A stretch of 64,000 nucleotides of DNA from an uncultured Candidatus Poseidoniales archaeon (GTDB lineage Archaea > Thermoplasmatota > Poseidoniia > Poseidoniales > Poseidoniaceae), in assembly GCA_902605365.1 (NCBI GenBank), contig CACLCM010000002.1, positions 39,964-103,963 on the forward strand. Reading direction: 5' to 3'. The notes beneath the pieces were generated by a model, which searched no databases, had not been told where the DNA came from, and was given only the letters and a program-made list of their open reading frames with translations. This document shows positions 1 to 64,000 of this stretch, in pieces. The stretch's first letter is position 1, and each line of letters starts with the position of its first letter. The translations under genes were made by a program, and so were the position numbers.

Positions 1-16
1 CGACGGACGCTGAAGA

Positions 17-472
17 TTACTCTTCTTCCTCGAACAGCACTCTTCTTTCGCGTCCAGTAATCATTGCAAACGTTGCACCGAAAGCCAGCAAGGCCGCTAA
101 CAACATAGCCGCAGTGCTAACTAATAGGTGAACTATATTCGATAGCATTTGAGACCTCAAACCACTATTCGCTTCTAAAAGAAGGTCATCATTTGATACT
201 AAAGCCCAGGAAATCAAAACACCGATTCCAATGGCTACGAGCATTCCAACAAGTGGAGCAAATGGACGATGTCTTGAATCAGCATAGAAAAACAAGTTTC
301 CGAGCAATACTACACCCATGAGAACATATGAGGTTAGTAGTGCATTTCCAAATCTTTTGAAAGATTCTGGATGAGAACTATCTCCAATGGAGATATTGAT
401 TGTCACCAGCACCAATACAGGAAGTATAGCTGCTAAAGTTAGAAGTTTCCATGAAGCATTTGGCTCCCTCAT
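17..472 (-). CDS. Uncharacterised multi-pass membrane protein
   Basis: ORF of 151 aa with about four hydrophobic segments; overlaps the next gene by 4 nt (translational coupling). Confidence 0.7.
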   Translation of the reverse strand: MREPNASWKLLTLAAILPVLVLVTINISIGDSSHPESFKRFGNALLTSYVLMGVVLLGNLFFYADSRHRPFAPLVGMLVAIGIGVLISWALVSNDDLLLEANSGLRSQMLSNIVHLLVSTAAMLLAALLAFGATFAMITGRERRVLFEEEE

Positions 473-1290
473 TCTTCTTCACCCCCAATGTGTGATTTAG
501 CAATTGCAACAACGTGCTTGATCTCATCTTCAGTAGGAGGGAGCGAATTCATAGGAGGTGGGAGTGATTTTTCATAACTCCATATCACAATTGCAAATGC
601 TCCAATTGCCAATGATACACCGACTACTGTCCCTAGGATATCTGCTGCTGAAAGCCAAATGTAATCACTAAACTCTTCTGCTGTTGTTAGATATCCGTCA
701 AATAGCATACCAGATAATGCAATACCCGCCATCAATACCGAAAGTCCTGCCAGTTTGATTGCTTCAACCAATCTGTCATCTCCGAATCCAACCAACGCTA
801 GGGCTGATGCTGAACAAAGTGATGTTGCGAATAGAAGGAAAGTTGGCCAGAACACAATCCAATAGGGATTTACTTCATCATTTCGCCATAATGGAGTTAA
901 GGTGTACCAATGCATCAAACAAAATATTGTCAAAGATATTACTACCGCTAGAAAACCGCTCCACCTAGCACTGGAGTCTAACTTGCCTACAGGTACATTT
1001 CCGCCAAATACCATCCCATGAATCCCGTAGGCCATCAGCAAAGAAGGAGCTAATATTGACAGTAGTAGATGACCTGCGGCTGTAGAATCTGACGATGGAA
1101 CTGTCCATGAGGATATCAGAACCAACACAAAACAAACCAATGACAAGAATAGACCTGATTTTTTGGCCCTACCGCTTAGATTCAACCATGCTCCGATTGG
1201 GACCAATAAAAGTGGAATCCAGAACCAAATTGCGGCCATTAGCATTGATTCCATGCTACGCACGGCGCCATCACGATTTATGAACATCAC
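469..1290 (-). CDS. Uncharacterised multi-pass membrane protein
   Basis: 273-aa ORF with multiple TM segments; operon-like overlap with 17..472. Confidence 0.75.
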   Translation of the reverse strand: MMFINRDGAVRSMESMLMAAIWFWIPLLLVPIGAWLNLSGRAKKSGLFLSLVCFVLVLISSWTVPSSDSTAAGHLLLSILAPSLLMAYGIHGMVFGGNVPVGKLDSSARWSGFLAVVISLTIFCLMHWYTLTPLWRNDEVNPYWIVFWPTFLLFATSLCSASALALVGFGDDRLVEAIKLAGLSVLMAGIALSGMLFDGYLTTAEEFSDYIWLSAADILGTVVGVSLAIGAFAIVIWSYEKSLPPPMNSLPPTEDEIKHVVAIAKSHIGGEEE

Positions 1291-1386
1291 CGGTAATCTT
1301 GCCTTCAGTGGGCTGTTTCCTTATTTTGGGTAATCCGTCACCACTAAATAGAGGACTCTTGTGGGCCGAATGCTCAAGGTGAGACC

Positions 1387-1671
1387 ATGGTAAAAATGCC
1401 ACGTCAAGTAAAGCGTTACAGTCCAAGTGCTGGTAAGCACACCATGCATACCGTAGAGCGCGTAAAGAAGAAGCGCGCTAGCGAATTAAAGTGGGGTCAG
1501 AGAAGGTTCCGCAGAGTCATGGCTGGATACCGTGGTTTCCCACGTCCTAAGCCAGATGGTCGCGAAAAACCTACCAAGAGAGTTAACATCCTATTCCGTT
1601 GTACTGAAACTGGTAAAGCACACTATGCGCCATGCCAGCGTGCTAAGAAATTCGAACTCGTAGATAATTGA
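1387..1671 (+). CDS. rpl44e: 50S ribosomal protein L44e (eL42)
   Basis: MPRQVKRYSPSAGKHTMHTVERVKKKRASELKWGQRRFRR...; L44e-like N-terminus and basic composition. Confidence 0.9.
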   Translation: MVKMPRQVKRYSPSAGKHTMHTVERVKKKRASELKWGQRRFRRVMAGYRGFPRPKPDGREKPTKRVNILFRCTETGKAHYAPCQRAKKFELVDN

Positions 1672-1681
1672 AGTGATTGTT

Positions 1682-1852
1682 ATGTCAGCTAAGTTCCTAA
1701 AAGTATCATGCCGTGACTGCTCTCATGAGAGCATTATATTCTCTAAAGCTACGACATCCATTATCTGTGCAGTTTGTGGCTCCATAATGACAAACCCCTC
1801 TGGTGGCAAGGCCCAGTTGGTCGGCTGCAGTGTTGTAGAACCCCTTGAGTGA
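1682..1852 (+). CDS. rps27e: 30S ribosomal protein S27e (eS27)
   Basis: Short ORF (56 aa) absent from the supplied track; translates MSAKFLKVSCRDCSHESIIFSKATTSIICAVCGSIMTNPSGGKAQLVGCSVVEPLE with the C..C...C..C zinc ribbon; sits between L44e and aIF2-alpha as in many archaea. Confidence 0.9.
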   Translation: MSAKFLKVSCRDCSHESIIFSKATTSIICAVCGSIMTNPSGGKAQLVGCSVVEPLE

Positions 1853-1869
1853 ATGGAGGCTTGACCTCC

Positions 1870-2661
1870 ATGGCAAAGAATCTCATCGAAGGCGGTCCTT
1901 CTGAAGGCGAACTTGTTGTCGCCGTAGTTCGTGAAGTAAAGCAGAACGGTGCATACGTCGACATCGATGAGTATGATGGAATTGAAGGATTTATTTTCAT
2001 TGGTGAGATTGCTAGTGGATGGATCAAAAACATTCGAGCATTCGTAAGACCTGGTCAGCGTTTAATCTGTAAGGTTCTTCGTAAGAGGAAAGATAACAAA
2101 TCTCTAGAATTGTCTCTAAAATCTGTCAGCGAAGAGCGTAAGAGAGATCGCTTGGCTGAATGGAAGAACGAAGAAAGAGCAAAACAACTCCTGAAAGTTC
2201 TGGCTGAACAAGTTGGTTGGTCGGATGAAGAGATGGCTGAAACTCAAGCAGAGCTTACAGAGTCTTACGCCACATTATACGGAGCATTTGAAGAAGCAGC
2301 AAAGGAACCTGAGTCCCTGACCGAAGTTGGATTCGAAGGCGACTGGATTGCACCTTTCATTGAGATGGCTGTGAAGAACATCATCCCAGATACAGTAGTT
2401 ATCCGTGGTAAGTTCACCCTAAATGTTGACCAATCCGAAGGGATTGAAGTAATTCGTAAAGCATTGATTGCTGCTGAAAGCGTCACAGATGAAGAAGCTG
2501 AATTGATAGTTACATGTCATTATGATGGAGCGCCATATTATCGTATAGATTTGAAGGCACCTGATTTCAAGACCGCTGAGGAAGGATGGAATAATGCAAC
2601 TACTGCTTGCTTAGACATCATCAAGGAAGCAGGCGGATCTGCTGAAGCAGAGAGGGATTGA
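1870..2661 (+). CDS. eif2a: Translation initiation factor aIF2 subunit alpha
   Basis: S1 domain (GELVVAVVREVKQNGAYVDIDEYDGIEGFIFIGEIASGWIKNIRAFVRPGQRLICKVLR) typical of e/aIF2-alpha; start at the internal Met of ORF 1849..2661 preferred. Confidence 0.93.
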   Translation: MAKNLIEGGPSEGELVVAVVREVKQNGAYVDIDEYDGIEGFIFIGEIASGWIKNIRAFVRPGQRLICKVLRKRKDNKSLELSLKSVSEERKRDRLAEWKNEERAKQLLKVLAEQVGWSDEEMAETQAELTESYATLYGAFEEAAKEPESLTEVGFEGDWIAPFIEMAVKNIIPDTVVIRGKFTLNVDQSEGIEVIRKALIAAESVTDEEAELIVTCHYDGAPYYRIDLKAPDFKTAEEGWNNATTACLDIIKEAGGSAEAERD

Positions 2662-2662
2662 A

Positions 2663-2875
2663 ATGGCTCGCCAACTAATGCAGAGATGCAAAGAATGTGG
2701 CGCATTCAGCCTATCCACAAAATGCCATGTCTGTGGAGGAGTTGCTCAAGCAGCCGCTCCAATGAAATGGTCTCCTGAAGATAAGAGAGCACATTTGCGA
2801 AGAAAACTCGAAGGAGTTGAAGAAAACGGTTGGGCAAATACACTCCCAACTTTGGCATCCCAAGAAGAAGAATGA
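2663..2875 (+). CDS. nop10: H/ACA RNP protein Nop10
   Basis: MARQLMQRCKECGAFSLSTKCHVCGGVAQAAAPMKWSPEDKRAHLRRKLEG; short zinc-ribbon Nop10 pattern; follows aIF2-alpha as in other archaea. Confidence 0.88.
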   Translation: MARQLMQRCKECGAFSLSTKCHVCGGVAQAAAPMKWSPEDKRAHLRRKLEGVEENGWANTLPTLASQEEE

Positions 2876-2915
2876 TGCGAATCATTATACCGCGTCAAAA
2901 GACGCTGATGTTTTC

Positions 2916-3653
2916 ATGGGTGTGCTCATCGACTGGATTTCACAGCCCCATACGCCTTGCGACCTACTATTGGTTGCAATGCCGGGGGTTGGGGATGTCG
3001 GTAAATTAGCAATCGATGCGGTCAATGCAGAATTGGATGCTGAACCGATTGCAAGAATACTACACCCAGCATTACCTCCACTCGCTAAACTCGATGAAGA
3101 TGGATTACTTGCTCCACCCCATATTTTGCTCTCTAGAGTGATTGTGGACGGCAGGGAAGTGTATACCCTAACAGGTGATGCTCAACCAATGACACCAGAG
3201 GGACAGCACGAATTAGCCGTATCTGTGTTGGAATTGTGCGAAGGCGGTGAGGTTCTGGTATTGGCAGGGATGTCTGCACAAGCAGAAAGGAAAGAAGTAT
3301 TCACAATTACCAGTTCATCCAGTTATCGAATAGAGTTAGAATCGATGGGAGTGGATGTACGCAGAGATGAGCCTAAAGCGGGAGTCATTGGAATGGCTGC
3401 ACTGATTACCGCTATTGGCCCGATTAAGAATGTCAAAACATCTTGTACGATAGCGACAACAGTAGGAAACTCTGCAGACCCTGTAGCATCCCAATTACTA
3501 CTAGAAACCGTAAGGAAATGGTGGAGTTTGCCTCTTCCAGTTCCGATTGATGCTACAGCAAGACTAGCTGCTAAGTTGAAAGAGTTACACCCTGGAATCG
3601 CCCAAGATATGGTTTCAGATTTGACGGAGTCACCTGACTCCATCTATATGTGA
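2916..3653 (+). CDS. PAC2 family protein (proteasome assembly chaperone-like)
   Basis: LLVAMPGVGDVGKLAIDAVNAEL...; PAC2-like start and central pattern; conserved position after Nop10. Start at internal Met (2916) preferred over the 2817 ORF start. Confidence 0.8.
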   Translation: MGVLIDWISQPHTPCDLLLVAMPGVGDVGKLAIDAVNAELDAEPIARILHPALPPLAKLDEDGLLAPPHILLSRVIVDGREVYTLTGDAQPMTPEGQHELAVSVLELCEGGEVLVLAGMSAQAERKEVFTITSSSSYRIELESMGVDVRRDEPKAGVIGMAALITAIGPIKNVKTSCTIATTVGNSADPVASQLLLETVRKWWSLPLPVPIDATARLAAKLKELHPGIAQDMVSDLTESPDSIYM

Positions 3654-3857
3654 TCAGCCACCAGAACTGACTATTGTCAAATCTAGTGATACATCAGCAT
3701 TCAATATTGTAGTGTGAGGTAGTACTACGTCTTCGTGACTAACAATTACAGTTGAAGGATGAATTCCGATAATCACTAGTGCCTGCTTAACGGTTGAACC
3801 TGCATCCAATTCAATGACATGGTCGTGCCCATGGCCCTTCAGTGCTACCTTCATCAT
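3654..3857 (-). CDS. Ubiquitin-like small archaeal modifier / MoaD-ThiS-like protein with C-terminal GG
   Basis: 67 aa beta-grasp-like pattern (STVKQALVIIGIHPSTVIVSHEDVVLPHTTILNADVSLDLTIVSSGG*) ending exactly in Gly-Gly. Confidence 0.78.
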   Translation of the reverse strand: MMKVALKGHGHDHVIELDAGSTVKQALVIIGIHPSTVIVSHEDVVLPHTTILNADVSLDLTIVSSGG

Positions 3858-3910
3858 GCCACCCCAGTGACATCACTCTTATGACGGTCTTGTAGGTGGG
3901 CGGAATACAA

Positions 3911-3993
3911 GCCGAGATCGCATAGCCTGGTATTGCGGTGGATTCGAAATCCACTGTCCCTTGGACGCGGGAGTTCAAATCCCCCTCTCGGCG
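3911..3993 (+). tRNA. tRNA-Ser(CGA)
   Basis: Acceptor stem GCCGAGA/TCTCGGC, anticodon arm GTGGA-TTCGAAA-TCCAC (anticodon CGA), extra-long variable arm, T-loop TTCAAAT, discriminator G; class II structure. Confidence 0.92.
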
Positions 3994-3996
3994 CTT
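3970..3996 (+). repeat. attL-like copy of the direct repeat (3' end of tRNA-Ser)
   Basis: GGAGTTCAAATCCCCCTCTCGGCGCTT; 26/27 identical to 7504..7530. Confidence 0.8.
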
Positions 3997-4060
3997 TCAC
4001 TTATGTTGAAGGTTCACTTAAATCGATACAAAATCACGATTATTCTCAATTTGAATTATT

Positions 4061-4177
4061 TTAATAATGACGCAGAACTCTAATTTGATTACTGATTTGT
4101 TTTAGGCGCCTCATGGCTTTCATTTCGTTCCGCCCAACATGCTTGCCCATTTCCAGCTCACGTTCTAGTCTCTCCAT
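4061..4177 (-). CDS. Possible small coiled-coil protein (38 aa)
   Basis: Short ORF read by eye: MERLERELEMGKHVGRNEMKAMRRLKQISNQIRVLRHY*; below the ORF-track size cutoff. Confidence 0.3.
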   Translation of the reverse strand: MERLERELEMGKHVGRNEMKAMRRLKQISNQIRVLRHY

Positions 4178-4208
4178 TTCTCTTTGCAGAGAATGAATAG
4201 TTTGTGAT

Positions 4209-6338
4209 TTAGTATTGTCTCCCTCTTAGAGATTTAGAGACTCTTTGAGGCGCTAAATTTGATTGGTGAACTCCAACTCCCAGATTTGATATAATTTTCT
4301 CAGTAGCATCTAATATTCTCTTAACATGGGTTTTTGTCAGTTTAATACCTGAATCCTCATTGTGTACCTCGTCGTTTCGAAGAATCCTAGCTTGCTGTAA
4401 TTTGTCTAACATAGCGCTAGTGAATTTCATTTCATTGGCAATTACATCAATCAATTTCAAAGCAGCACCTTTCCCTTCAGGCATTGGCTCTGTTTGAGTC
4501 TCGCACCACATTTCTTTAGCGTGTGATTCGAATCGAGTAAATGCTGCAGTTAGAGAATCCTCTAGTGAACCTCTTTCTATAGCGCTCTTAACCTTCATAC
4601 TCAATTTATCATTTCCACTGTTTAGGTTTGGATAAATACTGTAATCAAAAAGTGTATTTTTATTTCCTATCTCCTTCTCAACAATTACTTCTTTCTCAAC
4701 AATTACTTCCTTTTCAATAATTTTCCTCTCTACAACAACTTTAGTTTCCACTATTCCGCCTTCCAGATTAGAAATACAAATTTCATCAAATGGAGAGCAA
4801 CTCAATAGTTGATTAAGTTCGTTCAGATTAAGATTAGGTCCTGGTAGATCACTAGCGTTATGTTTCTCTAGTAGCCTATCCAAACTCAAATGCGAGGTTG
4901 GGCTAGATTCAACCATCTCGTAAAGCATAGCCGCCCTTGGACTTGAATAACCAAGGTATGGATCGATTTTCCATCCTATGCTGTTACCCCAGGCTACATT
5001 TTCTCTTGTTAGTGGCAAATTCAATTGAGGGAGTTTTTCATTTACATTTTGGAATGTTCCGAAGGTCATTGGTTGCAAATTCATCTCAACCGCTTTCTTG
5101 TAAGTTGTTGGAGTCCAACCTAAATTTTCCAATTTCTTAACTTCTTTACTAGGTAGGTATGGAGGATCGGTTAAAGTATTGACATTCCCTCGATTGATTG
5201 AATACCCAATGTTTGGAGCAACAAAATTACTGCTCCATGCTGCAGCCTCTGCTCCAGATAAGTGTTCAGGAGGGTGCATACGATGGCTATTAGTGATAAT
5301 AATGTAAAACCAATCCTTTGCCCTATTGTATTCAGCTAAAGTTGAAAATTTTGTTTTCCTTAATTGATTAAATTCATCGATTGAGGTTACTCCTGATGAC
5401 TTATATAATTCAAAATCATTAGGGTTTTCAATACCCAATCTTGCACAAAAATATATGTCCTCATTCTCCTTGATTCCAATACTGTTGTAGTATGATACAA
5501 GTAATTCATTTCCTTCGATTATTGTGGCTAGCTTGTTTAGACATTCATCTACCACTTTTTTGAGGTTTTCTGCCCTGCCAGAATAATGGTAAGAAAGCCA
5601 TTCTGCATGAGAACTATTCGATGATGTGATTAAGTTTAAACCATTTTCACCATTCATTTTGTCCTCCAATTCATTCTCCCATACCGCTTCAAATAATTCA
5701 TAGAAGTGATTGGACAGCATACGGATATTAAATTTAAAATCAGGATTTTTGGTTTTGTATTCAGGTTCTTGCCGATAACCGCCACGGTTATCTCGAATGT
5801 AGTTACCTTGTTCATTGCGAACATTAACTTTTCTCATCCAGCTTGATTTTTGCCATTCGCCCCAACAAAGTTCCACCCAATGATTATGATTAAAATTAAA
5901 CCGATTTTTTGAGTCACCTCCATATTTCTCCCACCATTTAGGATCAGATTTGATTATAGGAGCAATCAAAGTGTATTCTTCAGAATGTTTACCATTAGTA
6001 AATCTGAAATTTTCAATAGATGTTTTATGTATAATTTCACCACGTATTTCAAAAATTTCATTCTTAGTAAGATAAACTGTTTCGCTTTGGCGATAAATTT
6101 CAAAATCATGCCAAGAGAATGAAACTGTAGTTATTTGCGGATTAAAATCCCTAGCTACAATCACTGTGATCTTCGATTCAGGAACTGGAACATCCGAGAG
6201 TTTCTTTAGTTGATAAGCCACAGTAGAGCGCTTCAGGCCTAATTCATCTGCTATTTCTTGGTGAGTTCTGCCTCTTGCTCTCAATTCCATTATCCTCTGC
6301 AACTCGTTGTCGGTGACCATGCTTATCCGAACAGTCAA
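4209..6338 (-). CDS. HTH / coiled-coil / putative C-terminal HEPN-domain protein
   Basis: N-terminal HTH (ELQRIMELRARGRTHQEIADELGLKRSTVAYQLKKL); repetitive coiled coil (VVVERKIIEKEVIVEKEVIVEKE); helical C-terminus with QQARILRNDEVHNED, matching the HEPN R-x4-H motif. Confidence 0.7.
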   Translation of the reverse strand: MTVRISMVTDNELQRIMELRARGRTHQEIADELGLKRSTVAYQLKKLSDVPVPESKITVIVARDFNPQITTVSFSWHDFEIYRQSETVYLTKNEIFEIRGEIIHKTSIENFRFTNGKHSEEYTLIAPIIKSDPKWWEKYGGDSKNRFNFNHNHWVELCWGEWQKSSWMRKVNVRNEQGNYIRDNRGGYRQEPEYKTKNPDFKFNIRMLSNHFYELFEAVWENELEDKMNGENGLNLITSSNSSHAEWLSYHYSGRAENLKKVVDECLNKLATIIEGNELLVSYYNSIGIKENEDIYFCARLGIENPNDFELYKSSGVTSIDEFNQLRKTKFSTLAEYNRAKDWFYIIITNSHRMHPPEHLSGAEAAAWSSNFVAPNIGYSINRGNVNTLTDPPYLPSKEVKKLENLGWTPTTYKKAVEMNLQPMTFGTFQNVNEKLPQLNLPLTRENVAWGNSIGWKIDPYLGYSSPRAAMLYEMVESSPTSHLSLDRLLEKHNASDLPGPNLNLNELNQLLSCSPFDEICISNLEGGIVETKVVVERKIIEKEVIVEKEVIVEKEIGNKNTLFDYSIYPNLNSGNDKLSMKVKSAIERGSLEDSLTAAFTRFESHAKEMWCETQTEPMPEGKGAALKLIDVIANEMKFTSAMLDKLQQARILRNDEVHNEDSGIKLTKTHVKRILDATEKIISNLGVGVHQSNLAPQRVSKSLRGRQY
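4678..4731 (-). repeat. 18-nt in-frame tandem repeat (about 3 units) coding for hexapeptide (I/V)(V/I)EKE(V/I)
   Basis: TCAACAATTACTTCTTTC / TCAACAATTACTTCCTTT / TCAATAATTTTCCTCTCT in consecutive 18-nt steps. Confidence 0.8.
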
Positions 6339-6352
6339 AACTACATAAATGT

Positions 6353-6383
6353 TTGGAATTATTCCAATTAGTTGGAATTATTC
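6353..6383. promoter_or_regulatory. Tandem operator-like repeats in the divergent intergenic region
   Basis: TTGGAATTATTC occurs at 6353-6364 and 6372-6383 (19-bp spacing); the first lies in the near-perfect palindrome TTGGAATTATTCCAA (6353-6367). Confidence 0.6.
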
Positions 6384-6458
6384 TCGATTTAGATGGGGCA
6401 AATACAAGCCCTTGTAAGTGTTGGCAAGATTAATTATGAGCGAGCATGAGTAACTGTT

Positions 6459-7451
6459 GTGTGGGATGGATACAACTATTTTGATACCGAAAATTTTCGC
6501 ATTGAAATTGGAAAAATACTGGACCGATTACGTGCAGATACAGCGGACATTAGCAAAGAATTTCCACTAAGAGAACTGAAGAATCAACTCACGGGAGGTT
6601 CTCTATCTGCTCTATCTAGTCACTGGAGATCTCAAGGAATAGTTAGGAGTGGCACTAGGTTGAGAGGCAAAAAATCGACCATGCTTCATGATGAAGGACA
6701 TGTCTTGTGGGAGAAAGAAGAGTGGAGACTAATTCGAAATAAGGAAGAGAATCGATTTCAGGAATTGCTAAAAGATATGCAGAATCTTGCATTAGAACCA
6801 TTAACAAATATTGTTCTTAATGCTGAAGATGACTACCTTTCTGATAAATCATTGAAACTTATTTGTATATTTGAAGGAGGAAGTTCAGTTGACTTATTGA
6901 TAGATTTTTTACAAAATGTAGAAGTTAATCATCATAGAAAAATGTCAGTTGTAGAAGAGATGGTAAAAATAGGAGGCGAAAAATTTGTTGATCCTTTGCT
7001 TCGAGTTTTGGACTTGGAAGAAATTGAAATTCCAGGTACTGGAGAACTTCTAGGACTGAAAATCATACGCGCATTGGGTAGTATCGGAAGTGAGAAGGCA
7101 GTAGAACCATTACTCAATTTGTTTGAAAGAAAGAACCAGACGAATGGATATGGTTCTGTTGCTTCTGCGCTAGGATGTATTGGAGATAAAAGAGCTGTTG
7201 AGCCATTGATTGAGGCCTTATCAGATGAATCTTGTAAATGCAAGGGAGACGTAGTAAAGGCACTTGGTTTACTTAATGACAAAAGAGCTGTAGAACCGCT
7301 TATTGGCGCTTTAGATGATGAAATGTGGTATGTTAGAAGCGTTGCAGTAAAATCACTTACTTCTATTGGAGGTTCGAAAGTGAAAGCTGCTTTAGTTGAC
7401 TATGACTATAGGGATATTAAATATGGAGGAAGTTACAAGCCAAGTTCCTGA
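6459..7451 (+). CDS. HEAT-repeat (PBS lyase-type) protein
   Basis: Repeats such as ALGCIGDKRAVEPLIEALSDES, ALGLLNDKRAVEPLIGALDDEMWYVRSVAVKSL; N-terminal ~90 aa basic and distinct. Confidence 0.8.
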   Translation: MWDGYNYFDTENFRIEIGKILDRLRADTADISKEFPLRELKNQLTGGSLSALSSHWRSQGIVRSGTRLRGKKSTMLHDEGHVLWEKEEWRLIRNKEENRFQELLKDMQNLALEPLTNIVLNAEDDYLSDKSLKLICIFEGGSSVDLLIDFLQNVEVNHHRKMSVVEEMVKIGGEKFVDPLLRVLDLEEIEIPGTGELLGLKIIRALGSIGSEKAVEPLLNLFERKNQTNGYGSVASALGCIGDKRAVEPLIEALSDESCKCKGDVVKALGLLNDKRAVEPLIGALDDEMWYVRSVAVKSLTSIGGSKVKAALVDYDYRDIKYGGSYKPSS

Positions 7452-7503
7452 TTTTTATCAATGTGGTAGTAATTATTTCTGAGTAAAATAGGGGCCCAAA
7501 AAC

Positions 7504-7530
7504 GGAGTTCAAATCTCCCTCTCGGCGCTT
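7504..7530 (+). repeat. attR-like displaced tRNA-Ser 3' fragment
   Basis: GGAGTTCAAATCTCCCTCTCGGCGCTT; 26/27 identical to 3970..3996; no 5' tRNA half adjacent. Confidence 0.8.
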
Positions 7531-7580
7531 AACAATCGTAGATTGTTGGCTAGGTTTGTCAATCAGAGATTGAACAAACC
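7531..7580. terminator. Pair of stem-loops, possible bidirectional terminator
   Basis: AACAATC-GTA-GATTGTT (7531-7547) and GGTTTGTCAATC-AGA-GATTGAACAAACC (7553-7580), between convergent genes ending at 7451(+) and 7592(-). Confidence 0.55.
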
Positions 7581-7591
7581 GGCGCTCAAAA

Positions 7592-8968
7592 TCATTCTTC
7601 TTCAATAGTAGAATCATACTCAGACTCTAATTGCTTGACTATCTTTTCATTTAATCCGAAGGTAGATGCAACTGTATCGAGTAACTTTCTCTCCTCTTTA
7701 GTGATAATACGGTCTTCCATCGCCGTCCTATATGCATCCAAGTATGCGGTTTCCTCAGGCGTATGCGTTTCAGGAATGAAGCGATTAGATGCTTTGTCTA
7801 TAATTAACAAAATTGGTTTTCTTACCACAAGCAAGGATACACCGATAAAGACTCCGCCAGCCGCTCCATAACCAATCAAACTCTCCATTAGTTCACTTCC
7901 AACAATGAAGGAAATGACACCTAAACCAGTGAATACTGCCGTTGTGAAGCCTTTTCGTAGGTTATTATCGATCCCAAATACAGTATCTTTCAGGGTAGCG
8001 TGAACGAACATCATTGCTTCAAAGGCAATTGCAGCTGGAGTTATAGTAAGAGAAAATATCCACGCAAAGAATAACATTCGTTCCGTGAAATTGGGGTCAC
8101 CGTATCTCCAAAGAGTTTCATCAATAAACGTCACTTGGCTTCCATGTACTACAGAAATTAATATCAATAGTATAAACCAGAACATCAGTAATACTACCTT
8201 TCCTAAAAATCCAATGTACAGGGACCTTGAAGTGAGACTTTTACTGAAGTCGGGATTATCTCCCTCTTTGTAAGATTTTATTGAAGAACGTATGAACAAT
8301 AATGCAAGTAATGAAACCATAGGAGAACCTAGAGCAATTGCCCATAAACCAGGAGGCTGTGTTGTTACCGTTGCCTCATAACTAGCAGTACAGTCACCAG
8401 TATCCTTGAAATCATCCTCAATACCTTGTCTCCATTCTTCATCCTCACCAAACCAACGATCTGTTGTTGGCTCTTCGCCTTCTTCACAAACTACCCATGT
8501 TGCGTCTGAAACATAGAATGCAGGTACTGTTCTAATCAGTAACCAGATTGTAATTCCCAGAGCGGGAGCAATATACCAGGCATGCTTTTTGAATGAAGGC
8601 TTGTGCATGAAACTGAGTCTGTTCAATCGGTAGTAAATCGGTATACACAGATACATAATTACGGCTGTAATATGGGCTGTGAAGAATACATCGATTGTCC
8701 AATGCCATAGAATATCTTGTAGCCATTCATATCTTCTGATGTAAGGTGTGACTTGTGCAACAATAAATGATGCCTTTATCCCTTCGCACACCAATAATAC
8801 AGACATAAATTTATTTTCAAATCCTTTTGATTTAGCACGCCAAACCAAAGCAGCTAATGCTACACAATAAAACAATATCAGTAGGGAACTGATAGAAATG
8901 ATCATCCTAAAACCAAAAAGATTGTCAGCGCTGAAAGCACCAATATAGTATTCTTGGACGGTTCTCAT
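7592..8968 (-). CDS. Uncharacterised multi-pass membrane protein with acidic C-terminal helical domain
   Basis: 458 aa, about 8 TM segments, C-terminal TAMEDRIITKEERKLLDTVASTFGLNEKIVKQLE resembling TerB-like or EF-like segments. Confidence 0.75.
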   Translation of the reverse strand: MRTVQEYYIGAFSADNLFGFRMIISISSLLILFYCVALAALVWRAKSKGFENKFMSVLLVCEGIKASFIVAQVTPYIRRYEWLQDILWHWTIDVFFTAHITAVIMYLCIPIYYRLNRLSFMHKPSFKKHAWYIAPALGITIWLLIRTVPAFYVSDATWVVCEEGEEPTTDRWFGEDEEWRQGIEDDFKDTGDCTASYEATVTTQPPGLWAIALGSPMVSLLALLFIRSSIKSYKEGDNPDFSKSLTSRSLYIGFLGKVVLLMFWFILLILISVVHGSQVTFIDETLWRYGDPNFTERMLFFAWIFSLTITPAAIAFEAMMFVHATLKDTVFGIDNNLRKGFTTAVFTGLGVISFIVGSELMESLIGYGAAGGVFIGVSLLVVRKPILLIIDKASNRFIPETHTPEETAYLDAYRTAMEDRIITKEERKLLDTVASTFGLNEKIVKQLESEYDSTIEEE

Positions 8969-9043
8969 ACTTCGTGTTCAAATGATACATTTAATTGGTT
9001 TTTTGGCTACATAAACAATATTTTTGTAGGATTAAGACTACTA

Positions 9044-9922
9044 TTAATCGTTTAATTTGCTCTTTATCAAACCTATAATTTGCATGGTTTGGTTATTGAA
9101 AACTATAGTTGCAAATAGTGATGTAAAGATTAACATCAGCCACCACATAGAGCCTAAACCTGCAGTGTATTCACCACCAAATAGATCGCCGTGGTCGATT
9201 GAAGAGGTTATTATCAGATGAATAAACAAGCTGGAAAGAATTATGATTACTGAAAAACCCCAACCTACAGAGCCGAACCTTTGATATTGTTCTTCTACAA
9301 AACCAGAATTAATGATTCCGCTTCCTCTTAAAATTTCAAGAACTAGCAAAGTAATAATGACAAGTAAAGAGAGGTACAAACAAATCTGCAATATTAGCCC
9401 TGATGTAGACATTTCATTAACTCCAACCAGTTTAGCAGTCTCTTCACCGACCACTTCCTCGAACTCAGAATACTCATATTTCTGAGTTTGAGATTGCCCC
9501 ATAAAAAATGTGTAAGTAGTCGTTACTTCGAAATCGTTCAACCCATAGTCAATACTAGTCGATTGCTTATAACCATCATCAACTTCTTCATGTTCGAGAT
9601 TATACCATGAATAAGAACCTAATGAAGTGAAAATAAGGAATACCATGATCGTTGCCATCCCAAACTTGGCAGCCTTCCAACCATCAATATCGACTGCACC
9701 TAAACCCCCTTTCAACAAGGCAGATAAGTAGGGAGTATCTTCGCTATTTGCTAGTCTGGCTTTTTTGAGATTTCCAGATTTGGATTCAATTTGTTTAGGT
9801 TTTTTATTTGCATATAGGCGCAAAATCAATTCTGACTTTTTACCGCTGGTTGGAAGACCTTTTGATTTGAGCAATTCCTTGAGTTGGGGAACTGTCATAG
9901 ATTGATTAGCGTCTTTAACCAT
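9044..9922 (-). CDS. SAP-domain membrane protein
   Basis: N-terminal SAP motif (MTVPQLKELLKSKGLPTSGKKSELILRLYANKK) followed by about 4 TM segments. Confidence 0.75.
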   Translation of the reverse strand: MVKDANQSMTVPQLKELLKSKGLPTSGKKSELILRLYANKKPKQIESKSGNLKKARLANSEDTPYLSALLKGGLGAVDIDGWKAAKFGMATIMVFLIFTSLGSYSWYNLEHEEVDDGYKQSTSIDYGLNDFEVTTTYTFFMGQSQTQKYEYSEFEEVVGEETAKLVGVNEMSTSGLILQICLYLSLLVIITLLVLEILRGSGIINSGFVEEQYQRFGSVGWGFSVIIILSSLFIHLIITSSIDHGDLFGGEYTAGLGSMWWLMLIFTSLFATIVFNNQTMQIIGLIKSKLND

Positions 9923-9969
9923 GATAATGAATAATAATTATTGTTAATAAGTTGTGGCCCGGAATTAAC

Positions 9970-11769
9970 TTAATTATCATCTGCTCTTGAGATTACATGC
10001 ATTGTGCTACCCTTCTCCAGATTAGCCTTGACATCTATTGCCCAAGCATCTAGTGACACGTTAAGAACCGCAATTTCATCTCCCTGTTTTAGAGTATTGA
10101 ACAGGCTTGGCCAGGCATTATCCCAACCTTCTACTGCAATCCTTCCACTGTTGTCAAGTAGAACAATTCCTTTGCGAGCCCATGGCTTGCCATTCTTGCC
10201 AACGCCTGATTTGTAAGTAGTATATGCAACTCTACCAACTACATTCCACCTAGCTTGGAAGTCGAACAGACCTACATCTCCTTCTTCGGCTTCTGATGCT
10301 TTTTCGATTCTTGCATGCGGGTCTACTTTGAGTTGTAATTCACCTTTCCAATTGGTCGAAGGAACAACTCCAATTAAACGAATACTATCTCCTTTAGCCA
10401 CATCAGCAGGGTAAGTAAGCACTCCTTGACTTTCCTTGACCATTATGCGTACGAAAGCGAACCCTCCATCTTTTTCGATAGTAATATTCGGTGCTTTTTC
10501 CGGTACATTCGTGACACTAAAAACCTCACAAAAAATATTGACACGAGGTTTTAGGTCGGCAAAGGGGGTTAGTTCGTACACCTTGATGTCGCCTGATGGT
10601 TGATGTTGTCCTCCATCCGGTAGGTCATCGTCTCCACTACCATTTGGACAGAGCCCTGCCCAATCACATGTATCGCAACGTAACTCATCCGGGTCGTCAA
10701 TCTTGACACCTCCTTCAGAAAAACCACGTATTGACCTTGGAATTGGCGGACAATCTTCTATTGTCACCTCAGTTCCTTTGATCTCTTGCCATAAGTCGTT
10801 CAATTCAGATTCCAAATTTGTAATTTCTTCGGCAGTAGGTGGCTCAACTGATTTACGCACACCTACTCCTGCATACCAAATCTCTAGTTCATCGGGTATG
10901 ACGCCATCATGAGTAATTGACCACAGCATAGCATAGATACGTAATTGCTCAACATAATTGCCACTACGGTCACCGCCACCCCGGCTAGCTTTCAAATCCA
11001 TAATCCGGATTTTTCCACCATGCCTGTAGACTAGGTCATATTCACCTTGGAACCAATGTTCTGGGTGTATTACATTCAGAGAGAATGGAGGGGCATTGGG
11101 ATCTACGAACCAAGGTCTAGCTATTTCCCAAGCCTCAACCAATGTACATTCACCAGTTCTTGCTAATGGATTTGGACCTTGTTTTTCTCTTCCATCAGGG
11201 GCTGGGATATCCGGCCTTACACCATTACGCCAATCTGTCAATTCTGATTCTGTGACCGAATCCTTGCAAGATTCTACTTCATCCATGTGCATTCGTAGTG
11301 CAGATACGCACATATCTCGATAAGCATCCATTGAGTATTCATGCCAATTACCGCCTTTACGTGCGTTCTTACTCCACTCTTCATGCATTTCATCCCTTAT
11401 GCTTGGCCAATGGGCATCTACCCTGTCTTCACACCATTTCATGAAATCCGATGGTAATTCATCATCGAATAGAGGCAGTAACATATCCGCTCCGTTGGCC
11501 AGAACATCTGATGGAGCAGAATTGAAAACAATGCCCGGTGATTCCATTAGAACTCGGCAAACACATTCTTCAACAGCCCTTCCCAAAAAAAGAGGAGGGG
11601 TCTGCGGGAATTTTAGTCGCATCTTATTTTGATACCACCAAAGTCTAGGACAATCTTCCCAAGTGTTAGCCTGCGAAGCAGAAAGACGATTGAAAGGACC
11701 GATATCATCGGTCTGTGAATCGGCAACCTGCACAGGCATGTCTCTTATCGTGACATCAAGTGTATTCAA
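9970..11769 (-). CDS. RecB/Cas4-like PD-(D/E)XK nuclease with Fe-S cysteines and C-terminal OB-like domains
   Basis: GEYDLVYRHGGKIRIMDLKASRGG...QLRIYAMLW (PD-(D/E)XK with QxxxY), Cys in TWEDCPRLWW plus CDTCDWAGLC (CxxCx5C); C-terminal OB-like strands. Confidence 0.8.
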   Translation of the reverse strand: MNTLDVTIRDMPVQVADSQTDDIGPFNRLSASQANTWEDCPRLWWYQNKMRLKFPQTPPLFLGRAVEECVCRVLMESPGIVFNSAPSDVLANGADMLLPLFDDELPSDFMKWCEDRVDAHWPSIRDEMHEEWSKNARKGGNWHEYSMDAYRDMCVSALRMHMDEVESCKDSVTESELTDWRNGVRPDIPAPDGREKQGPNPLARTGECTLVEAWEIARPWFVDPNAPPFSLNVIHPEHWFQGEYDLVYRHGGKIRIMDLKASRGGGDRSGNYVEQLRIYAMLWSITHDGVIPDELEIWYAGVGVRKSVEPPTAEEITNLESELNDLWQEIKGTEVTIEDCPPIPRSIRGFSEGGVKIDDPDELRCDTCDWAGLCPNGSGDDDLPDGGQHQPSGDIKVYELTPFADLKPRVNIFCEVFSVTNVPEKAPNITIEKDGGFAFVRIMVKESQGVLTYPADVAKGDSIRLIGVVPSTNWKGELQLKVDPHARIEKASEAEEGDVGLFDFQARWNVVGRVAYTTYKSGVGKNGKPWARKGIVLLDNSGRIAVEGWDNAWPSLFNTLKQGDEIAVLNVSLDAWAIDVKANLEKGSTMHVISRADDN

Positions 11770-13370
11770 GGCTTCGATTTGATTTGCATTCTAGTATTTC
11801 TTGAATCGATTCTGAGTTGAACTAAGCCTTCTCTCCAACCTAATTCTGCAGAAGTTAGTTTTACTATCATTCCAGGTCGTATAGATAGCATTGTTCCATT
11901 TATTGCAGAACCAAATGCGACTACTTCGGCAACACGTTCACCGTCCCATAAGTGATATGACATCATAGACCAAGGCCTTCCATCCGCTCTCTTACCATCC
12001 CTCTTTGAACAGCACAATACAACTCCTTCGACGTTGGCCTTAGTACGAAGCATTCCCATACGAGTTAACTCGGCTTCAGATTTCTCCAAGATTGAACTAT
12101 TCCCATCCAAATAGAGCCTGGGTTGTCTTCTCCAAACCCCCGGTAATGCACCTGTGATGTAGACATAATCTTGTGGAGAATTATGCATTTCAGGATATGA
12201 GCCTGGTTGACTTTCTTCTATTGTCACCATTTTTTCACCCGCCTGAATCATAGCACCTAGTACCGGTTCACCGTAATGATTTGGAAGTGGACCCCATGAA
12301 CCCTGCAATTTTCCTTTTACATTTACGCGAGAAGGAATTGAGGATAAAGGCTCACAGGGAAGTGTAATCTCAGGAGCCTCGTAGGGAATCTCTGCTAAAG
12401 AGCACCAGTGGCAGCCTCCTGCTTTGCCATCACATGGGTTTTCTATTGGAAGAGAATTATCCGTATCCCATGCTTTCATTTCGTCATGGACCGCCCTGTA
12501 ATCTTCTGTGGAAAGGGGAGCGAGATCGACTACTTTTCTCATACCATTTGTAAGATACCAGCCTTCAATGCCGTCACAACTAGAATCATGAGTTTCACCC
12601 CACAACCACGCATAGAAGTTTAATTGAGAGTCCAAACTCTTTGCGAACTTTCCTCCACCATCACCCATCTTGATGTCGATAATGCGTACCCTGCCATCCC
12701 ATCGTAATACTAGGTCGCATTCACCTGCAGCCCATCTATCAGGATGGTACATTCTTTGAGGCTCAGGATTGCGAGGGTCTTTGACCCAAGGCCTAGCTAT
12801 TTCCCAAGCATCTTGCCAAGTTATTTCTTCACTGAATTGGTGTATCTCGTCTTTCCATGAGACCATGCTGTTGGCCTTACTAGGCTGGGTGAAATGGGGA
12901 GGTGAGTCCCAACATGGAGCTGGAATGTCGAACTCAAAGTCTCCGCCTCCCGCCTCATAACAGGATTTCACTTCTTCTAGTTGCAAAGAAATTCCGTTTC
13001 TGAGCATTTCAGACACCAATTCAATATCGAAGTAATCATCAAAGTTGCCATCAGACCAAAGGGCATCATCAAAAGTACTCTTTCCTTTGTCGATTGCACT
13101 TCTGGCATTCTCTTCAACAAGTCCGAATAACCAGCTTTGTAATTCTTCATACGAAGTGACAACTGGTGCTCTATGCATCAATATTGAACAGAAGGCATCT
13201 TCCACTTCAATGCCCATCACTTGGTGAGGGGAAAGTGGCCCTCTCAGGCCGATTCTGTAATTCAAAAACCACTGCTTTTCACAGCGTAAAAATGTCGTTA
13301 AGGACGAGGCTGATAAACGGCCACGCGCCCTACCTATGGATTGAGCTTCTGGAGGAATCTGTGCTGGCAT
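11766..13370 (-). CDS. RecB/Cas4-like PD-(D/E)XK nuclease, paralog of the neighbouring gene
   Basis: FLRCEKQWFLNYRIGLRG; GECDLVLRWDGRVRIIDIKMGDGG...QLNFYAWLW; CDGKAGGCHWC; overlaps the downstream gene by 4 nt. Confidence 0.8.
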   Translation of the reverse strand: MPAQIPPEAQSIGRARGRLSASSLTTFLRCEKQWFLNYRIGLRGPLSPHQVMGIEVEDAFCSILMHRAPVVTSYEELQSWLFGLVEENARSAIDKGKSTFDDALWSDGNFDDYFDIELVSEMLRNGISLQLEEVKSCYEAGGGDFEFDIPAPCWDSPPHFTQPSKANSMVSWKDEIHQFSEEITWQDAWEIARPWVKDPRNPEPQRMYHPDRWAAGECDLVLRWDGRVRIIDIKMGDGGGKFAKSLDSQLNFYAWLWGETHDSSCDGIEGWYLTNGMRKVVDLAPLSTEDYRAVHDEMKAWDTDNSLPIENPCDGKAGGCHWCSLAEIPYEAPEITLPCEPLSSIPSRVNVKGKLQGSWGPLPNHYGEPVLGAMIQAGEKMVTIEESQPGSYPEMHNSPQDYVYITGALPGVWRRQPRLYLDGNSSILEKSEAELTRMGMLRTKANVEGVVLCCSKRDGKRADGRPWSMMSYHLWDGERVAEVVAFGSAINGTMLSIRPGMIVKLTSAELGWREGLVQLRIDSRNTRMQIKSKP

Positions 13371-13379
13371 ATTTTAACC

Positions 13380-15149
13380 TCAAGAATCAAATGAATAATA
13401 GTCGCCTTTCTCACGCTGCTCTCTATCTTTACGACTGGAAGATTTGTTTATTCTAGGACGTTTTGAATCGTGATCTCTTCTAAATGTCACATCGACGCCG
13501 CTAAGGAAGCGATTCATTCCTGCTCGTAACTTGAATGGCCCTTCTGCCATACCATGTTTGCCACCCTCTCCCTCGAAGACTAGAAGAGAATCCGACACAA
13601 TATCGATGAAGTATACATCGTGATCTATTACGAATGCAGCTCTTTCATTGGACTCCATAGTTCTTCGAATCGCTTTTGCGGCTTCCATACGTGCATTTGC
13701 ATCAAGATGCGCACTTGGCTCATCAAGAAGATAGAGGTCTGCATCTTTGCCAAGACAGATTGCAATTGCTACTGCTTGGGCTTCTCCACCAGACAGGTTA
13801 TTGACATCCTTAGTAAGTAAATCATCAACTCCTAAAGCGCGAATAACATTGACGTTGTACTCACCACTTCTCCAACTAGGACCAACTTCAGCATCTAACC
13901 AGGTTTGAACATTACAATCCATATCGAGGTCAATATGTTGCGGTTTGTAGGATATTGAAGCATCAGCAGTAACCCAACCTCCGTCATATTCATGCTCCCC
14001 TGCAAGGATTTTGATCATCGTAGTTTTACCGCTTCCATTAGGACCAACTACACCCACAACTTCGGATTGGTGGACCTTTCCGTCACCAGTTTTGAGCTTG
14101 AAATCACCGAGTGACTTTTCCAGCCCCCCCCATTCAACAACTGGATTTCCTATCTCGTTTGAACGGTCTGTATGTTTTTTGAATTTGATAGGTTTGTCTC
14201 TTATTCTGACATTTTGTTCAACCAGGAAACCGTCTAAATACGCATTTATCGCCATTCTAGTTGTGCGAGCAGGTGTGAATATACCGAAAGCACCTTTTTT
14301 GCCATATACTATGTGGATTAAATCCGCTAATACATCGAGAACTGCTAAATCGTGTTCAATGACAATTACACGAGCCGTTTCTGCTAATTCTTGAATAATC
14401 TTTACGATTCGCATTCTCTCATAGATATCAAGGTAAGACGATGGCTCATCGAAGAAGTACACATCTGCGTCTTTGAGTAATGTTGCACAAATTGCAACCC
14501 TCTGTAATTCACCACCAGATAATTGGTCCAAATCCCTCTCAAGAAGATGGCTTAAACCTAGTTTTTCGGCCATTTCATCGAACATTCCTCTTTCATCAAC
14601 TGAAGAAAGTAATTTGCCCACTTTTCCTTTTACTGCTTTGGGAATGTGGTCTACATATTGTGGTTTTAGTGCGACTTTCACATTAGATTCGCTCACCTGG
14701 CTGAGGAAATCTCGCAATTCCCCACGAGGTAGGCTTTCAATCGCATCTTCCCACCAAACATCATCGGCTTCGAAATCTCCAAGGTTAGGAACAATTGAAC
14801 CATTTAGAATGTTAAATGCGGTTGATTTACCCATTCCATTAGGTCCAAGGATACCAACTACTGATTCTTTAGATGGAGTTGGAAGACGAAACAATCGGAA
14901 ACCATTGAGAGAATATCTGTGAATCATATCAGTTTTCAGTTCAGCTGGCAAGTTGATTACAATAACAGCGTCATCTGGACAGTGCTTAGCACGAATGAAG
15001 CATGGAGGGCATGCACTTTCGAGAATACGAAATTTCTCTCCATCGAACTGGATACATTCACCACCGCATGACCCCGCCCATTTTTTGAGATAGTCAAACG
15101 CATCGCTCTTCGGCTTGCATCTATCTTCAATTAGAACAGCAATACGCAT
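13380..15149 (-). CDS. abce1: Ribosome recycling/splitting ATPase ABCE1 (Rli1)
   Basis: Two ABC cassettes (GPNGMGKST, LSGGELQR; GPNGSGKTT, LSGGEAQ), ABCE1 hinge and C-terminal MNRFLSGVDVTFRRDHDSKRPRINK; N-terminal Cys-containing domain. Confidence 0.95.
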   Translation of the reverse strand: MRIAVLIEDRCKPKSDAFDYLKKWAGSCGGECIQFDGEKFRILESACPPCFIRAKHCPDDAVIVINLPAELKTDMIHRYSLNGFRLFRLPTPSKESVVGILGPNGMGKSTAFNILNGSIVPNLGDFEADDVWWEDAIESLPRGELRDFLSQVSESNVKVALKPQYVDHIPKAVKGKVGKLLSSVDERGMFDEMAEKLGLSHLLERDLDQLSGGELQRVAICATLLKDADVYFFDEPSSYLDIYERMRIVKIIQELAETARVIVIEHDLAVLDVLADLIHIVYGKKGAFGIFTPARTTRMAINAYLDGFLVEQNVRIRDKPIKFKKHTDRSNEIGNPVVEWGGLEKSLGDFKLKTGDGKVHQSEVVGVVGPNGSGKTTMIKILAGEHEYDGGWVTADASISYKPQHIDLDMDCNVQTWLDAEVGPSWRSGEYNVNVIRALGVDDLLTKDVNNLSGGEAQAVAIAICLGKDADLYLLDEPSAHLDANARMEAAKAIRRTMESNERAAFVIDHDVYFIDIVSDSLLVFEGEGGKHGMAEGPFKLRAGMNRFLSGVDVTFRRDHDSKRPRINKSSSRKDREQREKGDYYSFDS

Positions 15150-15202
15150 AATGAACCCCTCCTAATTGCGCTGCTAATATTATTGTTCATGAAACAGCCG
15201 GT

Positions 15203-15233
15203 GGTTATGACGGCACGGTGCCGTTTAACAACC
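15203..15233. promoter_or_regulatory. Stem-loop between L10e and ABCE1 genes
   Basis: Core ACGGCACGGTGCCGT (15210-15224) flanked by GGTT...AACC; second hairpin CTTGCC-ATT-GGCAAG at about 15251-15265. Confidence 0.5.
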
Positions 15234-15274
15234 AAGCAGCACCTTGTCACCTTGCCATTGGCAAGTTGGTTGGA

Positions 15275-15814
15275 TTAAACTAATCCCTTGATGTGTTCGT
15301 GCCCACGAATTAGTTTGGTAGTACATGGAGTTGGGAACTTCATGCTAGCCTTGCGTAGAGCATCCTTTGCGACTAGATAGTCAGCAGGAGTGAACTGAAG
15401 TGAGATGACACGCTGTCCGCGCTTTACACGTGCTGCAGTACCTACATTCTTTCCGAAAGCACAACGCATACCTTGCGATACACGGTCTGCACCTGCACCT
15501 GTAGCCTGCTTGTTCTCACGTAGAACGTGGTGAGGGTAGGTGTGAATGCGAAGTGCGTAGTTTTGTGCACCAGCGACTTTCCTGATTGTAGAGTTAGAGA
15601 TAACACGGGCTGCTTCCAGAGCAGTGTGCCTGATTTGACAGGACTCATCTGCGATGAGATTTAGTTCCATTAGGAACTCTCCAGTCTCCGCAGCACGGCG
15701 ATTACCAGCATAGAAGTTTAGGATACGGTTGTTAGGAACTCCACCGATATACTTGCGTCGGGTATATGCAGGGCCTTTGAGTCTGCGATACATCTTTGCG
15801 GGCTTACGTGCCAT
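15275..15814 (-). CDS. rpl10e: 50S ribosomal protein L10e (uL16)
   Basis: MARKPAKMYRRLKGPAYTRRKYIGGVPNNRILNFYAGNR...; start at internal Met of ORF 15275..15904. Confidence 0.93.
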   Translation of the reverse strand: MARKPAKMYRRLKGPAYTRRKYIGGVPNNRILNFYAGNRRAAETGEFLMELNLIADESCQIRHTALEAARVISNSTIRKVAGAQNYALRIHTYPHHVLRENKQATGAGADRVSQGMRCAFGKNVGTAARVKRGQRVISLQFTPADYLVAKDALRKASMKFPTPCTTKLIRGHEHIKGLV

Positions 15815-15930
15815 GCTTGATACCTCCGTGCGACTTTGCGACCAACCATCCCTATTTGACCATACCGATACATTCCCAATTTGTCCCCGTAGGGGAAAGG
15901 TCATGGATTAGGCACGCTCAGGACAGTACA

Positions 15931-17076
15931 ATGTCGGCGTGGCGAAGACTCCTAGAAGAGGAATCCGAACATCAGTGGTTGTCGTTTGTTGCATTCACTG
16001 TAATCATCATATCCGGGGCTGTGTTAATCGAATGGTCTAATGAATTATCTGGAGTTCACGAAGGTGGACAGTTGAATGTAGATGGCCAAATTGTTGATTC
16101 AGCAGGTAATGCAATTCTCTATGAAACCGAGAATGGAATTAACATATCACTGAATGGCAAGGAAGAAGTTGCACCATATGGCACTTGCTTAGTTCAGCAT
16201 GGCCACATTACATTTGCTTGCCTAGGTCAAGAAGGGTTGATCTGGTTCACAGAAGAAGAACACCCCGAAGAATGGGGTTGGATTCCAATGAGTCTTGGGC
16301 GTAATATTACTGCATCTCTATTATCTCCAAATGACTTGAATCAATTACTTGTAATAACTCAAGATGGAACATCGAATTCAATAGCTGCTATGGAAATATC
16401 AGCGGGCGATGGAGCATCTCCATCGATAACTCACGAGGGGGATATGCACCTGGAGGTTGCTACTGCTACTGAAGACGGATGGCTTGTAGGAGGCTCCTGG
16501 CAGGCTCCTGCTAATTGGTTAGGGTCAAATCCTGCATCCCCTCCTATGTTTGAATTAGTGCTATACGTAACATGGGATGGCATAAATGCTCCATCAACTG
16601 AAATCATCCACATGGGTGATGAAGGATTTATTCATGGAATATTTGCTGCAGGAGATAGCTACATTGCAACTGGTACATCTGATACACTGAGGATAGAAAA
16701 CGGAGTTGCATCATCGATGGGGATGGCTAGTTATGCTGCAATTGGTGATATGAATGGAGATGTCTGGCTATTCGGTGGCAAAGGTTCTACATCGGTAGCG
16801 ATTATCTCAGAAGAAGAAATTAGTATTGAAAAATTACCTGAGCCTCTCAGCATAATGCCAACATACGTTGTCTGTGATGAGAAAGGGCTTATTTCAATCC
16901 ACGGTATTGATGGCGAAGATAAATCTGACGCCATATCTATAGACAGCAATGCTAGGAAATCTTTTCTTAGTCTAAGAGGGATTATTGACCTTGGATTTAT
17001 CCTAGGATCTATCCTGATTATTGGAATGATGGGTTGGAATATTACGGACGCTATTAGAAAAGGCGAAATATTCTGA
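15931..17076 (+). CDS. Uncharacterised membrane-anchored extracytoplasmic protein
   Basis: MSAWRRLLEEESEHQWLSFVAFTVIIISGAVLIEW N-terminal TM, beta-rich repetitive middle, C-terminal TM; internal start preferred. Confidence 0.7.
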   Translation: MSAWRRLLEEESEHQWLSFVAFTVIIISGAVLIEWSNELSGVHEGGQLNVDGQIVDSAGNAILYETENGINISLNGKEEVAPYGTCLVQHGHITFACLGQEGLIWFTEEEHPEEWGWIPMSLGRNITASLLSPNDLNQLLVITQDGTSNSIAAMEISAGDGASPSITHEGDMHLEVATATEDGWLVGGSWQAPANWLGSNPASPPMFELVLYVTWDGINAPSTEIIHMGDEGFIHGIFAAGDSYIATGTSDTLRIENGVASSMGMASYAAIGDMNGDVWLFGGKGSTSVAIISEEEISIEKLPEPLSIMPTYVVCDEKGLISIHGIDGEDKSDAISIDSNARKSFLSLRGIIDLGFILGSILIIGMMGWNITDAIRKGEIF

Positions 17077-17179
17077 AGATTAACTGTCTATCCGAAGTAA
17101 AAGGCCAATCTTTGAGGGCATCATTTACGAACCCCCGTCGAAGTGGAAACACCCTAGCGCAAGCGATGGATGGGTCACG

Positions 17180-19801
17180 ATGTCGAAAAGAGGAATGATG
17201 GACCAATACATGGACATCAAAAAGGAACACCCAGATTCCGTTCTTTTCTTCCGCATGGGAGACTTCTATGAACAGTTTCATGATGACGCAGTTGTCTCTT
17301 CTGAAGTATTAGGAATCACCCTCACTAGTCGTGACAAAAAGGCCGAAGACCCAATTCCAATGGCTGGTTTCCCATGGCACGCCCTCGAAGACAACTTGAG
17401 GCAAATGTTGCAGGCGGGACACAAAGTGTGTGTCGCTGAGCAAGAAGAACAATTACGAGAAGGTGCGAAGTTGCTCGAAAGAGTGGTTACTAGAGTTTAC
17501 ACGCCTGGTTCTCTGTATGAAGAGAGCCTGATTGGAACTGACGAAGTTGCAGGACTTGCTGCGATTTGCGTCAAAGCAGAAGGTGTTGGAATCGCAATCC
17601 TAGATGCTTCAACTGGACATGTGTGGACCATGGAGCACACCGGTGATGAAAGATGGGACAGATTACTAGATGATTTGTTGCGAAGTAGTCCACGCGAAGT
17701 TATATTCTCTCCAAGAGACGCAGAGAGAGAAGAAATTCGCAAAGTTATTTCCCAATTAGACGGAGTTACTCTTTCACAGCATAATTCATCCAAACGAAAG
17801 GGAGAAAGCGCACTAAAAAATGTACTCGAAGTGGCTGATTTAGGCCATATAGATCTTGGAGACTCCCCTCTTGCTATGGATGCTGCCGGTTTGGCTGCAG
17901 ACTACTTAGCTACCATGCATGTCGTAGATTCAATCGATGTAAAAGAAGTAGAAATAATGCAACCAGATGGAAATATGGTTCTCGACCAGACTACTTTACG
18001 AAACCTAGAATTGACTCAGACACTATCTGGAGAAAAGGAAGGTTCACTCTTAGGAGCAATCGACAGATGCAGAACTTCGATGGGTCGACGCATGCTGAAG
18101 CAATGGATACTTAGACCCCTAGCAAATAAGGAGAAAATCGAAGAAAGGCAGGATGCAGTTGCATCATTAGCGCGCTCTTCAAGAAGATTAGATGACGTCA
18201 GAAATAGCCTTAAAGGTCTTAGAGACCTCGAGAGATTAGCAACTCAGTTATCCTACAACCGTTCAGGAGGAAGAGATATTGTTGCTATAGGATTGGCATT
18301 GGAAAGAATGCCCAAAATAAAATTATTGTGCCAGGAGATGGATGATGAACTCCTCAACACGATATCATCTGACTTAGATATCTTAGAAATGATGCGAATC
18401 GACATTCAAGCCAACCTCAATGATGAACAACCACTATCGCTCAGAGATGGTGGATTGATTAGGGAAGGCGTAGACTCAAAACTGGATGAATTGAGAACTG
18501 CTGCCGCTGTTGGCCATAAATGGTTCAAGGATTTAGAAATAAAAGAGCGAGCACGCCTTGAAATTCCATCACTAAAAGTCAGACATAATCGCCAGATAGG
18601 TTGGTTTATCGAAGTAACCAAGACTCACCTTTCTAAAGTTCCAGAAGAATGGAAGAGAAAACAACAGATGACCAATGGTAACCGTTACACTACTGATGAT
18701 TTAGTAGAATGGGAAGACCGATTACTAACCGCTGCATCCAAGGCTAACTCGATGGAATATAATATGTTCAGAGATCTCCGTGATAGGTGTAGAGATAATT
18801 CTCGTGCTCTAGGCTTAGTCAGTTCTAATGTAGCCCAAGTAGATGTCTTACAGTGCTTTGCAGAGGTTGCTCGAACGAGGTCTTGGACTAGACCTACTAT
18901 TCACGAAGATGACCGTTTAGTCGCCAAAGGATTACGTCACCCGGTATTAGAAATTCAAACTGGTTTCGTGCCAAACGATATTCGCCTAGACAAGAAAAGG
19001 AAATTCTTACTGATAACAGGACCAAACATGGGTGGTAAATCGACTCACTTGAGGTGTGCTGCTTTACTGAGTGTTTTGGCTCAAGCGGGTTCATTCGTTC
19101 CCGCAAATAGCGCTCAAGTCGGAATGGTAGACCGTATTTTCACAAGGGTTGGGGCATCAGATGACATTCGAAGAGGGCGCTCCACGTTCATGATGGAAAT
19201 GATGGAAGTCGCTCATATTCTGAAAAGAGCAACTCCAAAATCACTTATTCTTCTAGATGAAATCGGAAGAGGCACCTCTACTTTCGACGGACTTTCAATA
19301 GCATGGTCAGTAACCGAAGACATCTGTAGTCGAATAGGAGCTAGAACATTATTCGCAACTCACTACCACCAATTGATTGGCTTAGAAGGAGATGCAGCAG
19401 GATTGGTCAATGTACATGTTCAAGTCGCTGAATCCGATGGGGAATTGAAGTTCTTACACACTGTTGCAGATGGTCCTTGTGACGACTCTTACGGAGTACA
19501 AGTCGCAGCATTGGCGGGATTACCAAGACATGTAGTAGAGAGGTCGGGTGACCTTCTCGGATTCTTAGAGAGTCAAGCACACGGGGCAAAAGCCGGTGAA
19601 AAGGGTGCGCCGACTGCAAGAAGCGCAGGGCAAGCATCACTGCTAGGATTTGTAGGACAACCTCAAGTTAGAATAGAAAAAGATGCATTGGGAGAGGCTG
19701 TTAAACAAGCACTATCCAATATCGACCCAGATTCTATGAGTCCAAGAGAAGCTCATGATGCACTTTATACTTTACAAAAAATATTGGAGGGAGAAAAATG
19801 A
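17180..19801 (+). CDS. mutS: DNA mismatch repair protein MutS
   Basis: FFRMGDFYEQFHDDA, TGPNMGGKSTHLR, LLDEIGRGTSTFDGLSIAW, ATHYHQL. Confidence 0.97.
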   Translation: MSKRGMMDQYMDIKKEHPDSVLFFRMGDFYEQFHDDAVVSSEVLGITLTSRDKKAEDPIPMAGFPWHALEDNLRQMLQAGHKVCVAEQEEQLREGAKLLERVVTRVYTPGSLYEESLIGTDEVAGLAAICVKAEGVGIAILDASTGHVWTMEHTGDERWDRLLDDLLRSSPREVIFSPRDAEREEIRKVISQLDGVTLSQHNSSKRKGESALKNVLEVADLGHIDLGDSPLAMDAAGLAADYLATMHVVDSIDVKEVEIMQPDGNMVLDQTTLRNLELTQTLSGEKEGSLLGAIDRCRTSMGRRMLKQWILRPLANKEKIEERQDAVASLARSSRRLDDVRNSLKGLRDLERLATQLSYNRSGGRDIVAIGLALERMPKIKLLCQEMDDELLNTISSDLDILEMMRIDIQANLNDEQPLSLRDGGLIREGVDSKLDELRTAAAVGHKWFKDLEIKERARLEIPSLKVRHNRQIGWFIEVTKTHLSKVPEEWKRKQQMTNGNRYTTDDLVEWEDRLLTAASKANSMEYNMFRDLRDRCRDNSRALGLVSSNVAQVDVLQCFAEVARTRSWTRPTIHEDDRLVAKGLRHPVLEIQTGFVPNDIRLDKKRKFLLITGPNMGGKSTHLRCAALLSVLAQAGSFVPANSAQVGMVDRIFTRVGASDDIRRGRSTFMMEMMEVAHILKRATPKSLILLDEIGRGTSTFDGLSIAWSVTEDICSRIGARTLFATHYHQLIGLEGDAAGLVNVHVQVAESDGELKFLHTVADGPCDDSYGVQVAALAGLPRHVVERSGDLLGFLESQAHGAKAGEKGAPTARSAGQASLLGFVGQPQVRIEKDALGEAVKQALSNIDPDSMSPREAHDALYTLQKILEGEK

Positions 19802-21699
19802 ACTCACCGAATAGAATTGTTCAACTCGATGACAGGACTATCGGGCACATTGCGGCAGGCGAAGTAGTAGAAAGACCTGCACAGGTCGTTAAGGAGTTAA
19901 TCGAAAATTCGATTGATGCAGGCGCTAAAAGGATCATAGTGGACGTTGAACGCGGTGGCTTTGACCTCATGCGAATATTAGATGATGGCTCTGGAATCCA
20001 CGAAGAGGATTTGCCGCTATCGCTCGACAGACATGCTACCAGTAAATTGCGTAGCCAAGAAGACTTAGCATCAATCGGTACTTTAGGATTCAGAGGCGAA
20101 GCACTAGCCAGTATTGGTATGGTCAGCAGGCTATCCATTTCTAGCCGTCCTGCAGGTACAGAAGGACGTAGCATAGTGATGGACAATGGCGACAAGAATA
20201 AAATTGAACCAGCAGGTATTGCAGAAGGAACTTGTATTGAAGTATCCAATATCTTTGCAAATCAGCCCGCTAGATTAGCATTCCAAAGACGCCCTGCAAC
20301 CGAGACCAGTAAAATTGTCGATGTCGTCGTTTCACACGCTATCAGTCACCCAGAAGTCGGATTCAGATTAACAAGCGATGACAAAGTAATCCTCGAAGTA
20401 CCTGCTGTAGATGAAATGGAAGACAGACTTTACGATATTTTAGGCAGACAAGCAGGTCGCATGATTGAGATTTCATCACCACCCAGTGATGACGATGCAC
20501 CAGGAGAAGAGAATTGGAGCGGATGGATATCAACTCCTGACATTACAAGAGGAAAAGGCGATGACATTCATATTTTGATAAATGGCAGGCCAGTGGCTGC
20601 TCAACCGTTTTTACAATCTATTCGAAGAGGCTACAGAACTAGATTGATGCAAGGCAGACACCCAGTTGCTGTTTTGATGCTAAATCTTCCAGCAGATGAG
20701 GTTGATGTGAATGTTCATCCAACAAAACGTGAAGTCAGACTCAAGAACTCTTGGAGAGTTCTTGAACGACTTGACAGAGCTATCGCTTACACATTAGAAT
20801 CAACCCCTACAGAACCTGAATCAAGCGGTGGCATCACAGGAATTACATCGCTTGCACCTGAAGCAAAAGAAAGACGTACCATTGAAAAGCCGGCTTGGGC
20901 ACAAACAGCACAAATTTCACTGACAGGAGAAAAACCGGTTGAAGTAAAACACGAAGACAAGCCAAGACCAGTCTCAGTCGCTGAATCTTCTCAAACAACA
21001 ATAACTGGACAAGAAGCGATTGCTCCGGCTCTTTCCGTTGGAGAAAGAGAGTTACACAGACACGCCGGTTTTGATGCAGAAGATCCTGAAAACTCTGAAC
21101 CACTGGGTCCTGTGATCAATGATTTGCCTGCGATGGAACCTCTAGCACAATTTGCAGATTCGTACATCTTAGTACAGGCGGAAGAAGAGTTGTTACTGAT
21201 AGACCAACATGCTCTGCATGAAAGAGTTAGATACGAACGATTGCGCCATAATGAAAGTCTATGGCAAGCCCAAGAAAGAATAAGTTCAGTCCCACTAGAA
21301 CTCGATGCAAGGCAAATTGCGAGATTAGATGCTCGTATTGACGACCTCAATGACATGGGATTCGTGATTAATAAAAGCGCGGGAGGATATTCTATAACAA
21401 GCGCACCTGCACTCCTATCTGCTAACGATTTAGAACCATTTATTCACGACATATTACTCGATATGAGTGAAGATGGAGCTCCTCTTGAAACCGTTGAAGA
21501 ACGTAAGGACCACCTTGCGTTCCTAAATGCATGCAGAGGTGCTGTAAAGGCAAATGAAAGGTTGAACCTGGCCCAGATGAGAAGGCTACTAGACGACATG
21601 AGACGCATCCCTAATCCGTGGGCTTGCGTGCATGGAAGGCCGACTGCAATGAGGATTCCACTAAATGCATTAGACCATCACTTCGGACGTCATGGCTAA
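19798..21699 (+). CDS. mutL: DNA mismatch repair protein MutL
   Basis: IRQLD-type start, IAAGEVVERPAQVVKELIENSIDAGA, GFRGEALASI; C-terminal DQHALHERVRYE endonuclease motif; 4-nt overlap with mutS. Confidence 0.96.
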   Translation: MNSPNRIVQLDDRTIGHIAAGEVVERPAQVVKELIENSIDAGAKRIIVDVERGGFDLMRILDDGSGIHEEDLPLSLDRHATSKLRSQEDLASIGTLGFRGEALASIGMVSRLSISSRPAGTEGRSIVMDNGDKNKIEPAGIAEGTCIEVSNIFANQPARLAFQRRPATETSKIVDVVVSHAISHPEVGFRLTSDDKVILEVPAVDEMEDRLYDILGRQAGRMIEISSPPSDDDAPGEENWSGWISTPDITRGKGDDIHILINGRPVAAQPFLQSIRRGYRTRLMQGRHPVAVLMLNLPADEVDVNVHPTKREVRLKNSWRVLERLDRAIAYTLESTPTEPESSGGITGITSLAPEAKERRTIEKPAWAQTAQISLTGEKPVEVKHEDKPRPVSVAESSQTTITGQEAIAPALSVGERELHRHAGFDAEDPENSEPLGPVINDLPAMEPLAQFADSYILVQAEEELLLIDQHALHERVRYERLRHNESLWQAQERISSVPLELDARQIARLDARIDDLNDMGFVINKSAGGYSITSAPALLSANDLEPFIHDILLDMSEDGAPLETVEERKDHLAFLNACRGAVKANERLNLAQMRRLLDDMRRIPNPWACVHGRPTAMRIPLNALDHHFGRHG

Positions 21700-22868
21700 A
21701 TCGTAATGGTTTTTACATCCAAACCACATAACTTCAATTGCTCAAGAAATGATGGCCAGGCCACTTCGTGAAGGTCTACTCCTTCGATCATCGCTCCACA
21801 AAACCTTGCTAGCAGTACTGCTGTCATCTGCATACGGTGGTCGCCATATGTTTCGACTATTCCATCAGGACGAGATGGCACCTGTCCACCCTCCACCAAT
21901 ATTCCGTCAGTATTCGCTGAAGCTTTTATTCCGAATCTAGAAAGCATTTCAACTGTTTTAGTAATTCGATTGGATTCCTTATGTGCCGCATGCGGTGCGC
22001 CTGAAATCAATCCACCATTCCCCAAAGCCAGCCATGCGGCCATTGGAGTAATCAAGTCATTAGAGTCTCTCAGTACGCTATTTTCTAAGGAATGTCCAAT
22101 CGATTCTTTTTCACTCGGTGCGTTGGTTACTTCCAATCCAGCCAATTTAGCAAATGACATCATGGAAGCGTCAGAAGGAATTTCTACGTCTGGGCAATTT
22201 ACTTGCCACGCCTCTCCGATATTTTTAGCTCCAGTCAATTGACACAATTCCCAAGTCAATGCCGAATGGTTCCTTGAAACAGCATCTCCCTTTGTGGTTA
22301 TATTGAATCCATCAGTTCTTGGAGCCATGAGCATTAGTGATGAATAGAATTGCGATGTATTAGAAACATCTATTTCGACGTTTTGAAGATTGAATGGACC
22401 GTTTATATCGATTGGTAGTTCTGATGTATTTTGCTTAGAATTGAATTCAATACAGAGTGACTCCAATAGTTGTAAGGAACTCCTTGCACGTAGGCTTGAG
22501 TCGCCATCTATTGATATTTTGAAGTCGCAAGTGGCCGATTGTCCAATCAAAAACCTCAGTGCTGTACCGCTGTTTTTACAATCTAGAGTTCCTGATGGCT
22601 GAGATAACTCCCCTCCATATATCGTGTCTTTTTCCCACTTTATCCCAAGTTGTTTCAAACAATCTATCATGGCAAGTACATCTTTTCCAATTTCCCACAT
22701 TACAATTTTAGTTGGTTTAACATCCATGCTAGCCAGAGTAAGCCAACGCATAGCATGACTCTTAGAAGGAGGTAGTTTTAATCTACCAGACAGTGTACTG
22801 GGCTCCACGCATAGAACTTTTTTTCCACTAAAATCGGGGCCAGTATCACTAACCTTACTAGGCCCCAT
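21696..22868 (-). CDS. aroA: 3-phosphoshikimate 1-carboxyvinyltransferase (EPSP synthase)
   Basis: LPPSKSHAMRWLTLAS, NSGTALRFL, DGDSSLRARS, TYGDHRMQMT. Confidence 0.9.
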   Translation of the reverse strand: MGPSKVSDTGPDFSGKKVLCVEPSTLSGRLKLPPSKSHAMRWLTLASMDVKPTKIVMWEIGKDVLAMIDCLKQLGIKWEKDTIYGGELSQPSGTLDCKNSGTALRFLIGQSATCDFKISIDGDSSLRARSSLQLLESLCIEFNSKQNTSELPIDINGPFNLQNVEIDVSNTSQFYSSLMLMAPRTDGFNITTKGDAVSRNHSALTWELCQLTGAKNIGEAWQVNCPDVEIPSDASMMSFAKLAGLEVTNAPSEKESIGHSLENSVLRDSNDLITPMAAWLALGNGGLISGAPHAAHKESNRITKTVEMLSRFGIKASANTDGILVEGGQVPSRPDGIVETYGDHRMQMTAVLLARFCGAMIEGVDLHEVAWPSFLEQLKLCGLDVKTITI

Positions 22869-22912
22869 AACCTATGCGAGATGGTGCCTAATCATGAAGT
22901 CATCCAAGGCAC

Positions 22913-23917
22913 ATGTTGAAGAGCGGCTTTACTACAGCCTCTAATATGGTCAGAGATTCACTCAACCGTCCCTTAAGGGACCTAAGAATATCTCTAACCG
23001 ATCGGTGTAACATGCGATGCAGATATTGTATGCCTAGTGAACACTTTGGAAATAACCATGAATTCTTATCTAAAAAAGAGATTTTGAGTTATGAAGAATT
23101 GACTATGATTGTAGAATCTCTAGTCCCACTCGGTCTTTCCAAAATCCGCCTTACAGGAGGTGAACCATTATTGCGCAGAGACATATGTAAATTCATTGAG
23201 ATGTTACCTCAAGAATTAGATATTGCAATGACGACAAATGGTATACTACTAGCACGTTTTGCACAAGACCTAGCAGATGCCGGTCTAAAACGGGTTACCG
23301 TATCTCTAGACGCTATTGATGTTGAAACGTTCCAAGCGATGGGCGACACTAAAGAAGTCCCTGAAACAGTGCTACTCGGTATTGAGGCTGCACGAAAAGC
23401 TGGATTAGCAGTCAAGGTGAACACAGTAATTAGAGCAGGATATAATGAACACTCTGTCAAGATGGTTGCTGACCGGTTCATAGGTAGCGATGTAATTGTG
23501 CGATACATCGAATTTATGGACGTAGGTAAAACCAATGCTTGGAATTTAGATGAGGTCATTACCGGCAAAATGATGCGACAGATGCTTGAAAACATCAAAC
23601 CTCTAGATGCTAATCACGTTGGTGAAGTGGCCAACAGGTACCAGAGAGGTAGCCAGGAGATTGGATTCATTGAGAGTGTATCTAATCCATTCTGTGGCGA
23701 CTGTAATCGTGCTAGAATATCTGCAGATGGTTCGATGTACACTTGTTTGTTTGCATCAAAAGGTAACGACCTGAAGGCGATGATTCGTATGGATGCCACC
23801 AAAGAACAGATTGCAGAAGCTGTTAGGTCGATTTGGACCAAAAGAGATGATGCTTATTCACAGATCCGAGGTAAAACAGAAGTCGACAAAGTCGAAATGT
23901 CCTTCATCGGTGGTTAA
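22913..23917 (+). CDS. moaA: GTP 3',8-cyclase MoaA (radical SAM)
   Basis: DLRISLTDRCNMRCRYCMPSEHF, IRLTGGEPLLRRDI, NPFCGDCNRARISADG. Confidence 0.95.
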   Translation: MLKSGFTTASNMVRDSLNRPLRDLRISLTDRCNMRCRYCMPSEHFGNNHEFLSKKEILSYEELTMIVESLVPLGLSKIRLTGGEPLLRRDICKFIEMLPQELDIAMTTNGILLARFAQDLADAGLKRVTVSLDAIDVETFQAMGDTKEVPETVLLGIEAARKAGLAVKVNTVIRAGYNEHSVKMVADRFIGSDVIVRYIEFMDVGKTNAWNLDEVITGKMMRQMLENIKPLDANHVGEVANRYQRGSQEIGFIESVSNPFCGDCNRARISADGSMYTCLFASKGNDLKAMIRMDATKEQIAEAVRSIWTKRDDAYSQIRGKTEVDKVEMSFIGG

Positions 23918-24456
23918 CTTTCGATCACAGGTAGCCTGATATTTGCTAGTACTGAGTCGCTACCTTTGTCGACTAGTTGGAAATAATGGCTACCAGTATT
24001 GCAGCCCAGTGAGCCACAATCTAACACAAAGTAATCACCTTTAGTCACAGACCAGCCTGCATCTCTATCATGGAATGAGATGTTAGTGCCTACTGTACCA
24101 TATACATCTGAATCATCAACTGTGCCGGAATGCTCAGTGACACTTTGTCCGGTTTGATTTACAATTGACCATTCAACTTTCAGTGGGTCAAGGGATTGAT
24201 CTAAACTTGTAATTGAGATTACATGGTAGCCATTAGATAATGCACGTACCGATACTTTCCCTTGGGGTTCGGCCTTCTCTACATTGTCAAGAGTTGATGC
24301 CATCATTACGAAAACCATACTGGAAAGTAGTACCGTAATTGCTAGTAACAGTACAGTTGCGATGACCGGGCTGACCGCTTCATCGTCTCTCTGCATGATA
24401 CTCCCTCGCAAGCAAGCCACTTGAATCAACCGCTCAATTTTGTTGAAAAATGGCAA
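23914..24456 (-). CDS. Archaeal type IV pilin-like protein
   Basis: MQRDDEAVSPVIATVLLLAITVLLSSMVFVMMAS class III signal/pilin N-terminus. Confidence 0.8.
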   Translation of the reverse strand: MPFFNKIERLIQVACLRGSIMQRDDEAVSPVIATVLLLAITVLLSSMVFVMMASTLDNVEKAEPQGKVSVRALSNGYHVISITSLDQSLDPLKVEWSIVNQTGQSVTEHSGTVDDSDVYGTVGTNISFHDRDAGWSVTKGDYFVLDCGSLGCNTGSHYFQLVDKGSDSVLANIRLPVIES

Positions 24457-24478
24457 ATGTAGGCCACATCTCGTAATT

Positions 24479-25579
24479 CTAAATGACCCAAAGCATCCTT
24501 CGACAGGTTACAGCTCTCCAAATAATATTCTTTGTCAGTCGGTTAAACATCAAGTTTAGAATCCAATCGGGTAATCTAAAGATCATACTCCCCATCTTGA
24601 AAGAGCGTTTTGAATTACGCATTACTTTGCCCATTTGTTTTTTCCAACGCTTTTCGTATTCTTCTAACGCAGTTCCTGATGAAAGATGTTCAGATATTAC
24701 TTGACCTGCAATCCTTCCACCTATCATTGCAATTGTGATGCCTGCTCCGTTAGAAGGCAATACCATTCCTGCTGAATCTCCTACAAGCATGTAATTGCCT
24801 TTTACGAATTTCTTAATCGTTCCAGACATTGGTAGTGAACCTGCTCCTGTAAACGAGATATTACCATCATACTTTGAAATGAAATCTTCAGTATATTGGT
24901 TTAGAGAACGCCCTTTAGAGAAACTCTTCTGAATACCTAACCCGATATTAGCGCCAGTTCCTTTAGGGAACATCCAAGCATATCCACCCGGAGCCATAGA
25001 GCCAAAGTGCAATTCAACTGCTTCACCAAAGTCTCCGTCCATCAAAACAAACTTTACTGGAATTTTTATTGACTTTTCATTCCAGTATTCTTTACGAATT
25101 GGCCCGTTATGGCCACCTGCATCAACAATCACTTTTGCAGTATATGAATCTCCATTGCGAAGAAGAACTTTGTTTCCTTCAACTCTTTCCACTCTAGAAT
25201 CGATTAGGAAATTTGCTCCTGATTCTTTTGCTAACTCGACTAAAAACTCATCATGTGCAACTCGATTAAGGACATATCCATCAAAATCAAACTTCAGTGG
25301 TTTGCCAGAAGGTGGCACCAAATGCATTTTTGTTGAATGTCGAGATATTGCATCGGCAGGAGTTCGAAATAAGTCATCCATGTCTGGAACATCAGGACAT
25401 AAGCGCCTCATTTCATCATTGGAAGGAACCAATTCCCCACACTGTAATGGTGTTCCGATAGGGTCTCTTCTATCGATAACCAGAACATCCGCTCCGCCTT
25501 CTGCTGCATACCTGGCTACGGTACTTCCAGCAGGTCCACCACCGATAACGATTACATCATGGTCAAATGATTCAGTCAA
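24479..25579 (-). CDS. Geranylgeranyl reductase family flavoprotein
   Basis: DVIVIGGGPAGSTVARYAAEGGADVLVIDRRDPIGTPLQCGE; GDSAGMVLPSNGAGI. Confidence 0.88.
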   Translation of the reverse strand: MTESFDHDVIVIGGGPAGSTVARYAAEGGADVLVIDRRDPIGTPLQCGELVPSNDEMRRLCPDVPDMDDLFRTPADAISRHSTKMHLVPPSGKPLKFDFDGYVLNRVAHDEFLVELAKESGANFLIDSRVERVEGNKVLLRNGDSYTAKVIVDAGGHNGPIRKEYWNEKSIKIPVKFVLMDGDFGEAVELHFGSMAPGGYAWMFPKGTGANIGLGIQKSFSKGRSLNQYTEDFISKYDGNISFTGAGSLPMSGTIKKFVKGNYMLVGDSAGMVLPSNGAGITIAMIGGRIAGQVISEHLSSGTALEEYEKRWKKQMGKVMRNSKRSFKMGSMIFRLPDWILNLMFNRLTKNIIWRAVTCRRMLWVI

Positions 25580-25588
25580 GCCATCACC

Positions 25589-26563
25589 TCACGAGTGTCT
25601 GTTCTGCACCATTCTAACTACATGTTTAAGCAATTGCTTAGCATCACAATCTTCGAAATTATCCAAATGCGAGATTGCCCTTTCCAAATGATTGTCTATT
25701 AGAATCTCAGAATAGCGTAAACTTTCTGCATGCTCCAGTAATGAAATTAGTTCATCAAATAATGAATCGTCAAAGTTACGAATCAATTCGGCTAACCTGA
25801 CACGTTGCTCGCCATGAAGTAATGTCAAAGCATGGATAAGTGGAAGTGTCATTTTTCCTTCATATACATCCGAGCCTCGAGGTTTACCCATCCGTTCATC
25901 GCCCCGAATATCTAGTAAGTCGTCTACTAATTGGAAAGCAATTCCTAATTCCATTCCAAATTTGAATAGTTCCTCACACCGGTCTTGACTTGCATTTGCA
26001 ACTAGAGCCGCCCCCTTACAACCAGCAGCAAATGGACCTGCAGTCTTGCCTTTTACAATTTCAAGATAATCTTCAGGAGAAGTGGATAGATCCAATACGT
26101 GGTCTAACTGACTAAATTCAGCACTAGCGAGACGAGATGAATAACTCGCCATCACTTCAACAATCTCTTCACGATATTTACCACCCAATCCGAAGCCTTG
26201 AACGAATAGCCAATCTCCACCGATTATAGCCTTAGGTTGACCTACTAGAGCATGTAAAGTTGATTGACCTCTTCGAGTTAATGATTCATCATTTATGTCA
26301 TCATGAATCAATGTCGCTGTATGAATAAATTCTGAGGCCAAAGCTAGAGGCATTACTTCATCGATATTCTCGCCGCCCGATAATTGGTATGAAAGAAGAG
26401 AAAGAATTGGCCGAAGCCTCTTTCCGCCAGCTAGTAGAATCTTACCTGACAATTCTGCTACTTCGCCATAAATAGCGCACTGCTCTTCAATCATAGCTTC
26501 TAAATTGGCATTAATTAAGTCGCGTAAATCTTCGAGATAATCAAGTGCAGTATTGTCCTCCAT
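25589..26563 (-). CDS. Polyprenyl (geranylgeranyl) diphosphate synthase
   Basis: GGKRLRPILSLL, LIHDDINDESLTRRG, FQLVDDLLDIRGD aspartate-rich motifs; internal start (MEDNTALDYLED) preferred in ORF ending 26623. Confidence 0.92.
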   Translation of the reverse strand: MEDNTALDYLEDLRDLINANLEAMIEEQCAIYGEVAELSGKILLAGGKRLRPILSLLSYQLSGGENIDEVMPLALASEFIHTATLIHDDINDESLTRRGQSTLHALVGQPKAIIGGDWLFVQGFGLGGKYREEIVEVMASYSSRLASAEFSQLDHVLDLSTSPEDYLEIVKGKTAGPFAAGCKGAALVANASQDRCEELFKFGMELGIAFQLVDDLLDIRGDERMGKPRGSDVYEGKMTLPLIHALTLLHGEQRVRLAELIRNFDDSLFDELISLLEHAESLRYSEILIDNHLERAISHLDNFEDCDAKQLLKHVVRMVQNRHS

Positions 26564-26644
26564 GAAACACCCCACAAGGGTCGCCTTCTTAACGAGTGGC
26601 GGGCGCCCTTTGAACGCCGGCATCTGCTGGCCGAGGTTGATGAG

Positions 26645-27757
26645 ATGAGTGAAGAAGGACGATTTGAAATCCTTTTATGCCCAGAAATGGGTGATGGAGT
26701 CCATACTCATGTCAAGAAACTAATCGATAACCATCCAGATAGTATGACCTTAGTTGAAAAGCAAGTTCCTCACATAGAGTCTGCAATTGAACTATTGCGA
26801 GATGGACATGGTGACTTAGTTGCCGCCTCAGGAAGATGGTGGTTTGAAAACCGAGACAAGGACTTAACCGCATCAGTCGTATTACCTAGAAGAGAGCCCA
26901 CAAGAGTCCTTGTAGGTGAAGACAAACCTGAATATGTTCCTAAAGGTGCTGTAATTATCGCTGATTGCGAAATAGTTCGTCGTCAAATGATCAGACTCCG
27001 TAAAGACATCAATGTAATGTTGCCAGAGGAATTTGGGGATGCACCTGATGATATGTTTGAGAGAACATTATGGCTAGAAGAATTGAGAAAGGATAACTCA
27101 ATTGATGGCTATATCATTCCTAGAGCATTACATGCGACCTTGCCTTTCAGAACAAGAAGACACACTTTAGGGATGCAAAGAGATAATCCTGAAAGATTTA
27201 GATTCATCCCAGTCCCATTAGATGGTTTTACAGTACTAATATCTCGAATAGATTTTCCAATAACTGGAATCACAGAAATTGTCGATGCAGGAGCTGCACT
27301 ATCATTGCGCCTAGAAATGATGATGTTAGACAATATAGAAACAAGTATGCATGACAAAATTGCTTTGATGATTGAACAGAGAAAGGTAGGTACAATTCTT
27401 AGAGAGGCTGCTCGAACTGGTGACGAATTACCTGCAATAGGATTAGTTACCGATAAAGATGAGATTAAGGGTGGAAAAACCAGAATCGATTTAGCACTTG
27501 AAACGCTCAATAGAGACGGTACTGTAACTGCAGGTGTAGAAAAAATATTCATTCCATCTGAAAGTCACTCAGCATCATTGAAGGTACTGAATAATTGGAA
27601 TCAATTATTGAAGATTATGCGTGAAGACCCTGAGGAAGAAACCCGTGGAAGAATGAAGGAATTAATGGATGAATACATTGATGATTTAGTCTCCAAAGGA
27701 AGATTGTCAGAAGAGAGAATACATTCTCCAATGATGGAAGATGAAAAAGAGGATTAA
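26645..27757 (+). CDS. HemC (porphobilinogen deaminase)-like protein lacking key catalytic residues
   Basis: [12 protein letters not shown]...[25 protein letters not shown] resembles HemC REDPRDAFV...[27 protein letters not shown] aligns with EGGCQVPIG, without the cofactor Cys. Confidence 0.65.
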   Translation: [370 protein letters not shown]

Positions 27758-28380
27758 TCCACTAAATTTTCACCAGACAAATCTCTTATCCTGGCCCTAC
27801 AACTTTCAATATTAGCAGGGTCTCTGTTTTCACCTGCTAAAATTAAATCAAATCCATTATTGTTTAATTCCCTTGACAACTCTATCATTTCAAGAGGAGC
27901 ATTTGAATCAACAACTTCCGATATTGATTCATCGATTTCTCTGGCGGACGATTCCCATGAACCCGATAATTTCAGTAAATCCTTAGTTAGTCTTTCAATA
28001 ATGTCAACTGCAGAAGGAGGTCTTGCAAGGGCGCCTTGAATAGTTCTAACAGCATCAACATGAAGTGAACGAAGTTCACCCAAACGACCGGCTGCTCCAA
28101 TAATTTGAGTAGACATCCATTCGCGGTCGCCGTTTTTAACCATTTTTTTACGAGCCTTTTCAAGTTCCTTTTTGACTTCTAAAGATCCTGCAATAATCGC
28201 ATCTTGAATACTAGCAACTTCGTTGAGGGTTGTTTGCACTGATTCAACCCTATCGCGCATTTCTTCCTCGAGGCGAACTTCCTCTCTCCTCAAGTCGTAC
28301 CTAATGGAATCTATAATTCCTGAAGCAAGGGACGTCGCTTCTTTGAGTGAACCTTTAGCCGCTCTCTCATACCTCCCCAT
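27754..28380 (-). CDS. Uncharacterised coiled-coil protein
   Basis: 208 aa, highly charged helical ORF. Confidence 0.65.
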   Translation of the reverse strand: MGRYERAAKGSLKEATSLASGIIDSIRYDLRREEVRLEEEMRDRVESVQTTLNEVASIQDAIIAGSLEVKKELEKARKKMVKNGDREWMSTQIIGAAGRLGELRSLHVDAVRTIQGALARPPSAVDIIERLTKDLLKLSGSWESSAREIDESISEVVDSNAPLEMIELSRELNNNGFDLILAGENRDPANIESCRARIRDLSGENLVD

Positions 28381-28454
28381 GCTCCGCCCTCAAATCTCCC
28401 TCAAGTCGCATCGGTTTGAAGGTGTTGATTCTCTGAAAAGCGGAAAATGCTCTT

Positions 28455-28469
28455 AGCCCCTTAGGGGCT
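28455..28469. promoter_or_regulatory. Stem-loop in divergent intergenic region
   Basis: AGCCCC-TTA-GGGGCT followed by T-rich tract. Confidence 0.45.
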
Positions 28470-28563
28470 TTGAAATAAAAAATACCCTCCTAGAAAGTGT
28501 CTCTAAGCACTTTGATTGGGGTGCAACCTCAAATATGGAGAGGAATGGAGAGTGATTGGAGGA

Positions 28564-30261
28564 ATGCAATTGACCGATAAGCAATCCCTTCTTTCTGAAC
28601 TCCATCAGGCAAGATTAGATCGCCTAAAAGAGATATGTGCGGAGCATGGAATTTCACGTAATGGCTCGGTAGAAGTTCTACGTGGTCGGCTGATTGCAGA
28701 CCTGGTTCTAGACGAGTGGGATTTCTCACCTGAAGGAATAGACTCTATTCTCAACAATGATATTGGGCAGGTACTTGCTGTATTTGGTGTTAAAAAATCA
28801 GGCTCGATTCGTGAAAGGAGGCAAAGGCTCTTCCTTCACCTCAACCATGATGCCAAACAGCTCACTCCTGAGAAACTAGATACTTTGTCAAGAGACCAGT
28901 TGCATGAACTATGCTCTAAACTAGATTTACCTCGCTCAGGAGCTAAACAAGCACTTCTGATGCGTGTCGCAGGCGTCCTAACATCACAATCAGGTTCATG
29001 GGGAGTAATCAAAAAGAGCCTAAGAAGGCCAAGAGGGGAGCCTAAGCGCATCAACATTCCATCCCCGTCAGATGATTATGACTCCATATCAAGCCAAGTT
29101 AGCGCCCCTGAAACCCAACAGTTGGCAGAACAATCTGCTGTGCATACAGAAGAAATTGAAATTATGGAAGATGTTGAAGATGTTAGTGAAGTAGAGGTCA
29201 TTGATATCGCACCTCGAGTTATTGTAGAACCATTGCCTGTTGCGCCGGTTGTTGAACTCACAGAGTCGGTAATTGAGATAGAAGGACGCACTGCGGAAAT
29301 TGATGCATTGTGTAGAGATTACCTACTAGTTGGGTCAATTAGTGACTCAGAGGATGTCAATGCATTCATTTCCAGCCTAAGCGCACACGGACTTCCGGTA
29401 AACGACTCAAATGCGGCAGACTTCGTCAAAGCAAGACTGATTTCTCTTGATGCAATGGCTAGAGCAGAAAAAGAAGCACTGCACTCGATGCCTAATTCAT
29501 GGAGGGAAAGAGAGGCCTTACGTGGATTTGAAGAAGCACGTAATATCCTAAGGGAGGTTTTGCCAGAAATTATCACTTCGACTGACGGAGATATGGTCAA
29601 AGCAAGAATGGCATTCGAAGAAAAGGCAAGAGAATTGAATCTTGATTTACGCCTTCCATCCGTTTCAGGAAGATTGCATGCGCTATTCGACTTACAAATA
29701 TCTTTAGATGAAGAAATCGCAGCAAGCGACCCCAAAACCGCTAGAAGAACCAGAGTTATTCGACTATTGCAGCACGGATCTATTCATCTTCAGGCTGGTG
29801 AACGAAGAACACTCGACCGACTTGAGCGAAATATCGATGGTTTCGAACAATTGGTTGAAGCCATATTGGAAAAGTCTGAAGGCTCATATGGTGATGCTCA
29901 GCAAACCTTAGTCATTCGATTCCTCGAGAAGAAAGGATATGATGTTAACAATTCTGAATTACGGCCAAGAGTCGTAGCAGCAGCAGGAGTTATCGGGGCC
30001 GAGTTAGGTCACATTTCACCTTCTGAAATACCAAGGATTGCACCAGGTATCAAAGTATCAGATACTGAAGTGGATTCAATCATATCCGACCTCAAAAGAC
30101 TAGCACAGCAATTCAAAGCGGTAAGTGATGAACCAGTGGCTGATGAAGAAATGGAACTAGCAGAATCTGTTGCAGATGCTGCGGACAGAGTTTCTTCTGT
30201 CAGAAGTAGAATCGACGGTGTCGACGATTTACTTGCTCGCCTAAATATCTCAAATAATTAA
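28564..30261 (+). CDS. SAP-like repeat protein with long helical region
   Basis: Repeated SAP-like segments: RLDRLKEICAEHGISRNGSVEVLRGRLI, IGQVLAVFGVKKSGSIRERRQRL, RDQLHELCSKLDLPRSGAKQALLMRVAGVL; internal Met start preferred. Confidence 0.7.
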   Translation: MQLTDKQSLLSELHQARLDRLKEICAEHGISRNGSVEVLRGRLIADLVLDEWDFSPEGIDSILNNDIGQVLAVFGVKKSGSIRERRQRLFLHLNHDAKQLTPEKLDTLSRDQLHELCSKLDLPRSGAKQALLMRVAGVLTSQSGSWGVIKKSLRRPRGEPKRINIPSPSDDYDSISSQVSAPETQQLAEQSAVHTEEIEIMEDVEDVSEVEVIDIAPRVIVEPLPVAPVVELTESVIEIEGRTAEIDALCRDYLLVGSISDSEDVNAFISSLSAHGLPVNDSNAADFVKARLISLDAMARAEKEALHSMPNSWREREALRGFEEARNILREVLPEIITSTDGDMVKARMAFEEKARELNLDLRLPSVSGRLHALFDLQISLDEEIAASDPKTARRTRVIRLLQHGSIHLQAGERRTLDRLERNIDGFEQLVEAILEKSEGSYGDAQQTLVIRFLEKKGYDVNNSELRPRVVAAAGVIGAELGHISPSEIPRIAPGIKVSDTEVDSIISDLKRLAQQFKAVSDEPVADEEMELAESVADAADRVSSVRSRIDGVDDLLARLNISNN

Positions 30262-31493
30262 CGAGATGCGTAGAAACCTTGGACAACTTTGGTTACTGTA
30301 TCGATATCTCTGATATCTCTGCGAAGTAAATCAGCTAATATCTGCTCCCTCTGATTGAGGTGTTGCTCAAATTGGGCAGGAGTTATTCCAGCCGCTTTAC
30401 AGATAGTCTCTCGCATCTTGGAAGGTATTCCCGTTTCCTCAATGGTGTCAGTTGCAGCGTTGTACTTCCATATAGCATTCAAACGAGGTTTGTCGCCTTC
30501 CATACCTGCAACTTCGGCTACCTCTGTAATTTTCCTAGCAGTTTTGCCATTGACGTGTAATCTAGCTTGGATTATTATCAAATCAAGACCGGTTAGCATA
30601 ATTGGCGGGACATTCATTGGCGGATTGATCATCCTAGTGATGGTCTCCATAGCGGTATTAGCGTGGAGTGAACCGAATGAACCGTCGTGACCAGTATTCA
30701 TCGCTGTTAGCAAAGTTGCTGCTTCACTGGAACGAACTTCTCCCACGATAATACGGTCTGGTCGCATTCTGAGACTTGATTTTAGACAGTCATTCATATC
30801 GACAGCAGGTGTTCCGTCAGGTCTCTCTCTCCTGGTTTCCATTCTTAGCCAGTGGTCGTGATATACTTGTAATTCAGCGGTATCTTCCACTGTAAGTAAG
30901 CGCTTGTGCCACGGAATATACATTCCAAGGCAATTCAGAGTTGTGGTTTTACCAGAACCAGTACCACCTGCAATAACGAAATTGGCAGGTCGACTATCCA
31001 ATCCTTCAATCCAAACCCACATCATTGCAGCAAGGCGTAGATTTACAGTTCCAAATTTAATCAAATCTATCATTGTAAGTGGGTCATCACGGAATTTTCG
31101 AATTGTTAGAGTCGGTCCATCGGGTGAAACGGGAGGTATTGTTCCATTCACACGGCTTCCATCGGGAAGACGACCATCAAAGATAGGAACTAATCCAGGT
31201 CCATCTCCTAAAGGAACAGATGTAAATGCTGCAATGTTACGAGCAATCTCTAATCCTTGTTGGTCATCGACAAATACATTGGTTTGACACATACCGTGGT
31301 CTCTGTGTGCCACTTTAACACATTGAGAGCCACCGTTGTACATCACTTCTTCCAGATTATCATCTCCAAGTAGAACTGCCAAATTGCCATATGGGTTTGG
31401 CTCTACTCCACCATCTACATGATACATTGGAGAAGGGTGATTCTGCTCCATGTATATTGTTACATTTCCATATTGATCCAGTATTTTTTGCAT
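30258..31493 (-). CDS. TadA/CpaF/VirB11-type secretion ATPase
   Basis: FVIAGGTGSGKTTTLNCLGMYIP Walker A, TVEDTAELQ, RPDRIIVGEVRSSEAATLLTAMNTGHDGSFGSLHANTA. Confidence 0.93.
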   Translation of the reverse strand: MQKILDQYGNVTIYMEQNHPSPMYHVDGGVEPNPYGNLAVLLGDDNLEEVMYNGGSQCVKVAHRDHGMCQTNVFVDDQQGLEIARNIAAFTSVPLGDGPGLVPIFDGRLPDGSRVNGTIPPVSPDGPTLTIRKFRDDPLTMIDLIKFGTVNLRLAAMMWVWIEGLDSRPANFVIAGGTGSGKTTTLNCLGMYIPWHKRLLTVEDTAELQVYHDHWLRMETRRERPDGTPAVDMNDCLKSSLRMRPDRIIVGEVRSSEAATLLTAMNTGHDGSFGSLHANTAMETITRMINPPMNVPPIMLTGLDLIIIQARLHVNGKTARKITEVAEVAGMEGDKPRLNAIWKYNAATDTIEETGIPSKMRETICKAAGITPAQFEQHLNQREQILADLLRRDIRDIDTVTKVVQGFYASR

Positions 31494-31497
31494 TTAA

Positions 31498-32229
31498 TTA
31501 TCCTCCAATAACAAGAACTCCGACATGATAAATCGTCATTGAAACCGCCATCCAAAGCGGGGCCCACCAAAGCGATGATCGCATACGACCTAGCATCCTG
31601 CCACTTACTCCGATAGCAACTAAAGATGCTGCTCCAAAGAATAAAGTGAAAGATGTATTGAATTCGTCAAGTTGGAATCCTTGACTCCTTGGTGCAAACA
31701 GACCCACTATGAAGGCGATTAAGAATGGTAAACCGATTGATACAAACATTACGATTAGAATAGATCTACCCATCAAATCGGACTCTCTTCGATTCATCAA
31801 ATCGTTCAATCTCTCATAATCCTGAGACATGTCAGAAAGTATGTTTTGGAGAGGTGCATCTTGTTCTATAGCAGTAGATATGAGATGCATTACTCTCTGA
31901 ACCTGTGAGGAGCGAGATTTGGTCGCAAAATTTGCTAAAGCCGAATCGAACGATGATGCGTGGCTTTCAGCTAAGGTCTCTTTTAGCAACTTACCGAGAG
32001 TACCAGTACTTCGGTCGGCTTCCGCCATCATAGCTTGCTGGAGACCTAATCCTGCACCTAGGGAGTCTGAAAGAGCCTCTAGCATTGCAGGTAAATCGTT
32101 TTCAATCGACCTACGTCGTTGCCTCTCAATGATTGGCGGAACTCCGCCTATTGCGAACGCTATTCCAATTGTTATCATGAACAACAAGAAAGGATCGTTT
32201 CTGAACATCTCAAGAATACCAAAAATCAT
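31498..32229 (-). CDS. TadB/TadC-like type II secretion F-family membrane protein
   Basis: DLPAMLEALSDSLGAGLGLQQAM... plus C-terminal TMs; operonic with the ATPase. Confidence 0.82.
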   Translation of the reverse strand: MIFGILEMFRNDPFLLFMITIGIAFAIGGVPPIIERQRRRSIENDLPAMLEALSDSLGAGLGLQQAMMAEADRSTGTLGKLLKETLAESHASSFDSALANFATKSRSSQVQRVMHLISTAIEQDAPLQNILSDMSQDYERLNDLMNRRESDLMGRSILIVMFVSIGLPFLIAFIVGLFAPRSQGFQLDEFNTSFTLFFGAASLVAIGVSGRMLGRMRSSLWWAPLWMAVSMTIYHVGVLVIGG

Positions 32230-32233
32230 GAAA

Positions 32234-32809
32234 TCACAACCCTGGGTCCTTCGTGTGGGCCTTTATTCCAGCCAGTGCCATTCCAAGTAATGTGATGAAT
32301 AGTCCAACATTTACGATACTCATAGCCGTATCTTGTTCTAAATTACCAACCATATCGGCCAATCCGCCAGAAATGAGTTGTGGAATAATTCCGATAATCG
32401 ATAATATGATTGGACCAATCATGCCAATAGACAACAGGGTTTCAGGAACTCCGCCCAAACTTTCAATGTAATCTTTGACGTTCTCAGTACGCACTTCTTC
32501 CATTCTTTCTCCTTGCTTTCGCAAGGTTTCAATGATATCTGTATTTTGTGTAATGTTATTCAGCATCGTATTTACTACTCTTTTGTAGCCATCATTCTCT
32601 GCCTTTTTCAAAAGATTTCGCAATTCTCTTTCCATCGGTTTACCAGAATTGATATTTTTCATCAAGGTTTCAAAATCTTTGGAAATAATTCCGTATCCAC
32701 CTTGAGCGATTGAGTGGATTGCAGCCTCGAGACCAACACCTGAGCTCATCAGAACATCCAGTGTTCTAATGACATAGAGAATCTCTCTAGACTCATCCAG
32801 TGACCTCAT
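32234..32809 (-). CDS. TadB/TadC-like type II secretion F-family membrane protein
   Basis: LDVLMSSGVGLEAAIHSIAQGGYGIISKDFETLMKNINSGKPMERELRNL; two TMs; operonic. Confidence 0.8.
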   Translation of the reverse strand: MRSLDESREILYVIRTLDVLMSSGVGLEAAIHSIAQGGYGIISKDFETLMKNINSGKPMERELRNLLKKAENDGYKRVVNTMLNNITQNTDIIETLRKQGERMEEVRTENVKDYIESLGGVPETLLSIGMIGPIILSIIGIIPQLISGGLADMVGNLEQDTAMSIVNVGLFITLLGMALAGIKAHTKDPGL

Positions 32810-32819
32810 TCATTCCACC

Positions 32820-33173
32820 TCAACGTATATCTTCAATGAATTCGAATGTATAGATGCTATCTGAACCATCATATTCCATCTTACCGAAAACAGTTTTCAC
32901 ATCTCTTTCTTCAAATGGGTCATGAATGTATGGTTGGCCGCTTCTGAACATTTTGAGGATCTTTTTGTAATCCTCATAATTCATCTCACCACGTACCGTG
33001 TAAACCGCTGATTCAGCGCCTTCATCTACCAAATCATCGCCTTCTCCACCATGGAGTACAGTACGAGTAATTCGTCGTGTTATCACTACGCTAATATCTG
33101 CATTTGGAAGTCTAAGCCAATCTGCACTAGAAGTTCCGCTTGCTGGGCGAATAAAGAAATCTGTTCCTCCCAT
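32820..33173 (-). CDS. Uncharacterised small protein of the Tad-like operon
   Basis: 117-aa ORF directly upstream of the TadB/C genes with the same orientation. Confidence 0.65.
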   Translation of the reverse strand: MGGTDFFIRPASGTSSADWLRLPNADISVVITRRITRTVLHGGEGDDLVDEGAESAVYTVRGEMNYEDYKKILKMFRSGQPYIHDPFEERDVKTVFGKMEYDGSDSIYTFEFIEDIR

Positions 33174-33234
33174 AGTCTCACCTGTAAACCGATGAGGTCG
33201 CGAATGGGCCTTGAACCTGTTGGAGTAAAAAGCC

Positions 33235-34179
33235 TCAAACAGTTATCTTGAACCATCCAAATCTAGGTTCGTGAACTGTTCCTTCTTCGGACAAATCATC
33301 AAGACTTGCTTCTGCTGCATCACGGTCATGACCTCTGGCTGCAGCATTAGATAGTAATGTGTCGAAATCAACACCTTCACCTTGATCTAATCTTGAAATT
33401 AAGTCTAGAATTACCTGTTTAAGGTCCGGTGCATCTCCGCTCGAATCGCTAGGCTCTTCTGCCTCACTTTCACCTACATCTAGACTAACTTGAGCCGCTG
33501 GAGTCGGTGCCACTGCAGATGGTGTCTTATTTTCTGCAATATCCAATGTTTGCATAATATTCAATCTATATGACTCTAAATCAATATCACCATAGTGCTC
33601 GTTAGCTAACAGGATACTTTCACACATGTGCTCGGGGATTCCATTGGCTCGCAATGCTTCTATTGACTTCTCTAAAGATACTGATTTCTCCTGGCTATCG
33701 ATACGATTTAGCATCCCATCTGCTGCTTTTACGAGCCATTCGCAGTAAGTTGAACGAGAAATTATCGCTGCTTCTTCTGGTCTTAGACTGGTGTAAACCG
33801 CTCCTTCTTCAGACTGGAAATATCTTGCTTTAGCAGTCATGATTAGCATTATTGTTTCACCATCATCGACTCTTGAAGACAATTGTAAAGTCAATTCACG
33901 CATAGATTCTGGTGCATAATCGCCTACTGAAAAGTAGTGCTGACCAGAAGGGTCTCTAATCTGGCCTCGCCATAGTGTTGCTCCGTTGGAGGTTTCATGG
34001 GGTTCTAGCCTCTCAAGTAGTCCTGCAACTACCAATCTGTTGACCTTAGCTCCCAATTTGGTGATTACGAAAAGAGGATCGAACTCTCCTGAACCTTGTT
34101 GATGTAAAGTAGACTCGCCAAACTCAGAAGCCAGCATATGCCATGCTGGTTGCCTCTTTGCTCTTCTTGCTGGTTGCAA
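33235..34179 (-). CDS. RPA-associated protein (COG3390-like)
   Basis: N-terminal OB-like segment (RLVVAGLLERLEPHETSNGATLWRGQIRDPSGQHYFSVGDYAPE) and immediate linkage to RPA. Confidence 0.75.
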   Translation of the reverse strand: MQPARRAKRQPAWHMLASEFGESTLHQQGSGEFDPLFVITKLGAKVNRLVVAGLLERLEPHETSNGATLWRGQIRDPSGQHYFSVGDYAPESMRELTLQLSSRVDDGETIMLIMTAKARYFQSEEGAVYTSLRPEEAAIISRSTYCEWLVKAADGMLNRIDSQEKSVSLEKSIEALRANGIPEHMCESILLANEHYGDIDLESYRLNIMQTLDIAENKTPSAVAPTPAAQVSLDVGESEAEEPSDSSGDAPDLKQVILDLISRLDQGEGVDFDTLLSNAAARGHDRDAAEASLDDLSEEGTVHEPRFGWFKITV

Positions 34180-35895
34180 TCAAACCACCCCCCATTTTGC
34201 TCTCAATTCAGCCGCAACTAATACAGATTCAACTTCGATTAATTCCGCATCATCAGAAAGAAGCATTGCGCCTTGTTCATCTACTATAGTTCTCCCTGAT
34301 GCCTTCAATTGGCGACCAAGGAATCTTTCTCTTAGACTTTGAACAAAAGCCATAGTACCATTTTCGGTAATGTCTGCAGTGATTTTTTCTTCGTTCATTC
34401 CAATCAATGCTTCAGAAGCAGATTTGTTAATGATAAGAGAAATTGTTGATTGGCCATCGTCGAGAACCATTCGCATTCGCACATCAGGTTTACCTTCACT
34501 TGATGAGCAACCAGGAGTAGAACATGCACCATCCCTTAGTACTCTACGACATTCTACACATCGAATGATTATACCCGAATCTTCACGGATAGAAATTACG
34601 TGACCAGATGTTGAGATTCCAACCCTGCTAGCGCCTGTAGCCAATTCCGAAAGAGGGACTTCAACTACATTGTTTGCCAAATCAATATCGTCACCCCAAG
34701 GAGGTGCTGCTAAGATTTCTATTTGCGAAACATCGTCAATTGTGATATCAGGTATACCTTGCCATGCTCGTACACGAACACCTCGTAAGCGAATTACAAC
34801 AGGTGTAGCTTCGAAATCGAATGGAGGTTCAGACCAAATTGAACATCTGCATCTACCTGTTGGGTCTGCTATATCGCCTGACCAAACACTCTTTTCTTCA
34901 CCGTCTTTACCGGTGAAGTCTCGCCTGATCATTTTCTGAACTTCTACAATGATTTCGACATCTCTTGAAACATCTCGCAGATCCTCTATACGGCTAACGG
35001 AGTTAGCTACTAAATCATCTGCTGATGCAAAATTAGAATCATGATATATTTCTATTCTAGAAGATGCGCCTATATTTATTTCAGGATTATCTCTGAATAC
35101 TTTGATCTGGGCGTTTTCAATCTTCAACAAAGAACCAACTTCGTGTTCAAATGATTCCCAAGATAAGAACCCAATCGCTCCTGTATCATCTGCGATTCTT
35201 CCTCTAACTATATCGATGGTACCTGAACCATCTCTTCGGTGTATTACGTCTTTGCGACTTGCAAGAAGTCGGCCTACGATAGTCACATTCCCTTCTGACT
35301 TTATCGAGTTTATTTCGACTGGTTCGCCAGGTGTTGTGACTGTTCTCTCGCCTTCCCTTAGCACTACTACTCTGCTAGACTGATTGATGTTGATACTCAT
35401 TCTACCTTGGTACTCATTCACAGATACACCTTCGAGCCTAACTACTGCCCCTGGTGCAATGTTTGGATGATTGCCCCAATCCTTGAATTCCCATCGAGTT
35501 CTATTTCCGCCTTCAGAAAATGGTTGGTCTTCAATAAGACCATATGGAACTATTTTCTCTTCACCACGAACCATCGTTGTTCTTGGATTGTGCGTAACGA
35601 TTTCTACTTCGATTTCGACATTTCTGTCATCTCCGGAAAGGTCTGACAATTTCTCTACTTTTTTCAGTGGAATCGATTGCTTTTGAGACGAACCTGATTG
35701 CTTTGAAGAAGGAGTTGCCATTCCAGTATCTGATTGGAAACGACGTAGAACTGAGCGCATTGCATCCTCTGGAGGGATTAAGAAATCCGTCTCATATCTT
35801 GCAAATGCTTCTGCTACCTTCTCTGCGTCTGCCTCAGGCACCTGCTTGAGTACCTCTGCTACATGTGCATCATAATTTGATGACATTAGCGACAC
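34180..35895 (-). CDS. rpa: Replication protein A (multi-OB ssDNA-binding protein with zinc finger)
   Basis: Several OB folds (VEIEVEIVTHNP..., VTIVGRLLASRKDV..., RDVEIIVEVQKM...) and CVECRRVLRDGACSTPGC zinc finger. Confidence 0.9.
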   Translation of the reverse strand: MSLMSSNYDAHVAEVLKQVPEADAEKVAEAFARYETDFLIPPEDAMRSVLRRFQSDTGMATPSSKQSGSSQKQSIPLKKVEKLSDLSGDDRNVEIEVEIVTHNPRTTMVRGEEKIVPYGLIEDQPFSEGGNRTRWEFKDWGNHPNIAPGAVVRLEGVSVNEYQGRMSININQSSRVVVLREGERTVTTPGEPVEINSIKSEGNVTIVGRLLASRKDVIHRRDGSGTIDIVRGRIADDTGAIGFLSWESFEHEVGSLLKIENAQIKVFRDNPEINIGASSRIEIYHDSNFASADDLVANSVSRIEDLRDVSRDVEIIVEVQKMIRRDFTGKDGEEKSVWSGDIADPTGRCRCSIWSEPPFDFEATPVVIRLRGVRVRAWQGIPDITIDDVSQIEILAAPPWGDDIDLANNVVEVPLSELATGASRVGISTSGHVISIREDSGIIIRCVECRRVLRDGACSTPGCSSSEGKPDVRMRMVLDDGQSTISLIINKSASEALIGMNEEKITADITENGTMAFVQSLRERFLGRQLKASGRTIVDEQGAMLLSDDAELIEVESVLVAAELRAKWGVV

Positions 35896-35921
35896 CTCGA
35901 CGGTCTAATCTCTTTTTCAGG

Positions 35922-35937
35922 CCCGTCGCAGGACGGG
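35922..35937. promoter_or_regulatory. GC-rich stem-loop in the RPA upstream region
   Basis: CCCGTC-GCAG-GACGGG within the 172-nt non-coding gap between tldE and rpa. Confidence 0.45.
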
Positions 35938-36067
35938 TGTTCGGGCTTTCGTGCTGGCTGGTTGGTTTCTATTGACACTCCCTTTCACCTCCGTGGAGTT
36001 AGATGTTCGTTGGAGACGGTTCTTGAAGATGTCTGCCAGTTCTAACTAAAACTGAAAGTATAGGTAG

Positions 36068-37474
36068 TCAAGCAGGATTTATTCTAAGTCCGTCCATTAA
36101 CAGAATATCTGGTACATGCATTGAGCCGGTGCTGTATGAACCCTTGCGTATATTCGAATCACCTAGTACGACCCTTCCGGCCAGAGCTTTTGCCATATTA
36201 CCGGACAGTCCTGCTTGAGAAAGCGAACCAATAATCTGCCCTCCTTCTATTCGTAAAATAGTCGAAGTTGTTACAGAAAAATCACCACTTGTTGGATTTG
36301 CTGTATGTGCACCCATCACACTGTGAACTAGATAACCATCCTCCATTTCTTCGATTAATCTGTCTCTGGACAACGTTTGATCTGAGGAAGATAAAACCAA
36401 GTCGCTGCATCCACAAATTGGAGGAGATGTATGACCTCCTCTTGATGCAGAACCTGTAGATTTGGCAGAAGAGACCTTTCCTTCAGCAACCAATTTAGCA
36501 GCATCTCTAGTCGACCAAAGTTCACCGTTTAATCTACCAGAATCTACCAAGGTCTGAGTACGACTTGGGACTCCTTCATCGTCCCTAGAACCTGAAGACA
36601 TCCCTCCTTCCATCAAGCCGTCGTCAACCAAAGTAAGATGATTAGCCATCACAATTTCATTCATTTTCCCAGACCAGAATGATTCACCTCGAGCTAGCCT
36701 CTCACCCTTTATTGCGCTAGGAACAACCACTGAAAATAGTGGGGAAAAGCCACCGGATGTCATCAAAACTGGACAGTCTTCGGTAGCACCGCCTGGTATC
36801 TTTTCTCTAGTTGCTTGTGACCAGTGTACTGCTTTGTCAACACTTGCGGTTAAGTCTTTCAGAATTGAGCGTGATGATTCACCCTCGTAAGAAGAAGTTA
36901 GATGTTCATCTTCGTCAATGGAAACATGAATGCCTATTCCATGAGATGTGTGTACTCCACCATTCTCAATTCCACTACTTGTCACCAAAGCACCTGCGCC
37001 AGCACCTACTCCAATTCCACCACCCACAGCAACAGCCCTGGAATCTATTTCAGTAACTCGAGTAAGTACTTGGTCACCTTGCTCTAATAAATCTTCAGGA
37101 CCCATGTCTAGAATGGCTTTATCTTTCATACCGCCGACTTTTGGGGCGGACTCATTACCCGGCAATTCGAAGCCATCGATAGATGGAGAACGCTTGGCTA
37201 TACTGAGTGCTTGCTTAATCGCTCTTGATGCAGATGAGGGGTCGACAAGATGCGCGTATCCATAACGGCCATCTTCGACGATTCGAATTCCGAATCCCCC
37301 ATCTCCTCCTCCGGAGGCCATAGAAATTCTTCCAGCTTCGATTTCCAATGAGTGCCCATAGCCCTGAGTTGCATAAACTTCCCATTGCTGTACATTCTCT
37401 TTATCACAAGCCGCACCGATATTTAGTGCAGACTCCATTAGCCTCTCAACCGCATCATCAGGGATCATTATCAT
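36068..37474 (-). CDS. TldE/PmbA family protein
   Basis: Family pattern (ESALNIGAACDKENVQQWEVYATQGYGHSLEIEAGRI; GDFSVTTSTILRIEGGQI), paired with TldD. Confidence 0.85.
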   Translation of the reverse strand: MIMIPDDAVERLMESALNIGAACDKENVQQWEVYATQGYGHSLEIEAGRISMASGGGDGGFGIRIVEDGRYGYAHLVDPSSASRAIKQALSIAKRSPSIDGFELPGNESAPKVGGMKDKAILDMGPEDLLEQGDQVLTRVTEIDSRAVAVGGGIGVGAGAGALVTSSGIENGGVHTSHGIGIHVSIDEDEHLTSSYEGESSRSILKDLTASVDKAVHWSQATREKIPGGATEDCPVLMTSGGFSPLFSVVVPSAIKGERLARGESFWSGKMNEIVMANHLTLVDDGLMEGGMSSGSRDDEGVPSRTQTLVDSGRLNGELWSTRDAAKLVAEGKVSSAKSTGSASRGGHTSPPICGCSDLVLSSSDQTLSRDRLIEEMEDGYLVHSVMGAHTANPTSGDFSVTTSTILRIEGGQIIGSLSQAGLSGNMAKALAGRVVLGDSNIRKGSYSTGSMHVPDILLMDGLRINPA

Positions 37475-38910
37475 CCCACCAATGCTTCTCTAATTCGCAT
37501 CAAAGGGCCACCGTCGCCGACAGGTACAGTTTGTCCCTTTCCACAGAAGCCAGGTGCTGCTAAATGAGCATCTTTGGTAAGTCCGTCCACATCTTTGAGA
37601 ATCTGTAAAGTCATTCCTGAAACACTGACATCCTTTACCGGGCGTGATAATGAACCATTTTCAATAATCCAAGCCTCCTGTGCTGCGAATTGGAAAGAGC
37701 CTCGACCAGTATCAACCTGTCCGCCTCGGCTACCACAAGCATATATTCCAAAATCAATGTCCTCGATTAATTCATCTAAATCATGGTGTGAACCACCTTG
37801 AATTATTGTGTTTGACATTCTAACAAGAGGGTGATGAAGACCATCTTGTGCTCTTGCTCCACCGTTTGGCTCCAGGTCATACCTATGAGCCGTTTCTCTG
37901 TGATTGAGATATTCTGTAAGTACGCCGTTTACGATTAAATTCTTGGGCCTTGGGTCTACACCTTCATCATCGATAGGATAGCAACCATAGCCACCTCGCA
38001 AGGTTGGATCATCGACAACTGTGCAAATTTCTGAGCCAATTGTTTTCCCTAGTCTACCCTCTAGACACGAATCACCCGCTGCTACCAAATCGGCTTCACA
38101 AGGATGCCCTAATGCTTCATGGATGTAAACTCCTGTCAAATCTCGGTCGGCAACCAATGGGAACCTACCTGATGGCGCTCTTTCAGCACCGAGTAACCTC
38201 AAAGCGGAAATCTTTGCATTTCGGCCCATTTCTCCAAGGTCACAACCCTCGATTACTTCCAAGCCACCTTCGCCGCCATGCCTCATTCTATAGGACACGA
38301 CGTCGTCACCATCTCTGGCGGTAACCATACCATTAATCAAACTCCTTTGGAATGACCAAACACGATTCATGCCTTCTGTGGTCATCAATTCGGTGTGAAT
38401 ATGTTCATCAGACCAACCTGTTGAAGTAGAAACTATTCTTTCATCATCTTTAGCCTCATTATCGATAGCTAACATCATCTCTATTCTCTGGTCAAGGTCA
38501 GTATCTCTTACATCCTTAGCACTCTTCCAGTGTATTTCATCTTGGATGATAGGAACTTCTGCAAGTCCAACGATTGTTTGTGAAGGAGAACGACGTGCTG
38601 CAACTGCTTTAGCCAGTCTAAATGTAGATTCAACTTGGCCCATTATTGATGCGATATCACTTGTAGAATGGACGCCCCATGCTCCGTCGGCAAGTATCCT
38701 CATCGTTACTCCGACCTCTTGGCCGGGAATCGCCCTCTCGAGTTTACCGTCTTTGAGAGATGCAGTGTTAGTAGTCTCGCTTACAAGCCTAATTTCTGCA
38801 TACTCTGCTCCAAGGTCAGAAGCCATGTTGAGGGCTTTAGTAATCTTATCTTCATCCAATAGTCTACCACTGGAAAAGTGTGAATCAGATTGACGTGTTG
38901 CAACCACCAT
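37471..38910 (-). CDS. tldD: TldD family metallopeptidase
   Basis: GVYIHEALGHPCEADLV (HExxxH motif), C-terminal GFCGKGQTVPVGDGGP. Confidence 0.92.
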   Translation of the reverse strand: MVVATRQSDSHFSSGRLLDEDKITKALNMASDLGAEYAEIRLVSETTNTASLKDGKLERAIPGQEVGVTMRILADGAWGVHSTSDIASIMGQVESTFRLAKAVAARRSPSQTIVGLAEVPIIQDEIHWKSAKDVRDTDLDQRIEMMLAIDNEAKDDERIVSTSTGWSDEHIHTELMTTEGMNRVWSFQRSLINGMVTARDGDDVVSYRMRHGGEGGLEVIEGCDLGEMGRNAKISALRLLGAERAPSGRFPLVADRDLTGVYIHEALGHPCEADLVAAGDSCLEGRLGKTIGSEICTVVDDPTLRGGYGCYPIDDEGVDPRPKNLIVNGVLTEYLNHRETAHRYDLEPNGGARAQDGLHHPLVRMSNTIIQGGSHHDLDELIEDIDFGIYACGSRGGQVDTGRGSFQFAAQEAWIIENGSLSRPVKDVSVSGMTLQILKDVDGLTKDAHLAAPGFCGKGQTVPVGDGGPLMRIREALVG

Positions 38911-38951
38911 ATGCCAGTGGTGCAGTAGGAACTCTTTGAGACTTACTAATT

Positions 38952-39440
38952 CTAGCGCATATCTGCCAAGTGTATATGGGCTATTGCGGCATTTTCATCA
39001 GTTCCTGACTCGATCCCGATTCTGTTAGCATCAAATACCGATAAATCAGGACGATCTTGAAGACTTTTGAAACTCATTCTTCGAGCGTGTTCTGCAAAGT
39101 CCCCACTACCTGCTTCGCATGACAGGTCGACAATCCACGCTGTTTTATCCCCTTCACAAATACCTGCGCGTTTGAAACTAGATGCGACATGATGTGTGCC
39201 CGATAATAAACGAATGAATTCACCATCCAATGAATTCGATTTCATTACTCCTCTTTCGCTATTCCTCATCAGTACTTGATGAGCAACCCATCCATGAATA
39301 TCGCTAGCCAAACATGAACCTCCAACAAGAGCCCAATATTCCGAATCACGAACTTCCAGCCACGACATTACAAGAGCTCTAGGGTCTTTGCAAGGGACAT
39401 CCAATTCGACCCTTAAACAGGGAAAAGGTGGTGCGGTCAC
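38952..39440 (-). CDS. KEOPS complex subunit Cgi121-like
   Basis: HGWVAHQVLMRNSERGVMKSNSLDGEFIRLLSGTHHVASSFKRAGICEGDKTAWIVDL matches the Cgi121 pattern; adjacent to Hel308. Confidence 0.75.
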   Translation of the reverse strand: MTAPPFPCLRVELDVPCKDPRALVMSWLEVRDSEYWALVGGSCLASDIHGWVAHQVLMRNSERGVMKSNSLDGEFIRLLSGTHHVASSFKRAGICEGDKTAWIVDLSCEAGSGDFAEHARRMSFKSLQDRPDLSVFDANRIGIESGTDENAAIAHIHLADMR

Positions 39441-39464
39441 AACATCCCCAAACCATTCTTGGTT

Positions 39465-41975
39465 TCAATCCTGACGCTCACCCGGTAATGGTTCATCATC
39501 ACTTCTAGGTTGCTTTTGTTTGCCAGATACTGAAAGGCTACGAACAGATTCCATGATTCTCTCAACCAGAACAGGGCCCCAGCCTCGCATTGATTTCAAA
39601 CTGTCTAATTGCTTAGAAGACATTGCTAACAAGTCCGCAGGAGTACGAACCCCCATTTTCGAAAGTGTTCTTGCACGATTACGACCTACATTCCTAACCT
39701 GGACTAATTGAAGTAAATCCTTTTTGCAACCAGCTCTTACTCTTGCCCGAGTCAAATCTAACATAGCAGCGAGTTCAACAACATGCCCTAGGTGTTCTTC
39801 TGCAAAAACGTCATCTCGGAGTAAAACTTCTCTAGAAGCCAATAGTAACCAAGCCATCAAATCTGTTCGGGAATGAACATCTCCTGGTGTCACTCCAATC
39901 TCCTTTTCGATATTGCGTAAGTCTATTTCTTCGTACCACATCTCGGTACACCAAGCGCTTTTTACCAAACCCATAGCCCTTTCATCAATCGGGCTTTCAA
40001 TCAATAATTCATCCTCAACCAATGCGGCTTTTTGTCTTAAAGTACTACCAAATTCTAATTCGCTAGACTTTGGCCACAGGGATAAGAAATCTGGAGTTGC
40101 AGCAACCAAGTGACATAGACTGAACTCCGTAACAGGTAGGGATTGGCGAACGATTCTTCTCACCGCTCTCCTTAACCCATCGATCATGATATCTGCAGAT
40201 AAGGGGTCTATGTACAACTGAGCTACTCTTTCGCCCATTGCTGTTGCTTCATAACGAGTATCTAGAGCCTCTACTTCGAAAGATTCTGGAGCGGAGATAG
40301 TGATGCTGGAAGCACGTTGGAACCCAAATGTTGCTTCTGTCGGCTCTCTTGTTTTGTTGGTAGAGAAACTAACCCCTGAAGCTGATTGTGCAGCATCTAC
40401 CCAAGATGGTGTTTCGTCATCCCAAGACTCACTTACTGTCCCAACATTTGCCCTTCTGATAAATCTCTTTTCCACCAACCATTTCAACATTGAATCAATG
40501 TTCTCCTGGAGGTAGGAATGAGTTTGCGAATGGCCAAGGTATGTGCTTGAGAAGAAATCTCCAATTTCACTTCGTAAGTTCAATCCGCCAGTAGCTATCG
40601 TAGATAGAAGATGAAACCTCAATGCGGGTTCAGCAGCTAATTTCGAGGTTATATCTTCGACTGGACCGTGAATGTAACGGTCAGCAATTGCATCGGCGAC
40701 CTCTCTGGGGTCGCCGCCTTTGCAAGCCAGCCAAGCCTCTCCTTTAGGGTCGTATCGAGGCCTTCCGGCTCTACCAAGCATCTGCCTTACTTCCATTACA
40801 GGTAGGAAACGACTCATTCCATCCTCGTATCTTTTTAAATCTCGAACCAAAACTCTTCGTGCGGGCAAATTTACACCTGCTGCAAGTGTTGGAGTGGCAC
40901 ATAAACAGTGTAAAACACGTTGCTTGAATGCATCTTCGATCAGGCTACGCTGATTATGCCTTAGTCCTGCGTGATGGAATGCAACGCCGCCAAGAACACA
41001 TTCTGCTAGAATATCACCCATAGCAGAATTTGATGCCCTGGCCAATTTAGAAGACAATTCTTTCAATGGGATAAGGGATTCAGGGTCTGATTTTGAAAGG
41101 AATTTGTGCATCCGTTGACCTAACTTCTTAGCTTCAGACTGTGCAGAACGTCGAGTTGCAACGAAAACAAGAAGTTGTCCTCCTTGCTCATGGACATCGC
41201 TTAGTGCGGCCCAAGAAATGTGACTCTTAGGTCCGCTAAGGGTGCGAGGAGGATTTAGAGAACCTAGAGTGGTTAATTCGCTCTGCTGAATCGCCCGGGG
41301 CTCTAAATCCAATTCTGCTAAAGTGGCATATTCAAGGCTGACTGGACGCCAATTTGATACTATCAATTCACTGTCGAGCCAATCTGCTAAGTCTTGAGAA
41401 TTACCTACTGTAGCGGATAATGTGATTATCTGCGCTTCAGGTAGAAGATGGCGTATTCTAGCGAGATTGATTTCCATAGTAGGCCCTCTATGACTATCAT
41501 TTACTAGATGGAATTCATCGGCAACGACAATTGAAACACGACGTAAAACTTCAGGTTTTGAACGCATTAGAGAATCTAATTTTTCGCTGGTACAAACTAA
41601 GATATCACAATCATCTATCTGGCGTGCTTCACTAGGCGCATCTCCAATTCCTAAACCAATTTTCAATCCTAAATGCTCCCCCAACTGCTTCAATTCATTT
41701 TGCTTCTCGCTGGCAAGGGCTTTCAGTGGAACGATGTATATACCTCTAGAACCTACATCTCGAACTTTGATTTGGTGGACAATTCCCATGAAAGCAACCA
41801 GACTTTTACCGCTGGCAGTTGGAATGCAAACCATGGTATTCTTGCCAGCAAGAACCGGAATCATTGCTTCAGCCTGAGGAGGGTGGAGATTGTTAATCCC
41901 CCACTCGTTGTCTAAAAAATCCACGAAATCGGTAGGGAGCCCTAGGCGAGAAATCACACGTTCTGGCTCACCCAT
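39465..41975 (-). CDS. hel308: Ski2-like DNA helicase Hel308
   Basis: CIPTASGKSLVAFMGI, VADEFHLVND, TLSATVGN, ATPTLAAGVNLPAR, QMLGRAGRPRYD, C-terminal HhH VRNVGRNRARTLSKMG. Confidence 0.93.
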   Translation of the reverse strand: MGEPERVISRLGLPTDFVDFLDNEWGINNLHPPQAEAMIPVLAGKNTMVCIPTASGKSLVAFMGIVHQIKVRDVGSRGIYIVPLKALASEKQNELKQLGEHLGLKIGLGIGDAPSEARQIDDCDILVCTSEKLDSLMRSKPEVLRRVSIVVADEFHLVNDSHRGPTMEINLARIRHLLPEAQIITLSATVGNSQDLADWLDSELIVSNWRPVSLEYATLAELDLEPRAIQQSELTTLGSLNPPRTLSGPKSHISWAALSDVHEQGGQLLVFVATRRSAQSEAKKLGQRMHKFLSKSDPESLIPLKELSSKLARASNSAMGDILAECVLGGVAFHHAGLRHNQRSLIEDAFKQRVLHCLCATPTLAAGVNLPARRVLVRDLKRYEDGMSRFLPVMEVRQMLGRAGRPRYDPKGEAWLACKGGDPREVADAIADRYIHGPVEDITSKLAAEPALRFHLLSTIATGGLNLRSEIGDFFSSTYLGHSQTHSYLQENIDSMLKWLVEKRFIRRANVGTVSESWDDETPSWVDAAQSASGVSFSTNKTREPTEATFGFQRASSITISAPESFEVEALDTRYEATAMGERVAQLYIDPLSADIMIDGLRRAVRRIVRQSLPVTEFSLCHLVAATPDFLSLWPKSSELEFGSTLRQKAALVEDELLIESPIDERAMGLVKSAWCTEMWYEEIDLRNIEKEIGVTPGDVHSRTDLMAWLLLASREVLLRDDVFAEEHLGHVVELAAMLDLTRARVRAGCKKDLLQLVQVRNVGRNRARTLSKMGVRTPADLLAMSSKQLDSLKSMRGWGPVLVERIMESVRSLSVSGKQKQPRSDDEPLPGERQD

Positions 41976-42060
41976 GATTCACTAGTGTGGGTCAATAGTC
42001 CAAAAGGTAAGCGATTGATTAGCCGACATCCTCAAGGCCTATCTGCCATGTGGCCATGAC

Positions 42061-42702
42061 ATGAGCCCCGATGATAGCATGGTCGATGAGAGACTTTCAG
42101 TCTTCGATGACGAGCCTGATTTGAACGATTGGTTTGAGGTTATTTGTGGCTCATTAATGGCCGTAATAGGCATATTCCAACTAATATCTCCGGGTAATTT
42201 AGTCGACCCTGATGTGATGCGCTGGTTTGCTGCTGCTGTTGCAGTTGCAGGAATTATGTGGGCAGCACATGGATTGAAAGACATGGCCATCAAAGAAGTT
42301 CGCAAATCGATAGTGCTCCTAGACATGACCTCCCGCCAAGGCTCAGTGGATTATGGGTTGATCAGAGATGTTATTCTAAATCCAAATCAATATGCTGATT
42401 TCCTAGTAAAAGAATACGAAAATGCGTATTCCGATGGAGTCATCTCGGATAAGGAACTTTCAGAATTGAAAACAATCCAAGACGCTCTTGGAATTAGTGA
42501 TGAAGCTGCGGCTAAGATTGCAGTAGGTGCAGCGATTAAATCTGCAATTGCAGACGGCATTGTAAGCGATGAAGAAAGAGCAATGATAGACAAAGCAGCA
42601 ACTAGCCTTTCCAAAGCTAAGCGTACTAAACTAACAAAAGCATTGGACAATGGGAAAATCACCGAAGAAGTCGAGAAGATTCTCAAATCACTCGATGACT
42701 AA
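42061..42702 (+). CDS. Membrane protein with TerB-like C-terminal domain
   Basis: Two TMs then YSDGVISDKELSELKTIQDALGISDEAAAKIAVGAAIKSAIADGIVSDEERAMIDKAA. Confidence 0.65.
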   Translation: MSPDDSMVDERLSVFDDEPDLNDWFEVICGSLMAVIGIFQLISPGNLVDPDVMRWFAAAVAVAGIMWAAHGLKDMAIKEVRKSIVLLDMTSRQGSVDYGLIRDVILNPNQYADFLVKEYENAYSDGVISDKELSELKTIQDALGISDEAAAKIAVGAAIKSAIADGIVSDEERAMIDKAATSLSKAKRTKLTKALDNGKITEEVEKILKSLDD

Positions 42703-44720
42703 TTCCCCCACATATTATCAGATACAAGCCTATTGAGTATCTCTTTAGCTCTACGGCGACGTCTATTTTCCATTGTAATACCTAGAACTGTTAGGGTAAT
42801 ACCGGCAATTACCCAGAGGTATTGAGACTCAAGCAAGGATGAAGCAGGAGTAACTGCTGTTGAAGTGTACAGTAGATTATGGTCAATTTCCCCACTCAAT
42901 TGTATTCGGAAATCTAGATCATCTTTTGCTCCATCTAACATAGTAATAGAGATAAGACTAGGATAGAGGTTGTCCTGCATCAACCTCCAACGTCCATCTG
43001 GTATATCGATTGGACGAGTACCCCATGCCGGGTCTTGAATTAATCCAAGACTTCTAGATTCGGTCATTTCTGTTTTGAAATGTATGACATTCGATTCGGG
43101 AATCTCATCTACAATTAGTAATGCTTCAAGCATCAAAATGTCAAGTATTAGAGTTCTAGCTGCTAGTAGAATAAAACTTCGTGAATGAGGGTCTAACATA
43201 TCATCTGTCGACTGAAAATCACTTTTCTGTGCGACTTTTGCAAAAATTAGTTGCTCAAAATCCAATTCATAAATTTGAGGAATATGTAATTGCCATCTGC
43301 CATCATCAAGAGGCCAAGCAGAATCTGCTTCTAGACGTACAGAAAGTACCTCTCCATCCAACATACCGAAGGTCGCTCCCACATGCATGGCTCTAGATGA
43401 AGCGGGTGTACCCGGGTGTGATGCATGCCATAATTGGTCTAATCTAGTGTCTATTAATTCATCTAGGCTGCTTTCATCAGAGGATTGAACTTCTCCACCA
43501 ATAACCCATAATGGGGAAATTACGCCACCTAAAATCAAAATTAATACTCCGGGAATAAATATTCCAAATCGAATCGGTTTCGAAGTTGTCTCTTCTCTAA
43601 TCTCGATGAATAAACCAACCAATATTGCCAAAGAAAGTATGAGAACCATTACTCCAGAAGCGGCATTGAGTTCCTCTGCACCTGTTTCTTCGCCCTTCAT
43701 TCCAAGTCCTTCCCATTCCCAAGAAGAATAATCAAATTCTTCGGGAGAAGTTGGTCCAAGACTCTCAAAAGCAATCAAACCGGCCCATTGGTATGGCTGG
43801 AACGCGTTTAGACGACCACCGATGCACAGATTGTAATCTCCGGTTGGTAATGCTCTCCACTGCCAAGTCATTCTTGTCTCTTCGTTGACAATCTGAGTTT
43901 CTAATTCTGGAGAAGGGGCAAGCCTTCGGTCAGGAAGAATAAGGTCGGGCTGACCATGAGATTGCTCAATTTCAGAAGGCACTACCTCCCAAACAAATGT
44001 AATACGTAAGATCTCATGACTTGCTACTTCAAATGCCCAGCAATCTCTATCGTCTTCAACCAATGCTCCATAGTGATTGGTTTCTAGTTCAGTATTTCGA
44101 GGAGATGAATCTGAGGAAGGCTCGTCTATGTTACGTGATTCCACATCTTCCGACCAGATGATATCGAGGAACATGTAGGATGCCCCTCTAAGGTTGAGTT
44201 GCCAGGTTCCTGGGCGGTCTACATCAAATTGCAACAGGATTCTTATTGGCTCATCTGGCCAAAGAAGCCTCTCGCCGCCATGATTTATTGGCTCATTTTC
44301 GATGAAGTGTGGGCCAGATATCCCGTCAGTAGGGTTGTTATCGCCTTCTAAATCGATTACTGTAGTAGATTGAGCAATAATGACTGTCACTTGTACATCT
44401 GGTCTAGAAAGTCCGATTACGTCATCTTGGTATCGCAAATCTACCTGTAGTTCATCTATTTCATCAGGAATTAAAGCAATTTCACTTTGGACTGGAGTCA
44501 TTGGTAATTCGATAAAAATGGTTTCTGGAGAGAATGGAGTCGCCGAATTTACCGTACCGCTTATGCTTTCATCACCAGTATGGAATTCTGTCAATGAACA
44601 ATCATCAACATCGTTACATGAGAACCATAGCTCTCCTCCGCCTTCTTCTGAATCAATTGCAGCAGAAGCGATAGGGGCGCTCAATAAACAGAGAAGAGCA
44701 ATCGCTACTAGTCTCCGCAT
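42699..44720 (-). CDS. Uncharacterised secreted/membrane-anchored protein
   Basis: 673 aa with signal peptide (MRRLVAIALLCLLSAPIASA) and internal/C-terminal TMs. Confidence 0.7.
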   Translation of the reverse strand: MRRLVAIALLCLLSAPIASAAIDSEEGGGELWFSCNDVDDCSLTEFHTGDESISGTVNSATPFSPETIFIELPMTPVQSEIALIPDEIDELQVDLRYQDDVIGLSRPDVQVTVIIAQSTTVIDLEGDNNPTDGISGPHFIENEPINHGGERLLWPDEPIRILLQFDVDRPGTWQLNLRGASYMFLDIIWSEDVESRNIDEPSSDSSPRNTELETNHYGALVEDDRDCWAFEVASHEILRITFVWEVVPSEIEQSHGQPDLILPDRRLAPSPELETQIVNEETRMTWQWRALPTGDYNLCIGGRLNAFQPYQWAGLIAFESLGPTSPEEFDYSSWEWEGLGMKGEETGAEELNAASGVMVLILSLAILVGLFIEIREETTSKPIRFGIFIPGVLILILGGVISPLWVIGGEVQSSDESSLDELIDTRLDQLWHASHPGTPASSRAMHVGATFGMLDGEVLSVRLEADSAWPLDDGRWQLHIPQIYELDFEQLIFAKVAQKSDFQSTDDMLDPHSRSFILLAARTLILDILMLEALLIVDEIPESNVIHFKTEMTESRSLGLIQDPAWGTRPIDIPDGRWRLMQDNLYPSLISITMLDGAKDDLDFRIQLSGEIDHNLLYTSTAVTPASSLLESQYLWVIAGITLTVLGITMENRRRRRAKEILNRLVSDNMWGN

Positions 44721-44746
44721 AGAGCCTTGTCACTGACTAAACCTAA

Positions 44747-45286
44747 TCACTGTGACGCCTTATTGGGTACATCGACCAATACAGTACGGCAAATACGACA
44801 AAGGTATCTCCCCTTACCCGCTTTTTGTCTAGGATATTCTTTTTCACATGAATTACAAACCCACAACCAACTAGCCTTTTCCATTCTCAACATTTCGGTA
44901 AATGATGAGCCCATTTGTCCAGACTTCTTGCTAGGCCACAATTCTTCGAGAGAACGAAAAGTGGAATCATGTGCAGTGTAACCCAATGCATGAACGAACT
45001 CGTGATGCATTACCCATGCCCCGTATGGTAGCCATTCATCGGATAATAATCTGGGATGTATATCGATCACTTCGACTTCTTCAGGCATAGTTGGTTTTCT
45101 AACTCCTCGCTTCCACCTGGTCACACCGTGGCGTTGAGTTGCATTCTTTTTTAGAACGCCTAATTTAATGTCTGTTAACTTAGTAAGTTCCTCTTCACTC
45201 CAAACACCCATAGACATCATGACCTCAATAACGAAATCACGAAGTTGGATTAATTCCAATAACTGAGACTTGGATGCTTTTGCCAT
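44747..45286 (-). CDS. SprT-like zinc metalloprotease
   Basis: WVMHHEFVHALGY (HExxH), C-terminal zinc ribbon CNSCEKEYPRQKAGKGRYLCRIC. Confidence 0.8.
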   Translation of the reverse strand: MAKASKSQLLELIQLRDFVIEVMMSMGVWSEEELTKLTDIKLGVLKKNATQRHGVTRWKRGVRKPTMPEEVEVIDIHPRLLSDEWLPYGAWVMHHEFVHALGYTAHDSTFRSLEELWPSKKSGQMGSSFTEMLRMEKASWLWVCNSCEKEYPRQKAGKGRYLCRICRTVLVDVPNKASQ

Positions 45287-45766
45287 TCAAGACCACCGAT
45301 GATAGGCAGGGTGTCCATCTTTGACAGCAACAAAAAGTCCTTTTCCAGTTGCGCACACTTTGCCATTGGCTGTGAGAGTCATCTTGATATTTGCACGGTC
45401 ATCCAATAACTCCTCGACTTCAGCCAAGATGTGTAATTCGACATCTGTAGGAGTTGGCCTGCGTAAAGATATGCTGTAATTTGCGGTAACTGTACAAGGG
45501 GGCTCATCTAATCCTAAAGCATCCATAAGAGCAATTGCTGCAGCCCAATTACCATGACAATCCATCAGGCTACCAATTATTCCTCCATTTACCATACCAG
45601 GAAATGCTTGATGTTCATCTGACGGAGTGAATTTTAATTCTAAACCACCTTCGCATCGATGCGAATCGATTTGTAACCCTTTTTCATTAGCAGGCCCACA
45701 ACCAAAACAAATCGATGAAGGGGCATATTGCCTCTGAACTCCAACTCCCATGTTGGGGCAAGGCAC
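45287..45766 (-). CDS. PaaI/hotdog-fold thioesterase family protein
   Basis: CFGCGPANEKGLQI...FPGMVNGGIIGSLMDCHGNWAA. Confidence 0.82.
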   Translation of the reverse strand: MPCPNMGVGVQRQYAPSSICFGCGPANEKGLQIDSHRCEGGLELKFTPSDEHQAFPGMVNGGIIGSLMDCHGNWAAAIALMDALGLDEPPCTVTANYSISLRRPTPTDVELHILAEVEELLDDRANIKMTLTANGKVCATGKGLFVAVKDGHPAYHRWS

Positions 45767-45830
45767 AAGGAGGTTGATTTGTTTATCCGGACTTCCATCA
45801 CCTTGATGTCCCTTCAGTTAATGGACCACC

Positions 45831-47123
45831 ATGGCGGGGAAGAAGCGACGGGTCAGAGTCGCGCATGAACTGCCAAAAACTAGACGCTTGGCAATTAAAA
45901 AAGCGCTAGCTGAACATGAATCAGAAGCAAGACCTGAATGGGATAGGACTTCGGATTGGGAAGATATTCGATTTTTGCGAAAACGAATTAAAAAAGGCGA
46001 AATGCGAACAATTGACATGCCATTATTGAACGTAGAGATGGGTGATTCTTGGCCGATTCCAGTAACTATATTTCACGGCGTTAGACCGGGGCCCGTCGTA
46101 ACTATAATTGGTGGAACCCACGGAAATGAATTAACTGGACCAAGTGCTTGTACTAACCTTCTTTCTTCCATATTCACAGGTCCAGATGGAGCATTGGACC
46201 CTAGCACAATGGCAGGTACCGTCAGAATAGTACCTGTCCTTAATCTTCCAGGATATCGGTCAAAATCAAGGTACTTTCCCGATGGCAGAGATCTAAATCG
46301 AGCCTTCCCCGGCCACTCTAAAGGCAGTACTACATCTAGGGTTGCGTATATGGTAAAGCGTAATCTTATCAAAGACTCAGACGTAATAATTGACCTGCAT
46401 AGTGCAGCAACTGGTAGATCCAACATGCCTCAAATTAGAGGTGATTTGTCTCATCCGGAATCCAACCTAATCGCTAAAGCGTTTGGAATTGAAGTTGTAC
46501 TGGACAGTAGACCCCCGAAAGGTAGCTTAAGAAAAACCGCTAACCAAATGGATATTGCCGCTATAACATATGAAGGCGGCGGAGCAAATTGGTTAGACCA
46601 AGCATCAGTAAAAGTTGCAGTACATGGATGCCTGAATGTCTTGAGAGCATTGAAAGTCATACCCAAAAACCCTAGCAGACCCCGTTTCAGACTGAATGCA
46701 GGAGGCTCATCTTGGCTTAGAGCAGGCGAAGGCGGACTGCTTGACATGTTTGTAAGACCGGGGAGTGTTGTCGAGAAGGGAGATGTTGTAGCTACGATTT
46801 CAGACCCAGGTTCTCCTGGTCTTTCAGTAGACATTGTAGCCCCTGTTGACGGTCTAATGATATGTACAGCAACAAACCCATTCGTTACAGCAGGCACACC
46901 GGTTGGACACTTCCTACCTGTGTCCAAACATATCGATTTGCTACGTTCACAAATTGATGACAGAGGGGTTCTAATCGTTAATGGAAGTCAAGGCGACGCT
47001 ATTTGGAGAGATGAAAGCGACGAAATGGTGGAAATTGAACTCGAGGGTGAATGGTCTGGTGGCTCAATTGATGCTGAATGGAATAAAGTCAATGAAGAAG
47101 AGACTGAGCAAGAAGAATCCTAG
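45831..47123 (+). CDS. Succinylglutamate desuccinylase/aspartoacylase family (M14-like) protein
   Basis: VVTIIGGTHGNELTGPSA, GRDLNRAFPG, DVIIDLHSA zinc-site pattern. Confidence 0.88.
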   Translation: MAGKKRRVRVAHELPKTRRLAIKKALAEHESEARPEWDRTSDWEDIRFLRKRIKKGEMRTIDMPLLNVEMGDSWPIPVTIFHGVRPGPVVTIIGGTHGNELTGPSACTNLLSSIFTGPDGALDPSTMAGTVRIVPVLNLPGYRSKSRYFPDGRDLNRAFPGHSKGSTTSRVAYMVKRNLIKDSDVIIDLHSAATGRSNMPQIRGDLSHPESNLIAKAFGIEVVLDSRPPKGSLRKTANQMDIAAITYEGGGANWLDQASVKVAVHGCLNVLRALKVIPKNPSRPRFRLNAGGSSWLRAGEGGLLDMFVRPGSVVEKGDVVATISDPGSPGLSVDIVAPVDGLMICTATNPFVTAGTPVGHFLPVSKHIDLLRSQIDDRGVLIVNGSQGDAIWRDESDEMVEIELEGEWSGGSIDAEWNKVNEEETEQEES

Positions 47124-47125
47124 TC

Positions 47126-48391
47126 TTAATCATTGTAAAACGCCTTTACAGCCGCTTGAACTTCTTCTTCTTCCATATTTCTTGGCTGGCTTTTGGCTAC
47201 TTCGAAAAGATGTGCTACCAATTCTTCATTTGCCTCCATACCCCTACTTTCTAACCAGTGAATAATGTTTGAACGTCCAGACATGTGGCCTATTCGAATT
47301 ACCTGTTCCAAGCCGAAATCTCCGGCAGGCACACCACTGTAAACACGGTCTGCCAACCACATATCGCCTTTCTTAATCGCTTTGATGACCGCACTAGCAT
47401 GAACTCCAGTTCCAGTCTCGAAAGCATCCCTTCCAAACACTGGATAATTACGTGGAAGAGGGACTTTGATGTATTCGTTAGCTTTGTTGACATACTCATT
47501 TAACAAAGAAAGGTCATTTTTGATGATGCCCATCAATGACAAATTGACTAAGGTTTGGTCCAATGGAGCATTTCCTGCTCTTTCACCAACTCCTAAAGCT
47601 GTACCATGCAACACATCAGCCCCGGCTTCTACCGCTGCAATATTGTTTGCAACTCCAAGACCTCTGTCTTGATGCCCGTGCCAATTAACTTCGATATCTC
47701 GGCGTTGATATCCGCCATCTTTGATAACTTCTTCATCGATAAATGACAGAAGTTGTTTGACACCATTAGGGGTAACATGGCCACAAGTATCACAAACGCA
47801 CAAGATTCTCACTCCTAAATCCATAGCCCTTTGATAAATTAATTTGATATCCTCAGGTTTTGACCTCGTAGTATCTTCAGTCACAAACATTACAGGAATG
47901 TCATTATCTACAGCAAATGATACCGCTTTTTCCATTGTTGAAACCAATTTATCCATAGTCCAACCTTCTGTGTACTGGCGTATAGGGCTGGTTCCAAGGA
48001 AAGCACTAGCCTGTATTTGCATTTCATATTTCGATTGTAAGTCAACTAATGGCTCGATGTCATTCATTAAAGTTCGAACAGCCGCTCCGGGGCGTATTTT
48101 GAAATCATTTTCCTTGATGTGATTTAGCATAGCATCAATATGTTGGAGATGAAATGGCCCAGCACCTGGCAATCCTAAGTCGACCTTTTGTATTCCCAAC
48201 CTCTCCATGTAGGTCAATAACTCGATTTTCTGGTCGATACTTGGGTTCAATGCACTAGGGCTTTGTAGACCATCACGTAGAGTTTCATCATCAAACCAAA
48301 CATCATGCGGATGGTTGGAAGAGTCTCTAGAATATTCATAATCAACAGCGTTCCAATCATAGATTAGATTTTGTTCATTCATGGTAATCAC
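47126..48391 (-). CDS. 2-isopropylmalate synthase / homocitrate synthase / HMG-CoA lyase superfamily enzyme
   Basis: VWFDDETLRDGLQSPSALNPSIDQKIELLTYMERLGIQKVDLGLPG; VNWHGHQDRGLGVANNIAAVEAGADVLHGTALGVGERAGNAPLD. Confidence 0.87.
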   Translation of the reverse strand: MITMNEQNLIYDWNAVDYEYSRDSSNHPHDVWFDDETLRDGLQSPSALNPSIDQKIELLTYMERLGIQKVDLGLPGAGPFHLQHIDAMLNHIKENDFKIRPGAAVRTLMNDIEPLVDLQSKYEMQIQASAFLGTSPIRQYTEGWTMDKLVSTMEKAVSFAVDNDIPVMFVTEDTTRSKPEDIKLIYQRAMDLGVRILCVCDTCGHVTPNGVKQLLSFIDEEVIKDGGYQRRDIEVNWHGHQDRGLGVANNIAAVEAGADVLHGTALGVGERAGNAPLDQTLVNLSLMGIIKNDLSLLNEYVNKANEYIKVPLPRNYPVFGRDAFETGTGVHASAVIKAIKKGDMWLADRVYSGVPAGDFGLEQVIRIGHMSGRSNIIHWLESRGMEANEELVAHLFEVAKSQPRNMEEEEVQAAVKAFYND

Positions 48392-48460
48392 CTATCCTAG
48401 AGACTCGCGCCCCAGTTGCGAGATGGGCTGTCAGTGTTTGAACCCGTCGGATGCTCCTTC

Positions 48461-53156
<4,696 letters not shown>

Positions 53157-53395
53157 TCAAATCTCCATTATTGAGTTAGATTAAACCTTTAATTTATTAC
53201 AAAGTTGTGCAGAGAATATTGTCGCGTATTCGAGTGGATTTTCATTGTGTAAAATCTGTGGAAAAAACGCTTCAGTCTGACGATTTGCAAGGTTACCTCT
53301 CTACTCAATCTTAAGGGTGCCAAAGGGGGTATATGAACATACTCAAAAAGAGGCTACTTTAGAGGTGATTTTGAGAAATAAAAACACCGTGAATA

Positions 53396-54274
53396 ATGTC
53401 AAAAAACGATAAAATACAACAAAATAGCCTCGATATAATAATCGCAACCGTTAATGAAGAAGGGAAGGTCGCCGACAGCATGGCTGACCCGAAAGTATGC
53501 GTAGCTCTTGATGGCACAACCGTCGAAGAGATGACAGATGAAGCGGCTCGCGCTAATTTGGCTGGAGCCGACATGGTTGAAGTCAGATTTGATAGATTGT
53601 ACCTAATCAAACCAGACCCTACCATCTCCGATGAAGAAGAGGGTGAAAGGGTCGCAACACCACCTGAGAACGAGTGGGACACTTCAGATGTGTCAACTAT
53701 CGATGTTGATGCATCGATTGCATCGCTAAAAGAAGGACTGCCCCTACCGGTAATATTCACCGTTAGACCAGTGTCTGAAGGCGGATTCTTCCCCGGAATT
53801 GAATCCGAGCGTATCGAGATTCTTTCAAAGGCAATCAAATCCAATGTCTCATGGATTGATCTTGAACTATCAATCGATGATGCCGATAGAAAGAAACTGA
53901 AGTCTGCGGCGACAAAGAACGGTTGCAAAATAATTGCATCTAAGCACGACATTAACGGCGTTCCTGATGCTGAAACAATCGCTAATCTAGTCAGAGATAA
54001 CCAAGAAGCAGGAGATATTGTCAAATTCTGTGGCTCAGCCCACAATCATGCTGACGCACTACAAATTATCGAAGCCGCTACTGAACTCACAGGAGAGGGC
54101 CTAAATCACAGCCTAATGGCTGTAAACGGCGGAGGGGACTGGCCAAGACTTCATGCACCAATGCTGGACCAAAGTTTGGTATTTGCGACCATGAAAAACG
54201 AGTTCCGAATTTCAGATAAGGGACTAATCAATATCCGTGACCTTAGAGATGCCTGGACACTACTTGAATACTGA
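53396..54274 (+). CDS. aroD: 3-dehydroquinate dehydratase type I
   Basis: KVCVALDGTTVEEMTDEAARANLAGADMVEVRFDRL; FTVRPVSEGG; KIIASKHDINGVP; start could instead be at MADPKVCVALDG. Confidence 0.85.
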   Translation: MSKNDKIQQNSLDIIIATVNEEGKVADSMADPKVCVALDGTTVEEMTDEAARANLAGADMVEVRFDRLYLIKPDPTISDEEEGERVATPPENEWDTSDVSTIDVDASIASLKEGLPLPVIFTVRPVSEGGFFPGIESERIEILSKAIKSNVSWIDLELSIDDADRKKLKSAATKNGCKIIASKHDINGVPDAETIANLVRDNQEAGDIVKFCGSAHNHADALQIIEAATELTGEGLNHSLMAVNGGGDWPRLHAPMLDQSLVFATMKNEFRISDKGLINIRDLRDAWTLLEY

Positions 54275-55270
54275 TTATTCAGAGTTCTGCTCTAATGAAG
54301 GCACTAAGCCTTGACCTACTTGCTTATTTTCAGAAGTTAGACTTAGTCCAGCTTCCATGTATCGCTTATTCATGATTATTGGAACAACTAAAGTGGCCAT
54401 CATTAATCCGCAACAAACTAACGAAACTGTCCAATTTGGCAGAATTGTTGTTCTTTCTTCAGACACAACTGAAACATAAGCAGCAATTGTTGTCTCCGGT
54501 ATAGCATCATTTCGATGTGAATTGTTGGTATTGTCAATTACAATATTGAAGTATTGCTTAGTTTCATCCCCGAAGAGACTACTACTAGTCTCTGGCCCAT
54601 CAAGAGATAATGAAAATGATACTTCTTTGATATCCTCATATTGATGAGAGTCTCGATATGTGTTCCAACCAGCCACCTCGAAACTACGCCATTCAGGAGA
54701 AATGTCACTCAGCACGTCATCTGCATCTCTATGACCCCAACCCCAAGCACCATGACTGACATCATATGCAGCAGTATAACGATCATATTGAGAATTGGTC
54801 ATTAGATATACATCTGCACTCGGATCGTAGGAACTGTTCGTAGTTTCGATAGTTACACAAATAGTAGTCCTTCTTTCGTGATCAAGATTTACCCTGAGGG
54901 TGCCAACAGCATCCTCTCCAATGAGCATAGTTGTTTGGAAATCCTCCCTAAGTAATGATAAATCGTTTTGAGGCTCCCAAGTCATCCAAGTTTCTTCAGG
55001 CCCATCATAATCAACAGACTCATAGTTCTCTTTATCATCTTCAGAGTTTTGTCCCCTTCTATTTTCTCGTTCGTAAAACTCATTGTCATAATTGAATACA
55101 TTTGGAATTTTAGCTAACCTCTCTACGGTTTTATTAAAATTAGGAGTTACAAAATCTCCCCCGTCACAATTAGAGGCTGCAGATACTCTAACCGCAGGTG
55201 AAATCTCAGTAGGAGTGAGCATTGGCAAAATCATGACGATTAGCACTACAAAAACTAGCCTTGAACCCAA
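54275..55270 (-). CDS. Uncharacterised secreted protein with C-terminal TM
   Basis: Signal peptide-like N-terminus, C-terminal hydrophobic segment; apparent TTG start. Confidence 0.65.
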   Translation of the reverse strand: MGSRLVFVVLIVMILPMLTPTEISPAVRVSAASNCDGGDFVTPNFNKTVERLAKIPNVFNYDNEFYERENRRGQNSEDDKENYESVDYDGPEETWMTWEPQNDLSLLREDFQTTMLIGEDAVGTLRVNLDHERRTTICVTIETTNSSYDPSADVYLMTNSQYDRYTAAYDVSHGAWGWGHRDADDVLSDISPEWRSFEVAGWNTYRDSHQYEDIKEVSFSLSLDGPETSSSLFGDETKQYFNIVIDNTNNSHRNDAIPETTIAAYVSVVSEERTTILPNWTVSLVCCGLMMATLVVPIIMNKRYMEAGLSLTSENKQVGQGLVPSLEQNSE

Positions 55271-55275
55271 ATTTA

Positions 55276-55294
55276 CACCCCCCTATGGGGGGTG
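55276..55294. promoter_or_regulatory. Strong stem-loop just upstream of the 54275..55270 gene
   Basis: CACCCCCC-TAT-GGGGGGTG perfect 8-bp stem in the gap after the 1401-aa gene. Confidence 0.55.
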
Positions 55295-55326
55295 AGTGTG
55301 TAGTAGGGGGTTAATCGGCTTTACCT

Positions 55327-58300
55327 TCAGCGTCTTCGCCTCAGAGGACGTATGTATCCTGATGAACCACTGCGGCGTTCATCTTTCGAAAGAATACCTG
55401 GAGCAGGAGGAGGTGTGTGTTGGTCCATTCCCAGTACACCACCATACGACTGTACTTCTTCTACTTCGTAAGTTGCTGCTGCTTGTTCTGCTTCCTCTTC
55501 GATTTCAGTAGGGCTTCTCATCACAGCCCAACCAAGAACCAATACTGCCACAATTAGAGCGAGAATCACCATTGATTCACCGCTTGCCTCAACAAACCAA
55601 TCCTGCCAATCTTGAACTGAGAAATCAGAAAGACTTGGATCTGCCGACTTTTCAGCCAAGATTGTTACTTCTGTATCTTTTTGTACACAGACTCCCATTC
55701 CATCACAAACCGAGACTCTCAAGCTACTTACACCGACAGTATCCCAACTAGCAGCAACTCTAATCCCGTCTGCACCAGATGGCGTTATCCAATCATCTGC
55801 AGGGTCGCCGTTTCCATCTGAATCAAATTCTAGGTCAGACTCCCAAAGCACTACAATTGCGGATGATATTCTTTCATCACGATCTGTGTATAGCCCATCA
55901 TTGACATCTAAATCTCTCCAGACCACGTATTCAGAAATTTCTTCTGCATCACTAATGTTTGCATCCAAAACAATCGATTCTCCAACATAAACCGTGTCGA
56001 CTATGTCAAATTCTCCAATCACAGGAGGTTCGTTTACAACAACGGTAAACGTTGCTCTAGTTACATCTCCAGTCAGATATGAATCCCTTACTGTCAAAGA
56101 TACTTTGTAAGTACCTGGTCGCTCGAACGAATGCCAAGGCATTGCCTCATGTGAGATAGGAGTTGCATCTCCGAAATCCCATGAATATTCGACGATACCG
56201 TTCCAATTTGAATTGTTGGATTCAAGGGGTACAAATCTACCTTCATAACTACGGTCACCGTCTCGGGTTCCTGCTGAATCGAAGAACAACATCTGATTAG
56301 GCGTTGTAACGACATTTCCTTCATCATCGAATGTATGTGACCAATCTGTTGGCTGAGCACCTTCTGCCATAGGAGTTGATGAAGTAATCAGAGAACCGTC
56401 ATACCAAGCATCTAGGATGCGAACTGAAATTATTGGTTTTGGATTCTCAATTCTTATTGAAAGAATACGCGATTCGCTAGACAAACCATTCTCATCGGTC
56501 ACTACAAGCATTACTATGTGTTCGCCAGGAGTTGAGAAATTATGTGTAAAGAGTGATTCCTCCGAAGAAGTTCCATCTGAGAAATTCCAAGTGAAGGTTA
56601 GATCGCTAGAATCTCCAACTGAACCGTCAGGGTCGAAACTTGTCCTTCCATCAAATGTGTAAGGGACATCAACTTGTCCATCTTCAATTCTAAAGTCGAT
56701 GATTGGACTTCCTGCTGAACCTGCGTCACGAACAGTAAACTGGGCCACTGGGAGTTGATTTAGTACCTGGACCATAATTTGTGAACTAGCCATAGCACCA
56801 TCGTTATCGGTAACAGTCAAATTGACATATTTCACACCAGGGGTGGACCAAGCTACCATCGGATTCTGATCGTTTGAAGACATTGCTACGAACAAGTCCG
56901 TCCTATCTACAACTCCCCCATCTAGATTTACGCCTTCATCAAACTGCCAAGACCATGCTACGAGTTCTCCATCTACATCATCAAATACATCTGGCAACAT
57001 AGTTGCAGTAAATGTCTCCGTGATTATTACATCACTAAATATCTGACCAGGAGCACGGTTGTTTACAATAATTTCCAGAACAAGTGATGCCGAATTAATA
57101 CCATCACTCACAGTTAGTGTCAAATTGTAAACTGTAACCGCAGTGAGCCCATCTGCCCACAAATGATATGCTTGTGATAAGCCCTTACCAGATTCGATAT
57201 CGCCATCTCCCCAATCCCAAGTGAATTGTAAGTGGCTAACCGGTACATTATCGGTAGTCATGGCTGCACTAAATTGAATAATCTGACCAGTAAGTATTGT
57301 CAAATTATCCACAATTACTTGTCCATTCACTGAGATAGTAGGAATTGGAGAAGTTAAATCAGTCACATTGATTGATTTGACATCAGATAGGGACCAAGTG
57401 CCACCCTGGTCTAATATTCGTAATGAGACATTGTAAGAACCTGCCCCAAGATAGGCCCTAACTGGACTCTTAAGAGATGAAGTATTACCATCACCAAAAT
57501 CCCATGCATAAGCAACTGGGTCGTCAAGATATGGCAATGTATTGTTTGCCAAAGATAATCCCCAAGCATCGAAACCATTCCCTACGAATAGGACATTGTC
57601 CCAAGTTTGAACCTCTACTTGTTCTAAACTAGAATTCGCAACAGGGCGCATATTGTCGAGGAACTGCGCTCCGGTTTGGGTGGTATCCACTACATCCCCA
57701 AGCATATCAGTCATTGTAAGATGGAATGTGTGAACCTCACTTGTTTTAGCAGTATACCAAAACTTGGTAGAAACATCAACTCCGCCACCTGCTTGAACAC
57801 GAGTCTCCATTGTATCCAACACTATTCCTGAAGAATTCTTAACCTGTATCTCAACATCTAAATCTTCAAAGAAAGCATTTGAAAGAACATTAAACTCGAT
57901 TTCAGCAGTATCTACCATCGAATCGCCATCCCTGTCTGCCAATACTGTCGAATTCAAAGTTAGAGATGCTGGAGAGGTTATGCGTGCGGCTTCTACATCG
58001 ATTACTCCTTGAGGATATGAACTTCCGCAAGATGTGTAATCACAATCCCCTTGATTGGATGCAAGCCAAGTAATCGCCCAAATTTCATCAGTAATATTAC
58101 CAAATCCTGGAACTAAAGCGGTCCCAACAGCCCCGTTGAAGTTAATATCGCTACGAGTGTAAATTCCATCCGCAGATGCACGACTCATTATCACTCCATC
58201 CATTCCAGGAATATCACCAGTAAATCTCATGGTTAAAGGAGCAGGAGAAGCGGAACCTGGAGTGAATTTGAATACTTGCACTCCCCATCCTTCTACGGCA

Positions 58301-59532
58301 TTTCCAGTCGAAGACCATGGGCCAATCCAATCACTATTCGAATCGGCGGGCTGAATCTTACAGAAATCACTTGAACCACATGCGGGAGACATGTAAAGAT
58401 TTGACATTCCATATATTCCCTGATCGCTATCTAAAGTTGCAGCTATTGTGAAATTGGTATAGATATCAATGAAATCCCGACCAATGACGCCCGGAGTTGC
58501 TCCTATTGGATTCCTAGCAAGGTCTTCTATTGCTGCAGCACCTGTTGAAGAGTCTTGGGCCAGTTTTCGAATAGCAGGCCCTCCTCCAAGGTGGTCAGCA
58601 AGATACAGAAGGAAAATGAATCCACCTCCATAATCTGCAATTCTCTGATTCCACCATCTTACGGAGTGATAACTTGCTGTAGTCCATGCATTAACGTGAC
58701 CGTACAATGTAGAAGATCCTCCAAAACACAGGAATGCAGCCATATCTGCAGCTCCTTCATCTATCCATAGGTTCTCATAAGGGTCGAGAGCGTTGTGAAG
58801 TAAATGTTGTAACTCATGAGCTAGGATTACCTTTGACCAAGTTAGAGGCGCATCATCAATATCAATGAAAATTGCTTCACGAGACGAAGACATACCTGGA
58901 GAGAAATATCCTCCGATATTGTAAGCCCCATCGATTGCATAAATGATGATTTCAATCTGACAATTGTTGTCTACATCAGGGGCGGCAATACCTCTACCGT
59001 CGAAATAATCCTTACCAAAGTAAGTCATCAAAGTAGGGTAAACTGTCGAATCCCATGTGCTAGCCCAGTTATTCAAGACAGTTGAAGAGAGTGTCCTTCC
59101 GCTTTGAACCATAAATGCGGCAGTAGAAGTTGTTTTTTCGATTGTTACATCTATCGAGCCACCAGATGTAGGAACTGTTGCAGAATCACCTTCGTTGTAC
59201 GGAGTGCAAGCTCTACCACTGGTCTTAGATTGAGGAGATGTTGCGATATCTACACCAGGCATTCCCTCATCAACCCATGAATCTTTCATCAATCGAGTTG
59301 CACTGTACAACATTTCATTGCTGTCTGCAATCATGTAAGGATGTGCATTTGATGGCACAAAGTCACCGATATCAGCAAAAACTGGAGAGAATTCATCCAC
59401 CTCGTCTAGCGTTTCACTAGATGAGTCCGCAGACACCATTGGAGACAAAGATGAGAGGAGGAAAACTGCTAGAATTGTGTAAGCGCGATTAGAGCAGCGT
59501 TCGGACATTATCATACCTCCATGGAAACGCAT
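55327..59532 (-). CDS. Secreted HExxH metallopeptidase with multiple PKD repeats
   Basis: LAHELQHLLHNALDPYENLWIDEGAAD; at least four PKD-type WDFGDG/WDWGDG/WNFSDG segments; C-terminal TM. Confidence 0.88.
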   Translation of the reverse strand: MRFHGGMIMSERCSNRAYTILAVFLLSSLSPMVSADSSSETLDEVDEFSPVFADIGDFVPSNAHPYMIADSNEMLYSATRLMKDSWVDEGMPGVDIATSPQSKTSGRACTPYNEGDSATVPTSGGSIDVTIEKTTSTAAFMVQSGRTLSSTVLNNWASTWDSTVYPTLMTYFGKDYFDGRGIAAPDVDNNCQIEIIIYAIDGAYNIGGYFSPGMSSSREAIFIDIDDAPLTWSKVILAHELQHLLHNALDPYENLWIDEGAADMAAFLCFGGSSTLYGHVNAWTTASYHSVRWWNQRIADYGGGFIFLLYLADHLGGGPAIRKLAQDSSTGAAAIEDLARNPIGATPGVIGRDFIDIYTNFTIAATLDSDQGIYGMSNLYMSPACGSSDFCKIQPADSNSDWIGPWSSTGNAVEGWGVQVFKFTPGSASPAPLTMRFTGDIPGMDGVIMSRASADGIYTRSDINFNGAVGTALVPGFGNITDEIWAITWLASNQGDCDYTSCGSSYPQGVIDVEAARITSPASLTLNSTVLADRDGDSMVDTAEIEFNVLSNAFFEDLDVEIQVKNSSGIVLDTMETRVQAGGGVDVSTKFWYTAKTSEVHTFHLTMTDMLGDVVDTTQTGAQFLDNMRPVANSSLEQVEVQTWDNVLFVGNGFDAWGLSLANNTLPYLDDPVAYAWDFGDGNTSSLKSPVRAYLGAGSYNVSLRILDQGGTWSLSDVKSINVTDLTSPIPTISVNGQVIVDNLTILTGQIIQFSAAMTTDNVPVSHLQFTWDWGDGDIESGKGLSQAYHLWADGLTAVTVYNLTLTVSDGINSASLVLEIIVNNRAPGQIFSDVIITETFTATMLPDVFDDVDGELVAWSWQFDEGVNLDGGVVDRTDLFVAMSSNDQNPMVAWSTPGVKYVNLTVTDNDGAMASSQIMVQVLNQLPVAQFTVRDAGSAGSPIIDFRIEDGQVDVPYTFDGRTSFDPDGSVGDSSDLTFTWNFSDGTSSEESLFTHNFSTPGEHIVMLVVTDENGLSSESRILSIRIENPKPIISVRILDAWYDGSLITSSTPMAEGAQPTDWSHTFDDEGNVVTTPNQMLFFDSAGTRDGDRSYEGRFVPLESNNSNWNGIVEYSWDFGDATPISHEAMPWHSFERPGTYKVSLTVRDSYLTGDVTRATFTVVVNEPPVIGEFDIVDTVYVGESIVLDANISDAEEISEYVVWRDLDVNDGLYTDRDERISSAIVVLWESDLEFDSDGNGDPADDWITPSGADGIRVAASWDTVGVSSLRVSVCDGMGVCVQKDTEVTILAEKSADPSLSDFSVQDWQDWFVEASGESMVILALIVAVLVLGWAVMRSPTEIEEEAEQAAATYEVEEVQSYGGVLGMDQHTPPPAPGILSKDERRSGSSGYIRPLRRRR

Positions 59533-59584
59533 TGCTGCATTACAAATATCCGTGTTCCAATGAGGTATTTAATAGTCGGCGAAT

Positions 59585-60748
59585 GTGGCATCATCAATGC
59601 GAATGGGAATTGCCGTGATTTTGGCTATACTTCTCATGTCGTCAGCATTATCAAAAACGGGTGCCCAAGAGGGTGAAGAGACCCCAATCGGGTGCCAACT
59701 TTCATTCGATGGAGACATTGCGAATCAATCTGTTCAATTCCAAACAGGCCTTGGGCCTAGATTGCCGGGTTCCGCTGCTAGTTCTGAACTTCGTGAATCG
59801 ATTAAAAGTAACTTGTCAGGATGGCATATAACAGAATCTACACACCATGTAAACGGCATGGTTTTGACTAATTTGTTTGCTACGTGGAACAAAGGCGCAG
59901 GCTCGACTGTTATGTTTGCTGCCCATTACGATACAAGGCACAAGGGCGACCTAGATTGGAATGAAAGTATGCGAGACAAACCAATTGATGGAGCTAATGA
60001 TGGGGCTAGCGGAGTTGCTGTCCTTATAGAATTAGCAAGACACATACCAAGCATGAATCTGACTCATGAAGTGACCTTATTCTTCACAGATGGAGAAGAC
60101 CAAGGAGAGTACAGTAACGCTTCCTCGTGGATTTTAGGAGCCAGAGCTTGGGCTGATAATCTTACGACTAGTGAGGCAGATAATATCGAATCATTCATTT
60201 TAGTAGACATGATTGGAGACTCTGATTTGACTTTAAGAAAAACCAAACCTGGAAATTCAAGTTTATGGAACCGTACAGAAAATAAGATCAGATACCTAGA
60301 TGAAGTTTGTAATTATGGTGAAACAACATATTTCGATTTCGAAAAATATGATTCAATAATAGACGACCACGTCCCAGCAGATGAACTTGGAATACCTGCG
60401 ATAGACATTATTGACACAAGATATGGTGAAGGTGCAAGTTTCTTGGGAGGGCATTGGCACACTCATAATGATACAGCGGACAAAGTCAGTGCTGATTCTC
60501 TTCAGAAAATCGGTTATATCTTAGAATCAGGCCTAAAAACTGGTTCATGGTTGAACATCAGAGTTCAAGAAAATACTGAACTGGAAGAGCAGGAACAAGT
60601 AGAAGAAAATGACAACGAAGAACATGATGAAACATCAGGCCTAGAGGCTGATGAAATGTTTATTGGAGTGTTACTGATATGTTGCACCCTACTAGTTTGG
60701 GGTAACTTAGCATGGCGTATTTTCGCGGATAACAGAGGGGAGGGGTGA
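59585..60748 (+). CDS. M28 family peptidase
   Basis: FAAHYDTRHKGD, DGANDGASGVAVLIELAR, LFFTDGEDQGEY; signal peptide and C-terminal TM. Confidence 0.9.
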   Translation: MASSMRMGIAVILAILLMSSALSKTGAQEGEETPIGCQLSFDGDIANQSVQFQTGLGPRLPGSAASSELRESIKSNLSGWHITESTHHVNGMVLTNLFATWNKGAGSTVMFAAHYDTRHKGDLDWNESMRDKPIDGANDGASGVAVLIELARHIPSMNLTHEVTLFFTDGEDQGEYSNASSWILGARAWADNLTTSEADNIESFILVDMIGDSDLTLRKTKPGNSSLWNRTENKIRYLDEVCNYGETTYFDFEKYDSIIDDHVPADELGIPAIDIIDTRYGEGASFLGGHWHTHNDTADKVSADSLQKIGYILESGLKTGSWLNIRVQENTELEEQEQVEENDNEEHDETSGLEADEMFIGVLLICCTLLVWGNLAWRIFADNRGEG

Positions 60749-60824
60749 AATCCGCGCACGACTTCCGCTTACTTACACGGGGGGATAACAAATCAGCGAT
60801 GATAAGACGAATCGGCTTGCAGCA

Positions 60825-61646
60825 TTGCGCCAAAGGGTGCAATCAAAGTTGGTAAAGTCGCGTATTGCCACCCGTAGAAGGGAAAAAAAGGCTGAAGAAG
60901 AAATTGTGGTTCAAGTGAACTCACCAGAAAGACTTCCATTTCTCGATGAAGAAATTATTTCTGACGGCGATCGTAGAAGAAGAATCGCATCTGCTCTTGT
61001 GATGATTGGAGCTTTGATGGGTGTTCTTTCAGGAACTTTGATTCTGCAAGGTAATCCATCTGGATTGCTAAATTCCTCTTTATTCAAGAGTAATGACGCA
61101 CTCGACATACATGGCAGTGTTTTGGACGAAGACGGTTATGCTGTTGAAGGCGTAACTATCGAATTAGTCGACATAGATTCTGCTTCGGTAATCAAAAGCG
61201 ACTTGACAGATGTCAATGGAAGATATATCATAGAAGAGGTTAGTGTCAAGGAATATGAGTTGCACTTATCTAAACAAGGCTATGAAACCGTTATTTTATT
61301 CTTTCAACCAGAACCCATTGGAATTTCACCAGTAACAATGGTTGAAGGTGATGGTGAGAGAACTAAAGATGAACGCTCACAAACAGAAGGGTGGTCTATG
61401 GAAAATGCTGTCGCACTTGCTACAGTTGAAGGGCTTTTCACTATTGGTTGCGCATTGATCGGAGTGCATGCGTCGTTTGAGATCAAGCGAAAGAAGCGCT
61501 ATCGAAGAACTCAAGCATTCTGTTGGGTAGGCCTTTTCAGTAGGGGACTAATCATATTTGGTCCAGCATTAATATTACTAAGCATGATACTTTTGATGTT
61601 GAACAAAGATGAATTTGAAGACCAAAAAGAGTTGGAGGCATTTTGA
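60825..61646 (+). CDS. Membrane protein with carboxypeptidase-regulatory-like domain
   Basis: DIHGSVLDEDGYAVEGVTIELVDIDSASVIKSDLTDVNGRYIIEEVSVKEYELHLSKQGYE; flanked by TM segments; TTG start. Confidence 0.75.
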   Translation: MRQRVQSKLVKSRIATRRREKKAEEEIVVQVNSPERLPFLDEEIISDGDRRRRIASALVMIGALMGVLSGTLILQGNPSGLLNSSLFKSNDALDIHGSVLDEDGYAVEGVTIELVDIDSASVIKSDLTDVNGRYIIEEVSVKEYELHLSKQGYETVILFFQPEPIGISPVTMVEGDGERTKDERSQTEGWSMENAVALATVEGLFTIGCALIGVHASFEIKRKKRYRRTQAFCWVGLFSRGLIIFGPALILLSMILLMLNKDEFEDQKELEAF

Positions 61647-63001
61647 CAATGTATCTGATTAGCGTCGAAGGTGGCGACGGTTCTGGAAAGGGTGAAGCCG
61701 TTAGAATCCTAGCAACTTTAGCCAACCGTTTAGCATTCCCAAACGTACACGTTACCCATGAGCCTAGACGCCATAGTGAATTAGGTAAACTCGCTCTAAG
61801 GGCAGTAAGTAAGGGAGAACATACTCCTTTGCAAGAAGCAGGATTATTTGCAGCAGACCGTGTTGACCATTCACACACATGGATTAGACCTAGGTTGCTA
61901 AAAGGAGACCTGGTAATTTCGGATCGAAACATACACTCGAGTTTGGTTTACCAAGGAGTTGTAGGAAAACTAGGATTGAAACAAGTAGCGAAGATGAATG
62001 CTGCTGCAATGATACCAGACCTGGTAATTTGGATAGATTGCGACCCTGCTAAAGCGATGAAGAGAATAAATTCAGGAACTCTTAGAATGGCTGGTGAAAA
62101 ACATGAATATTTCGAAACAACAGAAATTCAAACAAAAATACGTGCAGGTTTTAGAGGCATATTATCTGGGGAAATTGAGACTCCGGCGCCATTTAGTCGC
62201 TCGATAATTATTGGACCTGTTCTCAATGAAGGGGGACTAGATGATTTAGAAAGGCAATTGTCACAGGCACTGAGTACATTCTTCAACCGAAGACTGGAAC
62301 CGTTGAATGTTAATCGTGATGAAGTAGATAGACATCTTCTGAAAAGTCTGACTACAGGGGTACAAACTCAACAAAAACTCCCAGGGGCACCCTCTCAGCA
62401 TATTTCTTTGTTAGAAGATTGGCTGGATGGTAAATCTCCAGCACAATGGATGCAATTAGCAGAGGATGAATGGGATGAGAAAAGAGCACGAGCCTCCGAT
62501 GTACCAGGTAGACCCATAGCTCATTCCTCGTGGGCCATATTAGGAACATTATCCCTTACAGATACCACTGATGTACCTAGCCTTCACAGACAACTTGGTC
62601 CAGTTCGCTCGGTCACCAAGAGGCACACTCAAAGACTCGTGAAATGGATGGAGCAAGAGAGGTGGATACACAGGCAGCAGAGTCACGTGCCTTTCGCAGA
62701 AGCACAGATGTTCAAATTACGAAAGAGTAGGCTCGGATATGGCAGACTATGCCTTGCCATGTGGCCTCTTCGAATTGCGTTAGCAAGTTGGCGCAGGTCA
62801 AACCCTGAAAGCGATTGGGCAAACGCTTTATCTGAAATAATTCAATCTACAGATGACAAAAAGGTGCCACTGCAAATACGTAATGCTGTCAAGCATGTTA
62901 TTGAAAGACTGAACCTAATTTCAAGTGGTCACGCTGAATGCCCAGTTCCACAAAACGAAGAGGAATTAGTAATCTGGTGGGCGACTGAACCACCTCAATA
63001 A
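61643..63001 (+). CDS. Thymidylate kinase-like protein with long C-terminal extension
   Basis: SVEGGDGSGKGEAVRILATLANRL, DRVDHSHTWIRPRLLKGDLVISDRNIHSSLVYQG; about 230-aa extra C-terminal region. Confidence 0.82.
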   Translation: MTMYLISVEGGDGSGKGEAVRILATLANRLAFPNVHVTHEPRRHSELGKLALRAVSKGEHTPLQEAGLFAADRVDHSHTWIRPRLLKGDLVISDRNIHSSLVYQGVVGKLGLKQVAKMNAAAMIPDLVIWIDCDPAKAMKRINSGTLRMAGEKHEYFETTEIQTKIRAGFRGILSGEIETPAPFSRSIIIGPVLNEGGLDDLERQLSQALSTFFNRRLEPLNVNRDEVDRHLLKSLTTGVQTQQKLPGAPSQHISLLEDWLDGKSPAQWMQLAEDEWDEKRARASDVPGRPIAHSSWAILGTLSLTDTTDVPSLHRQLGPVRSVTKRHTQRLVKWMEQERWIHRQQSHVPFAEAQMFKLRKSRLGYGRLCLAMWPLRIALASWRRSNPESDWANALSEIIQSTDDKKVPLQIRNAVKHVIERLNLISSGHAECPVPQNEEELVIWWATEPPQ

Positions 63002-63003
63002 GT

Positions 63004-63756
63004 TCATTCTTCTTCTGCACTAAGAGTAAAGCGACTACCTGATGGCAATAGAACTCTGGATGGGTCTTTTGAGAAAAATAGTGGCCTTGCCGATAAAGAA
63101 GATGCTAGAAACGCTCCCACAAATATTCCAAATGGAGTTCCTGTAATCAATCGCATAAAAGAAGTCGATTCATAATCAGTTAGCATCTGACTGAATCCAT
63201 CCAAAGCCATTGGTATAACCGAAATTGCAGCTACTATCAGAATCAATCTTGTTCTAGTATTATTCTTGTAAGTAGAATCAAGTTTGTCATCTGGGAACAT
63301 AGATAGGAAGGAATCCCTTAATGTCCACCGATTTAACCCTCTTCTAGAAAACAAAAAACCGCCGATTGCTAAACCGAAGAAGATACCTATGTCACGAACA
63401 CAGACAGGCATCTGGTTGCCGTTTATATCCCAAGAACGCTCCCATTTCATATGACAATTCAAATCTCCAAATCCATATACAAATGCAGCATAAGGATCTA
63501 GTTCACTCCAAGCGAATTCTCCATGCACGCTTTGGTTGTGTCCAGTACTTTGACCTCCACTAGTTTGGACATTACCCCATGAATCCTCAGAATAATAATC
63601 TATCATATTTGCTCTACCAGATAAATCAGGTACACTGTTAGCAGGAAGGTATGCTGGAACTAAGAAAAAGGATATCAGGAAAAATGTTGCAATTCCACCA
63701 ACCCAGTTCCCTATTTTCCTCTCACGGGCTCGATTCTCCAACCCATTCCTTTCCAT
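63004..63756 (-). CDS. Uncharacterised multi-pass membrane protein
   Basis: 250-aa ORF with several TM segments. Confidence 0.68.
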   Translation of the reverse strand: MERNGLENRARERKIGNWVGGIATFFLISFFLVPAYLPANSVPDLSGRANMIDYYSEDSWGNVQTSGGQSTGHNQSVHGEFAWSELDPYAAFVYGFGDLNCHMKWERSWDINGNQMPVCVRDIGIFFGLAIGGFLFSRRGLNRWTLRDSFLSMFPDDKLDSTYKNNTRTRLILIVAAISVIPMALDGFSQMLTDYESTSFMRLITGTPFGIFVGAFLASSLSARPLFFSKDPSRVLLPSGSRFTLSAEEE

Positions 63757-63814
63757 GATTTTTTCTAACTGTTCTTAGCGTATATCTTTTCCCTCGGATT
63801 GTAGTGGCCTATGC

Positions 63815-64000
63815 ATGGAGGAGAAGGTTGGATTCAGGCGAGCCCTCTCCGCATCGATTGTGTTAGGGCTATATTCCGGATTCATGCTTGCAGTGGCTAT
63901 TGCTATGAGTGTCAGACAAGACGGTTTCCGACTAGCGGTCTTTCTTTGGGGAGTTACTATAGTGGTAAGTGCTTTATTTTTGACTCCTGTGCTTGCGGGT
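63815..64000 (+). CDS. Membrane protein, truncated by the window edge
   Basis: Open frame from ATG to window end: MEEKVGFRRALSASIVLGLYSGFMLAVAIAMSVRQDGFRLAVFLWGVTIVVSALFLTPVLAG. Confidence 0.55.
   Translation, partial: MEEKVGFRRALSASIVLGLYSGFMLAVAIAMSVRQDGFRLAVFLWGVTIVVSALFLTPVLAG

Follow-up and report, generated by a model that had tools for sequence, protein, structure and literature searches.

Within the 64,000-nucleotide stretch of DNA analysed here (the window), a unit of 3,534 bp (3994 to 7528) lies directly against the 3' end of a tRNA-Ser(CGA) gene, and is probably an integrase-less integrated element, possibly composed of two modules, that is mobilised in trans by a tyrosine recombinase. 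The window comes from a metagenome-assembled genome that, judged by its gene content and relatives, belongs to the Marine Group II (MGII; Poseidoniales-type) archaea, an abundant and uncultured group in which the agents of gene movement are poorly known. The original prediction read this region as a genomic island inserted at the 3' end of the tRNA gene, and that reading is well supported by empty sites, by other cargo at the same position and by non-uniform gene content among relatives. Given that the corresponding spot in sister species is either empty or holds other genes, the position is a genuine and much-used insertion site.

The tRNA gene and its repeated 3' end

The tRNA-Ser(CGA) gene is intact (3911-3994, plus strand). 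It is the sole tRNA called by ARAGORN in the window and the only Rfam match above threshold (RF00005, 50.2 bits), and its 3' end would act as the attachment site (i.e., attB, and attL after integration). The segment from the T-arm to the tRNA 3' end (GGAGTTCAAATCCCCCTCTCGGCGC, 3970-3994, plus strand; attL) has a second copy at 7504-7528 (plus strand; attR), which is an orphan tRNA 3' end and differs by one mismatch, CCCCC to CTCCC. Allowing up to three mismatches on both strands of the 64 kb, GGAGTTCAAATCCCCCTCTCGGCGC has these two matches and no more (0.00 in shuffles), and in a self-BLAST of the region the tRNA 3'-end repeat, scored as 27/1, is far ahead of any other. Across the genome's own assembly, GGAGTTCAAATCCCCCTCTCGGCGC has no further strong match outside genuine tRNA-Ser genes.

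The occurrence of a tRNA 3' end at 7504 with no tRNA 5' half, as initially observed, was confirmed by ARAGORN, the repeat scan and the shuffles. The repeat had been drawn as 3970-3996 and 7504-7530 with one mismatch; this stands for 25 nt but not for the two terminal T's (3995-3996 and 7529-7530), which are not safely part of it, as the empty site of genome G011 reads GCGC-CTAACAATC and the right side in the window reads GCGC-TTAACAATC. As in tRNA-targeted integrative elements, a repeat of the tRNA 3' end bounds the DNA and the tRNA is intact. The CCCCC allele of the left copy is shared with the sister genomes G011, G025 and G031. Over the T-stem of tRNA-Ser(CGA) (3970-3986), one clade has GGGAG/CCCCC, with an A-C mismatch, and other relatives have GGGAG/CTCCC.

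Empty sites in related genomes

The DNA between the repeats (3995-7503) is absent from G011 and G025, and has a GC content of approximately 36-37%, versus approximately 45% in the flanking core genes; the variable genes to the right of the insert (7592-9922) are likewise AT-rich. In both sister genomes the tRNA joins CTAACAATCGTAGATTGTTGGCTAGG... directly, while in the window CTAACAATCGTAGATTGTTGGCTAGG is found only to the right of the second repeat. When 3995-7528 is excised in silico, the window yields a gap-free alignment of 3,491 bp to G011 at 92.2% identity; when it is not, the alignment splits in two at the repeat. At the level of this alignment, the comparison shows that the window and G011 differ by precisely one unit, from tRNA end to tRNA end. 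The proposed search of related genomes for an empty tRNA-Ser site or different cargo hence returned both: base-exact empty sites, a mark of integrative elements, in G011 and G025, and other cargo elsewhere. Ancestral DNA would have the same gene content at this locus throughout, and the content differs among related genomes.

An insertion hotspot

Genomes of the genus conserve the gene order PAC2, SAMP2-like, tRNA-Ser(CGA); on the far side of the tRNA, a pair of PD-(D/E)XK genes (RPA599 and RPA534 in the window) and an ABC ATPase gene occur in most of them. Between tRNA-Ser(CGA) and the PD-(D/E)XK genes, relatives hold SAP-domain, MFS, M23 peptidase, zinc-ribbon-like or unknown genes, or none. 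This interval is a hotspot whose contents vary between species. In the window it also contains an older variable gene for a 458-aa membrane protein (7592-8968, minus strand), which is present in G011 and absent from G025 and G031, and a variable gene for a 292-aa SAP-domain membrane protein (9044-9922, minus strand), which is present in G031 and absent from G011 and G025.

Variation is also found within single metagenome-assembled genomes (MAGs). In both G014 and G029, two contigs agree in the tRNA 5' flank but not downstream of it, where one is empty and the other occupied; G029 shares its occupied left end with G021. Contigs end at the 3' end of tRNA-Ser(CGA) in 7 of 23 genomes, versus 0.26 expected (P of approximately 3e-9 under random breaks), a statistic that uses rounded genome sizes and contig numbers and to which non-mobile repeats could contribute. 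In G006 (L060, G006:C33:290-320), the tRNA 3' end reappears after a scaffold gap (NN) with other DNA next to it, which probably makes G006 a third case of a MAG that contains two forms of the site. In G018 (L204-L207), there are two tRNA-Ser(GGA) plus tRNA-Thr(GGT) loci with differing downstream DNA, due to either duplication or strain mixture.

Immediately beyond the right repeat lies a 57-bp mini-element with two hairpins (7529-7585, plus strand), which ends in another CGGCGC and in empty sites is directly 3' of the tRNA. Mini-elements of this kind, 57-59 nt long (window, L055, L043, L016, L082 and L178), were found nowhere but immediately 3' of tRNA-Ser genes, and follow two isoacceptors, CGA and GGA. 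Their stems are preserved with different bases (fold z of -4.8, -3.2 and -3.7). The hairpins were also considered as integron attC sites, and this was rejected by eye because they are too short and do not match the GTTRRRY box.

Cargo genes

The larger gene encodes a 709-aa protein (4209-6338, minus strand; probable start ATG at 6320) with an N-terminal helix-turn-helix (HTH) at residues ~6-50, a long orphan middle and a helical C-terminus that contains an RNDEVH motif. The HTH matches Pfam HTH_20 at 9.7e-5, below the curated cut-off, and the C-terminus matches HEPN_Cthe2314 weakly (Pfam, E of 0.069). Since RNDEVH resembles the HEPN motif (Rx4-6H), the protein might be a HEPN protein. Its structure model has a pLDDT of 36 for the whole and 49 for the C-terminus, which is too poor to judge the fold, and a fold search with these poor models gave no match below E of 1. 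One of the other 170 genomes of the family, G016, has a close relative of the gene, in the form of a fragment; PAJN01, a marine MAG labelled "Euryarchaeota archaeon", contains a close relative of the cargo. Across the order, the search for homologs of the HTH protein gave generic HTH matches only.

The promoter region of the HTH gene (6339-6395) contains the near-palindromes GGAATTATTCCAATTAGTTGGAATTATTC. Close to each end of the HTH module (4039-4054 and 6379-6393) is a copy of an imperfect direct repeat, ATTATTCTCAATTTG; its right copy overlaps the promoter palindromes, and the repeat could represent an operator or the module ends. Past the stop of the 709-aa gene (4050-4208, minus strand), another frame reads by eye as a charged, coiled-coil-like tail, EGDNTKSQTIHSLQREMERLERELEMGKHVGRNEMKAMRRLKQISNQIRVLRHY, which may reflect either a frameshift or an overlapping small gene.

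The second gene encodes a 330-aa HEAT-repeat (PBS-lyase-like) protein (6459-7451, plus strand; Pfam HEAT_2 6.4e-21, HEAT_PBS 8.9e-17). No full-length relative exists in 171 genomes of the family, which gave partial HEAT matches only. When defence-family models were compared with the island proteins, HEAT or HTH parts alone were matched, and for this protein the HEAT part alone. Our best guess, a weak one, is that the cargo pairs a regulator with an effector and serves defence or the maintenance of the element.

Lateral movement and a second member

Part of the HTH gene together with its promoter, 428 bp in all, is 96.5% identical between G016 and the window, against 72-78% in the flanking core DNA. 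Contig ends truncate the G016 copy. The contig with the HTH fragment continues into the PD-(D/E)XK gene, and the contig on the tRNA side ends inside tRNA-Ser(CGA); this layout places the HTH DNA at the same locus. Over 124 codons the two genes have four synonymous and six non-synonymous differences; hence selection on the protein fails to explain the identity and transfer does. Given the contrast with the flanks and the shared locus, the HTH DNA has moved laterally between species, and the island thus has the sporadic, laterally moved content that is typical of integrative elements.

Homology between the window and G016 ends at 6393, within the promoter region, which may mark the right edge of the HTH module. 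In G016 this point is followed by a GGCGC core and then by host flank; the HTH module is thus able to exist on its own, with no HEAT module beside it. Judging by this one break in homology, the island may consist of two stacked insertions, of which the HTH module, adjoining the tRNA, would be the later. Neither this stacking nor the hotspot with its variation inside single MAGs was part of the original prediction.

The right arm of the element (7470-7503, plus strand; TTTCTGAGTAAAATAGGGGCCCAAAAAC) is common to the window and to an orphan attachment site in G018. There, an orphan copy of the repeat follows TTGAGTAAATAGGCCAAAAATGG, which matches TCTGAGTAAAATAGGGGCCCAAAAACGG in the window. Among 319 genomes of the order, the right arm was found in these two. 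To the right of the orphan repeat, G018 encodes a 780-aa protein, a DUF92-like protein, an aldehyde dehydrogenase and MsrA (names given by eye). Because similar genes follow tRNA-Ser(CGA) in a different genus, the orphan site of G018 can be placed, indirectly, at the same tRNA.

Search for a recombinase and proposed mechanism

Profile searches (Pfam, PHROGs and NCBIfam) and the defence-family search revealed no recognisable integrase within the island, in agreement with the earlier reading of the enclosed ~3.5 kb, and no integrase fragment was found there either. The idea that close relatives might have a linked integrase at this site was not borne out in the genus: none was present at the sites examined, among the ORFs of the tRNA-to-RPA599 gaps read. 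In 27 genomes of the genus, PF00589 detects one XerA-like recombinase of ~340 aa in most, outside the gaps read; extra PF00589 genes occur in G006, G016 and G017 (the copy on G016:C58 is near tRNA-Glu), none of them in these gaps. Given the window's own genome is ~60% complete, a recombinase elsewhere in it could be missed. As for free forms, viral contigs gave no match to the attachment site, the right arm or the island proteins, phage records gave no match to the HTH protein, and the plasmid search gave one distant HEAT protein. An integrase gene of its own is usual for autonomous integrative elements, although not for all islands; as none was found here, the island is classed as integrase-less and not as an autonomous integrative element.

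We propose that the DNA entered through site-specific recombination into the tRNA-Ser(CGA) 3' end, with the tRNA left intact. Since no recognisable recombinase is encoded, integration would most likely occur in trans, through the tyrosine recombinase of a helper (i.e., a virus, a plasmid or a larger MGII element). We infer this dependence on a helper, as the simplest model to work with, from the absence of an integrase only. Strand exchange would probably take place within the terminal ~12 bp of the tRNA gene, CCCTCTCGGCGC. Given that attR has CTCCC and the tRNA has CCCCC as in its sisters, the crossover is probably 3' of that base; if the ancestor had CCCCC, the exchange would fall within CCCTCTCGGCGC, 3' of the variable base. 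Other junctions at the site retain only GGCGC (G016) or CGGCGC (the 57-bp element).

Remnant, satellite mobilised in trans and minimal cargo island had all been offered as readings of the island. The last two fit best, since HTH DNA recently crossed species here and G018 shares the element end, and the remnant is the main rival. According to it, a larger element or virus with an integrase inserted at this site, and deletion then left two cargo genes that can no longer move. The lack of an integrase, the mosaic look of the window element, the single variable genes that other species hold at the site and the retention of repeat ends, as in many remnants, all agree with such a history. However, the element is complete to the base at both ends and its empty site is an exact one, G018 shares the right arm together with an orphan repeat, G016 holds the HTH module at the site as near-identical DNA with no HEAT gene, and the search for an integrase fragment yielded none. 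We therefore regard an immobile remnant as rather unlikely.

Much less probable is a self-mobile HTH module whose 709-aa protein would act as a recombinase of an unrecognised type. This protein is encoded by the only gene common to the window and G016 insertions, carries an HTH on a long orphan chain, and has near-palindromes beside the module end. Yet Pfam, PHROGs and NCBIfam reveal no tyrosine, serine or DDE catalytic signature in it, its model is too poor to lend structural support, and the G018-type end could not be linked to an HTH gene, as the G018 contig begins only ~80 bp ahead of the repeat. Recombination between tRNA-Ser genes, whether homologous or illegitimate, several of which genes have identical 3' sequence and two different ones of which are followed by the 57-bp mini-element, is the least credible source of the new DNA, as 25 bp is short for homologous recombination, and repeated, differing insertions exactly at the tRNA 3' end with base-exact empty sites fit a fixed-site enzyme.

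Comparison with known elements

Under the preferred reading of an element mobilised in trans, several known systems are comparable. Archaeal attachment sites favour tRNA 3' ends and can be very short, and several families of archaeal integrative elements have repeats of 40-60 bp (PMC8371274). The island resembles the tRNA-targeted tyrosine-recombinase islands described there in its position at a tRNA 3' end, its intact tRNA, the direct repeat at its far end and its sporadic distribution. It differs in having no integrase, only two genes and a repeat of 25 bp instead of 40-60 bp.

The Charybdis elements of Poseidoniales are 3.7-5.2 kb long, and some are integrated beside tRNA genes; they have about ten genes, including the hallmark Gp3 double-Greek-key protein (~230 aa) and mostly a methyltransferase, and all integrated ones have an integrase (PMC12324425). 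The island comes from the same host order, is similarly small and is adjacent to a tRNA. Unlike Charybdis, it has only the genes for 709 and 330 aa, which are set apart from Gp3 by description, and its ORF listing shows neither Gp3 nor about ten genes, nor was an integrase found. Charybdis elements are possibly one source of the trans-acting integrase.

Hitcher elements and other helper-mobilised satellites (PMC11389934) would work alike if the integrase acts in trans; unlike hitchers, the island has no recognisable packaging or transfer genes and no assigned helper.

Significance

The island is a known kind of element, with new members in a poorly known host; its recent movement is well evidenced, and it involves no demonstrated new mechanism. 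A broader and more speculative possibility, which we consider doubtful for now, is that MGII archaea harbour a whole family of integrase-less elements with one or two genes each, which would share the tRNA-Ser(CGA) site and the right arm, swap cargo, stack, and use a recombinase in trans that needs as little as a GGCGC core, which would make it a minimal archaeal satellite system. The site itself is a hotspot defined by sequence, with empty, occupied and polymorphic states, and this makes gene flow, helper identity and cargo function traceable in existing ocean metagenomes.

Follow-up and report, generated by a model that had tools for sequence, protein, structure and literature searches.

The HEPN signature consists of R-x4-6-H with N, D or H following the arginine, often accompanied by a separate E-x3-[KR] motif; some HEPN domains are non-catalytic (PMC3710099). 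Since fusions with helix-turn-helix (HTH) domains were already present in the 2013 HEPN survey, i.e., DUF4145 with sigma-HTH and EC042_2821 with wHTH (PMC3710099), an HTH-HEPN fusion is not new as such. For mobile islands at tRNA genes, the Islander signature requires an integrase (PMC4383910). Little literature was found on the defence and toxin systems of the uncultured ocean archaea considered here.

Within the window, i.e., the whole 64,000-nucleotide stretch of Poseidoniales DNA analysed here, we studied a gene for a 709-aa protein comprising an N-terminal HTH, an unmatched middle, a hexapeptide linker, and a C-terminus that is all-helical and contains R654-N-x3-H659. It resembles the Abi2/Swt1 and DUF4145-type HEPN RNases (PMC3710099) in its R-N-x3-H motif with a polar residue after the arginine, in the position of this motif before the last helix (here predicted), and in the fusion of the effector domain to other domains, for which HTH fusions are known. 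Unlike named HEPN families, it lacks a significant profile match and its middle is unmatched; also in contrast to the Abi2/Swt1 and DUF4145 types, its family was found here in only one marine archaeal order. The C-terminal domain further shares a helical character and an R-x4-H motif with the HepT toxin of MntA-HepT, with Foldseek matches at E-values of 0.8 to 4 only. However, HepT is about 130 aa and has a separate MntA nucleotidyltransferase antitoxin, whereas the 3.5-kb element described below encodes none: no adjacent or fused MNT nucleotidyltransferase was found, and the element's only other sizeable gene encodes a HEAT-repeat protein. The element itself resembles Islander-type islands (PMC4383910) in having an intact tRNA gene, a displaced 3' fragment, an insert exactly between them, and a site that is variable across relatives; it differs from them in lacking an integrase, in measuring only 3.5 kb, and in carrying just two sizeable genes. 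We propose that the 709-aa protein probably represents a new HEPN-like family fused to an HTH and putatively acts as an autoregulated RNase effector.

Table 1. Features of the tRNA-Ser(CGA) element and its 709-aa gene (window positions).
Feature	Position	Strand	Basis or remark
tRNA-Ser (anticodon CGA), insertion target, left intact	3911..3994	+	ARAGORN
attL, 25-bp 3' end of tRNA gene, GGAGTTCAAATCCCCCTCTCGGCGC	3970..3994	+	Sequence repeat
38-aa charged ORF, 31 bp downstream of 709-aa gene	4061..4177	-	No family
HTH / variable middle / HEPN-like protein, 709 aa	4209..6338	-	ORF coordinates, strand and length exact
HEPN-like C-terminal helical domain, residues 564-690	4269..4649	-	G069 alignment, AF2 helices, weak HEPN profiles
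R654-N-D-E-V-H659, candidate catalytic R-x4-H motif	4362..4379	-	RNWVSH in G069
Hexapeptide (EKEVIV) linker, 18-bp tandem repeat	4672..4722	-	2.8 copies
Middle region, residues 271-480, weak 14-residue helical-type periodicity	4899..5528	-	Autocorrelation
HTH domain, residues 8-49	6192..6317	-	Pfam, PHROG, NCBIfam models; AF2
Alternative start, ATG (Met7), 703 aa	6320	-	TATA spacing and sister copy
Operator-like array, TTGGAATTATTCCAA palindrome and overlapping second inverted repeat	6353..6383		5' of TATA-like box and Met7
Divergent 330-aa HEAT-repeat protein, second gene of element	6459..7451	+	Pfam HEAT_2, E=6e-21
attR, displaced copy of tRNA 3' end, GGAGTTCAAATCTCCCTCTCGGCGC, 24/25 identical; right end of element	7504..7528	+	Sequence repeat

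The 709-aa Protein Has Two Relatives and a Divergent Middle

The open reading frame was confirmed, its strand and length being exact. Its frame opens with a TTG, a start that is doubtful because Met7 better suits the TATA spacing and is retained in the sister copy from genome G023. A TATA-like TTTATG lies about 25-30 bp 5' of Met7, and initiation there would suit a leaderless archaeal transcript. The protein gave no effector match in PADLOC, PHROG, or NCBIfam, nor did it resemble Rep, primase, or recombinase families in Pfam, PHROG, or NCBIfam. A structure prediction of the full protein, proposed in the sequence-only reading, was made with AF2 on the single sequence; at a pLDDT of 36, the model as a whole was uninformative.

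Only two relatives turned up among about 320 Poseidoniales genomes and a phylum sample. The gene in G023 (same genus, Euryarchaeota archaeon isolate SAT94) encodes 124 N-terminal residues that are 94% identical to the 709-aa protein before its contig ends; the 118 shared codons hold three synonymous and seven non-synonymous changes, too few to use. No distant homologue was found in the order Poseidoniales other than the gene in G069 (genus g4, same family), which comprises a 522-aa ORF with an N-terminal HTH, an in-frame TAA falling just ahead of the motif block, and 63 more residues. This break may reflect real decay or an assembly error, and residues past the TAA were compared with an X at the stop. 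Viral contigs (four scans), phages, and plasmids yielded no homologues.

Four weaker matches (E-values of 0.005-0.1) were rejected as chance: in the two strongest, from G004 and G095, the matched stretch lies across unrelated ORFs in other frames or on other strands, and those in G190 and G011 failed when read in place. An E-value near 0.005 was the noise level of these searches.

Because E-values of about 0.005 occur by chance, the G069 homologue was tested separately against shuffled sequences. The C-terminal alignment scored 12.7 SD above shuffles (0/400) and still 8.9 SD above them when the motif block was left out; with the HTH removed, the alignment of the proteins was 10.3 SD above 400 shuffles. 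Residues 300-530 were weakly alignable (2.7 SD) and residues 54-300 were not alignable (0.0 SD). Given 12.7 SD for the C-terminus against 0.0 SD for residues 54-300, the C-terminal domain is what selection keeps. These tests point to a family in which an HTH and a conserved C-terminal domain enclose a middle that has diverged.

The middle resembles no family that the sequence-only reading could recognise, and this held in our searches: no convincing match was found in Pfam, PHROGs, NCBIfam, PADLOC, or PDB sequences. Autocorrelation at a lag of 14 residues exceeded 95% of shuffles in the 709-aa protein only; in the G069 homologue, this lag ranked second and was not significant. Between the middle and the C-terminal domain, a hexapeptide-repeat coiled coil had been proposed. 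The repeat is real, as an 18-bp tandem at DNA level. However, it is not a heptad coiled coil, given that its period is six, that the full-length single-sequence AF2 model places no helix across it, and that it is absent from the G069 homologue; it is better named a linker.

The Conserved C-Terminal Domain Is Likely HEPN-Like

Apart from the HTH, the C-terminal domain is the most conserved portion of the 709-aa protein. The two proteins have in common the block Q-A-R-x2-R-N-x3-H-x-E (LQQARILRNDEVHNED in the 709-aa protein and LHQARLARNWVSHKES in G069), which ranks with the domain's best-conserved stretches. The sequence-only reading had called this region a HEPN ribonuclease from its R-x4-H motif and named conservation of the arginine and histidine as a check. 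Both residues are kept in the sole distant homologue found, as is the asparagine, and a polar residue follows the arginine in each of the only two sequences available (RNDEVH and RNWVSH). Such a six-residue pattern is cheap by itself, but its conservation in a homologue of about 25% identity is not. The accessory E-x3-[KR] motif is present as ESHAK in the 709-aa protein and missing from the G069 homologue.

The HEPN call was weaker at the level of profiles, whose matches lay at the edge of significance, and at that of folds. HEPN_Cthe2314 was the only relevant Pfam match to the domain (E=0.087; 13.3 bits against a cut-off of 27.1), centred on the motif and covering exactly the motif helix. Scanned over 147 genomes of the phylum, this profile matched neither them nor the controls, a result that is uninformative either way. 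We also used hhalign to compare the domain with Swt1-HEPN proteins drawn from the same phylum, which show the same local layout around the motif (e.g., LLNVRNKSAHIGGNDFSDRDARRALD). The alignment scored 19.2 with the motifs in register, above all 100 of 100 column shuffles (maximum 18.1) at a reported probability of 2.6%, and a reversed query scored 8.8. The DUF4145 proteins of the phylum provided no useful motif comparison.

Single-sequence AF2 modelling of the domain gave an all-helical structure of low confidence (pLDDT 54.5, pTM 0.41), with helices at domain residues 6-22, 25-47, 56-69, and 74-86, a small hairpin, and a helix at 102-118; in this model, the motif lies at the end of the fourth helix and ahead of the last. 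A Foldseek search with the model returned nothing significant (best E=0.77). The HepT chains 7bxo, 5yep, 6m6w, and 6m6u, all probably one protein, recurred in its list of weak matches, as did the HEPN protein Las1 (E of about 1).

It follows from neither search that the fold is HEPN, and the domain might instead be an unrelated conserved helical domain in which R-N-x3-H is coincidental, making the protein an ordinary HTH accessory protein of unknown fold. This is consistent with the lack of a significant HEPN profile or structure match, and with FADD (E=0.73) being the sole match of the domain among PDB sequences. We nevertheless regard it as rather unlikely: the motif falls among the best-conserved blocks and is positioned as in HEPN domains, two separate HEPN profiles pick exactly the motif stretch, and HepT and Las1 chains appear several times among the weak Foldseek matches. 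The HEPN assignment is thus plausible but unproven; we consider the domain likely to be HEPN-like and put the chance that it is a catalytic RNase slightly above even.

An N-Terminal HTH and Upstream Repeats Suggest Self-Regulation

The HTH seen at the N-terminus in the sequence-only reading was confirmed. Residues 8-49 match HTH_20 (E=1e-4) and HTH_38 (E=2e-4) in Pfam and a PHROG HTH (4e-6), together with many other HTH models of Pfam, PHROG, and NCBIfam; the Pfam scores are slightly under their cut-offs. In the G069 homologue, the HTH scores above the cut-off for HTH_7 (27.7 versus 23.8 bits). It is also the best-scored portion of the full-length AF2 model (pLDDT about 75).

Upstream of the gene, the TTGGAATTATTCCAA operator-like array spans -47 to -33 relative to Met7. 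In G069, the likely start of the homologue is preceded at the same distance (-43 to -25) by a 7+7 inverted repeat of different, unrelated sequence. Because such inverted-repeat patterns arise in 4-10% of randomised upstream sequences, autoregulation through these repeats can only be suggested.

The same kind of HTH stands at the extreme start of a protein with an HsdM N-terminal domain (PF12161, E=3e-22) in the related genome G088 (L005:1504-2106), where this type I restriction gene adjoins a gene for a resolvase-type recombinase. On account of this fusion, the HTH type does become joined to defence proteins in these archaea. In addition, many small Poseidoniales HTH proteins of 77-108 aa, most with a hydrophobic tail, were found (loci L004 and L006-L017). 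Their HTH shares 36-56% identity with the one in the 709-aa protein, and they are a possible source of its DNA-binding domain.

The upstream repeats and the HTH-HsdM fusion favour a self-repressed HEPN RNase effector that infection, or loss of the element, would release. The HTH would bind the inverted repeats over its own archaeal promoter and hold the gene down. The middle, large and fast-evolving, would serve to sense a signal of infection or a partner, or would itself be bound by one of them. A C-terminal HEPN-like dimer might then cut RNA through R654 and H659, which would stop growth of the infected cell or protect the element from loss. We give an even chance to the reading in which a tiny tRNA-Ser(CGA) element lacking an integrase has as its cargo this protein, a putative HEPN-type RNase effector that regulates itself.

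The DNA-binding domain and the inverted repeats upstream of both copies could also belong to a regulator or replication-type protein, with an HTH that binds the element's DNA, a C-terminal domain serving as a non-catalytic dimerisation or nucleic-acid-binding module, and a HEPN-like motif that is structural or ligand-binding. Non-catalytic HEPN domains do exist (PMC3710099), and the gene is the largest of a 3.5-kb element that has no other replication or recombination gene. However, the protein shows no Rep, primase, or recombinase similarity, and it retains R, N, and H, all of which would be needless in a purely structural domain; we hold this alternative to be possible, at well below even chances.

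Returning to the self-repressed effector, it is doubtful, though conceivable, that the locus forms a one-protein defence or addiction system, in which an archaeal HEPN RNase comes with an HTH repressor of its own and a private sensor region, and makes up nearly all the cargo of an integrase-less 3.5-kb element recombining into tRNA-Ser through a recombinase supplied in trans. If the reading as a HEPN-type RNase effector is right, a HEPN-like family of abundant uncultured ocean archaea has been missed by current profile libraries, and a large effector encoded by a single gene can be mobilised on an element that holds little besides.

The Gene Lies in a 3.5-kb Element at tRNA-Ser(CGA)

The sequence-only reading was right to place the gene on a mobile island, which can now be sharpened to a 3.5-kb insertion at tRNA-Ser. 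As in tRNA-integrated islands, the insert is bounded by the tRNA gene (attL) and its displaced fragment (attR), and a relative, the sister species G021, has the empty site. There, the 60 bp found after attR in the window (7529-7588) directly follow the tRNA, and positions 97-181 of locus L074 are 96% identical to window positions 7504-7588. Because the tRNA 3' end is repeated at 7504-7528 and G021 is continuous beyond it, positions 3995-7528 are read, from this comparison, as a precise tRNA-directed insertion. The same tRNA flanks the variable region on this side in most fully fetched neighbourhoods of the genus; depending on the genus member, between tens of bases and about 6 kb separate it from a RecB-like gene.

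The 709-aa gene and the divergent HEAT-repeat gene are the element's only sizeable genes, with at most one 38-aa ORF besides, which is possibly a small partner of the 709-aa protein or nothing. No integrase, known defence gene, or antitoxin was found within the 3.5 kb. Having no integrase, the element would have to be mobilised in trans or have decayed. The sole tyrosine recombinase found in this roughly 60%-complete genome lies on another contig; with a counterpart of 59% identity in another genus, it looks as expected of a Xer-type housekeeping enzyme.

No other sizeable gene lies between attL and attR, and the two genes share a single intergenic region; they might form one system, with the HEAT-repeat protein acting as sensor, antidote, or partner to the HTH-HEPN protein. 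HEAT-repeat proteins do feature in PADLOC defence models; the one encoded here matches HEAT-ARM_XIII (E=1e-11) through its repeats only, and its relatives are generic HEAT repeats with no linked system. An obligate partnership with the HEAT gene is contradicted by G023, where the 94%-identical gene abuts a zinc-ribbon gene instead. As no match to the HEAT-repeat protein was found in G023 (an incomplete assembly), and neither of the two genes beside the G069 homologue encodes one, we judge a two-gene system to be improbable.

The tRNA-Ser(CGA)/RecB-like site is a variable hotspot whose genes differ by species (window 3995-9975; loci L072-L089), and many MAG contigs end inside the interval. Window positions 7589-9975, with two membrane-protein genes, are likewise missing from G021. 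In the protein of one minus-strand gene in this part (9044-9922), what looks by eye like a SAP-type DNA-binding motif (MTVPQLKELLKSKGLPTSGKKSELILRL) stands N-terminal to membrane helices, which is an unusual pairing. Genome G010 encodes, at this tRNA-Ser site, a 1403-aa repeat-rich secreted-type protein (L089:194-4405), with calcium-binding-like DxDxDG repeats as judged by eye. Next to the hotspot, positions 9970-13370 encode a tandem pair of RecB/PD-(D/E)XK-like proteins that are related to each other (about 32% identity over 300 aa) and widely conserved in the genus.
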